From the NCBI GenBank assembly GCA_016208255.1, contig JACQYK010000019.1, positions 1 to 44,920 of the forward strand: a stretch of DNA of 44,920 bases, written 5' to 3'. The notes beneath the pieces were generated by a model that did no database searches, was not told the origin of the DNA, and saw only the letters and a list, made by a program, of their open reading frames with translations. Each line of letters starts with the position of its first letter. Within the stretch, counting starts at the first letter, position 1. This DNA comes from Deltaproteobacteria bacterium. Lineage in GTDB: Bacteria; Desulfobacterota; RBG-13-43-22. Positions 1 to 44,920 of the stretch are shown here, piece by piece. The position numbers were made by a program, and so were the translations under genes.

Positions 1-216
1 CAGCATCCGGACGGCTTCGTCGAGCATTTGCTGCAGGATGGTTCCATTCACGCGCCCAGCCGGTCCCATTACCTCAGGATGTCTGATCAGGATAACCCTG
101 GTCCGGTCTTCCGCTCCCACTGTTTCCAGGGCCGGTCCGCCCAAACCCATGGCCATGACCAGGCCGGCCGTTCCCCTTAAAAAATCCCGTCGGGTCACTA
201 CCGATTGTTTTTTCAT
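1..216 (-). CDS. Tat-exported DUF362 protein, N-terminal 72 codons (runs off the window)
   Basis: Seen: a minus-strand frame starts at ATG 216-214 and stays open to base 1. Residues 1-15 (MKKQSVVTRRDFLRG) carry a twin-arginine motif and are followed by a small-residue hydrophobic stretch, so export by the Tat pathway is likely. The mature start (VILIRHPEV, then a helix ending DEAVRML) matches the beginning of DUF362 proteins, which are often iron-sulfur associated and of unknown reaction. An AAGGA lies about 10 bases before the ATG. A short upstream frame ends in TGA at 215-213, giving an ATGA overlap, but I could not show that this frame is a gene. The catalytic or cluster-binding part is outside the window, so only the family is suggested. 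Confidence 0.7.
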   Translation of the reverse strand, partial: MKKQSVVTRRDFLRGTAGLVMAMGLGGPALETVGAEDRTRVILIRHPEVMGPAGRVNGTILQQMLDEAVRML

Positions 217-316
217 AAAGAGACGTCCTTGACTTTTTTCATTAAGTTTTGCACGAGCTCTTCCGCCTCGGATTCCAACGCCGCGCCGAAGACGATCAGG
301 ATTATTTTCTGAAAGG

Positions 317-1219
317 TCAACCGGAATTGTTTGTAAATCGTTTCCAAAAAACACCTGAAACGCCGATAAAGATCAGGGCCGTTCCAATAACGGTTGTTGA
401 GGTGATACGTTCTCCCAGGACGAGCCAGCCCAATAGCACAGCGATGACCGGGTTGATATAAGCGTAAGTCATGACCAGGGAGATGGGCAGGGTGCGCACC
501 GCAACAAGAAAAGAAGTAAAGCTTATCAATGAGCCGAAGGTTACCAGATAAGCCCAGCCCAGCCAGGCTGTTATTGTGGGTTGCGGCCATGGTTCTCCGG
601 TGATCAGCATGATCCCTCCCAAACCGAGACCGCCAAAAAGGTGCTGATAGGCTGAAATTAAAATCGTTGTGGTCTGGGGCGGTCTTCGTTGCATGAGGAG
701 TGATCCCCCGGACCAGGCCATGGCCGCTGCCAGGAGCGCCGCCGTCGAAGAGACATCCAGGCCCAGACCTTGTATAATAACCGGTGTGACCAGAACAGCC
801 AGCCCGGAAAAGCCGACCAGCAGGGAAAGGGCCAGGAGAAGAGAGGGCGGTTTATGCTCCAACAGGGATTCCATAATGACCGGCCACATCGGTGTGGTCC
901 CTATGACCAGGGCGGCATACCCCGAATCGGCATGACGCTCGGCCCAGACCACCAGGCCGTTTCCTCCGACCCAGAGGAGGACTCCGGACAGGAGCAAAAC
1001 CCGCAGGTCCGGTCCCATCAGCCGCAGCCGATGGCCCAATAGGATGGCCAAGCCGAACAAAATTGCCGAGGCGCAAAGCGTCCTGCCGGCCGCCATGGCA
1101 AAGGGTGGGAAACCGCTTCCTTCCTGGACGGTCAAGCGGATGAAAAGATAGGTGCTCCCCCAGACCAGGTAAACCACAATCAGGTTCAGTAATCCTTTGG
1201 TGGAAACGGATGGAGACAT
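317..1219 (-). CDS. DMT-superfamily (EamA) transporter
   Basis: A 300-residue integral membrane protein with about ten hydrophobic segments arranged as two EamA repeats. The N-terminus (YLVWGSTYLFIRLTVQEG, residues 16-33) is the typical start of the RhaT/YedA-like branch, and a second repeat begins near residue 158. Members of this family export amino acids or metabolites, but the substrate cannot be read from sequence. The length is normal for the family. No strong ribosome-binding site precedes the ATG at 1219. It is the next to last gene of a minus-strand run that includes a peptide importer and degradative enzymes, so efflux of a surplus amino acid or amine is a reasonable guess only. Confidence 0.85.
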   Translation of the reverse strand: MSPSVSTKGLLNLIVVYLVWGSTYLFIRLTVQEGSGFPPFAMAAGRTLCASAILFGLAILLGHRLRLMGPDLRVLLLSGVLLWVGGNGLVVWAERHADSGYAALVIGTTPMWPVIMESLLEHKPPSLLLALSLLVGFSGLAVLVTPVIIQGLGLDVSSTAALLAAAMAWSGGSLLMQRRPPQTTTILISAYQHLFGGLGLGGIMLITGEPWPQPTITAWLGWAYLVTFGSLISFTSFLVAVRTLPISLVMTYAYINPVIAVLLGWLVLGERITSTTVIGTALIFIGVSGVFWKRFTNNSG

Positions 1220-1274
1220 AGGGAAAAAGGTATAGCCACTGGCCCTGGAAGGGCAACGGCAATTTAAGGATGTT

Positions 1275-1309
1275 ATTCTGAATTCTGGCTACTGGATTCT
1301 GGATTCTTG
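1275..1309. repeat. Heptanucleotide array, five units
   Basis: Five consecutive 7-bp units occupy exactly 35 bp. The unit form is ATTCTGG with one CTACTGG variant and edge variants ATTCTGA and ATTCTTG. It lies in the gap between the DMT gene and the TauE/SafE remnant. Period 7 is shared with arrays of other word families elsewhere in the window. Confidence 0.8.
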
Positions 1310-1313
1310 TTTT

Positions 1314-1403
1314 TCATTTTTGGGTGGCGCCGAAGCCCAGCAGGGTCTCAACCGTGTGAGCCAGGACCAGGATACAGCCCAGGAGGAAGATCGTCCCCAT
1401 CAT
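1314..1403 (-). pseudogene. TauE/SafE-family permease remnant (29 codons)
   Basis: A short minus-strand frame starts at ATG 1403 (or the adjacent ATG 1400) and stops at 1314. It begins 8 bp after the decarboxylase stop and has GGGAGG just in front, so it is translationally well placed. The product is one hydrophobic helix followed by the sequence AHTVETLLGFGATQK. The pattern hydrophobic helix, H-T-x-E-x-L-x-GFG resembles the first transmembrane segment of TauE/SafE anion permeases, where it would continue for about 230 residues more. Here it stops directly beside a heptanucleotide array, which suggests truncation by repeat-associated deletion. A genuine single-helix small protein is the alternative. 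Confidence 0.45.
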
Positions 1404-1411
1404 GGCCTCCC

Positions 1412-2743
1412 TCAGTGGACACGGTAAAGATCGTTCAGGTATTGCACGGCAAAACTTTCAGCCAGGCCGCGGTCAGGCAGGGAGCCGATCATACCGTACA
1501 TGGCCGCCTCCCCGCTGATATCCTCCGGCTTCAGCCTGGCCGTTTCTTTCACCGCCTGGCGCAAATCAGCCAGGAAGGGATCCACAATCCCGGCATGAAT
1601 GGGAGAGATGGTCATATGCAGACAGGGGGGTAGATGCTGGCTGTCGATGGTCCACCGGTATTCTTTCATTTTCTCCCCCAGAGCAAAGATATTCAACACC
1701 TCGCTGCCGATGGCAAAAACAGTGGTCGGCGGGTTCCCGAGCACGTACAACTCCGGAATGGATTCAATGCCTTTGATCAGCCTTTTTGTGGTCTCCATGC
1801 TTTTGGCGGCCAGATTCATATACCCTTCCATCCCCAGGTATCTCAACACGGCCCAGCTCGAGCCTATGGGACCCCCGGGTCTCGAACCGGAGACGTTCGG
1901 GGTGGCGTAAACGCCGCCCGGCCAGTCGGCATAGGCGAAAATCTGGTGTTTTCTCATTTCCGGGTTCCGATATAAAATTACCGAGGCCCCTTTGGGGGTG
2001 AAGCCGTACTTGTGGATATCGGCCGAAATGGAGCAGACCCCCGGGATCTGGAAATCAAAATCCGGCAGGGGATAGCCCAGCTTTTTGACAAAGGGCAGTT
2101 CCAGCCCCCCCACACAGGCATCCACATGCATCCAGATTTGATGGTCGGCGGCCAGCCCGGCCAGGTCTTTTATAGGATCAATGATTCCATGGGGATAGGA
2201 GGGTGCTGAGCCTACCATCATAACCGTGTTTTCGGTGATCGCCCGGCCCATGGCCTCAATATCGGCGGCCAGGGTTTCTTTTCCAGTTGGCACAATGACG
2301 GTTTTCAGTCCCAGATAATGGGCCGCCTTGTTAAAGGCCGGATGGGCCGAAAGGGGCATGAGCAGCTCGGGCCGTAGTATGTGAGGTTTTTTCCCCCGGC
2401 TGTAATCGCGCGCCGCCTTGACAGCCACCATGATGCTCTCCGACCCTCCGGAGGTCATGTTGCCTACCGTATCCTGGTCGCCATGGAAAAGGTTGGCCAT
2501 CATGGAGGCCACCTCGGTTTCCATTTTCAGCAGGCTGGGAAAGGCAAAGGGGCTAAGCCCGTTTTCCACCATAAACAAGGTGTAGGCCTCTTCGGCAACA
2601 GCGGAAGTTTCATCGCCCGGATTGAAAACAAGACTGAACATCCGGCCGTGTTTCCAGTCGCTGTCCCCTGATTTCAGCGAACGGAGTTCAGAAAAAAGCT
2701 TTTCACGGGACATTCCTTTCTGAGGGAATTCAATATTGGCCAT
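1412..2743 (-). CDS. PLP-dependent decarboxylase/lyase, sphingosine-1-phosphate lyase-like (group II)
   Basis: A 443-residue fold-type I PLP enzyme. Seen: TSGGSESIM near residues 97-105 for phosphate binding, HVDAC with Asp208 to contact the pyridine nitrogen, and SADIHKYG with Lys245 as the Schiff-base lysine, followed by FTPKGAS. This pattern is that of group II decarboxylases and the sphingosine-1-phosphate lyase/tyrosine decarboxylase-like branch. The substrate is not predictable; an amino acid or phosphoamine is likely. I chose ATG 2743 (MANIEF) because AAGGAGAAAAAGGA stands directly before it; an upstream ATG at 2794 would add 17 residues of poor quality. It sits in the run behind the peptide importer and could decarboxylate an imported product. 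Confidence 0.82.
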   Translation of the reverse strand: MANIEFPQKGMSREKLFSELRSLKSGDSDWKHGRMFSLVFNPGDETSAVAEEAYTLFMVENGLSPFAFPSLLKMETEVASMMANLFHGDQDTVGNMTSGGSESIMVAVKAARDYSRGKKPHILRPELLMPLSAHPAFNKAAHYLGLKTVIVPTGKETLAADIEAMGRAITENTVMMVGSAPSYPHGIIDPIKDLAGLAADHQIWMHVDACVGGLELPFVKKLGYPLPDFDFQIPGVCSISADIHKYGFTPKGASVILYRNPEMRKHQIFAYADWPGGVYATPNVSGSRPGGPIGSSWAVLRYLGMEGYMNLAAKSMETTKRLIKGIESIPELYVLGNPPTTVFAIGSEVLNIFALGEKMKEYRWTIDSQHLPPCLHMTISPIHAGIVDPFLADLRQAVKETARLKPEDISGEAAMYGMIGSLPDRGLAESFAVQYLNDLYRVH

Positions 2744-2838
2744 TCCTTTTTCTCCTTCCTTGCTTCCAATAACCTTACATATAATTATAAACAATCATGC
2801 TCGATTCATTCGCAAAAAGTTGCCCAAGACCTATTTGG

Positions 2839-2913
2839 GTCATTCCCGTGAAAACGGGAATCCAGTGTTTTTAATAGTTACATATGGTCTGGATTCCCGC
2901 CTCGCGGGATGAC
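2839..2913. repeat. GTCATTCC-type palindromic element
   Basis: A 75-bp imperfect dyad with ends GTCATTCCCG and CGGGATGAC and inner GGAATCCAG/CTGGATTCC, around an AT-rich centre. The left half holds ATTCCC-N8-GGGAAT, the spacing known from neisserial dRS3 repeats. It separates the decarboxylase from the DUF819 gene. Related copies lie at 12481-12562, near 19535, and at 23042-23169, 27504-27621, 36020-36132 and 39703-39925. Confidence 0.8.
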
Positions 2914-2936
2914 GAATTTTTGCGAAGCTGTCATCC

Positions 2937-4079
2937 TCAAAACAGGGACAAGATATAGGCCACGGCAATCCCCAAATAAGTGCCGATGACCCATCCAATG
3001 ATGCCGGTGATAACACCGGAGACGACAATCTCCTTATTTTTAAGGGCTGAGGCCACCATGGGGACGAAAGGCGGTGAATAAAGACCGGCTACCGAGGTAA
3101 TGATGACCGTATCGGTATCGATTCGGGCCATGGCCGAAAGGGCCGCGTGAACCGCCACGGAGAAGAAGTAGACGAAGGCCACCATCACCAGGATGGCCGG
3201 CGCGGTATTTAACATCTTCTGGATATCGGCCATAGAGCTGACCACCAGGCAGAATATCAAGATCAAAAATTGCCCGAGCTGGAAGGTCATGGGAATTCGC
3301 CTGACGGCTGGGATAAAGGAGAAGGCTATCCCCAGGCTGGAAACGGTCAGGATGGCCGCCACCATGGCGAATTCCTTGGAAACCACCAGGGTCAGGCCGG
3401 CGCCGGCGGCAAAGATACCGACGGCGATACCGAAAGCGGCCAGCAGCGGCAGTATCACCCGGCGCTGGAATATCCCGGCATAGGAATCGAAATCGGTCTG
3501 CTCCCGGTCCTGATTCTCATCCCCCAGCCGTTGGAAAGGAGGCAGGAACTTGAGCAGTATCTTTTGCAGGATGGTGATGACTATGAGCAGCCAGACGGCT
3601 CCGATAACGACGTCGGAGGCGTGGGTGGCCACATATACCACTGGATCGATACGAAGGGCCGTGCCTATGGCCGCCAGGTTGGGTGTGCCGCCGGTATAGA
3701 CGCCGATAAGCATCCCGGCCATCTTCCAGGTCTCAACGCCTATCCAGGGCCTGAAAATAAAATAGCCGGCACCGACCACTGCTACCACGGAAACCACCAC
3801 AAAAGTAAAGGAGAGCATCGATTTGCCGGCCAGCCTGGACCACTTTTTGATATCGACGGAGAAAAAAATCAGGGGGATGGCCAAAGGGATGGCCAGGGTC
3901 ATCAAGGTGTCCTGCAAGCTGAAGATGTTTTCCGGTAAAAGACCTAGGTTGCCGACGATGATGCCCGCGGCATAACAGATGACAACGGCACCCAGCTTAT
4001 TGAGAACGGGAAATTTCTGGCAGAGAAAGATGACCAAAACCGGAAACAGGACAAAAAACACGGCCCAGGCGATGATCAC
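2937..4079 (-). CDS. DUF819 family membrane protein
   Basis: A 380-residue polytopic membrane protein with about ten hydrophobic segments. The motif GVYTGGTPNLAAIGTAL and the late GLYSPPFVPMVASALKN are typical of DUF819 (YjcL-like) proteins, which resemble sodium-coupled carriers of the glutamate/keto-acid permease type but lack an established substrate. Start choice: the ATG at 4097 has no Shine-Dalgarno, while AAAGGAGGG inside that extension stands five bases before GTG 4079 (protein start VIIAWAVFF), so GTG 4079 is preferred. It lies between the M20 amidohydrolase and the PLP decarboxylase genes on the same strand, which fits transport of a product of these enzymes. Confidence 0.82.
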   Translation of the reverse strand: MIIAWAVFFVLFPVLVIFLCQKFPVLNKLGAVVICYAAGIIVGNLGLLPENIFSLQDTLMTLAIPLAIPLIFFSVDIKKWSRLAGKSMLSFTFVVVSVVAVVGAGYFIFRPWIGVETWKMAGMLIGVYTGGTPNLAAIGTALRIDPVVYVATHASDVVIGAVWLLIVITILQKILLKFLPPFQRLGDENQDREQTDFDSYAGIFQRRVILPLLAAFGIAVGIFAAGAGLTLVVSKEFAMVAAILTVSSLGIAFSFIPAVRRIPMTFQLGQFLILIFCLVVSSMADIQKMLNTAPAILVMVAFVYFFSVAVHAALSAMARIDTDTVIITSVAGLYSPPFVPMVASALKNKEIVVSGVITGIIGWVIGTYLGIAVAYILSLF

Positions 4080-4139
4080 AGCAACCCTCCTTTCCATGGG
4101 AAAAGATAGCTTCCCCTCCCCTTGCGCCTAATGATCAGT

Positions 4140-5336
4140 TTAAGGTCGACCGAATTCCTTGAACCCGGCCACCAGGTGGGTCATCATCTCCATCCCCAGT
4201 GGTATGGCCCTTTCATCCGGGTTGAACCGGGGATCATGATTGGAAATCGGCGGCCCGGAGGCCGGGTCATGGGTGCCCAGGAAAAACATGGCTCCGGGAA
4301 CCTTCTGCAGGAAGAAGGAAAAATCCTCACCGCCCAGGGTGGGCTTGCAGGTCTTGATGTTCGCTTCTCCGATCAAAGGCCCGGCTATCCTTTGCACATA
4401 AGCCGTCATCTGCGGATCATTGCGCAGGGTAGGATAACCATGGATGTACTTGAGCTTGTAGCCCGCCCCCATCCCCTGGGTAATCCCTTTGACCGTTTTT
4501 TCCAGTTCCTCCATGAGAAATTTACAAAGGGATTCATCCAGAGCGCCGATATTACCTCGAAGAACCACCATATCGCCTATGATATTGTCCCGCGTTCCGC
4601 CCTGAATCATCCCGAAAGTGAGAACCGCCGGGTCCAGAGGGTCCACCCGCCGGGTCATCATCGATTCCAGGGCCACAACCACGTGGGAGGTCACAACAAT
4701 GGGGTCCACGGTTTGGTGGGGGCCGGCAAAGTGCCCGCCTTTTCCCAGGATCCGCAGGCTCAGGGTGCTTACCGATCCGATTATCGGCCCGGGGATAATG
4801 GCGATCTGCCCCAGCGGGATGGAGGACGTATGGAGGGAGAAAACCACGTCCGGTCTTGGATCATCTAAAACCCCTTCCCGAATCATCCCCACCGCTCCGC
4901 CGGGAAAGAATTCCTCGGAGGGTTGGAAGAGGAAAAGGGCCTTACCTGCCAGCCGGTCCCGCAAACGTTGCAGGACCGCGGCGGTACCCAACAGGACGGA
5001 GGTGTGGATATCGTGTCCGCAGGCGTGCATAACCCCTTGAACCTCTGAAGCGTACTCAGCCCCGGTCTCCTCGGTCAGCGGCAAGGCGTCCATATCGGCC
5101 CGAAGGGCCACCGTTGGCCCCGGTTTGGCTCCACGTAAAAGGCCTGTGACCCCGTAGTTTTCCCGGCACCTTCCCACCTCGATCCCTAAGTCCGCCAGAT
5201 AATCGGCCACCAGGGCCGAAGTTCGTTCTTCCTTGCCGGAAACCTCCGGATGTCGATGGAGGTCACGGCGGATTTTTATCACCTCTTCCGTCAACTCGCC
5301 AACCTGCTTGGAAATTAATTGCTTCCAGTCCGGCAT
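4140..5336 (-). CDS. M20 family metallo-amidohydrolase
   Basis: A 398-residue M20D-type amidohydrolase (IAA-amino acid hydrolase, hippurate hydrolase, N-acyl-amino-acid hydrolase group). Seen: RADMDALPL near residues 79-87, HACGHDIHTS (metal-site Cys and His) near 106-115, QPSEE near 137-141 and a C-terminal GGEDFSFFLQ. These are the metal-binding and catalytic motifs of the family. The reaction would be hydrolysis of an amide bond in an N-acylated amino acid or short peptide in the cytoplasm. AAGGAGGGACC precedes ATG 5336. Its place behind a Dpp-type importer suggests that it acts on the imported compound. The exact substrate is open. Confidence 0.88.
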   Translation of the reverse strand: MPDWKQLISKQVGELTEEVIKIRRDLHRHPEVSGKEERTSALVADYLADLGIEVGRCRENYGVTGLLRGAKPGPTVALRADMDALPLTEETGAEYASEVQGVMHACGHDIHTSVLLGTAAVLQRLRDRLAGKALFLFQPSEEFFPGGAVGMIREGVLDDPRPDVVFSLHTSSIPLGQIAIIPGPIIGSVSTLSLRILGKGGHFAGPHQTVDPIVVTSHVVVALESMMTRRVDPLDPAVLTFGMIQGGTRDNIIGDMVVLRGNIGALDESLCKFLMEELEKTVKGITQGMGAGYKLKYIHGYPTLRNDPQMTAYVQRIAGPLIGEANIKTCKPTLGGEDFSFFLQKVPGAMFFLGTHDPASGPPISNHDPRFNPDERAIPLGMEMMTHLVAGFKEFGRP

Positions 5337-5427
5337 GGTCCCTCCTTTAGTTTAAAATTCCGGATTGAAACCTGCGAAAGGCATTTGAAAATTTGTAATG
5401 CTTTAGTCTTATGAAAATAAATTATCT

Positions 5428-5586
5428 GACAGGATTAACAGGATTTACATGTACTTTGCTCAGGCTCCGGACGACCCTGAGCAACTTCGATCGCTTCCAG
5501 CGGAAATAAGGCTTCTAAGGGCTGAATGATAGGGTTTGCGCCTTTCCCTGCCTGCCTGCAGGCCGGGTAATCCTGTAAATCCTGTC
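5428..5586. repeat. GACAGGATT-ended MITE-like element, copy 1
   Basis: A roughly 160-bp non-coding element with inverted ends: GACAGGATTAACAGGATT at the left and AATCCTGTAAATCCTGTC at the right. Inside are a CTCAGG/CCTGAG hairpin, CTTCCAGCGGA, and a CTGCCTGCCTGCAGG segment. Copies at 37342-37517 (inverted relative to this one) and 38840-39013 (same orientation) share the same order of internal blocks. It fills the gap between the MBL-fold and M20 genes and has no open frame. Confidence 0.8.
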
Positions 5587-5608
5587 TAAAAAAAAAGTAT
5601 TTTGATTT

Positions 5609-6619
5609 TTAAAAAGCTAAACCGGTACCAGATAATTTCACCAAAGAGAACAGGAACCGTCCCTTCTCCTCTCTTTTATTGATTTTCCCTTCGGCCTTTA
5701 AATAATCAATATGGGCCAAGGTTTCTCCAAGGGCGAACCATTTTTGAACCGGGGGAAAATCTTCCCAGGATCGGAAATCAATATCCCAGGTGATATGGGG
5801 GGCGATCTGCCAGGCTGTTTTTTCACCCTCTTTCAAGGCCACCAGGACTTCAGCCAACCGATCCCGGTGATGCTCCTGAAGCTCATCGATCCTTTTTCGG
5901 TGATCTCGTATGAGATTGCGATGCCCCGGCAAAACCAGGTCAATCTCCAAATCATAAACCTTCATTAAATTGGTAAGATAGGATTTGAGGGAATTGTCCA
6001 GGTCGGCCCAATTGGTGATATTGGGAGTGATGTCAATCAGGATGTGGTCCCCGGAGATAAAGAGCTTCTTTCGGGGCTCATAAAGGCACATGTGACCGGG
6101 CGAATGGCCGGGTGTGTCAATGCAGGAAAAGGCATAACCGCCTATCGTTATTGTATCTCCTTCTTGTAATTGGGTAAAATCCACCTTTCGTTGCGGGCTG
6201 TAGCGAAACCCGGGATGATTTTCCACGGCCGTCTTCAATTCCTCTTCCGGAAATCCGCAGGCGATATAAAATTTCATACCCTCGGCCCGCCGCTCCGCGG
6301 ACGGCTTCTCATTTCCCGAGATGACCCTGGCCTCCGCCCGGCTGAAATAGACCTTCGAGGTGTCGGTTGCCAGATGACCGATCAAACCGAGATGGTCGGC
6401 GTGAAGATGGGTGATAAAAAAATCCGTCTTGTTCAGGTCCACGTTCAGCTCCTGGAGACAGGAACGCATGGCTTTAAGACAAGTCTCCCGGTTCATCCCG
6501 GTATCGATAATCAAAAAACGGTCCTCACCTCTGATCAGGTAGGAATTCAAGGCCTTCAGAGGGCTTCTGGGAAGGGGAATTTCAAGCCGGTACAGGTCAT
6601 CAAATATTTTTTCAATCAT
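5609..6619 (-). CDS. MBL-fold metallo-hydrolase with C-terminal winged-helix-like tail
   Basis: A 336-residue metallo-beta-lactamase-fold protein. Seen: HLHADHLGL near residues 91-99 (HxHxDH metal site), DTPGHSPGHMCLY near 168-180, SGDHIL near 190-195 and LPGHRN near 230-235, all expected for a di-metal MBL hydrolase. The C-terminal 90 residues are helical and hold a pattern like the winged-helix tail of LACTB2-type members. The substrate might be a thioester, phosphodiester or lactone. GAGGAGAGAAC precedes ATG 6619. It lies directly after the importer ATPase genes, so it may act in the same catabolic route, but no experiment-like evidence is available in sequence. Confidence 0.85.
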   Translation of the reverse strand: MIEKIFDDLYRLEIPLPRSPLKALNSYLIRGEDRFLIIDTGMNRETCLKAMRSCLQELNVDLNKTDFFITHLHADHLGLIGHLATDTSKVYFSRAEARVISGNEKPSAERRAEGMKFYIACGFPEEELKTAVENHPGFRYSPQRKVDFTQLQEGDTITIGGYAFSCIDTPGHSPGHMCLYEPRKKLFISGDHILIDITPNITNWADLDNSLKSYLTNLMKVYDLEIDLVLPGHRNLIRDHRKRIDELQEHHRDRLAEVLVALKEGEKTAWQIAPHITWDIDFRSWEDFPPVQKWFALGETLAHIDYLKAEGKINKREEKGRFLFSLVKLSGTGLAF

Positions 6620-6909
6620 GTTCTCTCCTCATACCACTTTTATTTTAAAATTGTTATCGAGTCTCCAGGGAGGATGGAATTTTTCGCTAAGGGCTCGGAG
6701 TCATGGGCATCTGCCTGCCAATCCCTCGACTCCTCCCGGTAAGAAAGCCCCCTTTTGTTCCAATTTTATTGTCTGTGTTCCCTTCCGGAGACTTAAAGGC
6801 TCTGAATTTATCAGGTCATACCAAGGGCGTCAATTTATTTTGGCGGTGAGGAAAGACCTGGACCGAGCCGCCTGATTCATGAAGTAATGAGGTTCCCTGT
6901 TAGGCCCGG

Positions 6910-7881
6910 CTAAGCCAGATGACAGGAAACCAAATGTCCGCTGGATATCTCCTTCAGGGGCGGGGTTTGTTCGGAGCAGATCGGCAGGGGTTTAAAACAA
7001 CGGGTGTGAAACCGGCAACCCTTCGGCGGATTCAGCGGACTGGGGACGTCCCCGGGAAGGATAATCAATTCCCGGACAATATCCGGGTGGGAGGGCAGGG
7101 CGGCGGAAAGCAGGGCCTGGGTATAGGGGTGGACAGGATGGGAACAGAGTTCCTCACTTTCGGCCACCTCCACCAGCTTTCCCAGATACATGACCCCGAT
7201 CCGGTTACTCATATGCTTGACTACGGCCAGATCATGGGCGATGAGCAGAAAAGTGTTTTGCGTTTTTTTCTGAATTTCCCGCAAGAGGTTCATGATCTGA
7301 GCCCGGATGGAGACATCCAGGGCGGAGACCGGTTCATCCAGGATGATTATTTCGGGGTCCGGGGCCAGGGCCCTGGCGATGGCAATCCTCTGTCTCTGTC
7401 CTCCGCTGAACTCATGAGGATAGAGTATCGGCGCGTCTTTTCTCAGGCCCACCAGGTCCAGCAGCGAAGCCACCCTTTCCTCAATTTCCTTCCCACCAAG
7501 GCCGCCATTGATGATCAGGGGTTCGGCAATGATTTTCCCCACTTTCATTCGGGGACTTAAGGAGCTGTAGGGGTCCTGAAACACGGCCTGGACCGAGGCC
7601 CGGTAATGTTCAAATTCATCCCGGGGCATTTCGTTGAGATCTTTCCCCTGAAAAAGAATGGTGCCGCTGGTTATTTTTTCCAGGAGCAGGATCAGCCTGG
7701 AGGTGGTCGTCTTGCCGCAGCCCGATTCTCCCACCAGACCGAAGGTTTCGCCCTTATTGATCGTAAAACTTATCCCGTCGACGGCCTTGACCGCCCCGAT
7801 TTGTTTGGTGAATATCAGCCCTTTAGTGACCGGGAAATATTTGGTCAGGTTTCTGGCTTCCAACAGGATTTCACTCGCCAT
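6910..7881 (-). CDS. dppF: Oligopeptide/dipeptide ABC transporter ATPase, DppF type
   Basis: A 323-residue ABC ATPase. Seen: Walker A GLVGESGCGKTT, Q-loop QAVFQDPYSSL, signature EFSGGQRQRIAIARAL, Walker B IIILDEPVSALD, H-loop LLIAHDLAVV, and a C-terminal Cys-containing oligopeptide domain (GCRFHTRC...). This C-terminal domain marks the Opp/Dpp family. ATG 7881 is chosen because GAGAGG stands eight bases before it; upstream ATG codons at 7917 and 7899 would overlap dppD. It is the last of four transporter genes, 10 bp after dppD. It powers uptake of peptides or related compounds from the inner membrane's cytoplasmic face. Confidence 0.93.
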   Translation of the reverse strand: MASEILLEARNLTKYFPVTKGLIFTKQIGAVKAVDGISFTINKGETFGLVGESGCGKTTTSRLILLLEKITSGTILFQGKDLNEMPRDEFEHYRASVQAVFQDPYSSLSPRMKVGKIIAEPLIINGGLGGKEIEERVASLLDLVGLRKDAPILYPHEFSGGQRQRIAIARALAPDPEIIILDEPVSALDVSIRAQIMNLLREIQKKTQNTFLLIAHDLAVVKHMSNRIGVMYLGKLVEVAESEELCSHPVHPYTQALLSAALPSHPDIVRELIILPGDVPSPLNPPKGCRFHTRCFKPLPICSEQTPPLKEISSGHLVSCHLA

Positions 7882-7891
7882 ACTATTCCTC

Positions 7892-8866
7892 TCAGCCATG
7901 GAGCCAGCATCTGGCATAATGGTCTGCTGTGATTTCTTTTTGAGACGGGTATTCCTTTAAACATATTTCCTTGACGCTGGGACATCGCGGTGCAAAACTG
8001 CATCCCGGCGGCAAGGCGTGCAATTCGGGCGGCTGCCCTTCGATGGTATACAGTTTATCCACTTTGGCTTCCATCTTGGGAAGAGAATTAAGCAAGGCCC
8101 TGGTATAGGGATGACCGGGATTGTTGAAGAGCTCCCGGGTAGCCGCGGTTTCCACAATCTTTCCGGCATACATGACCGCGACGCGATCACAGATGCGGGC
8201 GACGATGCCGAAATCATGGGTGACCACGATCATGGACAGATGGGCTTTTTCCTGGATCTCTTTTAACAAACTGAGGAACTGGGCCTGGATGGTGACATCC
8301 AGGGCGGTGGTCGGTTCATCGGCGATGAGAATTTCGGGCTGGCAGGACAGGGTCATGGCCCCGGAGATTCTCTGCCTCATTCCGCCGCTCATCTGGTGGG
8401 GATACTCCCGCATCCGCACCTCCGGGGAAGGGATATGAACCAGCCGAAGCATCTCTTTGACCTTCTCCCATACTTCGAACTTGCCCAGTCTCTGATGGAA
8501 GCGGATGGGCTCAGCTATCTGCTCTCCGATAGTGAAAAGCGGATTCAGGGACATCATGGGATCCTGGAGGATCATGGTGATGCGGCTGCCCCGGATTCCG
8601 GTCATTTCTTTCTCACTCTTGGTCAACAGGTCTTCTCCATGGAGCAGCACCTTGCCCCCGACAATATGCCCGGCCGGCGGAGGAACCAAACGGATGATCG
8701 AAAAGCAGGTGATGCTCTTGCCGCACCCGGATTCGCCGACCAGTCCCAGGGTTTCACCCTTCTTCAATTCAAAGCTGACCCCGTCGACGGCCTTAACCAC
8801 ACCCAGGCTGGTATAAAAATAGGTCTTGAGGTCCTGAACCTCTAAGATAGTTTCATTGGAATTCAT
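7892..8866 (-). CDS. dppD: Oligopeptide/dipeptide ABC transporter ATPase, DppD type
   Basis: A 324-residue ABC ATPase, partner of DppF. Seen: Walker A GLVGESGCGKSI, Q-loop ILQDPMMSLNP, signature MSGGMRQRISGAMTL, Walker B ILIADEPTTALD, H-loop VVTHDFGIV, and the oligopeptide-family C-terminus with PPGCSFAPRCP. The pair DppD/DppF forms the heteromeric motor of Dpp/Opp importers. The ATG at 8866 follows the dppC stop by 14 bp. Nothing is truncated or out of place. Confidence 0.93.
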   Translation of the reverse strand: MNSNETILEVQDLKTYFYTSLGVVKAVDGVSFELKKGETLGLVGESGCGKSITCFSIIRLVPPPAGHIVGGKVLLHGEDLLTKSEKEMTGIRGSRITMILQDPMMSLNPLFTIGEQIAEPIRFHQRLGKFEVWEKVKEMLRLVHIPSPEVRMREYPHQMSGGMRQRISGAMTLSCQPEILIADEPTTALDVTIQAQFLSLLKEIQEKAHLSMIVVTHDFGIVARICDRVAVMYAGKIVETAATRELFNNPGHPYTRALLNSLPKMEAKVDKLYTIEGQPPELHALPPGCSFAPRCPSVKEICLKEYPSQKEITADHYARCWLHG

Positions 8867-8880
8867 GTTTAACCGATCCC

Positions 8881-9780
8881 TTATAATTGCCTAAATTTTG
8901 GATCCAGACGCAAGCGCAGCCAGTCTCCTAAAAGGTTGCTGCTCATCACCACCAAAAAAATGGCGATGCCCGGCCAGGTGCAGATCCACCAGGCCGTGTT
9001 CATGATCACCCTTCCGTCGGCCACCATGGATCCCCAGGCCGGTTCGGGTGGCGGCACTCCCAGCCCGAGAAAACTCAGCGAAGATTCCATGATGATGACA
9101 TTCCCCAGTTGGAGAGTGGCCAGCACCACCAGGGTATTGACGATATTGGGAAATATGTGCTGGAACATCACCCGCATCTTGCCGGCCCGGGCGACGATGG
9201 CCAGTTTGATAAAGTCCGCGTTTTTCATACGCAGCACTTCCCCTCGGAGTACCCGGGCATAGCCCGCCCAACCCAAAATCCCCATAATGAGAATAACATT
9301 GTTTTTACTCGGTCCCAGGACAGCGGCCAGAGCGATGGCGATGATCAGAAAGGGCATGGACAAAAACATATCCGTGATTCGCATCAGCACCACATCCACC
9401 CATCCCCCCAGATAGGCCGAAAACAGGGCAACAATGGCCCCCAGGGCACCGGCGAAAACGACCACGGCGAACCCCACCTGAAGCGAGACCCCGGCCCCGG
9501 TTATGATCCGGCTTAAAATATCCCTACCAATGTTATCGGTCCCCAATAGGTGTTTGAAGTCACCGGCCTGCTGGAAAAACGGAGGTTTTTTAACAGCTCT
9601 AAGGTCCGTCTTCAACGGGTCATGAGGGGTCAGGAAGTTGCCGAAAATGCCGAAAACCAAGAACAAAATCAAGATAAAAGCAGGGGTCCAGGGGATTCCC
9701 CGCAGCACCCTCTTGAGACGAAATCCCTTAGAAGCTTGCCCTTTTTCTTCTTTTTCACTAACCGCTTGAGAAGTTAACAC
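8881..9780 (-). CDS. dppC: Dipeptide/oligopeptide ABC transporter permease, DppC type
   Basis: A 299-residue permease with about six membrane helices. The N-terminus has the charged cytoplasmic stretch and OppC-N segment (HDPLKTDLRAVKKPP, near 53-67), followed by HLLGTDNIGRDILSRI, the classic DppC block, and a binding-protein-dependent transport (EAA) loop near residues 205-235. The start is GTG 9780 (MLTSQAV) with GGAGGAAAGG in front. It pairs with DppB (23 bp upstream) to form the channel. Family assignment is secure; the substrate is not. Confidence 0.92.
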   Translation of the reverse strand: MLTSQAVSEKEEKGQASKGFRLKRVLRGIPWTPAFILILFLVFGIFGNFLTPHDPLKTDLRAVKKPPFFQQAGDFKHLLGTDNIGRDILSRIITGAGVSLQVGFAVVVFAGALGAIVALFSAYLGGWVDVVLMRITDMFLSMPFLIIAIALAAVLGPSKNNVILIMGILGWAGYARVLRGEVLRMKNADFIKLAIVARAGKMRVMFQHIFPNIVNTLVVLATLQLGNVIIMESSLSFLGLGVPPPEPAWGSMVADGRVIMNTAWWICTWPGIAIFLVVMSSNLLGDWLRLRLDPKFRQL

Positions 9781-9803
9781 ACCCTTTCCTCCCGGATGAT
9801 AAA

Positions 9804-10721
9804 TTACTGATATTTGATTCTGGGGTCTATGTAGGCGTAGAGAACGTCGACAACCAGATTGATAAAAATAAAAAGCGCCGAGGCAATTAGAACGCAGGTC
9901 TGAACCATGGGGTAATCCCGGGCAAAAATGGAGTCCACGATCAAACGTCCGATTCCCGGCCAGTTAAAAACCGTTTCGGTTATCACCGTTCCATTCAGCA
10001 AAGTGACGATGTTCAGGGCGGCCAGGGTTATAATGGGGATCATGGCGTTCTTAAAACCATGCTTCATGATCACCACATACTCGGGAAGTCCTTTGATGCG
10101 GGCCATCTTGATATATTCACTATCCAGGACGTCCAGCATGGCCGAACGGCTCAAGCGGGTGATGGCCGCGGTGAAATACCAGCCCAAAGTAAAAGTAGGC
10201 ATAATCAAGTGTTGCCAGCTTCCCATTCCCGAAGTCGGGAGCCAACGCAAGGCCACCGCAAAAAGGAGCATCAGCATCAGCCCGGCCCAGAACACCGGCA
10301 GGGACTGGCCGGCCAGGGCAAAGACCTTGCCAAAATTGTCAAACCAGCGTCCGGCCTTGACGGCGGAAAATATACCCGTCGGAATACCGACAATGAGGGT
10401 AAAAGCCATGGCTGCGGCACCCAGCATTAGAGTATTCGGAAAGCGCATCAGCCATAGTTCCAGGCAGGGTTTCCCCCAGCGGATGGAGTTGCCGAAATCC
10501 CCCTGAACGGCCTTGGAGATAAAAAGCCAAAATTGAACGTACAGGGGTTTATTCAGACCAAGGGTCACCCGGATGGCCTCGATATCCTCCGGTTTGGCTT
10601 CCGGCGGGGCCATGAGCAGGGCCGGGTCGCCGCTCAGATGGCTCAACAGGAAGACGATAATACTGATGCCAAAAAGACAAATAGCCGCCTGAACCAGTCT
10701 TCTCAGGATATAATTTAGCAT
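9804..10721 (-). CDS. dppB: Dipeptide/oligopeptide ABC transporter permease, DppB type
   Basis: A 305-residue permease. The first helix (YILRRLVQAAICLFGISI) and the following VFLLSHLSGDPA are diagnostic of DppB/OppB. The EAA loop (YIKMARIKGLPEYVVIMKHG, near 200-219) contacts the ATPase. The last motif DPRIKYQ at the C-terminus is also characteristic. The ATG at 10721 has only a weak ribosome-binding site, and the 121-bp gap to the preceding binding-protein gene holds an inverted heptanucleotide array that can fold, so expression may be lower than for the binding proteins. Confidence 0.92.
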   Translation of the reverse strand: MLNYILRRLVQAAICLFGISIIVFLLSHLSGDPALLMAPPEAKPEDIEAIRVTLGLNKPLYVQFWLFISKAVQGDFGNSIRWGKPCLELWLMRFPNTLMLGAAAMAFTLIVGIPTGIFSAVKAGRWFDNFGKVFALAGQSLPVFWAGLMLMLLFAVALRWLPTSGMGSWQHLIMPTFTLGWYFTAAITRLSRSAMLDVLDSEYIKMARIKGLPEYVVIMKHGFKNAMIPIITLAALNIVTLLNGTVITETVFNWPGIGRLIVDSIFARDYPMVQTCVLIASALFIFINLVVDVLYAYIDPRIKYQ

Positions 10722-10739
10722 GGAAGTTCTCTAACTCTC

Positions 10740-10821
10740 CGTTACGGGTTGCGGGTTACGGGTTGCGAGGTGCGTGTTTTATAAGCCGAACCTTTTTTTA
10801 ATAACCCGTAACCTGCAACCG
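10740..10821. repeat. Inverted heptanucleotide arrays between binding-protein gene and dppB
   Basis: Five 7-bp units (GGTTACG, GGTTGCG and variants) run from 10740 to 10774, and the reverse-complement words CGTAACC and TGCAACC follow at 807-820 of the same kilobase (10800-10820). The two arrays can pair into a long imperfect hairpin in the minus-strand transcript, in the intercistronic spacer after the solute-binding protein gene. Confidence 0.75.
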
Positions 10822-10842
10822 AAAAAATTCAAATATTTTTGT

Positions 10843-12402
10843 TTAGTTCCTCAACTTAATGTATTCAAAACGGATCGGGAAAATCAAGCCCGACACCGGA
10901 TCATAGGACTCCACCCTCTTATTCACTGCATAAGGGACGTGGACAGCCCAAAGAGGGACACGGAACCCTTTTTTAAACAGGAGATCTTCATATTCCTTGG
11001 CCGCCTGGGCAATGGCCTTATTGCCCTCCGCGTTATTCATTTTTTTCCAAGATTCCACCACCTCCGGCATGGTTCGGCCTACCGGAGCCCAGCTTCCCAT
11101 AGTATGACTCTCCAAGGCCACGGCCGGGTGCACCCGGCCGGCCCACCAGGGACCCGATCCATAACTCAGGCCCCGCAGTTCACCGAGGGTATGCTTTTTC
11201 TGCCAGACGCCATGCTCCAGAACGACAAACTCGGCCTTGATGCCCACCTCGTTCAACTGAGCGGTAAGGACGTCAAAGGGAATCTTACTGCCGGAGCCGG
11301 TGGTGAAGGTGGTTTTGAAACCATTGGGATATCCGGCTTCAGTCAGGAGTTTCCTGGCTTGCTCGGGATTGTAGGGGTCAGGCTTGCGTTTGGGATCATA
11401 GCCGGCATGGTAAGGGGCCAGGAAAGAGCCCCAGGGCTCACTTTGATCATTTAAAACGTTTTTACAAATTCCAACCCGGTCAATGGCCAGGCTGGCCGCC
11501 CTTCTGACCCGCTCATCAAGGAAGGGATTGGGATCTTTGGGATGGGCCAGGTCCTGGAAGACCATGGTGGTTAGAAAGGTATGTTGACTCCAGATAATCC
11601 TCAAATTAGGGTCCTTTCTGACCTCGGGGATATGCTGGGCATTCAACATGATCATGTCCGCTTCACCGGTCTTGAGCATGGCCAGCCGGGTAGCCGGTTC
11701 CTCGGCGGTTTTATAATACACCTCATCGATGAAGGGAGTCTTGCGGTAATGATTGCGAACGGCCTTGACCCGGACATATTCGTCGTGTTTGAAGTCAACG
11801 ATCTGAAACGGTCCGGCCCCCACCGGTTTAGCAGCAAAGCCGGCATCCCCCACCTTCTCAATATAATCCTTGGGAACGATCATCAGGTTGTTGTATAACC
11901 GGTCAGGGAAGGCCGGATAGGGGACCTTTAGGTAAACCCGAAGCTGATAATCGCCCATGGTTTCCACCCGATCGACGTGCCGCCGGAGTTCGGCGCCCCA
12001 GACAAACAAGAGATCTTCGCGCTTGGCCCGTTCAATGCTGAATTTGGCATCCTTGGCGGTGAAGAGGTCTCCATTGTGAAACTTGATGCCCTTGCGCAGC
12101 TTGAAATCATAATAGGCTGCATTGGGGCCGATGGTCCAGGATTCGGCCATAGCCGGAATTTCCCGCCCCCTGGGGTCCTTGGCGATCAGGCTGTCAAAGA
12201 TCAGGGTGTTTATGGTGGTTTGTTCCGCCCCGACCCCGGTATGGGGGTCTATGGCCTTCCGATAGGAAAAAGTCGCGTTAGAGGGGGCGTAGGTGAGTTT
12301 ACCCTTTGGCTCCTGTGCTGCCGCTCCTGCACCAAAAAATACTAGCAGGGAAAACATGGCCGTTAAAACAATCAGGACATCTGAAATTTTTTTTCTTTTC
12401 AT
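10843..12402 (-). CDS. ABC transporter solute-binding protein, family 5 (peptide type), copy 1
   Basis: A 519-residue periplasmic binding protein (SBP_bac_5). Residues 1-30 form a Sec signal peptide (basic start, hydrophobic core, cleavage near GAAAQ). Typical family signs are FDSLIAKDPRGREIPAMAES near 68-87, FKLRKGIKFHNGDLFTAKD near 95-114 and the hinge PVGAGPFQI. It binds the ligand and delivers it to DppBC. AGGAGGAGATGAACA precedes ATG 12402. A near-identical paralogue lies immediately upstream (12823-14313). This copy keeps a segment (SYGSGPWWAGRVHPA, near residues 408-422) that the other lacks, so this is the better candidate for the functional receptor. Confidence 0.92.
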   Translation of the reverse strand: MKRKKISDVLIVLTAMFSLLVFFGAGAAAQEPKGKLTYAPSNATFSYRKAIDPHTGVGAEQTTINTLIFDSLIAKDPRGREIPAMAESWTIGPNAAYYDFKLRKGIKFHNGDLFTAKDAKFSIERAKREDLLFVWGAELRRHVDRVETMGDYQLRVYLKVPYPAFPDRLYNNLMIVPKDYIEKVGDAGFAAKPVGAGPFQIVDFKHDEYVRVKAVRNHYRKTPFIDEVYYKTAEEPATRLAMLKTGEADMIMLNAQHIPEVRKDPNLRIIWSQHTFLTTMVFQDLAHPKDPNPFLDERVRRAASLAIDRVGICKNVLNDQSEPWGSFLAPYHAGYDPKRKPDPYNPEQARKLLTEAGYPNGFKTTFTTGSGSKIPFDVLTAQLNEVGIKAEFVVLEHGVWQKKHTLGELRGLSYGSGPWWAGRVHPAVALESHTMGSWAPVGRTMPEVVESWKKMNNAEGNKAIAQAAKEYEDLLFKKGFRVPLWAVHVPYAVNKRVESYDPVSGLIFPIRFEYIKLRN

Positions 12403-12480
12403 TGTTCATCTCCTCCTTTCAGCAATTCTGGTTCATCGGTTAATACTAGTCTTGGATAACCTCCAGGCTTGTTTGTTCTC

Positions 12481-12562
12481 CGTCATGCTGGACTTGATCC
12501 GGCATCCAGGGACTTTGATACCTATGCAATAACCTGGATTCCGGCTTTCGCCAGGAATGACG
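12481..12562. repeat. GTCAT-type palindromic element between the two binding-protein genes
   Basis: An 82-bp dyad with ends CGTCATGCTGGA and CCAGGAATGACG and inner CATCCAGG/CCTGGATTCC. It is in the 420-bp spacer between the paralogous binding-protein genes and belongs to the same class as 2839-2913. Confidence 0.7.
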
Positions 12563-12583
12563 ACCTAATTGACGCTTGGGTAA

Positions 12584-12717
12584 TATTTTCATGTCCCGGC
12601 TTCTGTTCGATCGGGCTTTGCCGATCTCAGGGGAGACTTCCGAAGGAAGTCGGATAAGAAGCCTCCTTTTTAGGTCGGGGGACCCGACCGTATCGTGGCG
12701 CCCCACAGGGGCATGAG
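12584..12717 (-). repeat. CATGCCC...GGGACATGAAAATA element, copy A
   Basis: Read on the minus strand this copy starts CATGCCCCTGTGGGGC, continues with CCACGATACGGTCGGG, a GACTTCC/GGAAGTC hairpin and a GATCGG/CCGATC hairpin (12609-12626), and ends GAACAGAAGCCGGGACATG AAAATA. The order of blocks matches copies B (15566-15700) and C (16369-16502), which are on the plus strand. Confidence 0.75.
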
Positions 12718-12758
12718 TGCTTAGTTTGAAAATGGGATCCAAGGATTAAAAAAGATAC

Positions 12759-12813
12759 CGGTGTACGGTGTAAGGTTTTTCTAAAACCTTGAACCTTATG
12801 CCTTGCACTTTAG
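12759..12813. repeat. Heptanucleotide arrays with a perfect inner hairpin
   Basis: Units CGGTGTA (twice) and AGGTTTT run 12759-12779, and the inverted family ACCTTGA, ACCTTAT, GCCTTGC runs 12786-12806. The arms AAGGTTTT and AAAACCTT (12772-12779 and 12783-12790) pair perfectly around a 3-base loop. The element is immediately downstream of binding-protein copy 2. Confidence 0.7.
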
Positions 12814-12822
12814 GATTTCCCG

Positions 12823-14313
12823 TCAATTCCTAAGCTTAATGTATTCAAAACGAATCGGGAAAATCAAGCCCGACACCGGATCATAGGACTCCACCCTCTT
12901 ATTTACAGCATAAGGGACATGAACACTCCAAAGAGGGGTACGGAACCCTTTCTTAAAAAGGAGATCCTCATACTCCTTGGCCGCTTTGGGGATGTCTTTG
13001 GCCTCAGCACTATTCAATTTTTTCCAGGTCTCCACCACCTCCGGCATGGTCCGACCCACCGGGGCCCAGCTTCCCAGAAGCTCACCGAGGGTATGCTTTT
13101 TCCGCCAGACGCCATGCTCCAGCACGACAAACTCGGCCTTGATGCCGACCTCGTTCAGTTGCGCGGTGAGGATGTCAAAAGGCATTTTACTGCCGGAGCC
13201 GGTGGTAAAGGTAGTTTTGAAACCGTTGGGATATCCGGCTTCGGCCAGGAGTTTCTTGGCTAACTCCGGATTATAGGGATCGGGCTTGCGTTTGGGATCG
13301 AAGCCTGAATTGTAAGGAGCCAGAAAAGAGCCCCACGGTTCAGTCTGGTCATTTAAAACGTTTTTACATATACCAACCCGGTCAATGGCCAGGCTGGCGG
13401 CCTTTCTGACCCGCTCATCATGGAAGGGGCTAGGCTCATTGGGCCGGGCCAGGTCCTGGAAGACCATGGTGGTCACATAGGTATGCTGGCTCCAGATGAT
13501 CCTCAAGTTGGGATCCTTTCTCACTTCAGGGATATGCAGGGCATTCAACATGATCATGTCCGCCTCCCCGGTCTTGAGCATGGCCAGACGGGTGGCCGGT
13601 TCTTCGGCGATTTTGAAATGCACCTCATCCACATGGGGGGTCTTGCGGTAATGGTTGCGGACCGCCTTGACCCGCACGTAATCGTCATGTTTAAAGTCCA
13701 TGATCTGAAATGGTCCCGCACCCACTGGTTTGGCGGCAAAACCGGCGTCTCCCACCTTCTCAATATAATTTTTGGGAACCATCATCAGGTTGTTGAATAG
13801 ACGGACAGGGAAGGCCGGATAGGGGGCCTTCAGGTAAACCCGGAGTTGATAATCCCCCATGGTTTCCACCCGGTCGACATGCCGCCGGAGTTCGGCGCCC
13901 CAGATGAACATGAGATCTTCGCGCATGGCCCGTTCAATGCTGAATTTGGCATCATTGGCGGTGAAGGGATCTCCGTTGTGAAACTTGATGCCCTTGCGCA
14001 GCTTGAACTCATAATAGGCCCAATTGGGGCCGATGGTCCAGGATTCGGCCATGGCCGGGATTTCCCGCCCCCGGGGGTCCTTGGCGATCAGGCTGTCAAA
14101 GAGCAGGGTGTTTATGGTGGTCTGTTCGGCCCCGACCCCGGTATGGGGGTCTATGGCCTTCCGATAGGAAAAGGTTCCTGTGGAGGGGGCGTAGGTGAGT
14201 TTACCCTTTGGCTCCGGGGCCGCTGCCTGCCCCGGTCCTGTCCAAAATAATAAAGTCAGGGAGATAAACGCGGTTAAAAGAATGGGGATAATCAAAACTT
14301 TTTTGCTTTTCAT
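12823..14313 (-). CDS. ABC transporter solute-binding protein, family 5, copy 2 (internal deletion)
   Basis: A 496-residue paralogue of the protein at 10843-12402, with the same signal peptide type and the same sequence nearly throughout (for example the end KRVESYDPVSGLIFPIRF is identical). The clear difference is an in-frame loss of about 25 codons near residue 407: copy 1 has HTLGEL then SYGSGPWWAGRVHPA..., copy 2 goes from HTLGEL straight to GSWAPVG. The lost piece lies in the C-terminal half of the binding lobe, so ligand binding may be changed or lost. AAGGAGAGAAGAC precedes ATG 14313. It is first in the operon, 167 bp after gntR, with the AT-rich palindrome in its leader region. Confidence 0.88.
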   Translation of the reverse strand: MKSKKVLIIPILLTAFISLTLLFWTGPGQAAAPEPKGKLTYAPSTGTFSYRKAIDPHTGVGAEQTTINTLLFDSLIAKDPRGREIPAMAESWTIGPNWAYYEFKLRKGIKFHNGDPFTANDAKFSIERAMREDLMFIWGAELRRHVDRVETMGDYQLRVYLKAPYPAFPVRLFNNLMMVPKNYIEKVGDAGFAAKPVGAGPFQIMDFKHDDYVRVKAVRNHYRKTPHVDEVHFKIAEEPATRLAMLKTGEADMIMLNALHIPEVRKDPNLRIIWSQHTYVTTMVFQDLARPNEPSPFHDERVRKAASLAIDRVGICKNVLNDQTEPWGSFLAPYNSGFDPKRKPDPYNPELAKKLLAEAGYPNGFKTTFTTGSGSKMPFDILTAQLNEVGIKAEFVVLEHGVWRKKHTLGELLGSWAPVGRTMPEVVETWKKLNSAEAKDIPKAAKEYEDLLFKKGFRTPLWSVHVPYAVNKRVESYDPVSGLIFPIRFEYIKLRN

Positions 14314-14459
14314 GTCTTCTCTCCTTAATGGTTAACTGAAAGTTTTCATAATTCACCACAGGGTTGCTTGTTAATGCGTTTTCTCATCGATACAACGGAT
14401 TTTTTGTCTCCGATTCAAATACTTTTCGAGCAGGCCGGAAAAATGATTTACTATCGGTT

Positions 14460-14478
14460 ATCATATATGATATATCAT
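14460..14478. promoter_or_regulatory. Candidate GntR operator before the importer operon
   Basis: The sequence ATCATATATGATATATCAT contains two overlapping perfect 12-bp palindromes (14460-14471 and 14467-14478). It lies just after the gntR stop and about 150 bp before the first binding-protein gene. A near copy (ATGATATATTAT) stands upstream of gntR at 15264-15275. FadR-class GntR proteins often bind such AT-rich dyads next to their own gene. Confidence 0.6.
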
Positions 14479-14479
14479 G

Positions 14480-15148
14480 TCAATACCCTTTGTCAAAAAA
14501 CTCCAGCAACAATTCACCGCCATGAATCAGGTCCATTTCCATGGCCGATTTGGCAGCGTGGGAATCTTTGGCTTCAAGTGCCTGTAAAATCTGTCTGTGA
14601 TAATTCGATTTTGTTTTGGGTATGTTTTCTGAGTCTTGGGGTTGAAGGTTGTTCAAGAAGGGGCCGATTTTCAGCCACAAGATCTCGATGATTTCCAATA
14701 AGGCCGGCATTTCAGCTGCCTTACAAACTTCGATATGAAAGGCATAATTATTGGCGATGGAATCTTTAAATCGGCCTTCCTTGGCAGCCTTGATCATCTC
14801 CGCATTAATTCTGGTCAACCGGTTTAACTGACGGATTTTTATTTTCTTGGCGGCTTCGGCGACTGCCAAACCTTCGTTTACAATTCGTATGGCTCGATTC
14901 TCCAGATACCCTTTTTTGTCCAGGATAGGCGTCGTAATGGGATGCGCGGGCTTCATCTCCAGTGCCCCGTAAGAAACCAACCTTAAGAGGGCCTCCCTCA
15001 CCGGCGTTATGCTGGTGCCCATTTTTTCAGCCAGTTGACGAATGGGGAGCCGCTCTCCGGGTTGAAAACGTCCGGACATAATAGCATCTTTGATCTGTTG
15101 ATATACTTTATCGTTGAGATTATCTCTTTTGACCTTAATGAGTTTCAT
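14480..15148 (-). CDS. GntR family transcriptional regulator, FadR/FCD subgroup
   Basis: A 222-residue regulator. Residues 10-75 form the winged-helix domain (IKDAIMSGRFQPGERLPIRQ, then TSITPVREALLRLVSYGALE, the usual GntR recognition region). Residues 85-220 are an all-helical FCD ligand domain with the expected histidines and acidic residues (FHIEVCKAA, NYHRQILQALEAKD). These proteins usually bind a carboxylic or amino acid that is a substrate of the adjacent pathway. I prefer ATG 15148 to the TTG at 15154, since AAGG stands just before it. Divergent spacing and shared palindromes (14460-14478 and 15264-15275) make it the likely regulator of the importer operon. Confidence 0.9.
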   Translation of the reverse strand: MKLIKVKRDNLNDKVYQQIKDAIMSGRFQPGERLPIRQLAEKMGTSITPVREALLRLVSYGALEMKPAHPITTPILDKKGYLENRAIRIVNEGLAVAEAAKKIKIRQLNRLTRINAEMIKAAKEGRFKDSIANNYAFHIEVCKAAEMPALLEIIEILWLKIGPFLNNLQPQDSENIPKTKSNYHRQILQALEAKDSHAAKSAMEMDLIHGGELLLEFFDKGY

Positions 15149-15263
15149 GGACAACCTTATTCTTTAAATTGTGATGGTCTTTTCGATGATTGCGCGGAGG
15201 TCAATATTTTAGAAAAAAAATCAATTCGTTTTCCGGCCGATTCGGTTAAATGCTATATGTTAT

Positions 15264-15275
15264 ATGATATATTAT
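15264..15275. promoter_or_regulatory. Candidate autoregulatory GntR operator
   Basis: ATGATATATTAT differs by one base from the perfect palindrome at 14467-14478. It lies 116 bp upstream of the gntR start in an AT-rich stretch (TATATGTTATATGATATATT) that could also hold a promoter. Confidence 0.5.
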
Positions 15276-15565
15276 TGACCTTCTTCGCTAATGTCAACAT
15301 CCAATTGAAAGGGGTCCGCTTACGGAATTGATAGATTAGCACTCCCCGATTTTCAGATGAAACTGAAAAGATGGGATGCTTACCCTTTCAAATACCATAT
15401 TTTTTTCCTCAAAATACTCTCCTGCCTATATTCCCATTAGGACCTGTTTGAGCAAAGCTGTAATTATTTTTTAGTGCTCGGACCTGCGCATCCTCGGCTT
15501 TTGCAACGTTAAAGGTATCTTTATTTATTTATGCTCCCGGAGCCAAGGTATAAAGAATAAACCGC

Positions 15566-15700
15566 CATGCCCGCCTTTTGGGGCCTGGCACCACCATACG
15601 GTCACTTTTGGTGACCTAATCAGGAGGCTTCTGAACAGAAGCCGGGACATGAAAATAGGGACTGGGCAAGGATAACCTCGAAACCTATTTCCGTAATATA
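15566..15700 (+). repeat. CATGCCC...GGGACATGAAAATA element, copy B
   Basis: Begins CATGCCCGCC, then CACCATACGGTCAC, a GGTCAC/GTGACC hairpin, GGAGGCTTC, GAACAGAAGCCGGGACATG and GAAAATAGG, and closes with an inverted CCTATTTCC. It ends just before the ferredoxin ribosome-binding site. Apart from this element and the operator at 15264, the 563-bp gap 15149-15711 shows nothing recognisable. Confidence 0.75.
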
Positions 15701-15711
15701 AGGGGGATCGA

Positions 15712-15900
15712 ATGAAAGTAATTATAGATGAAGAAGAATGTCTCGGTTGCGAGACTTGCGTAGAACTTTGCCCGGAAGTATTCAAGATGAATGAAGACAA
15801 GGGAAAAGCTGAGGTGATCCTGCCGGAAGGAGGACCGAAAGAGTGTATTGAGGAGGCTATAGATTCCTGCGCGGTCTCCTGTATCCACTGGGAAAAATGA
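15712..15900 (+). CDS. [4Fe-4S] mono-cluster ferredoxin
   Basis: A 62-residue ferredoxin of the Thermotoga/Pyrococcus type. Seen: Cys10, Cys13 and Cys16 in CLGCETC, then VELCPEVF with Cys20, and near the end Cys45 and Cys53. By family knowledge Cys10, 13, 16 and 53 hold one [4Fe-4S] cluster and Cys20-Cys45 can form a disulfide. The usual CPxxAI after the last ligand is here CAVSCI, which adds a seventh cysteine at 57. AAGGGGG stands nine bases before ATG 15712. It is a small soluble electron carrier; the next gene (NTF2-like) is 39 bp downstream. Both genes are bracketed by direct copies of one repeat. Confidence 0.92.
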   Translation: MKVIIDEEECLGCETCVELCPEVFKMNEDKGKAEVILPEGGPKECIEEAIDSCAVSCIHWEK

Positions 15901-15939
15901 GTCACTCTCCATTCACTCCCAAATAGGAGATAAGATTAC

Positions 15940-16389
15940 ATGTCAACCTTAGATGAGTGCCGCAAGGCGTCAGAACATCTCTATGATGCTTTATCCCATA
16001 TGCTCAATGGGGATTCCTGCCTGATGGATGGTATCTGGTCGCACAACTCGGACGTGACCACCATGCATCCCACTGGCGGTCGGGAAGTCGGATGGGACAA
16101 GGTTCGGGAAAGATGGGATCAATTGGCCAGGCTGACCTCGGACGGACAGATCCGGTTGAAGGATCAATTAATTCGAGTTGAAGGGGATATCGCCTACGAA
16201 GTGGGTACCGAGGAGGGGCAGGTTAAGCTTGGCGGAAAGCTGGTCTCCATGCAGCATCGCGTCACCAATATCTACCGCCGAGAAGCCGGGGTCTGGAAGG
16301 CGGTTCACCACCACGCGGATATTTCACCGGTGATGGCGGAGGTAGTCCGCAGTTTGGAACCAAAGCCTCATGCCCCGCCAGGGGCGTGA
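15940..16389 (+). CDS. SnoaL/NTF2-like (ketosteroid isomerase-fold) protein
   Basis: A 149-residue protein with the pattern of DUF4440/SnoaL-like proteins: helical start (LYDALSHMLNGD), LMDGIWSHNSDVTTMHPTGG near residues 29-48, GWDKVRERWDQLA near 51-63, then three strands ending NIYRREAGVWKAVHHHAD near 110-127. These proteins form small cone-shaped barrels and act as enzymes or ligand binders with varied roles, so no reaction is proposed. The last six or so codons, including the stop, come from the repeat that starts at 16369, so the native C-terminus may have been replaced. Confidence 0.85.
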   Translation: MSTLDECRKASEHLYDALSHMLNGDSCLMDGIWSHNSDVTTMHPTGGREVGWDKVRERWDQLARLTSDGQIRLKDQLIRVEGDIAYEVGTEEGQVKLGGKLVSMQHRVTNIYRREAGVWKAVHHHADISPVMAEVVRSLEPKPHAPPGA

Positions 16390-16502
16390 GACCACGATAC
16401 GGTCGGGCCATCGGCTCCCGTTCGATCGGCTTTGGCCGATCGAACAGAAGCCGGGACATGAAAATAGGACTGGGCGAGGGAAGGCTAGAATCCTATTTTC
16501 AT
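16369..16502 (+). repeat. CATGCCC...GGGACATGAAAATA element, copy C
   Basis: Begins CATGCCCCGCCAGGGGC, then CCACGATACGGTCGGG, a perfect TTCGATCGGC/GCCGATCGAA hairpin (16421-16444), CAGAAGCCGGGACATG, and an 11-bp pair ATGAAAATAGG/CCTATTTTCAT (16458-16468 and 16492-16502). It is in direct orientation with copy B, with the ferredoxin and NTF2-like genes between them. Confidence 0.8.
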
Positions 16503-16649
16503 ATTAAGAGCAGGAAACTCCCGTCCTGCAATACCGAGATCGTGAATCAAAAGCAGGGCCGGATTTCATTTTTTCCACCTCCTCCTCCGGACGCTTCCAG
16601 GATGGGGAAGGCATCTTCTCGAAAGATAGTTCGGGGTGTAGAGAAGTGT

Positions 16650-16680
16650 TAAAAAAAAATGGCCCGGTTGGGACCGGGCC
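16650..16680 (-). terminator. Rho-independent terminator of the small gene at 16713
   Basis: Arms GGCCCGGT/ACCGGGCC (16661-16680) with a TGGG loop are followed, in the minus direction, by a run of nine T. It lies 32 bp after the stop of the small protein gene. Confidence 0.85.
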
Positions 16681-16712
16681 GGAAAGGGTTGATCTGGAAT
16701 TGGCGCTTGCGA

Positions 16713-16901
16713 TTAGGGAAATTTGAGTTTTCCTTCGCCGGGCACACTTTTGGGATTTTTAAGTCTTGAGGCATCATCCACACAATTCTTTTTTTCCTCA
16801 TCACTCAAAGAATTTGGATCCCGCAGTGCATCCAAGGGACACAAAAATCTGTTTCCCGCATTGTCCTTTACCCAGACTAAGGGTTCTGTCTTCACCGCCA
16901 T
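16713..16901 (-). CDS. Small uncharacterised soluble protein (62 residues)
   Basis: Starts at ATG 16901 (MAVKTEPLVWVKDNAGNRF) with AGGAGG five bases before; an open frame extends 25 codons further up but without a good start. The product is hydrophilic, with one tryptophan, two cysteines (CPLDAL and NCVDDA) and a polar tail ending GEGKLKFP. I do not recognise a named family. A good ribosome-binding site and its own terminator at 16650-16680 make a real monocistronic gene likely. The 341-bp gap to the PAS gene (16902-17242) holds no recognisable element besides the two ribosome-binding sites. Confidence 0.65.
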   Translation of the reverse strand: MAVKTEPLVWVKDNAGNRFLCPLDALRDPNSLSDEEKKNCVDDASRLKNPKSVPGEGKLKFP

Positions 16902-17242
16902 AGTCCTCCTTTCTGCCGAGTTGAATAAATTTTTCTTTTCATGACCTCTTGCTCCTTTGTTAAAATTATTATTCATATAGATTTCAAAGGCAATAACGTG
17001 AAACCAGTATTTTTTGTCTAATCCCCTTCCCTCGGTTCGAACCAGTGAAGCTGCCGGAGTGAATGGGTACCCGGAGACGAATCTTTTCTTTTTATCTTCT
17101 TGATCCCGTCTTCGTCTTGTTTTATACTCTTTTAAAAAGGCGGCTTATATCAATCAGTGGTTCGAGCTCATTTCGCATTAGACCAATTGAGCGTAAATAT
17201 TTTTTATCTCAATTATTTTTCCGAATAAAGGAGGCACCCCAT

Positions 17243-18430
17243 ATGGATATTCCTGAAGGAGGCATGGAAAAAATTTTAGCGATTGAAAAAAGCATAACCG
17301 GAATGATTGATCTGCATCGGCTGGTTAAAGAATTAAAGGAAATGGAAATCCAGCAGCAAAGCAGCATCGAGGACCTTCAGGGCCATGTAAACCAATACAG
17401 GACCTTCCTCGAAAATATTCCTCTGAGATTCTTTATCAAGGACAAGGACTTATCTTATAGTTACTGCAACCAGCCTTATGCGGATGACCTAAAAAAACAA
17501 CCCGGAGAAATTATCGGGAGGACGGACCGTGATTTTTTCCCCTACGATCTGGCTGAAAAATTCATGGGAGACGATAAAAAAGTCCTCGAAGCCGGTGAGT
17601 TGTTTAATATTGAAGACCCATATATCGTTGATGGTCAGGAGTTTATCGTCCATATGGTCAAAGCTCCCCTCCGGGATGAGAAGGGAATGATCACCGGCTT
17701 GATAGGTATTTTCTGGGATATCACCCCAGAGAAAAACAGAGAAGAAGAAGCAATAAGAACACGGGCCCAGATTGAAGATCTTCTGTCCAACCGGACGGAT
17801 GAACTGGAAAAGACCATCCAGCGACTTCAACAGGAGACCTCGGAACGCCGGCAAGTGGAGGAGAGGCTCAGACAGGCTGAAGATGAACGGGAGGAGACAA
17901 GCCGGAAACTTCAACAGGAAACCTCGGAACGAAACCAGGCGGAGGAAAGGCTCAGGCAGACGGAGGAAATCCGTCAGAGTCTGGAGAAGGCTCTCCAGAA
18001 GTCGGAAGAGAGACATAAATGGCTGGTTGAAAAAGCCCCTGTGGCCATCGGTGTGATTCAGAAAGGTCTCTTTAAATTTATTAATCCCGGGATTATTGGG
18101 ATATTCGGATATTCAGAGGAGGAGCTCGCTTCCCAGCCGGTTCTGGAATTCATTCATACCGATGATCGGGAGATGGACAAACTCCTGTTCAAAGAAGTAA
18201 ACGAGGGGGAACTTCCTCAGGTCTTTTTCTTCAAGATCCTCCACAAGAATGGAACCATCCGCTGGGTTGAGGATAGGGTGGACTTGATTCACTGGGAAGG
18301 AAGCCCGGCGACCATAAATTTTTTCACCGATATCACTTTACGGAAGCAAGCCGAGGACGAATTGCTCAACTCCCTTCAACCCTTTCGTAATCTAATTGAA
18401 AAGGCACAAAAGGTCATAACCACGGAGTAG
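17243..18430 (+). CDS. PAS-coiled coil-PAS protein without an output domain
   Basis: A 395-residue protein. Order: N-terminal helix (1-48), PAS 1 (about 50-165, FLENIPLRFFIKDKDLSYSY ... IGIFWDITPEKN), a coiled coil (about 170-270) with a 28-residue repeat of the form LQQETSER.Q.EERLRQ.E, PAS 2 (about 275-380, with FGYSEEEL, HKNGTIRWVEDRV and INFFTDITLRKQ), and a short tail. No histidine kinase, GGDEF, PPIIE-type phosphatase or DNA-binding domain follows. ATG 17243 is chosen because AAAGGAGG stands before it; upstream open codons lack a site. It is probably cytoplasmic and could relay a signal by contact with a separate partner. The ligand is unknown. Confidence 0.85.
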   Translation: MDIPEGGMEKILAIEKSITGMIDLHRLVKELKEMEIQQQSSIEDLQGHVNQYRTFLENIPLRFFIKDKDLSYSYCNQPYADDLKKQPGEIIGRTDRDFFPYDLAEKFMGDDKKVLEAGELFNIEDPYIVDGQEFIVHMVKAPLRDEKGMITGLIGIFWDITPEKNREEEAIRTRAQIEDLLSNRTDELEKTIQRLQQETSERRQVEERLRQAEDEREETSRKLQQETSERNQAEERLRQTEEIRQSLEKALQKSEERHKWLVEKAPVAIGVIQKGLFKFINPGIIGIFGYSEEELASQPVLEFIHTDDREMDKLLFKEVNEGELPQVFFFKILHKNGTIRWVEDRVDLIHWEGSPATINFFTDITLRKQAEDELLNSLQPFRNLIEKAQKVITTE

Positions 18431-18454
18431 AACCGGGTCCGCGACATACTGTTC

Positions 18455-19321
18455 TCAACGCTTGACAACCGGCAGAATCAAGGCCGAGGGTCGCCTTTGG
18501 TCGACGTAGACACTGTTTTTGGCCACCAGCCCGGTTCCCTGGCGATACATGGGGCCGTCGTCATTCAGGTTGAGTGCATACTTGGGATAATTTGACGAGG
18601 AGAGGATCAAACGCAGCCGATGGCCTTTGAGGAAGGTCTGGGCCGTGCTGCTCAGTTCTATCGTCACCGGATAGACCTCACCGGGTTTCATCAGCTCTTC
18701 TCGGGAAGTTGAATGGCGCAGGCGCATCCTTCGAATGCCTTCGCAAATGTCATAATCCAGATTAAGCGGCATAACCATGGGTACGGCGCAAACCAGATCA
18801 GGGGGATTCTCCCGCGCGGTTTCATATTGCACGCGGCCAAGCGCCGAGAGTCCCCAGGTGGCAATTTTTCCGTTGGACCATTCCTGTTGGCTGATCCAGT
18901 GGATGGTGTCAAATCCGTCCTGCCCCAGGTTCGGCGGCCTCCCGGGCACCTGAGCATTCTTAGAAGCGAATTTGCCGCGCCAGTCTGAGACCACGAAGGC
19001 GTAGTTCGTATCGGTGAAGATCGAATTCGCTCCCCACCGTCCTTCACCCAGCCACCAGGTACGCATCGGTTCCTTGTTGTAGGGCGTCTGAATCAATATC
19101 ACTGGAAATTTTCCACTGCTTTTGGGCAGGTAGAGATCGGCAGCCAGCGATTGGCCGTCACGCATCGTTATCATAACCGTACGACCGATAAACGGCGCCG
19201 AAGGGGGTAGAAAGGATGGCTGTCCTGATTCCCCTGATTGCAGGAAAGCCTCCGGCGGGGTGATCAGGGCCAGAACCATTAATCCAAGGAACAACCCCAA
19301 CAATACTTTTCTTTTTATCAT
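18455..19321 (-). pseudogene. CocE/NonD (X-Pro dipeptidyl-peptidase S15-like) hydrolase, large in-frame deletion
   Basis: A 288-residue exported protein (signal peptide 1-28, AGGAG before ATG 19321). Residues 45-190 are the start of an S15/CocE alpha/beta hydrolase, including DLYLPKSSGKFPVILIQTPY, VVSDWRGKF and a GLSALG nucleophile region. At about residue 192 (NLDYDICEGIRRM) it jumps to the C-terminal jelly-roll domain (RLRHSTSREELMKPGEVYPV and FLKGHRLRLILSSSNYPKY). Intact members are near 550-650 residues; the part holding the catalytic Asp and His and the cap is absent. The frame is nonetheless open, so a short protein could be made. I regard it as a decayed or repurposed gene. Confidence 0.75.
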
Positions 19322-19344
19322 TGACTCTCCTTTAATCTTGATAA

Positions 19345-19580
19345 CCTCGTAAAAAGTCAAAAAACGGCTTTTCACGAGGCGGGAAAGGGCTTCCCCTCTC
19401 CCGCCACTTGAAGTGAATTCAAGTGGTTCCACCTTCACCCCAGGCCGGGACTTAATCGTCCTCGGCCTGTTGATGGACTTTTTACAAGTCCATCAATCTT
19501 GATGGACTCGTAAAAGTAGCCGGAAGCCCGAATTCGTCATTCCCGCGGAAGCGGGAATCCAGGAAACTCAACTACTTCTG
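19345..19580. repeat. Cluster of hairpins and a GTCATTCC palindrome
   Basis: The 308-bp gap between the CocE-like gene and the enoyl-CoA hydratase holds: CCACTTGAA/TTCAAGTGG (9-bp arms); TTGATGGACTT at 19470-19480, which can pair with AAGTCCATCAA at 19486-19496; that strand can instead pair with TTGATGGACT at 19499-19508; and ATTCCC-N8-GGGAAT near 19538. The two middle pairings exclude each other. Confidence 0.7.
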
Positions 19581-19629
19581 GACGATTCGTCAATTCTGAC
19601 CGTTTGAAAAGAATATTTTGATGGATCCT

Positions 19630-20433
19630 CTATCCGCTAACTTTTTTTCGGGCGAAATTTTCCACCGCCTTGGTAAATTCCGGGGTAAAGACCGCAATGC
19701 TCTGGTTGCGGTCTTCAAGGTTTATGGCCGCCTCTAAAGATGGGGCCGTGAGGTTTTGATTTAAAGCCTCCTTGGTCAGTCTTAAGGCCGTGGGGCTTTT
19801 TTCTATCATGAGCCTGGCCAGGGCTAAAACGGTTTCCAATAATTTTTCCTCTTCAACCACCCTGTTGACCAGGCCGAGTTGTTGAGCCTCATAAGCATCC
19901 ACCGTGCGGCCGGTGAGCAATATTTCGGCGGCCCGGATGGAGCCCACGGCCTTCTGCAAGAAAAAGGTGCTCCCCAGTTCTCCACCGGAAAGACCGATAT
20001 TTATAAACGACGGGGTAAAGGCGGCTTTGGAGGTGGCGAAGACCACATCGGAGGCCAGGGCCAAACACATCCCGCCGCCCGCCGCCGGACCGTTGACCGC
20101 GCTTATGACGGGCTGGGGGATGGCCCTAAGTCGGATGATGATGGATGAAAACTTTTTTTGTACCTTAAACAGGTGAGCAGCAGCGTTTTGATGGAGCTGG
20201 TCAGCCTCGGCTTTCGAGCGCTCGTCTTTTAAATCGGCCCCGGCACAAAATCCCCGGCCGGCACCGGTTAGGATTACTACCCTGATCGTTGGAGAGTCTT
20301 CCAGTTCGTCGTACAAGCGGTGTAAATCGTCAAGCAGGTCGAGGCTCAGGGCATTGAGACGGTCGGGCCGGTTGAGGGTAATTAACCCGATGCCGGGTTC
20401 GATTTCCTTGAAAATGAGATTGTGGAAGTCCAT
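19630..20433 (-). CDS. Enoyl-CoA hydratase/isomerase family protein
   Basis: A 267-residue crotonase-fold protein. Seen: ITLNRPDRLNAL near 18-29, GAGRGFCAGADL near 57-68 (oxyanion hole), NGPAAGGGMCLALASD near 115-130 (second oxyanion peptide), and AAEILLTGR near 168-176, in which the Glu matches rat hydratase Glu164. The other catalytic Glu (144 in the rat enzyme, in a PEI context) is replaced by Ser-Phe in TPSFINIGL. Simple hydration of crotonyl-CoA is therefore doubtful; isomerase, decarboxylase or another acyl-CoA reaction is possible. The gene is divergent from the kor operon across a 205-bp spacer. Confidence 0.88.
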   Translation of the reverse strand: MDFHNLIFKEIEPGIGLITLNRPDRLNALSLDLLDDLHRLYDELEDSPTIRVVILTGAGRGFCAGADLKDERSKAEADQLHQNAAAHLFKVQKKFSSIIIRLRAIPQPVISAVNGPAAGGGMCLALASDVVFATSKAAFTPSFINIGLSGGELGSTFFLQKAVGSIRAAEILLTGRTVDAYEAQQLGLVNRVVEEEKLLETVLALARLMIEKSPTALRLTKEALNQNLTAPSLEAAINLEDRNQSIAVFTPEFTKAVENFARKKVSG

Positions 20434-20638
20434 TGACTCTTCTCCCTATCTGTCTTAGATTAATAAGTTGTTAACGTTCAAAAAGTTTAAATCCTGTCAA
20501 AGATAGTATTTGAATTTCAAAAAGCTAAATTGATATATGTTTTTTGAATTTCAACAGAAAGAGTATAAGGAAGGTAAAAGACAGGGTCAAGGTCAAAAAG
20601 GGCCTAAGGCGCGTCCTCATTCTCATAAGGAAATTATA

Positions 20639-20950
20639 ATGGCAGAAGCGAAACCGGGTACCAAGAGCAAAAAATCAAAAGACGCCGAAAACCCTCCGAC
20701 TATCGATATTTATAAGCGCTGGTGCAAGGGCTGTGGCCTGTGCGCCAGCTTTTGTCCCACCGGTGCCCTGGCCCGGGATGAAGCGGGGTATCCCTATGTT
20801 AAAGATATTAGCCAATGCACAAACTGCGGCTGGTGTGAAATCCGATGCCCCGACTTTGCCATTACCGTCCGAAAGCAATCCAAAGAAGGAAGAAAAAAGG
20901 ATGAAGAAATCAAAGAAACCGGGGAAAAGGGAACTGCTCCTCCAGGGTAA
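20639..20950 (+). CDS. korD: 2-oxoacid:ferredoxin oxidoreductase delta subunit (2x[4Fe-4S] ferredoxin)
   Basis: A 103-residue ferredoxin subunit with two clusters: CKGCGLCASFCP and CTNCGWCEIRCP, each Cx2Cx2Cx3CP. The N-terminus (MAEAKPGTKSKKSKD) is basic and soluble, and the tail is highly charged. The start ATG 20639 has AAGGAAA seven bases before. It overlaps the alpha gene by 50 bp, which supports coupled translation. In KorDABC complexes this subunit passes electrons from the thiamine diphosphate site to a free ferredoxin. Confidence 0.9.
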   Translation: MAEAKPGTKSKKSKDAENPPTIDIYKRWCKGCGLCASFCPTGALARDEAGYPYVKDISQCTNCGWCEIRCPDFAITVRKQSKEGRKKDEEIKETGEKGTAPPG

Positions 20951-22058
20951 CGAGGCCATCGTCGAGGGGGCCCTCAAGGCTGGCTGCCGCTTCTTTGCCG
21001 GGTACCCCATCACCCCGGCCACAGAGATTTCGGAACTTTTGTCCGTCAAGCTGCCGCAGATGGACGGCACCTTTATCCAGATGGAGGATGAAATTGCCAG
21101 TATGGGGGCGGTCATCGGCGCTTCGCTGGCCGGGATGAAATCCATGACCGCCACCAGCGGTCCCGGATTTTCCCTGATGCAGGAAAACCTGGGATTTGCA
21201 GCTATGGCCGAGGTGCCCTGCGTGGTGGTCGATGCCATGAGGGGGGGACCGAGCACCGGACTTCCCACCTCTCCGGCCCAAAGCGATGTCATGCAGGCCC
21301 GCTGGGGTACCCACGGTGATCATCCGATCATCGTCCTCTGCCCGTCAACGGTGAGGGGGTGCTATGACCTGACCATCAGGGCCTTTAATCTGTCGGAGCG
21401 ATTCAGGACCCCGGTCATTCTTCTGGTAGACGAAGTGGTGGCCCACATGAGGGAGAAGATCACCCTGTCTGAAGACGAACCGGTCGAGCTGTTCAACCGG
21501 ATCAAACCAACGGTTCCGCCGGAATGGTTTATCCCCTACGAAGATACCCCGGGAGGCGTCCCGCCCATGGCCGCTTTTGGGGAGGGCTACCGCTTCCATG
21601 TCACCGGTTTGACCCACGACATCCGGGGATTTCCGACCACCCGCCCTGATGAGGTGGACCCTTTTATCCGGCGGCTATTCCGAAAGATAAGCCAGCATTT
21701 TCCGGAAATCCAAAGCGGCGAATTTTTTCAGACCGATGATGCCGAGATGACCGTTATCGCCTATGGCTGTGTGGCCAGGTCGGCCAAGAGGGCGGTAAAG
21801 GAGGCCAGAGAGGAGGGAATGAAAATCGGCCTCCTGAGACTGGATACCCTGTGGCCCTTTATGAGGACCGCGGTGGAGAAGGTTCTCCAGACCTCGAAGA
21901 CGATCATGGTCCCGGAGATGAACATGGGGCAGATTTCCAGAGAGGTCAAAAGAGTGAATAAGGGTTCAGCTAGGGTTGTTACCATCAACAGGGTTGACGG
22001 GTCGATTATCACCCCGGAGGAGATCCTGGACCGTATCCGGGAGGTGGCCCATGGCTGA
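20901..22058 (+). CDS. korA: 2-oxoacid:ferredoxin oxidoreductase alpha subunit
   Basis: A 385-residue alpha subunit. Seen: GNEAIVEGALKAGCRFFAGY then PITPATEISE (domain I start), ATSGPGFSLMQE, and RGGPSTGLPTSPAQSD, a standard block of this family; domain II begins near residue 255. ATG 20901 (MKKSKKPGKRELLLQG) is chosen since AAGGA stands just before. With KorB it forms the thiamine-dependent catalytic core that converts a 2-oxoacid plus CoA to acyl-CoA, CO2 and reduced ferredoxin. The neighbouring gdhA argues for 2-oxoglutarate; branched-chain 2-oxoacids (VorB) are the alternative. It overlaps korB by 8 bp. Confidence 0.92.
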   Translation: MKKSKKPGKRELLLQGNEAIVEGALKAGCRFFAGYPITPATEISELLSVKLPQMDGTFIQMEDEIASMGAVIGASLAGMKSMTATSGPGFSLMQENLGFAAMAEVPCVVVDAMRGGPSTGLPTSPAQSDVMQARWGTHGDHPIIVLCPSTVRGCYDLTIRAFNLSERFRTPVILLVDEVVAHMREKITLSEDEPVELFNRIKPTVPPEWFIPYEDTPGGVPPMAAFGEGYRFHVTGLTHDIRGFPTTRPDEVDPFIRRLFRKISQHFPEIQSGEFFQTDDAEMTVIAYGCVARSAKRAVKEAREEGMKIGLLRLDTLWPFMRTAVEKVLQTSKTIMVPEMNMGQISREVKRVNKGSARVVTINRVDGSIITPEEILDRIREVAHG

Positions 22059-22896
22059 AGTGACCCAATTGATCCATAAGTATCTCCGCCACGATAAAAA
22101 GTTCCCCCACGTCTGGTGCCCGGGATGCGGCATAGGGATCATGCTCGGGGCGCTCATCCGGGCCATAGACGCCCGTGGGTTCAGCAAGGATGAAATAGTT
22201 CTCGTCTCCGGAATAGGATGTACCGGGAGGCTGCCTGTTTATATCGACTTCAATACCCTTCATACCACCCACGGCCGGGCCATGACCTTTGCCACCGGCG
22301 TCAAACTGGCCAAACCGGATCTTAAGGTCATCGTCGTCATGGGGGATGGGGACGCCGTGGCCATAGGGGGCAACCACTTTATCCATGCCGCCCGAAGAAA
22401 CATCGATATCTCCGCGGTCATTTTAAACAACAGCGTCTACGGGATGACCGGAGGACAGTATTCGCCCACTACCCCCTACGGGTCGAGGACGACCACCTCC
22501 CCCTACACCCAGGTGGAACAGGCCTTTAATATAGCCGAGCTGGCCGTCTGTGCCGGGGCCCCTTTTGTGGCCAGGGGGACCGTCTACCACGCCAGGCAAT
22601 TGGACCGTCTTATGGAAAGGGCTTTTCAGAAGAAGGGCTTCTCCGTGGTCGAAGTCATATCCCATTGTCATACTCAGTTCGGCAAATTGAACCGGATGGG
22701 CTCGGCCGTTGAAATGATGACCTGGCAGAGGGACCATGCCGTCACCATGGAGAAGGCGGCCGGGATGACCGGGGAAGAGCTGAAGGACAAATTCACCATT
22801 GGCCTGCTGGTGGATAAGGAGCTTCCGGTTTATAACGAGGAATATGAAAAAGTGCGCCAGCGGGCGAAGGAGGCCGGGGAGAAACAAGGGTTTTAA
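22051..22896 (+). CDS. korB: 2-oxoacid:ferredoxin oxidoreductase beta subunit
   Basis: A 281-residue beta subunit. Seen: HVWCPGCGIGI (CxxC of the family) near residues 21-31, GIGCTGRLPVYIDFNTLHTT near 56-75, and the thiamine-diphosphate motif GDGDAVAIGGNH near 98-109 followed by NNSVYGMTGGQYSPTTPYG. GGAGGTGG precedes ATG 22051, inside the end of korA. The C-terminal part holds the family's second CHTQFGKLN region. After its stop a 385-bp spacer with repeats separates it from korC, which is unusual for this operon type. Confidence 0.93.
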   Translation: MAEVTQLIHKYLRHDKKFPHVWCPGCGIGIMLGALIRAIDARGFSKDEIVLVSGIGCTGRLPVYIDFNTLHTTHGRAMTFATGVKLAKPDLKVIVVMGDGDAVAIGGNHFIHAARRNIDISAVILNNSVYGMTGGQYSPTTPYGSRTTTSPYTQVEQAFNIAELAVCAGAPFVARGTVYHARQLDRLMERAFQKKGFSVVEVISHCHTQFGKLNRMGSAVEMMTWQRDHAVTMEKAAGMTGEELKDKFTIGLLVDKELPVYNEEYEKVRQRAKEAGEKQGF

Positions 22897-22952
22897 TCAC
22901 CCTGGTAATACTAAGGATTTATCTCTAACATTTCTATCTTGCGGGCAGCCCA

Positions 22953-23241
22953 CGTTTCTCGTTACCGGTTGCTCGCTGCTCGTTAAAACCATAAACCCAG
23001 TAACCAGATAACCAGTAACGAGTGATGGTTTTATAAAAAGTCGTCATTCCCGCGGATGCGGGAATCCAGACTATCCTCAACCTATAAAAAACACTAGATT
23101 CCCTTTTTCTCTCGACTTCCTCTGGAAGTCTCCTTTTAAGGTCGGCAAAGCCGACCGTACGGAATGACGAAATTTGACTTTCGGGAACTTTTTGCGAGTT
23201 TTCACGAGTAACTCGTAACCGGTAACCAGCAACCAGCACTG
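22953..23241. repeat. Repeat block inserted between korB and korC
   Basis: Left end: heptanucleotide units CGTTTCT, CGTTACC, GGTTGCT, CGCTGCT (22953-22987). Right end: the inverted family CGTAACC, GGTAACC, AGCAACC (23214-23234). Between them lies a GTCATTCC-type element (23042-23169) with ATTCCC-N8-GGGAAT, a GACTTCC/GGAAGTC hairpin (23114-23130) and GGTCGGC/GCCGACC (23140-23156). The block has no believable open frame. Confidence 0.75.
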
Positions 23242-23281
23242 GAGTTTCAGATATCTTTGGGCAGGATTAGGGAAAAAGGGC

Positions 23282-23869
23282 ATGAGTTTTCGTTATGATA
23301 TACGATTGAGCGGATCCGGGGGCCAGGGATTGATCCTGATGGGCCTGATTCTGGCCGAGGCTATAGGAATCTATGATGGGAAACAGGTGGCCCTGACCCA
23401 GAGTTACGGACCAGAGGCCCGGGGGGGTACCAGCAAAGCCGAAGTAGTGGTGAGTGATGCGGAAATAGACTATCCGAAGGCCATGGCTCTGGACCTCCTT
23501 CTCTGCCTGAATCAAAAGTCCTGCGACGAATATTACCTGGACCTGAAACCCGATGGGTTATTGATCGTAGATTCCACTCTGGTCCATCAGGTTCCGGTTC
23601 CCGGGGCCTGTCAGATTCCTTTTACCCGGATCGCCCGGGATAAATTGAAAAGGGAGATGGCGGCCAATATCGTTGCCCTGGGGGCCATAGCCAAACTAAC
23701 CACCATCGTAACACCGAAGGCCCTGGAGCGGGCCCTGCTGGCCAGGGTGCCCAGGGGTACGGAGCAGCTGAATCTGGCGGCCTTAAAGGCCGGCATGACC
23801 GCGGCCATGAAAGCCCGCCGAGTAAAAAGGACTCAAATTATCAGGGAGCGGGAAGATGAAGATACCTGA
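23282..23869 (+). CDS. korC: 2-oxoacid:ferredoxin oxidoreductase gamma subunit
   Basis: A 195-residue gamma subunit. It opens with IRLSGSGGQGLILMGLILAE, the glycine-rich start of this family, continues with TQSYGPEARGGTSKAEVVVS near residues 39-58, and NIVALGAIAKLTTIVTP near 133-149. By family knowledge it closes the active complex with KorA, KorB and KorD. The gene lies after the 385-bp repeat spacer and 21 bp before gdhA, so it probably shares a transcript with gdhA and, if the spacer does not stop transcription, with korDAB. Confidence 0.92.
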   Translation: MSFRYDIRLSGSGGQGLILMGLILAEAIGIYDGKQVALTQSYGPEARGGTSKAEVVVSDAEIDYPKAMALDLLLCLNQKSCDEYYLDLKPDGLLIVDSTLVHQVPVPGACQIPFTRIARDKLKREMAANIVALGAIAKLTTIVTPKALERALLARVPRGTEQLNLAALKAGMTAAMKARRVKRTQIIREREDEDT

Positions 23870-23890
23870 GAGAGAGGGGAGTGCCCTTTT

Positions 23891-25141
23891 ATGGAATCGT
23901 TAAATTCTTTCAAGATCGCCCAGCAGCAAGTGGAAATAGCCGGCAGGTATCTCCAGGTGGATGAAGGGGTATTGGAGATGCTTAAACAAACCAAGCGGGA
24001 GGTGATCGTCCATTTTCCGGTTAAAATGGATGATGGCAGGATCCGGATCTTTACCGGCTACCGGGTGGTTCATTCCCCGGCCCGGGGTCCGGCCAAAGGG
24101 GGTATCCGTTATCACCCGGATGTGGATTTGGATGAAGTACGTGCCCTGGCCATGTGGATGAGCTGGAAGACCGCGGTGGTCAACATCCCTTTTGGAGGGG
24201 CCAAAGGCGGGGTCCAGTGTGACGTCAAAGCCATGTCGCTGAAGGAAGTGGAGAATATGACCCGCCGTTTTACCTGGGAGATTGCCCCCTTTATCGGGCC
24301 GGAAAGCGATATCCCGGCCCCCGATGTCTATACCAATCCCCAGGTTATGTCCTGGATTATGGATACCTACAGTATCCTTAAAGGATACTCCGTTCCCGAG
24401 GTGGTTACCGGAAAACCGATTGAATTAGGCGGCTCCCAAGGCCGGTTTGAAGCAACCGGGAAAGGGGTTTTTATTACAGCCGCCGAGGCCGCCCGTCATC
24501 TCGGGTTATCCATCAATGGGGCCAGGGTGGCAATCCAGGGGGCCGGTAATGTGGGCGGAGTAGCTGCCCAATATTTCCATTCGGCGGGAGCCAGGGTAGT
24601 GGCTATCAGCGATTCCAAAGGAGGACTTTACAACCCAAAGGGACTGGATATCCCCCAAGCCCTGGCCTGTAAGAATCAATATCAGTGTTTCCTAACCGAA
24701 AGGGTAAATGCCGAAGAGATAACCAATGAGGAATTACTGGAATTGAAATGCGACTTCCTGGTCCCTTCGGCCCTGGGCAATCAAATCACTGCGGAGAAGG
24801 CCTCCAAACTGGATTGCCGGATGGTGGTGGAGGGGGCCAATGGCCCGACCACCCCTGACGCCGATGCTGTTCTCGAAGATCGGGGGATTTTTTTGGTTCC
24901 GGATATCCTGGCTAATGCCGGTGGCGTCACCGTTTCTTATTTCGAATGGGTCCAGAACCTGCAGGAACTGCTCTGGAGTGAGGAGGAAGTAGCCGATCGT
25001 CTCCAAAAGATCATGTGTAAGGCCTTCGCGGAAACATTGGAGATCTCCCAAAAAGAAAAGGTCCACATGCGAACCGCCGCTTATATTTTAGGCGTGGGCC
25101 GGGTGGCCAAGGCCGTACAACTTCGTGGGATCTATCCCTGA
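23891..25141 (+). CDS. gdhA: Glutamate dehydrogenase (Glu/Leu/Phe/Val family)
   Basis: A 416-residue dehydrogenase of the hexameric short type. Seen: RGPAKGGIRYHPDVDLDEV near 65-83, NIPFGGAKGGV near 98-108 (catalytic lysine), PAPDVYTNPQVMSWIMDTYS near 141-160, the Rossmann motif IQGAGNVGG near 216-224 and EGANGPTTPDAD near 320-331. It converts glutamate to 2-oxoglutarate and ammonia with NAD(P). GAGGGGAG precedes ATG 23891. Just behind korDABC, it gives a short route glutamate to 2-oxoglutarate to succinyl-CoA with reduced ferredoxin. Leucine dehydrogenase activity cannot be fully excluded, but length and motifs favour Gdh. Confidence 0.92.
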   Translation: MESLNSFKIAQQQVEIAGRYLQVDEGVLEMLKQTKREVIVHFPVKMDDGRIRIFTGYRVVHSPARGPAKGGIRYHPDVDLDEVRALAMWMSWKTAVVNIPFGGAKGGVQCDVKAMSLKEVENMTRRFTWEIAPFIGPESDIPAPDVYTNPQVMSWIMDTYSILKGYSVPEVVTGKPIELGGSQGRFEATGKGVFITAAEAARHLGLSINGARVAIQGAGNVGGVAAQYFHSAGARVVAISDSKGGLYNPKGLDIPQALACKNQYQCFLTERVNAEEITNEELLELKCDFLVPSALGNQITAEKASKLDCRMVVEGANGPTTPDADAVLEDRGIFLVPDILANAGGVTVSYFEWVQNLQELLWSEEEVADRLQKIMCKAFAETLEISQKEKVHMRTAAYILGVGRVAKAVQLRGIYP

Positions 25142-25462
25142 TGATGTATCAAGAAAACCGATACTAAGGGATAGCCGCTCCGATTGATATAAATCATTCA
25201 GAAAAAACGTCCTCTCCGATAATGTTTATTGGCAACGTTTGGGCAAAGCCGAAGCCCTAAAAACTCGGTTTGGTCATCACCGAACCGGTATCCATCTGTT
25301 TACTGGTCTTATAGGCTTGGGCCTCGGTATATCCGGTCGGGGCCTGGATTTCTCTGGGTTGGGTATCACCGCTGGGATAACCGCTTCCGATTGATTAAGT
25401 CAAGGCAATATCCATCCAACAAATTTTTTCCAAACCATTAATTTCCTCACAGAGGTGATTAT
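25142..25462. other. Intergenic stretch with an open but startless frame
   Basis: The plus frame through 25207-25395 stays open for about 60 codons and would encode a glycine-rich hydrophobic end (LFTGLIGLGLGIS and FSGLGITAGITASD), but has no ATG or GTG start and no ribosome-binding site. It may be the remnant of a membrane protein tail. I see no repeat of the named classes and no terminator here. Confidence 0.3.
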
Positions 25463-27022
25463 ATGAATGTACTGCTCTTAGCCCCCCCCTACCCCCTGGA
25501 AGAGTTCCCCTCGCCTCCTCTCGGTCTGTGTTATGCCGCAGCCGGGTTTCAGACTGCCGGATGTAACGTTCGAATCTTGGATTTTATTATCCAACGCTAT
25601 TCCTTGGAAAAATTAAAAAAAGAACTGGATGCCTTTGAACCGGATATTGTGGGAACAAACTCCGTTACCATGAATCACGATAAGGCGGTTTCGCTGTTGA
25701 AAGCCGTAAAAGAGCATAATCCCGGGATCATTACCCTGATGGGGGGTCCCCATATTTCTTTTGATTACCAAGGTACCTTAATAAAACACCCGGAAATTGA
25801 TCTGGCCGTTATTGGGGAAGGAGAAAAGACCATTGTCGAGCTGGTCCCGGTTATCCATAATAGGGGGGAATGGGGTACGATTAACGGGATTGCCTTTAGG
25901 GAGAACGATCATCTGGTAAAAACCCCCAAACGGGAATTCATCTCCGATCTGGATACCTTGCCCCAACCCCCGAGGCATCTCCTGCCCCTGTCCAGATACC
26001 TGGCCCTGGGATTCCCGGTCAGTATTATCACCAGCCGTGGGTGTCCCAATCAATGCATATTCTGCGTGGGTCATAGAATGGTGGGACAAAAATTCCGCAC
26101 CCGCAGCATTGATTCGATTTTAGATGAAATTCAGTCTCTGCTTGAAATGGGATTCGAGCAAATCAATTTTGCCGATGATTTTTTTACCGTTAATAAAAAC
26201 CGGGTCAAGGCCATTTGCGCAGAGATTAAAGCAAGGAATTTAAACTTTGGATGGACTATTTTTGCCCGGGCCGACTCGGTGAATCGCGATATCCTGCAAA
26301 CCATGAAAGAGGCCGGCTGTCATTCGGTATTGTTCGGCATAGAATCCGGCAACCAGGCAATGCTGGACCGTATCAACAAACGCATCAAGCTGGATCAGAT
26401 CAAACAAGCCGTTGCTTTCTGCAAGGAAGTGGGTATGCGGGTGTTTGGGTCTTTTATCGTGGGCTTACCCGGAGAGACTATGGAAACATTGAGGGACTCG
26501 CACGCCTTGGCTCAGGAACTGGATGTACTTTATGGGTATCATTTTCTATCCCCATTTCCCGGAACCACCGTTAAAGAAAAAATCAGCGACTACGATCTTC
26601 AGCTCCTGACCCAGGACTGGTCAAAATTTGACGCCAACCAGGCCATCGTCCGAACCTCCGGCTTGTCTCCGGAGGAAATTACCCAATTCGTTGAGGACTA
26701 TTACAACAAAAAAGTCCGTTCGGATGAGGAAGATCTGGCCAAACGGTTCGCCCAAGGGCAATGCACTCCAACCGAGTTGATGGTCATTGAGGGAAATCAG
26801 AGAATGGAGATCGTCTACGCGCTGCTGTCTGAAGATGTGATTGAATCCCTGGATTCATTTCCAAAATCAAACGGGAGTGAATTGGGGCTTTTGGTGGAAG
26901 ACATTTCCCGCCGTATCCAAAAAAAACCGGAAATGGTCAAACCGGCTGTGGAGCATTTGATCAGTCACGGTTATATGAAAAAGGAAGAAGACAGTGGCCA
27001 TATCAAATGGTCCTGGACTTAA
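25463..27022 (+). CDS. B12-binding domain radical SAM protein (BchE-like class)
   Basis: A 519-residue protein. Residues 1-140 form a cobalamin-binding Rossmann domain (LLLAPPYPLEEF, then GTNSVTMNHDKA and LMGGPHISFDY). Residues 185-385 are the radical SAM barrel with RGCPNQCIFCVG (CxxxCxxC for the [4Fe-4S]-AdoMet cluster), followed by FADDFFTVNKNR, FGIESGNQAMLDRINKR and FIVGLPGETMETLRD. Residues 420-519 have a helical, winged-helix-like tail. Members methylate or rearrange unactivated carbon or phosphorus centres or close rings. The substrate is unknown. AGAGGTGATTAT precedes ATG 25463. A cupin gene follows after 101 bp. Confidence 0.9.
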   Translation: MNVLLLAPPYPLEEFPSPPLGLCYAAAGFQTAGCNVRILDFIIQRYSLEKLKKELDAFEPDIVGTNSVTMNHDKAVSLLKAVKEHNPGIITLMGGPHISFDYQGTLIKHPEIDLAVIGEGEKTIVELVPVIHNRGEWGTINGIAFRENDHLVKTPKREFISDLDTLPQPPRHLLPLSRYLALGFPVSIITSRGCPNQCIFCVGHRMVGQKFRTRSIDSILDEIQSLLEMGFEQINFADDFFTVNKNRVKAICAEIKARNLNFGWTIFARADSVNRDILQTMKEAGCHSVLFGIESGNQAMLDRINKRIKLDQIKQAVAFCKEVGMRVFGSFIVGLPGETMETLRDSHALAQELDVLYGYHFLSPFPGTTVKEKISDYDLQLLTQDWSKFDANQAIVRTSGLSPEEITQFVEDYYNKKVRSDEEDLAKRFAQGQCTPTELMVIEGNQRMEIVYALLSEDVIESLDSFPKSNGSELGLLVEDISRRIQKKPEMVKPAVEHLISHGYMKKEEDSGHIKWSWT

Positions 27023-27123
27023 TCCGGTTTCTTCCGGGTTATTCCTCAACGGTTCAAAACCTCAAACTCCCGTTTATTAATAATTGGCGTACATCAAAGA
27101 ATTCTTTTTTTTAAGGAGGGATT

Positions 27124-27441
27124 ATGCCGTTTCTAGATTTTTCCGCTCTGGACCTGAAAGATTTCCGGCCGGGAATTAAAAGTTGGGCCCAAATCGGAGA
27201 GTACCTGATTATGGCGGTCATGACCATCGATGCCGGCCGGGAAGACCCCGGTCATTCCCACCCTTTTGATCAAACGGGGCTGGTCCTGGATGGAAATTTT
27301 TCCTTAACTATCGGAGAGGAACAACAAAGTTTAAGACCGGGCCAGGGCTATTTCATCCCCGCCGGGGTCCATCATGCCTGGTCGGTGACGGCCGGACCGG
27401 TTAAGATCGTGGACATCTCATCAAAAACCCTAGGCGCTTAG
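27124..27441 (+). CDS. Cupin domain protein
   Basis: A 105-residue single-domain cupin. Seen: HSHPFDQTGLVLDGNFSL (residues 44-61, cupin motif 1, with the last ligand position not canonical) and PGQGYFIPAGVHHAWSV (near 75-91, cupin motif 2, with His-His). It could bind a metal and a small carboxylate or act as a sensor. TAAGGAGGGATT stands directly before the ATG. It lies behind the radical SAM gene and may share its transcript. An 11-bp perfect hairpin follows eight bases after its stop. Confidence 0.85.
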   Translation: MPFLDFSALDLKDFRPGIKSWAQIGEYLIMAVMTIDAGREDPGHSHPFDQTGLVLDGNFSLTIGEEQQSLRPGQGYFIPAGVHHAWSVTAGPVKIVDISSKTLGA

Positions 27442-27448
27442 CGACTGT

Positions 27449-27472
27449 ACATCGACAAAGTTTTGTCGATGT
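27449..27472. terminator. Perfect hairpin after the cupin gene
   Basis: Arms ACATCGACAAA and TTTGTCGATGT (27449-27459 and 27462-27472) pair without mismatch. No T-run follows on either strand, so it is a stem-loop at the transcript end or a protein site rather than a textbook terminator. Confidence 0.45.
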
Positions 27473-27503
27473 GGTTTATATTATTGGAATCAGTCTCCTT
27501 CTC

Positions 27504-27621
27504 CGTCACCCCGGCGAAAGCCGGGGTCCAGAAAAGCTTTCTATTCCTGGATTCCGGTTTTCACTCGACCTCCTTTGGAGGTCTCTTAATAGAGGTCGGT
27601 GAAACCGACCGACCGGAATGG
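27504..27621. repeat. GTCACC-type palindromic element with two covarying hairpins
   Basis: Starts CGTCACCCCGGCGAAAGCC, and includes GACCTCC/GGAGGTC (27567-27583) and GGTCGGT/ACCGACC (27594-27610), ending CCGGAATGGC. It has the same block order as 23042-23169. The remainder of the 317-bp gap 27442-27758 holds nothing else recognisable. Confidence 0.7.
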
Positions 27622-27758
27622 CTGAAAGAAAATGCCGTTCGTTTAAATTAACTGTCCCGTTTGGGGCCACCTCTTCCGGGGAACTCCCGGACGAGGCGTA
27701 GTTTTTTACATCAGAAATCACCTTGATCTGAGAAAAAGCATAAATCGAAAGGATCGTT

Positions 27759-28256
27759 ATGGACCCTATTGAACCCATTTACCTGGAGATCGCCAAAAAG
27801 ATAACCAAGGAAGATAATAGAACACTCCCCAGGGTATTGAAAAGGATCGCCAATCTGGAGCAAGCCAGAATCCTCCGTGAACTGCCCAATACCCTGGAAG
27901 CCATTGCCAAGGCCCTGGCCGTAGATGAAAACGTGGCAGAAAAAGATCTGCAGTATCTGTTTGAACGCGGTCTGGCTACACGCGGCCGGAAGGGCTGGAA
28001 CCTGGTCAACAACCTGGTTCTGGTGAAAGATTTTGTCGGGTCAGCCCATCCCAAATATGATGACCTTGAGCTTTTCGATCTGCTCAGGGAAATGAGTCTT
28101 GAAGAATCAGATAATTTAACAGAACGCCTGAAAAACGGAGAAAAGATTCCCCCCGTAAGGCAGGTAATGCGGGTTGTTCCCAAATGGAGGACAATCCAGG
28201 ATATTCCGGGCGTCTTGCCTACCCGATCACATCCCGGACCCCGCATCTGTCTTTGA
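27759..28256 (+). CDS. Winged-helix-like N-terminal part of an anaerobic Fe-S type protein, probably truncated
   Basis: A 165-residue product, AAAGGA before ATG 27759. Residues 1-95 are helical with a winged-helix character (RILRELPNTLEAIAKALAVD, LQYLFERGLATRGRKGW); residues 125-150 hold KNGEKIPPVRQVMRVVPKW. In proteins I recall with such starts, a ferredoxin-like cysteine-rich part follows. Here the product ends after IPGVLP with an unlike tail, and the frame shifted by one base from about 28221 would read DHIPDPASVFDDE before a stop at 28267-28269. A frameshift or deletion just before the selenoprotein gene is therefore likely. The family is uncertain and no function is proposed. Confidence 0.5.
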   Translation: MDPIEPIYLEIAKKITKEDNRTLPRVLKRIANLEQARILRELPNTLEAIAKALAVDENVAEKDLQYLFERGLATRGRKGWNLVNNLVLVKDFVGSAHPKYDDLELFDLLREMSLEESDNLTERLKNGEKIPPVRQVMRVVPKWRTIQDIPGVLPTRSHPGPRICL

Positions 28257-28351
28257 TGATGAAACATAAGGGTGCCGGGATAAATCTCTTCATAAACAAT
28301 AGCTTTTTCGACAGTAAATTGAGGAAATTAATCGGGAAGGAGTTAAAACGG

Positions 28352-29596
28352 ATGGCTCGCCTGGATCTTATGTCCCCACCGGAAAGAAAACATATCGAAG
28401 AGGTCAAGTGCCCCACTTTTGAGACCAGCCCCTGGGTTGAGGGCCCCCCCTTGGAGAAAAGACGGGTGGCAATTATTTCCACGGCAGGACTGCATCGCCG
28501 AGAGGACAGGCCCTTCACTTTGGACCCGGGAGATTACTATCGAATACTCCCCGGCGGCATCAAGGCGGATGATCTCCTGATGAGTCATGTATCCACCAAT
28601 TTTGATCATTCCGGATTCCAGCAGGACCAGAATGTGGTGTTCCCCATTGACCGTCTCAATGAATTAACCAAGGAGGGAATCATCGGCAGTGTGGCCGATT
28701 TTCATTATTCCTTCATGGGGGCTGTCGATCCTTTGCAGATGGAACAGGAGGCCAGAAGCCTGGCTTCGCTCCTTAAAAAGGACCAAGTCGATGCTCTTTT
28801 ACTCCTTCCGGTTTGACCGCTGTGTACGCGCGCCGTGGGCGGGCTTGCACATTTTTTTGAAGAAGAAGGCATCCCAACGACCCAGATCAGCCTGATCCGT
28901 CTTCATACCGAGATCATCAAGCCTCCCAGGGCCTTGTGGGTCCCCTTCGATCTCGGGCGCCCTCTGGGTGTGCCCAATAATCCCTCATTTCAAAAACGCG
29001 TACTTTTAGCCGCTTTAAAATTGCTCGAGGCCAAAAACGGTCCTGTCCTCGAGGATTTTCCCGACGAGGCCCCCATTTCAAAAAGCGGGACGGAAGCCAT
29101 GGCCTGCCCTGTTGATTTTCCTCAGCCGGAAAGGGAATTCACCGACAGGGAGAAATTGTGCCTGGCCTTCAAGAAAGAATTCACCTCCCTGCGGCCCTGG
29201 TTTGATTTTGCGGTCCAAAAACGCGGCCGCAGCACCGTCGGGGTGAGCAGGGTCAAGGTGGAGGATTTGGCGGATTTCCTCTGCGCTTTCCTGAAAGGTG
29301 AAACCCCGGACAATCCGCGTGCTGATATCGCCCTCCCTTATACGATTAATCTGGCCACGGATGACTTGAAGGCCTTTTATTTTGAAGCCGTCACCTCACA
29401 ACCCGGACAGGAATCCCCGTCCGGCGAGGTTCTTTCCAATTGGTTCTATGACGAGACCGTGGCCGGAAAGGTTTTATTCACCTTGAGAGATCTGTTCAAA
29501 AGCCAGAGTGGGCTTATGAAAATTCTTGGCACTATCCTTATTATTCCTGCAGCCCAGATCAATAGAAGAAAAGAGCAGGCCGCTCGGAAGGAGTGA
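28352..29596 (+). CDS. GrdB/PrdB-like selenoprotein (glycine/sarcosine/betaine/D-proline reductase B family), Sec155
   Basis: Two abutting frames are one gene: reading TGA 28814-28816 as selenocysteine gives 414 residues. Seen: RRVAIISTAGLH near 37-48, FTLDPGDYYRILPGG near 55-69, THE block VSTNFDHSGFQQDQNVVFPI near 79-98, FHYSFMGAV near 118-126, LLLLPV then U155-P-L-C158, followed by GIPTTQISLIRLHTEIIKPP. Family members carry U-P-x-C exactly here and use it in reductive cleavage of substrates or electron transfer. AAGGAG stands nine bases before ATG 28352. The last 160 residues are a C-terminal extension not found in clostridial PrdB. The alternative, a nonsense-mutated Cys or pseudogene, is less likely given the SECIS-like hairpin. 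Confidence 0.87.
28821..28851 (+). promoter_or_regulatory. SECIS-like hairpin after the selenoprotein TGA
   Basis: Starting four bases after TGA: TGTGTA pairs with TTGCACA's complement strand (28821-28826 with 28846-28851, one G-U), then GC/GC (28828-28829 with 28843-28844) and CGCC/GGCG (28831-28834 with 28838-28841), single mismatches between, apical loop GTG at 28835-28837. The loop is 18 nt after the TGA, in the range of bacterial SECIS elements. Confidence 0.65.
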
Positions 29597-29647
29597 AGAC
29601 CGCCTTTCCCCGCTTCCGATTAAAATAAATCAATTCAGAAACAACGT

Positions 29648-29787
29648 TATATATTGAGATAATCTGAGGGTAGGCTCGGGAGCCTGACACGAGTAAAGAA
29701 AAGATATAATCTACCAAAAAGAGAAACCTCCTGTTAAGAGAATAAGTAAGCATCACCAAACTTAAACTCTTAAACAGGAGGTGTTCA
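29648..29787 (+). ncRNA. Candidate IS110 bridge-RNA region
   Basis: The non-coding left end between the proposed element boundary and the transposase holds hairpins (GGCTC/GAGCC near 29673-29684) and is where IS110-group elements encode the bridge RNA that pairs donor and target DNA. I cannot verify the fold or the guide loops. Confidence 0.3.
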
Positions 29788-31069
29788 ATGAACGAAGAAG
29801 ATGGTATCAGGCTGAGGGAGTTTCGTCAACTCAAGAAAGAGATTCGGGGTTCCGGAGAGTATCTGATCGTCGGGATCGACGTGGCCAAGGAAAAGCACCA
29901 TGCCTTTTTCGGAACGGCTACGGGGAAGACGCTGTTAAAGCGGTTGATCTTTGACAATACCCTGGAAGGATTTAGGAAGTTGCTGGACCAGGTGCAAGCG
30001 ATCCAAGAGACCCGGAGTCTATCCAAGGTGGTTTTTGGGTTAGAACCCACGGCCAACTATCACAAGCCGTTGGGGGAACATTTAATTAAATGCGCTCTGA
30101 TGGTCGTATTGGTTTCCGGGGTGGCCATCAAGCGCAACCGGGAGCTTTTGGATGGGCGTTGGGACAAAAATGACGACAAAGATGCCGCCAATATTGCTGA
30201 CTTAATATCCCAGGGCAAGTGTCTGTTTTATGAATATCCGAGGATGTGGCTCCGGGATCTCCGCAGCTTGCTCTCGTTAAAACGAAAACTGAAGAAACAG
30301 GAGCATAGTTATCGGGTCCGGATTCGTAATCAACTCTTAGCCCAATATTTCCCGGAATTGGATCGTTATAGTGGACGTCCTGAGGTAGAGAGCGTTATCC
30401 GTTGGTGCCTGGATCCTTCCCGGATAGCGGGATTGGAGAATGATCAATTTATGAATCAGATAGCCCTTGGCCGGAAGACACAGGCTTTGCACCGACGTCT
30501 GCAAGCCATCCAGGACCTGGCCGTAGAGTCTATCGGTTGCGAGATGGGGGAAGGGGCCGTATTTGAAGCTCAGATCCTGGTGGATGGGTTACGTTACATT
30601 CGGAAGGCCATCCAATCCACCGATGATCGGATCGAGGAGATCTGCCGGCAGTTTCCTGAATACGGATATCTTTTGACCATTCCCGGTTTTGGTCCGGACG
30701 TTTCAGCTAAAGTGATGGGGGCCTTGGGCAATCCTTTCCGTTTCCAAAACCGAAGACAGGTCCTCAAGTTGGCCGGTTTGGACCTGAGTGCTGACCGGAG
30801 TGGTAAAACATCTGATTCCGCCATTCCGGTTATATCCAAAAAGGGCAAGGCCGGTCTTCGCTATGCCTTATATCAGGCGGCCTTTATTGCTTCCACCCGG
30901 AATAAGGAATTCAGTCGATATTATTCCCAGCAAATGGTGGGACGAGAAAAGGAGAAAGGGATCAATACCCAAACGGTGGGTTAAACTCTCGGCCAAACTT
31001 TTGGTCATCGCCTGGACCTTGATGAAAAAGCTGGAGCCTTTTGATCCTCTGCTGCTTAACCAGGTGTAA
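29788..31069 (+). pseudogene. IS110-family transposase (DEDD/RuvC-like), C-terminal frameshift
   Basis: The frame from ATG 29788 gives 398 residues and contains the DEDD domain (VGIDVAKEKHHAFF, VFGLEPTANYHK, KNDDKDAANIADLI) and the Transposase_20 domain (TIPGFGPDVSAKVMGALGNP, GLDLSADRSGKTS, ISKKGKAGLRYALYQAA). It ends abnormally at GINTQTVG, stop 30984, while a +1 frame continues KRWVKLSAKLLVIAWTLMKK...LLNQV to 31069, the expected C-terminus. So one base was gained or lost near 30950-30975. CAGGAGGTGTTCA precedes the start. The enzyme is probably crippled, although the core domains are intact. Confidence 0.85.
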
Positions 31070-31498
31070 TAAAAACATTTATATCCCTTTAGCGAGCCCG
31101 AGAAACAACGTGGAGGCCGATTACGGACCTCAGGGGGGACAATGATGGGCCGCTCACTAGACTTTAAAACCTGGATTAGGGATGATGGGTGATCCTGCCA
31201 ATGGGGGATATACCGGATACAGATAACGTTGAGGTTTAAGGTCCGTTCTTGGTGAGCACCGGGGAATCCAAGGTATGAACGTCTGCTTGTCAGGCGGAAA
31301 CCAAAGGTGCGTTTAAAAAATGGGGAAATTCTTATCTCATTAAAATCGTTATTTTTCTTAAATTGCATTTATTCTCTTGACAGGATCAATATAGGATGTC
31401 CCCTCCGACATCGTTTGCTTAGAGCTTGTGTGTCCACATCGACGATTATTCGCGATGATTTAATGTCCTAAAAATGGGTGAGTAGAGTCAACAAGCAA

Positions 31499-31596
31499 TA
31501 AAGAAAATAAAGGGGAAAACGGGGAATGTCAAGAAAAAAGGCAAAAACGTTCGGCGTTCGACGTTCGACGTGGAAAGTTCAGAGTATGGAGAGGGG
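31499..31596. repeat. Heptanucleotide array at the hicA side of the TA island
   Basis: After an A/G-rich lead (AAAGGGGAAAACGGGGAATG) come seven exact 7-bp units from 31548 to 31596: CGTTCGG, CGTTCGA twice, CGTGGAA, AGTTCAG, AGTATGG, AGAGGGG. The same lead and word order occur at 33669-33757. In the stretch from the IS110 end to here (31112-31498) I see nothing recognisable. Confidence 0.8.
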
Positions 31597-31626
31597 AAAA
31601 AGTAGAAAAAAGATCGGATAATGGCC

Positions 31627-31857
31627 TTATAGCTCTGCCAATAACACAAAATAATCATCCCGCGTTAATCCTGCGGTTCGCAAATTGTTCTTAATGATAA
31701 ACACTGGTACTTCTTTCCAGTCAGGGATGACTACCGGTCTTGGGACCCCTTCCTTGGTATAAACAAAATGATCTCCTTCTGTTCGCACACATCGGAATCC
31801 GGCCTTCTCAAATACCCTTTTAAGACGCTCAGGAGGTATCGGGGTGATTTTGGGCAT
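31627..31857 (-). CDS. hicA: HicA family mRNA interferase toxin
   Basis: A 76-residue double-stranded-RNA-binding-like toxin. The pattern PPERLKRVFEKAGFRCVRTE, then GDHFVYTKEG (catalytic His in the GDH motif), RPVVIPDWKEVP and LRTAGLTRDDYF fits the longer HicA/YcfA branch. HicA toxins cleave mRNA when not bound by HicB. The ATG at 31857 is one base after the hicB stop, so the genes are coupled. Confidence 0.88.
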   Translation of the reverse strand: MPKITPIPPERLKRVFEKAGFRCVRTEGDHFVYTKEGVPRPVVIPDWKEVPVFIIKNNLRTAGLTRDDYFVLLAEL

Positions 31858-31858
31858 T

Positions 31859-32125
31859 TTAATAGGCGGTTACCAATTCGGTAGCCACGAGCTTGGGGGG
31901 TATCCAGCGTCCTGCAGAGTCCTTCTTGTATCTTGATTCCTCGAGAATATCTTCAAGGGTTCCCATTTTTTCAGCCTCTTCGACAAAAAGCCTTACCGCG
32001 GTCTTCAGCATCTCTTTGGCCTGTTGAATATCCTGGCCACAACTTGAAATATCGAGTTCGGGGCAGTAGGCCACGTAAGTATTGTCCTCCTTGAAAACTA
32101 TAATATCATATTCAATAGGTATCAT
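31859..32125 (-). CDS. hicB: HicB family antitoxin
   Basis: An 88-residue protein with the HicB partial RNase H-like fold: YDIIVFKEDNTYVAYCPELD near 5-24, then SSCGQDIQQAKEMLKTAVRL near 27-46. The C-terminal DNA-binding helix-turn-helix or RHH of many HicB proteins is not obvious here, so autoregulation may need HicA or be weak. GGGAGGAAT precedes ATG 32125. HicB first and HicA second is an order found in many pairs. Confidence 0.85.
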   Translation of the reverse strand: MIPIEYDIIVFKEDNTYVAYCPELDISSCGQDIQQAKEMLKTAVRLFVEEAEKMGTLEDILEESRYKKDSAGRWIPPKLVATELVTAY

Positions 32126-32240
32126 ATTCCTCCCTTTATTTTTTTACTTAACTTATTATTGGGTAGCGTTAATAAATTTTATTTTATCAGAATATAGAAT
32201 TAAAAGCTAAAAAAATAAGATAAGAGAACGGGGGCAAGCT

Positions 32241-32418
32241 TTGAGGCGGGAGGCTTGAGGAGAAAGTGAAAGAGAAGTTCAGAGTTGGGAGTTCGGTGTA
32301 GGGGTAAAAATTCAGCTCATAGCTGATAGCTTGTAGCTCATAGGGGGAGTTTAAAAAAAAACGTTCGGCGTTCGGCGAATAAAAAGGCTCGAGGCCTGAG
32401 GCGCGAGGCGCTAACCTG
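32241..32418. repeat. Four successive heptanucleotide arrays upstream of hicB
   Basis: Exact 7-bp registers: TTGAGGC/GGGAGGC (32241-32261), AGTTCAG/AGTTGGG/AGTTCGG (32276-32303), AGCTCAT, AGCTGAT, AGCTTGT (32314-32341), CGTTCGG twice (32362-32382), GAGGCCT and GAGGCGC twice (32391-32411). Different word families stand side by side. The rest of the 555-bp gap 32126-32680 shows nothing. Confidence 0.85.
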
Positions 32419-32680
32419 ACCTGCCAGAAAAAACGAGAAGGGGCGAAGCGTGTCCAGGTAAGCGATTTATTTTTGCGAAGCAATAAATTCGCTTCTGTTT
32501 TCAACAAGATCTTAGCGCTGTCCAATTTTTCCCCGGATTTCACCTTGACCATTTCATTTCCTTACCTTATACTATTTTAATAAAAAATTTATCGTCTACG
32601 TCTTCAACTAATTGAACGCGGTGAAAGTTTTTAGCCTGATTAATCGGGTAACCTGCTGGAGGCCGTGAAGGAGACCGAGA

Positions 32681-32938
32681 ATGAACACCGTCCGATTGGA
32701 TTTACCGTTTGATCAAATCAAAAAGGCTTTGCGCCAATTGCCGCCACAGGAGAAAATAGCCCTCTGGCGCCTTTTGGATAAAGATCTCGACCGTCCTGCC
32801 ATTGCCCTAAGATTTGCATCTTCTATCAATTCCATTCGCAAAACCTACCTTCATTTCAGTGAAGAAGAAGTGATGAAAGACGCAATCAAGGCTTCGCACC
32901 AGGTGCGCAAGACGAGTCATGCGAAAAGTCGTTCTTGA
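32681..32938 (+). CDS. Antitoxin-like protein paired with a PIN toxin
   Basis: An 85-residue protein starting VRLDLPFDQIKKALRQLPPQ and then EKIALWRLLDKD, followed by a basic tail. GAAGGAG stands nine bases before ATG 32681, and the gene overlaps the PIN gene by 20 bp. Such short helical proteins in front of PIN_3 toxins act as antitoxins; no clear DNA-binding motif is visible. Confidence 0.7.
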   Translation: MNTVRLDLPFDQIKKALRQLPPQEKIALWRLLDKDLDRPAIALRFASSINSIRKTYLHFSEEEVMKDAIKASHQVRKTSHAKSRS

Positions 32939-33380
32939 TACCAATGTTTTGATCAGCGGGATCATTGCCTCTGGATATTCTGCTTCCATTTTGGATGCCG
33001 CCCAACGTCAAGAAATCAAACTGGTCACCTCCGCACACTTGCTCGAAGAATTCAGCAAGGTCATTTTGCGCCGGCACATTACTCGCAAATATCCCAAAGC
33101 CGCCGAAAACTCCGAAATTCTCCTTGACTTTCTACGCGCATTTGCCATCCTCACCCCGGGAGTCCCTACCCCAAACGCGGTTAGTCCAGACCGTGATGAT
33201 GACTTTGCACTGGCTTGCGCTGCGGATGAAAAGGTGGAGTGTGTTGTCTCCGCTGATCCGCATCTATTGAATTTGAAAACTTACAGAAGTATCCCCATCC
33301 TTTCGCCAAAAGAGTTTGTGGAGAAATACTCCATCCCGCACAAGGAAAGAACCGTCCGCGGTAAACGTGGCCAGGCATAG
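32919..33380 (+). CDS. PIN-domain toxin of a putative toxin-antitoxin system
   Basis: A 153-residue PIN_3-type ribonuclease. Seen: RKVVLDTNVLISGIIASGY (first Asp at residue 7), LEEFSKVILRRHITRKYP near 42-59 (Glu), and SPDRDDDFALACAADEKVE near 89-107 (Asp residues). All acidic metal ligands of PIN domains are present, so nuclease activity is expected. It overlaps the antitoxin-like gene by 20 bp. Confidence 0.88.
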   Translation: MRKVVLDTNVLISGIIASGYSASILDAAQRQEIKLVTSAHLLEEFSKVILRRHITRKYPKAAENSEILLDFLRAFAILTPGVPTPNAVSPDRDDDFALACAADEKVECVVSADPHLLNLKTYRSIPILSPKEFVEKYSIPHKERTVRGKRGQA

Positions 33381-33668
33381 GCTTGGACTTTGAATCTTTC
33401 CAAAGGAAAAACTAATTTCTGGCCATTCATTTATCAAAAAAATCAGGGTCCTTCGTTGCCTCAATGGTCAGTGGAAAGGGGTCAAGTCTGCTCTTGACTC
33501 TCTCTCTAATTTGATTTAATTAAGTATTTTTTTACAAAGGCTATGTTTTTGACTTTCCAATAAACGGACCATCTGTCAGCTATCACTTCGACCGGCAATC
33601 AGGTCTGTTTTTTTCTATATGGTCAATTGGGTTTAAAGAAGCTCAAAACAGAAAGCACAAAGATACCA

Positions 33669-33757
33669 CTAAGAAAATTAAAGGGAAAAGGGGGAATGCC
33701 AAGGGGAAAAAGAGGAAAAGTACGTTCGGCGTTGTGCGTTCGTCGTTCGTCGATCAA
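33669..33757. repeat. Heptanucleotide array between TA modules 2 and 3
   Basis: An A/G-rich lead (AAGAAAATTAAAGGGAAAAG) is followed by exact units CGTTCGG, CGTTGTG, CGTTCGT twice, CGATCAA from 33723 to 33757. It copies the layout at 31499-31596. Other parts of the 480-bp gap 33381-33860 hold nothing recognisable. Confidence 0.8.
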
Positions 33758-33860
33758 ACCAAGGAGCGTGGGGTATGAGGCGGTAGGGGTAAAAAATCAG
33801 CTCATAGAATGGAAAAAGGCGAGAGTCCGGGAGGATGAAGGGAGGAAACCGCTCTTGATA

Positions 33861-34340
33861 TCAGTTCTTTGGCTTTTGTTTCTGGATTTCCTTTAAATGT
33901 TTTACCGTGATCCGGTCGTGGTCGCGGTTCATGGCTTCCTTGGCACGAATTAACGGGTCAATGTCCAGGATAGGGCACATTCCCGAGGGAAGGTCGACTT
34001 TGATAGCCTGCCGGAATACTTCATCAAAATCACCCAGGCCCAGAATTTCGCTCAGACAATCCACATTACCAAGGTCTGTTCTTAGATAGAGATTTTTTAG
34101 GCCGGCGCACTGCTCAGGGGTGAGATTCAATGGCAAATCAGTCCTGGGGCGATGAACAGGATGCAGATCTGTGAAGGCCTTCTGAATCCGCATTAAATTG
34201 GTTTCCGTGAACCGGCAACAAATGTCCAGATCGCGTGTGACCAGGGTGACCCCGTGGGCCACGGCCGCAAATCCACCCACAAGGACGAATTCGACCTCCG
34301 AAACAATTAACCGCCGCACCAGTTCGCTAAGATTCTGCAT
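33861..34340 (-). CDS. Nucleotidyltransferase-fold protein
   Basis: A 159-residue protein with the nucleotidyltransferase start EFVLVGGFAAVAHGV near 16-30 (the GG of the fold), then TRDLDICCRFTETN near 34-47 (DxD motif, D37 and D39). A later Asp lies in ILDIDPLIRAKEAM. The pattern is that of small DUF6036/MNT-type NTases found in toxin-antitoxin systems that nucleotidylate tRNA or a partner. It overlaps the small gene 34327-34521 by 14 bp. Confidence 0.8.
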   Translation of the reverse strand: MQNLSELVRRLIVSEVEFVLVGGFAAVAHGVTLVTRDLDICCRFTETNLMRIQKAFTDLHPVHRPRTDLPLNLTPEQCAGLKNLYLRTDLGNVDCLSEILGLGDFDEVFRQAIKVDLPSGMCPILDIDPLIRAKEAMNRDHDRITVKHLKEIQKQKPKN

Positions 34341-34521
34341 GTCGGCGTTTCATGGCGGCGCGCAGTGTCTCGGCAAAATTCAAGGCGTCGTCGTTGGCGA
34401 GCATTCTTTCCCAGGGTGTCAAGCGAAGACTTTCTTCCAGCAGCGTCAAATCGATGGCTCGATCATCGGCTCCCTTATCGGCAATGAAATTGTAATTATT
34501 ATTTCGGGTTAGCCTTTTCAT
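34327..34521 (-). CDS. Small partner protein of the nucleotidyltransferase
   Basis: A 64-residue charged helical protein (LEESLRLTPWERMLANDDAL...MKRRHAES). It lies before and overlaps the NTase gene by 14 bp on the same strand. Such small proteins ending in WERM...RR often stand with nucleotidyltransferase toxins; an antitoxin role is inferred from context. No clear Shine-Dalgarno precedes ATG 34521. Confidence 0.6.
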   Translation of the reverse strand: MKRLTRNNNYNFIADKGADDRAIDLTLLEESLRLTPWERMLANDDALNFAETLRAAMKRRHAES

Positions 34522-34656
34522 ATAATTGTTTTACCGCGAAGGTAACAGGGAATCCCGTTATTAAGTTTTGGACTTTATATTTTTGTATTATAACGGAATT
34601 CAAAATAAAAAACCAAAAAATTAGATTCCAGTGCTGAAGGGGGAACAAGAAAAGGG

Positions 34657-34724
34657 CGTTCGGCGAATAAAAGGCAGGAGGTACAAAGCGGAAAACAATA
34701 TAAAGTTCGGAGTGCGGAGTTCGG
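34657..34724. repeat. Heptanucleotide arrays between TA modules 3 and 4
   Basis: CGTTCGG then CGAATAA at 34657-34670, as at 32369-32382, and AGTTCGG, AGTGCGG, AGTTCGG at 34704-34724. All in exact 7-bp register. Confidence 0.75.
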
Positions 34725-34745
34725 GCCGATAGGATCAGGAAAAGA

Positions 34746-35171
34746 TTACGGATTTTTCTTTAAAAACCTTGTTCCTTCAATAACCTTGAGTCCTTTAATC
34801 TTTCTAAAATGCCAAATATTTCGGCTTACAAGAGGAATAGCCCGGGTTAGACATGGGCCGGCAACGAGAATATCTTTTATGTTCAGAGTTTTTCCTGCCT
34901 TGGAAAGGGTGGCGTGGATTTGGGCCGACTTCTTTGAATCTTCCGGAGTCCAATCGAATGGAATCAGCATGGACAGAACATCCTCGACCGGCTTCAGTTT
35001 TCCTGAGTAGTATCCCCCGTAATAAAGCTCGTAAATCGAGACCGGTGAGATATAGACCTCATACTTTTCGATCAAGGCAGGCAGGATTTCCCGGTTTTCG
35101 TTTCTTCCGCGAAGATAATCAATGATTATATCGGTATCTACGCAAATACGGGAGGCTTCCAATTTTTCCAT
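34746..35171 (-). CDS. vapC: VapC-like PIN-domain toxin
   Basis: A 141-residue PIN protein. Seen: ICVDTDIIIDYLRG near 8-21 (first Asp), VSIYELYYGGYYSG near 42-56 (Glu), and NIKDILVAGPCLTRAIPLVS near 95-115 with Asp98, then RNIWHFRKIKGL near 116-127. It overlaps the end of the upstream RHH gene by 34 bp, as expected for a VapBC pair. Ribonuclease activity on tRNA is known for the family. Confidence 0.87.
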   Translation of the reverse strand: MEKLEASRICVDTDIIIDYLRGRNENREILPALIEKYEVYISPVSIYELYYGGYYSGKLKPVEDVLSMLIPFDWTPEDSKKSAQIHATLSKAGKTLNIKDILVAGPCLTRAIPLVSRNIWHFRKIKGLKVIEGTRFLKKNP

Positions 35172-35659
35172 CCCTCATTGAGGTTTTTATAGATGCTATC
35201 AATATCAACATCCTTCCAGGCCCCTTTGGCTTTTTTGAAACTTTCAAACCGGGCCTTGTCCTTTTCAACGAGAAATTCATTTTTTATTAAATGGATCATT
35301 TTTATGATTTTTTCCATTTCAGTTTCGGAAAGCCCTTGAGTTTCTTCCAATATTTTTTCCTTATAGAATTCCGTTACTTGCCGCCCGGCCCCCCTCAAAT
35401 CCCTCTCACGAAGGGTGTCTGCCTTAATATGGTATTCACTATGGGCCTCCCGAAGATTGGGAATCCCGCTGGCCGCTGAACCGATCAGACCTTTTTCCTG
35501 TTCATACGGCTTTGATCCGTTCAGTCCATCGAGTTCAGAAATAAATTTTTCAAGAGCCAACCTGACGATATCGGACCGCTTACGCCGGAGTCTTCCAGCG
35601 ACGTTAGCGAGCTGTTGATGAAATTCTTCGTCGAGCCTGACTGTTATTTGTGATGACAT
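35138..35659 (-). CDS. RHH-type antitoxin, unusually long (possible fusion)
   Basis: A 173-residue protein. Residues 1-45 form a ribbon-helix-helix DNA-binding domain (SSQITVRLDEEFHQQLANVA, RRKRSDIVRLALEKFI). Usual RHH antitoxins have about 75-90 residues; here a second helical part follows and ends with ESFKKAKGAWKDVDIDSIYK, a form seen at the C-terminus of unrelated VapB antitoxins. Residues 85-100 would be the join. AGGAG stands nine bases before ATG 35659. It probably represses its own operon and neutralises the PIN toxin. Confidence 0.8.
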   Translation of the reverse strand: MSSQITVRLDEEFHQQLANVAGRLRRKRSDIVRLALEKFISELDGLNGSKPYEQEKGLIGSAASGIPNLREAHSEYHIKADTLRERDLRGAGRQVTEFYKEKILEETQGLSETEMEKIIKMIHLIKNEFLVEKDKARFESFKKAKGAWKDVDIDSIYKNLNEGWKNWKPPVFA

Positions 35660-35798
35660 GGTTTTTTTCTCCTAATCTTATTGGGGTGCATTGTAATCTA
35701 TTGCAATGCAATATTCAACAAAAAAGGACCTGGCCAATGAACGAAATTGGATTCGTCGTTCGAAGACAAAACCGGGGGGGAGATCCGAGATAAAAAAT

Positions 35799-35886
35799 AG
35801 TTCCGAGTGGGCAGTTCGTAGTTCGGAGTAAAAAGGAGCCTGCGGCGGGAGGGGATTCAAAAGAAAGTTCGGAGTTATGAGTTCGT
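35799..35886. repeat. Heptanucleotide arrays upstream of the RHH antitoxin
   Basis: AGTTCCG, AGTGGGC, AGTTCGT, AGTTCGG, AGTAAAA at 35799-35833 and AGTTCGG, AGTTATG, AGTTCGT at 35866-35886, in exact 7-bp register. They close the TA island on its right. Confidence 0.8.
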
Positions 35887-36019
35887 CCGGAGGGCTTCCA
35901 TTTTGGTTCTCAGCCTGTTTTGCTGGTCTGAAAGATTCCGGCCCGATCCTGGGGGGTCGCCGACTCCAGACTAATCCATAATAGGCTTCGCTTAAAAGAG
36001 GGATATTCTTGATAGGTTT

Positions 36020-36132
36020 GTAAAAAGTCGTTGGAACCCCAAAAACGTCATTCCGGCGAAAGCCGGAATCCAGGAACTTCAATAAGTTAAAACCCCTGGA
36101 CCCCGGTTTTCACCGGGGTGACGACTTTTTAC
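36020..36132. repeat. GTAAAAAGTCGT-ended palindromic element
   Basis: A 113-bp element with perfect 12-bp terminal inverted repeats GTAAAAAGTCGT (36020-36031) and ACGACTTTTTAC (36121-36132). Inside are GTCATTCCGG...CCGGAATCC and CCCCGG...CCGGGGTGAC. This is the most complete copy of the GTCATTCC class. The rest of the 517-bp gap 35660-36176 holds only the heptanucleotide arrays. Confidence 0.8.
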
Positions 36133-36176
36133 GATTTCATCATTCGTCATTAGGTCTTCTTGGTTACCTTGATATT

Positions 36177-37306
36177 TCAAAGCCGGGAATCTCGATACAC
36201 CTGCATGATCTGGGCCGGGGCCCGGTTTTCACGCAAAAGAGCGGTCATGAGGCGCATGGGGCGATCGACATGCTTGAAGAAGGCCTTATATCCTTTGCAC
36301 AGATAGTTCAGCCCGCCCTCCCCCTGGGGCGTCTTGATGAACCGGTCTTTGGGACAGCCGCCATGGCAGGCGAAACGGAACCGGCACTCCCGGCAATAGC
36401 GGGGCAGCAAGTCCAGTTTGTCCTGGCCGAACTTTTGTTGTTTGGCCGAAGTGACCATTTCGATCATCGGGACCTCGGTGATGTTGCCCAGGAAATGGTC
36501 CGGGGAGACGAAGTGGTCGCAGGAGTACATATCCCCGTTATGTTCCATGGCCAGGGTCATCCCGCAGGTCGGCGCGAATAGGCATAAACCGGGCATTTCC
36601 CCGGCCCAGTTGGCCAGGGCTACGTCGAACATATTGACAAAGGTCTCCCCCACATCGCGGCGCACCCATTCCTCAAAGACGGCGATCAAAAAGCGGCCGT
36701 ACTGTCCGGCGGTGACGGAGAAATCGCTGACCGCCCGGCTTCCAATCCCGCGCTCGACAATGGGGATGAACTGGAGGAAGCGGATTCCCAGGTCATCCCG
36801 CAGAAAGCGGGAGACCTCCACAGGATTATCTCCAGGCCCTGGAGCACCCGATCGAAGGTCGGCCGGCCCTGCTTGTCCCGCCGAAAGGCGTCGTGCCTCT
36901 GAGGGGGACCGTCGATGCTGATCCCCACCAGGAAGTTATGCTCCCGGAAAAAGGCGGCCCACTGGTCATTGATCAGCGTGCCGTTGGTCTGGATGGTATT
37001 TAGAATAGTCATTCCGGGGCGGCGATATTTTTCCTGGTATTCCACAGACCGCCGAAAAAAATCCAGGCCCATCAGCATAGGCTCGCCGCCCTGCCAGGCT
37101 ATGGTCACCTCGGGGGCCCGGTGGGCTTCGATGAGCCGGCTGATATAGGTCTCCAGCATCTGGTCCGTCATGCGGAAGGCGCTGCCGGGGTAGAGCTTCT
37201 CCTTGGAAAGGTAGAAACAGTAGGTGCAGGCCAGGTTGCAGACCGCCCCCCTCGGTTTGGCCAGAAGGTGAAAGGCCGGGGGGGCGGTCGGGTTGATCGA
37301 CGTCAT
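36177..37306 (-). pseudogene. Anaerobic sulfatase maturase-like radical SAM protein, broken by deletion and frameshift
   Basis: The first part (ATG 37306, AAGAAGG before it) carries NLACTYCFYLSKEKLY (CxxxCxxC-type radical SAM cysteines), WQGGEP and LNTIQTNGTLI, and runs properly to GLEIIL near 36833. It then reads into an unlike tail. The second part resumes in another frame at NPVEVSRFLRDDLGIRFLQF and continues with the SPASM cysteines (CGMTL, CDHFVSP, CRECRFRFACHGGCPKDRF) to the stop at 36177. Intact proteins have about 20 more residues (a HGVEFNTLTTV-like segment) at the join. So a deletion of about 60-70 bp that is not a multiple of three broke the gene. No sulfatase gene is visible. Confidence 0.85.
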
Positions 37307-37341
37307 GGTGAAACCTTCTTGAAAATCCAATGATTTTATCC

Positions 37342-37517
37342 GACAGGATTTACCGGATTACCTGGATTTTTTTGCCTTTCCACCTGCTGGCAGACAGGGA
37401 AAGGCACAAACCGAATCATCCTGCGGAGAAAGGCCCTTCTTTCCGCCGGGGATGGAACTAGGCTGCTCAAGATCACCAGAACCTGGGTAAAAACATGTAA
37501 GTCCTGTTAATCCTGTC
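37342..37517. repeat. GACAGGATT-ended MITE-like element, copy 2 (inverted)
   Basis: Left end GACAGGATTTACCGGATTAC, right end TTAATCCTGTC, with the GCCTTTCC/GGAAAGGC block near the left. It is the reverse complement in block order of copies 1 and 3 and lies 35 bp after the MerB-like gene's stop. Confidence 0.75.
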
Positions 37518-37552
37518 AGAAAATATTTTCATATTGTCTAAAGTGTAACGAA

Positions 37553-38260
37553 TTATTTGGGCCGCTTCCAGAAAGGTCCGGTTTTGCCGAGTTCTTTCAT
37601 GGTTTGGACCATCTCCCGGCCGTATTCAAACATATGGGAGACATAGTCTTCATCCATCCGCCGCCTGAAATAAGAACCGGAAAAAAGTTTCATCATATCA
37701 GGTAAGGGGGTGATGCCTTCCTCGGTGCCCTGGACATAGGAGGCCCAGTTCTTAACATGCGCTTCCGACCGGAAGCAATTCATGGTGCTTCAGGCAAAGC
37801 TCGCATCTTCCATCCATTTCCAGAAAGGCACGGAGACGTAGGTCTTATACCCCGCCGATTCCTGGTCATTCAGAATCTTTCCGTCCTGGACCACGACCTG
37901 AAGGGATTCGCCGCAATCCAGACAGGGGAAATCGATGGTTACTTTCTTGCCGGGAAAGAGCCAGCAGACCGCCAGCGATTCAAAGGCTCACTGGCCAAAC
38001 CATTTCTGTTGCCCGTCAATGGTGATGCGGTACTGGGTGGGGAGATTGTTAAAAGGGGCGAAGGAAACGATGTAGTCGGTCCGGGGGTAAAGCCATCCCG
38101 GTATTCCGGCGGAAAAGAGGTCATGGAGGGTTTTCCTCCCTTCTTCCACCGGAAGGCCGAGTTTAGAAGCCAGTTCCGTGTAAAAAGGGGCCTGGCCCGT
38201 TTCCACCATGCGCTTCATGATGGTATGAAAGGACTGGTCTAATAGTGTGGGACTACTCAT
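37553..38260 (-). CDS. MerB-like (organomercurial lyase fold) protein with two in-frame TGA, predicted Sec91 and Sec157
   Basis: Reading both TGA codons (37990-37988 and 37792-37790) as selenocysteine gives 235 residues, starting at ATG 38260 with AAAGGAGGAACACCC before it. Residues 1-70 are a winged-helix-like start, as in MerB. The core QYRITIDGQQKWFGQ-U91-AFESL aligns with the MerB block before Cys96-Ala-Leu-Asp99; CLDC at 113-116 is near MerB Cys117; FA-U157-STMNCF with HVKNWASYVQG aligns with MerB Cys159 and the segment after it. MerB Asp99 corresponds to Glu94. Known chemistry: MerB cleaves C-Hg bonds with Cys96, Cys159 and Asp99. Selenols bind mercury very tightly, but the substrate here is not proven. 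Neighbouring genes are decayed, so nonsense mutation is the main alternative. Confidence 0.8.
37761..37776 (-). promoter_or_regulatory. SECIS-like hairpin after the second TGA
   Basis: In the minus-strand message GCTTCC (37776-37771) pairs perfectly with GGAAGC (37766-37761) around the loop GGTC (37770-37767). The loop begins 20 nt after the TGA (19 nt between). E. coli fdhF has its AGGUCU apical loop at nearly the same distance. Confidence 0.75.
37960..37976 (-). promoter_or_regulatory. SECIS-like hairpin after the first TGA
   Basis: GCTGGC (37976-37971) pairs with GCTGGC (37965-37960) through four Watson-Crick and two G-U pairs around the loop GGTCT (37970-37966). There are 17 nt between the TGA and the loop. 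The loop GGUCU is identical to the SelB-bound part of the fdhF SECIS. Confidence 0.72.
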
Positions 38261-38389
38261 AGGGTGTTCCTCCTTTCTTGTGTTTGGAAAGCTGCCCTCT
38301 CATTAATTAACAAGAGCATAAAATAGGTTAAATCACTGAAACATTTTTTCACCGCCCACTCGTCAGGATGAAAGGGAGACTCGTTCGAG

Positions 38390-38502
38390 ACGCAGAGAAG
38401 GCTGAGATAAGCTTTTCATTTGCCGGTGAGAGGCGGCAAATGAAACAAGCTCTTTTTGCTTTCCGTCCTCTCAACGGAAAGCAAAAATGTTCTTCTCTGC
38501 GT
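38390..38502. repeat. Cruciform-forming element upstream of the MerB-like gene
   Basis: Outer perfect arms ACGCAGAGAAG (38390-38400) and CTTCTCTGCGT (38492-38502) enclose two perfect hairpins: TTTCATTTGCCG/CGGCAAATGAAA (38414-38425, 38434-38445) and TTTTTGCTTTCCGT/ACGGAAAGCAAAAA (38453-38466, 38474-38487). Strong folding as a three-way junction is expected on either strand. Confidence 0.8.
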
Positions 38503-38532
38503 CCTTTGCGGCTCTGCGGTGATACGAATCTA

Positions 38533-38800
38533 TTAAAGACTGAGCCCTCCGTCCAGATAAAGGGTTTGACCGGTCATATAGTCGGAGGCCGACGAAGCCA
38601 GATAAAGGGCCAGCAGGCCCACTTCCCGCTGGCTTCGGCGATTTCATGAGCCGTGTTGACTACATAACGGTCGGTCAGGGCATTAAGGGCAATATCAGCT
38701 CCGGCCTCGGCCAGAACCTGGGCGATTCCCTTGCCGATACCCCGGCCGGCCCGGTGATAAAAACAACTTTTCCTTTAATATCGTATTCCTTTGGCAGCAT
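38533..38800 (-). pseudogene. Short-chain dehydrogenase/reductase (FabG-like) remnant
   Basis: From ATG 38800 the start MLPKEYDIKGKVVFITG is that of an SDR. One base is missing in the glycine-rich motif: the next frame reads GRGIGKGIAQVLAEAGADI. This runs to EIAEAS, then jumps to LLALYLASSASDYMTGQTLY and LDGGLSL, the C-terminal block of FabG-like SDRs, ending at 38533. The catalytic Ser-Tyr-Lys part (about 150 residues) is lost. The gene is dead. Confidence 0.85.
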
Positions 38801-38839
38801 AGGGAACCTTCCTGATTAAAAAATTTGTAATCTTTGTCT

Positions 38840-39013
38840 GACAGGATCAACAGGATTTACAGGTATTTTGCTCAGGTTCCGGAGGACCCTGAGCAACCTC
38901 GTTCCGCTTCCAGCGGACCAAAGGTTTTTCCGCAGGAGGATTCGGTGTGTGCCTTTCCCTGCCCGCCAGCAGGTGGAAAGGCACACAATCCACGTAATCC
39001 GGTAAATCCTGTC
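38840..39013. repeat. GACAGGATT-ended MITE-like element, copy 3
   Basis: Left end GACAGGATCAACAGGATT, right end GGTAAATCCTGTC. The blocks CTCAGG...CCTGAG, CTTCCAGCGGA and GTGCCTTTCCCTGCC follow the order of copy 1. With copy 2 it encloses the MerB-like gene and the SDR remnant in inverted orientation. Confidence 0.8.
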
Positions 39014-39040
39014 TAAAAAGTTTTTGTCTAATAAAATCTT

Positions 39041-39448
39041 TCAGGACTTTCTCATCAATTCAAAAATGGCCCCTCCGGGACCGCCGGCATCGAGGTAGGC
39101 AAAATTGCCCGGGTCCTGAATGAGAAGCTTGGCCCCTTTTTCGATCAGTTGTTTCGCTTCCCGGTCAACATCATCGACGTAGAAACCCAAATGATGAACC
39201 CCCTCTCCCCATTTGTCGAGAAATTTCGACTGAAAAATCCTTCCTTCCGTACATTGGACCAGCTCGATCTGTACCGGCCCGATATAGGTAAAGGCCATCC
39301 TTATTTTCCAGGGCCGCCCCTTGGCATCCTGGCCGCCGTTTTCCCTGAAGGTCCAGGGCCCCATCCCATACAAGGCCGACCATTTTTCAATGACCGCATC
39401 TATGTCATTTACCGCGTAACTGATTTGATCAACAGATTTTAATTGCAT
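39041..39448 (-). CDS. VOC-family (glyoxalase/epimerase-like) protein
   Basis: A 135-residue vicinal oxygen chelate protein. Seen: VDQISYAVNDIDAVIEKWSA near 5-24, IGPVQIELVQC near 55-65 (Glu metal ligand), GVHHLGFYVDDVD near 82-94 (His), and GPGGAIFELM near 123-132 (Glu). The spacing is that of methylmalonyl-CoA epimerase-like and related lyases. GGAGGTG precedes ATG 39448. The true substrate is not clear and no CoA genes are adjacent. Confidence 0.87.
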   Translation of the reverse strand: MQLKSVDQISYAVNDIDAVIEKWSALYGMGPWTFRENGGQDAKGRPWKIRMAFTYIGPVQIELVQCTEGRIFQSKFLDKWGEGVHHLGFYVDDVDREAKQLIEKGAKLLIQDPGNFAYLDAGGPGGAIFELMRKS

Positions 39449-39702
39449 TTGGGCACCTCCTTAGGCTGATGACTTTGGGCATTGGTTCCCCCGGGTTTTT
39501 TTAGGAAACTTCGGTTTGAAGAGAACCTCCGCGGTTTGGTCCTGGTGGTTATGACTTAATTTGATAATTGTTAAAAGCAGATTTAGAGATTATAACAGGT
39601 TCTACTCTGAGTCAATGAAAAGAAAAAGCCAACCAAACCTGTATTAAATTTTGGAGGAAATGGCTTTTTGATTAAAAGGAGATTAAAATAGGTCAAAAGA
39701 AA

Positions 39703-39925
39703 AGACTCGTAAAAGTCACCGAACTTCGCATTATGTCATTTCGCGCTCGGCTTTGCCGAGCTGCAGGAGACTTCCAAACCGACTCCCTCAGAGAGTCTCC
39801 CCAAAAGCTCGACAAAGTCGCGCGGCAGGAAGCCGGGCCGGAATCCAGTAGATTAAGTCACTTAAAAATTTTCTGGACCCCGGTTTTCACCCCCGGATTA
39901 AAACTTTCCGGGGCAGGCTTGGTGA
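39703..39925. repeat. Degenerate GTCATTCC-class repeat with covarying hairpins
   Basis: Contains GCTCGGC/GCCGAGC (39745-39761), GACTCCC/GAGAGTC-type arms near 39780-39798, GGAATCCAG and CTGGACCCCGG...CCCCCGG. It is the main content of the 578-bp gap 39449-40026; elsewhere in the gap I see nothing. Confidence 0.65.
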
Positions 39926-40026
39926 CGGCTTATTACGAATTCATCAAATTTTAAAAGAATTTTCAGACTGAATAGCTGATTGATAAGGCGTTTAAGGAAT
40001 GCTCAAATAAACAAGGCCAACAAAAA

Positions 40027-41190
40027 ATGAAAAAAACCCATTCATGCCAATATAATCATGTGGTTAATACCAGGGTCGGGCGGAGACCTGGCTATCGGGC
40101 CGTTCTTGTTTTTGTAATTCTCCTGCTGTCCGCCTGCGCCGGCCAGCATCATCCGCCACGGTTTACTGTTGAACCCCTGCCCCTTTACGAAGCCCTTTTT
40201 CAGCGCGACCAGGGATGGACCGGGGGAGACGGTGTTTTTTCCGTGGGGCTGGACCCCCATAGGGTTTTATGGCTCTTCGGCGACACCTTTATCGGCGAAA
40301 TTAAGGAGGGGCAGCACGTTAATTTTGTTCTGGTCAACAACACGATTGCAGTGCAGAGGGGCACAGAACCCATACCTGGCAATATAACTTTTTATTACGG
40401 AGACCCGGTTGGGGGCAAACCGCAGGCCTTCCTGCGGCCTGCAGACGAAGGCGGCTGGTTCTGGCCCTATCATGGGGTGCGCACCAGGGAGGGCCTTTTT
40501 CTTTTTTTGATTCAGGTTGAGCTTAGCGATGGACCACCGGCTTTTAATTTCCGGACCGTGGCCACCTGGTTGGCCCTGGTCAGCAACCCGGATGATCGGC
40601 CCGAGGGCTGGCAGGTTTTACAGCGTAAGGTTCCCTGGTCCGGAGAAAACAGACTGTTCGGGTCTGCGGTTCTGGTGCAGGGGGAGAATTGCTATATTTT
40701 CGGCACAGTGGATGAGGTTTCCAGAGGGGTCAGACAAAAGCAGGTAATCCTGGCCAGGGTGCCGGCGGCCCAACTATTGAATTTCAGCCAATGGCGTTTT
40801 TTTGCAAACGGGGAATGGGTGGCCGAAGCCGAGAGGGCCGGCCCCATCATCCCTAATGCGGCCAATGAATTCTCGGTCTCCTTTCAACCGGCCTTGGGTC
40901 AATACCTGATGCTGTATACCCAGGACAGCCTTTCAAAGCATATGGTCTTCCGCCTGGCCCCCCAACCCGAGGGCCCCTGGAGCGAATCGGTCCGCTTTTA
41001 TCGCTGTCCCGAGGTGGAGTGGGACCCCCGTATCTTCTGCTATGCCGCCAAAGGACATCCCGAATTTTTAATCTCTCCGGAGGAAATCCTGGTCACCTAT
41101 ACCACCAATTCCACTGATCCGGCCCTGATCGAATCAGACGCCCGCTTTTATCGTCCCCGGTTTTTGAGGCTGCGTTTCCGGAGTCCTTAA
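40027..41190 (+). CDS. DUF4185 lipoprotein (beta-propeller, glycosidase-like fold)
   Basis: A 387-residue protein with a lipoprotein signal: hydrophobic stretch 24-36 and lipobox LSAC with Cys37. The mature protein shows DUF4185 features: GDGVFSVGLDPHRVLWLFGD near 67-86 with the W-x-F-G-D-T-F block, a YGDP loop, WFWPYHGVRTREGLFLFLIQ near 144-163, and late NEFSVSFQPALGQYLMLYTQ near 280-300 and GPWSESVRFYRCPEVEW. These blades resemble sialidase/arabinanase propellers. It is probably anchored at the outer or inner membrane facing the periplasm. Ligand and activity are unknown. The ribosome-binding site is weak. Confidence 0.82.
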   Translation: MKKTHSCQYNHVVNTRVGRRPGYRAVLVFVILLLSACAGQHHPPRFTVEPLPLYEALFQRDQGWTGGDGVFSVGLDPHRVLWLFGDTFIGEIKEGQHVNFVLVNNTIAVQRGTEPIPGNITFYYGDPVGGKPQAFLRPADEGGWFWPYHGVRTREGLFLFLIQVELSDGPPAFNFRTVATWLALVSNPDDRPEGWQVLQRKVPWSGENRLFGSAVLVQGENCYIFGTVDEVSRGVRQKQVILARVPAAQLLNFSQWRFFANGEWVAEAERAGPIIPNAANEFSVSFQPALGQYLMLYTQDSLSKHMVFRLAPQPEGPWSESVRFYRCPEVEWDPRIFCYAAKGHPEFLISPEEILVTYTTNSTDPALIESDARFYRPRFLRLRFRSP

Positions 41191-41359
41191 TCCTTTTTTT
41201 GTAACCAGGAATCACGGGTACATCCAAATCGGCGAAGGCCTATATGGCACTCAGGCTACCATCCATTTTGAGAAATATTTGTGAAGGAATGGGACGCTGT
41301 TGAACTTTCTCAAGAGGATACGGAATCACTTTGGTGTTGAATATCGGAAACCTTTAAAC

Positions 41360-41590
41360 CTAGGCATTGACCGCCTTTATTTCCGAGTGATCGATTGATT
41401 CTCTGGCATAAAAGAGAGCAGCTTGAAGATCTTCTCTTTTCAACTCGGGATAACCTGCAAGGATGGTTTCCCAAGAGTCCCCTTCAGCGATTTGTTCCAA
41501 AAGAACCGAAATGGGTATCCGGGTTCCTTTAACTACAGGCCGTCCATTACAGACTTTTGGATTTATTTCAATGCGGTCTAGGAAGTTCAA
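41360..41590 (-). CDS. DUF433 protein (antitoxin-like), no partner
   Basis: A 76-residue protein of the DUF433 family: DRIEINPKVCNGRPVVKGTR near 5-24, then IPISVLLEQIAEGDSWETIL and YPELKREDLQAALFYA. This family acts mostly as an antitoxin to a downstream Mut7-C/PIN-like toxin. Here the start is TTG 41590 with GAGGGGGT before it, and no toxin frame follows in the 169 bp to the DUF4185 gene, so the pair is incomplete. Confidence 0.82.
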   Translation of the reverse strand: MNFLDRIEINPKVCNGRPVVKGTRIPISVLLEQIAEGDSWETILAGYPELKREDLQAALFYARESIDHSEIKAVNA

Positions 41591-41793
41591 ACAATCACCC
41601 CCTCGATATATTTAACTTGTTGATTTTTTATTAGAAAGTATAAAACAGAAAATTGAGAAAGGTCAAGAAGAAAAAAATCCTCTTTATGCCCAGTAATTTG
41701 AGAATAAACTATTCTTTAGATCTCTACATTCTTCTCTTTCAGTTCTTGTTGTTGTCCACCTTGCTGTGTGAATAACAAGAGGTTTTCCATTTT

Positions 41794-43023
41794 CTATTTT
41801 CGCTTCTCTCTCAGCCAGAGAGAACAGATAAAGGTTACCAAAAGCAAGGCGGCCCCGGCGATGGTGAAGCTTGGGAAAAAACCGAATCGGTCGATGAGAT
41901 AACCCATGGCCGGGGTGAGGACGCCCCCGCTCTCCATGGCCGTGAAGTAATAAATGCCCAGAACGGTGGAGCGGTTCTTGACGGTAGTATGGCTGACCAG
42001 ATAAGATTCCATAACCGGCATTCGGACCGCCAGGCAAATGCCCAGCACCAGGAGCAGGCCCCAGGTCCCTATCCCATAGGAAAAGAAATTCAGCAGGAAG
42101 ATCACCGGGCCGGCCAGAAAGCAGACAAAAAGCAAAACCGGGATCTTGCCCAGCCGGTCCGAGAGAGTGCCCCCTATGGGGGCGGCCCACAACCCGCCGG
42201 AATAGATGATAGATAACAGGGCCGCCGCCGTTTTTTCATTGACCCCGAAGTGATCGACCAGGAACAAAGGGATAAAGGAGATGGTGGAGATCATGGTAGC
42301 CGCCGTGCAGGTGCTGAGGATAATCATCACCACCAGTTGCCGGTATTGCCCGGGTAGGGCCTTTGTTTCCTGGAGACTTGATGCTCCCGGAGGTTGAATC
42401 GCTTTTAGACCACCGATTCTGCGGCGTATCAGGAAAAAAAAGAAGACCCCCAGGATGACGGTAGGCAGGGCCAGTCCGATAAAAGCCCCCCGCCAGCCCA
42501 AGGCGGCGGCAATGGCCACGCCGATCAGGGGGGCCAGAAAATAGCTGGAGCTGCCCCCGATAATATGAAATCCCAAAGAGCGTCCCAGGTGCTCCGCCTT
42601 AACCGACGTTGATATCAGGGCCGGAGCGGCCGGGTGATATCCCCCGCCCATGAGACCCATCAGGATCAGGAAAATGACCGCCATGGTATAGGTTTGCGAA
42701 AACCCGACCAAAGGACCGGCCATAGCCACTCCGCAGATCCCCATGGTGATGAGGATGACCTGGCCGATGCGGTCAGCGAGCCATCCGGCCGGTAACTGGC
42801 CCAATCCATAGGAGAGACTGAAGGCCGAAAGCAACAAACCCGACTGGGTGTAATTGAGATGAAAATCATCGCGGATCATCGGCAGGAACGGGGTGGGAAG
42901 GGCGGTTAAAATATGATGGGTACAATGGGCCAAAACAAAAAGCGGCACCAGTCCCCAGGAAAAATTAGCAACGGCCGGCCTGCTCCCGGATTCATTTTTC
43001 ATTTTTTCCGCCTTATCTTTCAT
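41794..43023 (-). CDS. MFS transporter
   Basis: A 409-residue major facilitator with twelve hydrophobic segments in two halves. Seen: LSYGLGQLPAGWLADRIG near residues 70-87 (the loop 2-3 motif of MFS) and its counterpart GGLWAAPIGGTLSDRLGKIP near 270-290. This type exports or imports small organic compounds; the substrate is not clear. I use ATG 43023 since the frame in front gives only a TTG; the stop of tmk is one base upstream, so translation is coupled. Confidence 0.88.
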   Translation of the reverse strand: MKDKAEKMKNESGSRPAVANFSWGLVPLFVLAHCTHHILTALPTPFLPMIRDDFHLNYTQSGLLLSAFSLSYGLGQLPAGWLADRIGQVILITMGICGVAMAGPLVGFSQTYTMAVIFLILMGLMGGGYHPAAPALISTSVKAEHLGRSLGFHIIGGSSSYFLAPLIGVAIAAALGWRGAFIGLALPTVILGVFFFFLIRRRIGGLKAIQPPGASSLQETKALPGQYRQLVVMIILSTCTAATMISTISFIPLFLVDHFGVNEKTAAALLSIIYSGGLWAAPIGGTLSDRLGKIPVLLFVCFLAGPVIFLLNFFSYGIGTWGLLLVLGICLAVRMPVMESYLVSHTTVKNRSTVLGIYYFTAMESGGVLTPAMGYLIDRFGFFPSFTIAGAALLLVTFICSLWLREKRK

Positions 43024-43024
43024 A

Positions 43025-43648
43025 TTAATCAAACAAGTTTTTCAGGATCTTTTTATGAATTTGATCCGGGGAATGGGTGGCATCGATCACCACAATACGA
43101 TTCGGTTCCTTGAGGGATAGATTGAGATAGCCCAGGCGGATTTTTTGATGAAAGGCTTCGGCCTCTTTTTCAAAACGGGATTCCTTCCGGGATGCCTCGG
43201 AGTTATTGATCCGCTCCCAGGCCCGGCCCAGGCCAATGCTGACCGGCAAGTCCAATAAAAAAGTTTTATCCGGCCAAACCGAACCCAGGATCTTGGGACG
43301 TAATTGATTGAGGAATTTTAGATTCAAACCCCTGGTCAATCCCTGATAAACCACCGTGGCATCCCAAAAACGATCGGAAATAACCCATCGGCCCTGGGCC
43401 AGGGCCGGTGAGATCTTTTCCCTCATGTGCTGACAACGGTCAGCCAGATAAAGAAACAACTCGGCCAGGGGATCCATTTTATTATTCTTCCGATCCAATA
43501 AAATGGCCCGGATCTGCAGGCCGATTTTGGTGGCTCCCGGCTCCCGGGTAACCAGGCAGGGTATCCCCCGTTCCTTGAGCGCCTTAGCCAGCCGCTTGAT
43601 CTGGGTGGTTTTTCCTGAACCTTCTATTCCTTCAAAAGTAATGAACAT
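43025..43648 (-). CDS. tmk: Thymidylate kinase
   Basis: A 207-residue dTMP kinase. Seen: FITFEGIEGSGKTTQIKRLA near 2-21 (P-loop), TREPGATKIGLQIRAILL near 41-58, LYLADRCQHMREKISPAL near 73-90, and SDRFWDATVVYQG near 97-109. It forms dTDP from dTMP and is a housekeeping gene. ATG 43648 is preferred (AGAGG before it) to the ATG at 43669, which would add seven residues. The normal DRY motif is DRF here, as in several related enzymes. Confidence 0.92.
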   Translation of the reverse strand: MFITFEGIEGSGKTTQIKRLAKALKERGIPCLVTREPGATKIGLQIRAILLDRKNNKMDPLAELFLYLADRCQHMREKISPALAQGRWVISDRFWDATVVYQGLTRGLNLKFLNQLRPKILGSVWPDKTFLLDLPVSIGLGRAWERINNSEASRKESRFEKEAEAFHQKIRLGYLNLSLKEPNRIVVIDATHSPDQIHKKILKNLFD

Positions 43649-43757
43649 GCGGCCTCTTGAATCAAACATTCTTTGGGATGGAAGAGTATAAGATATGCCT
43701 ATATGTGGTCAAGGGGAAAAATCATCTCGCTCCCCTTTACGAGCTTGTCAATTAAAC

Positions 43758-44531
43758 TTAGACCTTGAGGACTGCTGATATAGGGACCAGATATTCCGAA
43801 AGGCTTCCGCATCCGGAGAGAAAACGGGAGATAGCCCTGGCTGTTTCAGGGAAGGGATGGCCTATGCCTACGGCTCGGCCATATTTAAAGGCCTCTTTCT
43901 CCAATATTCGAAGCTGGTTGATGATGTAGGCATCACTTCGAAAATTATCCAGAAAAATATTTCGGAAGGCGGAGGGGATGCCCCTCCGGCTGGCTTCCTG
44001 ATAAGCAATGGACCGGCTTGAGGTAATGCTGTCCACAAAAAAAAGGGAATTGTACTCGATAACATTGAGCACCTGGTTGATTTCCTCCCGGCATTCGGTA
44101 AGCCTGGACCCCATATGGTTGTTGACCCCCAGGGCGTAAGGGACACCGGCAATGTTTTCTCTAACCACCTTCGCAATTCTCTCCGCCCCATACCCGACAA
44201 AAAGCGCACCGGGACCGGGATTGAGCTTGCTGTCATGAGCCTCCATAGGCTGATGAAGTATGATTTCATGCCCCAGGGCGTGAATTTCTTCCGCAAGGTC
44301 AGAGGATCTTTCCAGTTTGGGGAGTATGGCGAAGGTAATCGGCACCCTCAGATCCAGAAATCTTTTGGCCAGGGATCTCGAAAATCCGATGTCATCAATA
44401 ATAATGGCAATACGCGGGAGGGGTTTCGGTTCCCCATCGGAAAAACCAAAAGCTTTGGATAGGCCGTTGACTTCCAAAAGCCCGTTGAAAAGAAGTGAAG
44501 CGCTGTTTAATAGGAAGGTCCTTCTCTTCAT
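43758..44531 (-). CDS. Divergent polysaccharide deacetylase family protein
   Basis: A 257-residue exported protein (MKRRTFLLNSASLLFNGLL, with a paired arginine that could be Tat or Sec). Seen: PRIAIIIDDIGFSRSLAKRF near 39-58, FAILPKLERSSDLAEEIHA near 67-86, HEIILHQPMEAHDS near 89-102, ALGVNNHMGSRLTE near 133-146, FVDSITSSRS and IGHPFPET near 220-232. It belongs to the YibQ/DUF610-like branch of NodB-related deacetylases. A GTG at 44534 just before the ATG could also start. Its target in the envelope is unknown. Confidence 0.86.
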   Translation of the reverse strand: MKRRTFLLNSASLLFNGLLEVNGLSKAFGFSDGEPKPLPRIAIIIDDIGFSRSLAKRFLDLRVPITFAILPKLERSSDLAEEIHALGHEIILHQPMEAHDSKLNPGPGALFVGYGAERIAKVVRENIAGVPYALGVNNHMGSRLTECREEINQVLNVIEYNSLFFVDSITSSRSIAYQEASRRGIPSAFRNIFLDNFRSDAYIINQLRILEKEAFKYGRAVGIGHPFPETARAISRFLSGCGSLSEYLVPISAVLKV

Positions 44532-44593
44532 CACCAGGTGTTATTAGCAACATCCCCTTTGCCCGATTTCAAATCTCTCCCCAGGTTTTTTTA

Positions 44594-44630
44594 ACCACGC
44601 CTTGGGGGGAATTAAACCCCAAAGCGTGGT
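44594..44630. repeat. Perfect-ended hairpin at the right edge
   Basis: Arms ACCACGC...TTGGGG and CCCCAA...GCGTGGT pair across an AT-rich loop with one unpaired base on each side. Neither strand shows a T-run after the hairpin, so I do not call it a terminator. Confidence 0.6.
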
Positions 44631-44692
44631 CTCAGGGTTAGGTAGGAAGTGGCCAGGTTTCCCGAAAAGCCCTATTGGCTTTTGTCAAAACC

Positions 44693-44712
44693 TTATACAA
44701 CTAATTGTATAA
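44693..44712. promoter_or_regulatory. Perfect palindrome TTATACAA-N4-TTGTATAA
   Basis: Eight-base perfect arms with a CTAA spacer, in an AT-rich non-coding region between the deacetylase start and the window end. It has the form of a repressor operator and the right half resembles a -10 box. Confidence 0.55.
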
Positions 44713-44721
44713 ATGTCAAGT

Positions 44722-44745
44722 AAAAATACTATATATTGTATTTTT
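44722..44745. promoter_or_regulatory. Perfect palindrome AAAAATAC-N8-GTATTTTT
   Basis: Eight-base perfect arms around TATATATT, nine bases after the preceding palindrome. The two together suggest an operator region of a gene that lies beyond the window. The remaining bases to 44920 show no convincing gene. Confidence 0.5.
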
Positions 44746-44920
44746 GAGGATATATCTTGAAAATATTAGAAAAAATCGGATCAAGAAGATTTTTTGGAGG
44801 GAAAATCGTCAATTAGACGAAGATTTCTCGTGGAGCAGTTTTTTTCCGGAAACATCGAATTTCCGAATGAGGAGAGATAGAGTTTAGTCTATAGCAGTCG
44901 ACAAAATCACTTTTAAATAG

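Follow-up and report, generated by a model that had tools for sequence, protein, structure and literature searches.

A gene on the minus strand of a 44,920-nucleotide stretch of DNA from a Deltaproteobacteria bacterium, an anaerobe (contig JACQYK010000019.1 of assembly GCA_016208255.1; the whole stretch is the window in what follows) almost certainly encodes, to judge from its sequence, a selenoprotein that belongs to the MerB superfamily, stands alone and has selenocysteine (Sec) at both catalytic cysteine positions. We read the product as an organometal lyase, probably one for methylmercury, in which two selenolates replace the cysteines of MerB, and we put the probability of this reading at roughly 60 percent. 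MerB-like selenoproteins as such are known. The new element is Sec at both catalytic positions, and this in two clades: clade A, to which the window gene belongs, and clade B, a different MerB-family protein.

Two in-frame TGA codons and their hairpins

The frame begins with ATG and runs for 235 codons to a normal stop, with internal TGA at residues 91 and 157 only (Table 1). The original prediction had counted exactly two TGA codons and no TAA or TAG without naming the strand. The count holds on the minus strand, the plus-strand reading of the same interval being broken by TAA and TAG stops. A change of genetic code is ruled out as an explanation, since TGA serves as an ordinary stop elsewhere in the window, where it ends eight of the 20 long open reading frames.

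The source genome has three copies of the gene, each with two TGA codons, and about 60 homologues in other genomes (GTDB genomes were searched) keep TGA at both columns. The two-TGA pattern is far beyond chance because all of these share the same columns, which upholds the earlier view that random nonsense mutations were an improbable cause. Nearly all full-length homologues are TGA/TGA and the remainder have Cys codons; no third residue occurs at either site in the full-length rows covering the columns. A conserved in-frame TGA aligned with Cys of relatives is what a bacterial selenoprotein gene should display, as is a SECIS hairpin directly 3′ of each TGA, and the window gene has both features. 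In a family alignment of 53 sequences, which takes in Cys forms at 24 to 28 percent identity, residues 91, Glu94 and 157 never vary if Sec is scored as Cys; the family motif reads KWF[GA]QU[GA]FE[SA]LA ... CLDCG ... U[SA]xMNLFRS. Six Cys/Cys relatives (L023–L027 and L033) are about 240 to 300 residues long, most with a C-terminal extension, and likewise have Glu in place of Asp99; they are an uncharacterized MerB-like branch.

We regard as refuted the reading that the two TGA are nonsense codons of a pseudogene or come from a sequencing artefact. Nothing was found in its favor, and it is at odds with the identical TGA pair in dozens of genomes, with the conservation of the SECIS hairpins, and with dN/dS against the nearest relative, which is 0.17 before Sec91, 0.13 after Sec91 and 0.06 after Sec157. 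The gene contains no frameshift, and purifying selection acts downstream of each TGA.

Codon choice is constrained at the hairpins. In 45 non-redundant genes compared with ordinary usage nearby, synonymous change is frozen chiefly at codons +4 to +8 past Sec91 and +5 to +9 past Sec157, which are the codons that fold into the hairpins, and three positions directly beside Sec157 are likewise codon-biased. Within the frozen codons, for example, Phe is invariably TTC and Arg CGG, while Ser is TCG with few exceptions. Mean z scores for the hairpins relative to codon-shuffled genes are −1.67 (Sec91) and −2.44 (Sec157), against −0.07 for controls, and pairing holds in 99.6 percent of stem cells for the first hairpin and 98.4 percent for the second, with compensating changes; the Sec157 stem of the window gene itself departs from consensus by one such pair, T-A to G-C. 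The commonest loops are GGTCT for Sec91 and GGTC for Sec157; both hairpins have a GGUC loop. Two sister genes with Cys at site 91 (L075 and L083) have lost the first hairpin and retained the second, and in L083 both partners of a stem pair have changed (C-G to T-A), although this replaces Glu by Lys in the protein. The predicted SECIS hairpins, together with hairpin loss where Cys replaces Sec, are independent support for the Sec reading, and both TGA codons of the window gene almost certainly encode selenocysteine.

The machinery for this is in place. Its presence was a check set out with the original prediction, and tRNA-Sec (selC), selA, selB and selD are clustered on one contig of the source genome; selA, which lies between tRNA-Sec and selB, was identified by eye from that location and from its sequence. 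Other contigs contain one more selB, which is intact, and one more selD. One selD (L108, G000:C101:4705-5616) has a single in-frame TGA and is probably a selenoprotein gene itself; the other, without TGA, is on contig C31 near selA and tRNA-Sec. SelB is present in 347 of 395 Desulfobacterota genomes, and its co-occurrence with the family inside the phylum is therefore uninformative.

Table 1. Positions of the window gene, its parts and two loci elsewhere (window coordinates unless a contig is given)
Feature	Position	Strand	Basis or remark
MerB-family gene, 235 aa, TGA read as Sec twice	37553..38260	minus	frame, Pfam, homologue columns
Shine-Dalgarno AGGAGG	38269..38274	minus	8 nt 5′ of ATG, read from sequence
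TGA codon 91, predicted Sec91, place of MerB Cys96	37988..37990	minus	frame, PDB sequence alignment, homologues
Glu94, place of MerB Asp99	37979..37981	minus	PDB sequence and family alignments; invariant in the latter
Predicted SECIS hairpin for Sec91, GCTGGC-GGTCT-GCTGGC	37960..37976	minus	bases 15 to 31 from T of TGA
CLDC motif, Cys113 at place of MerB Cys117, Cys116 extra	37913..37924	minus	PDB sequence and family alignments
TGA codon 157, predicted Sec157, place of MerB Cys159	37790..37792	minus	frame, PDB sequence alignment, homologues
Predicted SECIS hairpin for Sec157, TGCTTCC-GGTC-GGAAGCG	37760..37777	minus	bases 16 to 33 from T of TGA
hgcA and hgcB of source genome (L114)	G000:C19, 152-2528		hgcA frameshift near codon 75, then hgcB; ArsR-type regulator precedes
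Clade B example locus	G001:C250:22640-23380		MerB-family gene, two in-frame TGA

The MerB fold and a proposed chemistry

Membership of the superfamily follows from a Pfam match to MerB (PF03243) at E = 2e-18, its 67 bits exceeding the gathering score of 27. An AlphaFold2 model made with the family alignment as input has a pLDDT of 96 and a pTM of 0.90. Its top 11 matches in the PDB are all MerB or MerB2; the best are crystal structures of MerB (3f2f, 3fn8) and MerB2 (5c17), with E values of 7e-10 to 1e-8 and TM scores of 0.57 to 0.61 by query length. With MerB, the mercury-detoxifying organomercurial or alkylmercury lyase (3f0o, 3f2f, 3fn8, 5c17), the window protein shares the fold (predicted here), an alignable catalytic domain, both catalytic Cys positions (Sec here), an equivalent of Cys117 and an acid three residues past the first Cys or Sec. 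The original prediction had set the two Sec residues on Cys96 and Cys159, CLDC near Cys117 and Glu94 in place of Asp99, and alignment with PDB sequences bears this out, Cys113 falling on Cys117 itself.

The differences are as plain. Where canonical MerB has Cys96, Asp99 and Cys159, the window protein has Sec91, Glu94 and Sec157; there is no Cys160, and identity is about 20 percent in the structural alignment. It scores 26.4 bits with the canonical MerB equivalog models (NF009710, NF033555), far below their cut-off of 193, which a canonical MerB control (L133) passes at 297.8, and the gene lies outside a mer operon context. SaoL, the MerB-like organometallic lyase of the SAO system (NF040728), is the best-scoring curated model, at 33.5 bits against a cut-off of 140, and reaches every one of the 53 aligned members, which no MerB model does. 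SaoL is likewise a MerB-like selenoprotein, but the neighbors of the SAO operon are missing around the window gene and no ABC transporter family recurs near clade A loci. We know of no proven substrate for SaoL. It has one Sec, in a CU motif, according to a 2026 review (PMC13188914), in contrast to the two at catalytic positions here, and it is also in the list of PMC9312934. We met no MerB entry besides it in that review.

A role in cleaving organomercurials or other metal–carbon bonds fits the fold, the residues and the association with HgcA described below. MerB holds the mercury of RHg+ with Cys96 and Cys159. With help from Asp99 the carbon receives a proton, RH is released, and thiols take over Hg(II). 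Selenolates have a higher affinity for mercury than thiolates do, and they are ionized at neutral pH. We propose that Sec91 and Sec157 would bind, as selenolates, the metal in an organometal substrate, methylmercury being the likeliest; that Glu94 would act in proton delivery as Asp99 does; that the metal–carbon bond would be broken by protonolysis; and that the metal would then be released to cellular thiols, selenols or sulfide. In anaerobic cells rich in sulfide, selenium could help the site to compete for mercury, and in mercury-methylating carriers the enzyme would reverse or limit the cell’s own methylmercury. Glu for Asp99 and the missing Cys160 may mean an altered chemistry.

Release is the weak point of the model, for very tight binding could make the protein a scavenger instead. 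As a scavenger or sensor it would use its two selenols to hold a soft metal (Hg(II), methylmercury or some other) with high affinity and no turnover. Sec at both sites and the extra cysteines of CLDC can all ligate soft metals, the gene stands alone, and the N-terminal part matches, weakly, LexA and other winged-helix regulators. Pure binding, however, needs no acid, and Glu94, at the acid position of MerB, is invariant across the family; we think this reading unlikely. Much less probable still is a redox enzyme in which the MerB fold is reused for a relay, diselenide or selenenylsulfide, made up of Sec91, Sec157 and CLDC. The protein does have a CxxC motif, and many bacterial selenoproteins are redox enzymes (PMC13188914), yet CLDC is gone from a two-Sec member (L032) and CxxC from part of clade B, with the Sec pair kept in both cases, and the conserved acid is better suited to protonolysis.

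Carriers, neighbors and HgcA

Clade A occurs in 24 of the 395 Desulfobacterota genomes sampled and, by record titles, in SAR202, Dehalococcoidia, Poribacteria and Lambdaproteobacteria. Its loci have no conserved neighbor: no family appears more than three times among 120 neighbor proteins, and we rejected a conserved operon on that ground. Mer families are absent from the 25 neighbor families listed, and MerA is above cut-off in two of 23 carriers, the source genome being one.

HgcA, the protein of mercury methylation, tells a different story. It is found in 19 of the 24 clade A carriers against 97 of the 371 other Desulfobacterota genomes (Fisher p = 2.6e-7), and within taxonomic families the link persists at an odds ratio of 8 (permutation p = 0.001); for clade B the count is nine of 14 carriers (p = 0.006) and for carriers of either clade 23 of 33 (p = 6e-7), all these figures coming from metagenome-assembled genomes with some contamination, with relatedness partly controlled and genome size uncontrolled. 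Five of the 24 clade A carriers lack an HgcA match, and most HgcA genomes lack the MerB-like gene. In the source genome hgcA is present but frameshifted in the assembly, hgcB scores over its cut-off, and there is also an ArsR gene (Table 1). This strong statistical link speaks against a MerB-type lyase for some other organometal or organometalloid, of tin, lead, arsenic or germanium, for which one could cite the carriers without HgcA, the absence of mer genes nearby, the name of SaoL, which leaves the substrate open, and the match of all 53 aligned members to the SaoL model above any MerB model. We hold such a lyase to be about as unlikely as the scavenger. Real, preserved across dozens of species and found mostly in bacteria with mercury-methylation genes, the protein is therefore a good candidate for an overlooked pathway of methylmercury degradation.

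Which anaerobes degrade methylmercury, and by what enzyme, has to our knowledge not been settled. Demethylation has been reported for sulfate reducers and for Geobacter (papers cited in PMC12997803). Some metagenome screens for merB require Cys96, Cys117, Cys159 and Asp99 (PMC8605020) and others the two cysteines (PMC9948709); the two-Sec form would be missed because standard gene calling cuts the gene in three and because Cys residues are demanded. The original prediction had thought the system not well described, and this stands for the two-Sec form, which has no entry in NCBIfam or in the consulted part of the table of the 2026 review (PMC13188914); the single-Sec relative SaoL is already catalogued. 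Haft and Gwadz 2023 and Haft and Tolstoy 2025, on SAO and novel selenoprotein neighborhoods, fall outside this comparison.

The surroundings of the gene offer some observations of their own. Downstream, at 36180-37330 on the minus strand, Radical_SAM and SPASM parts of one gene lie in two overlapping frames, and that gene is therefore frameshifted or mis-assembled. At about 38530-38810, on the same strand, is what appears by eye to be a degraded remnant of a short-chain dehydrogenase-like gene. The intergenic stretches at about 36040-36130 and 39740-39910 are alike (ttccggcgaaagccggaatcc and ccggttttcaccggggtgac) and resemble a dispersed palindromic repeat. An Rfam scan of the whole window gave no matches.

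A second two-Sec clade

Clade B was met when scanning carriers with the MerB profile. A profile built from four of its members finds it in 14 of the 395 Desulfobacterota genomes, in every case with two TGA codons (L118–L131). Its proteins, of about 247 residues, would have Sec at about 126 and 200 and Asp at about 129, so that Asp99 of MerB is kept; those tested score below the SaoL and MerB equivalog cut-offs. The two clades have in common Sec at both catalytic places, a SECIS at each, and the MerB family. They differ in that B is a separate clade, nearer canonical plasmid MerB. In a tree that includes no SaoL sequence, support is 100/99 for clade A and 100/98 for clade B. An AU test disfavors A and B as one clade (p = 0.029, a result weakened by long branches). 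The two-Sec state may have arisen by two gains, or by one gain with Cys reversions, and because long branches limit the test we leave both options standing.

It is possible, and we offer it tentatively, that two separate MerB lineages each turned both catalytic Cys into Sec and that both are methylmercury demethylases of mercury-methylating anaerobes, overlooked through gene calling and merB screens. If the enzymes are demethylases, estimates of methylmercury from counts of hgcA and merB would need revision. The family is also a natural test of what selenium contributes to a metal–carbon lyase, because Cys and Sec versions exist for each position.

The predicted hairpins of clade B are its own. 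The first is a near-invariant GCCCTTCGTGCAAGGGC and differs from the first SECIS of clade A; the second reads TTCTTC(C/T)GGTC(G/A)GAAGA, in which C-G and T-A swap together.
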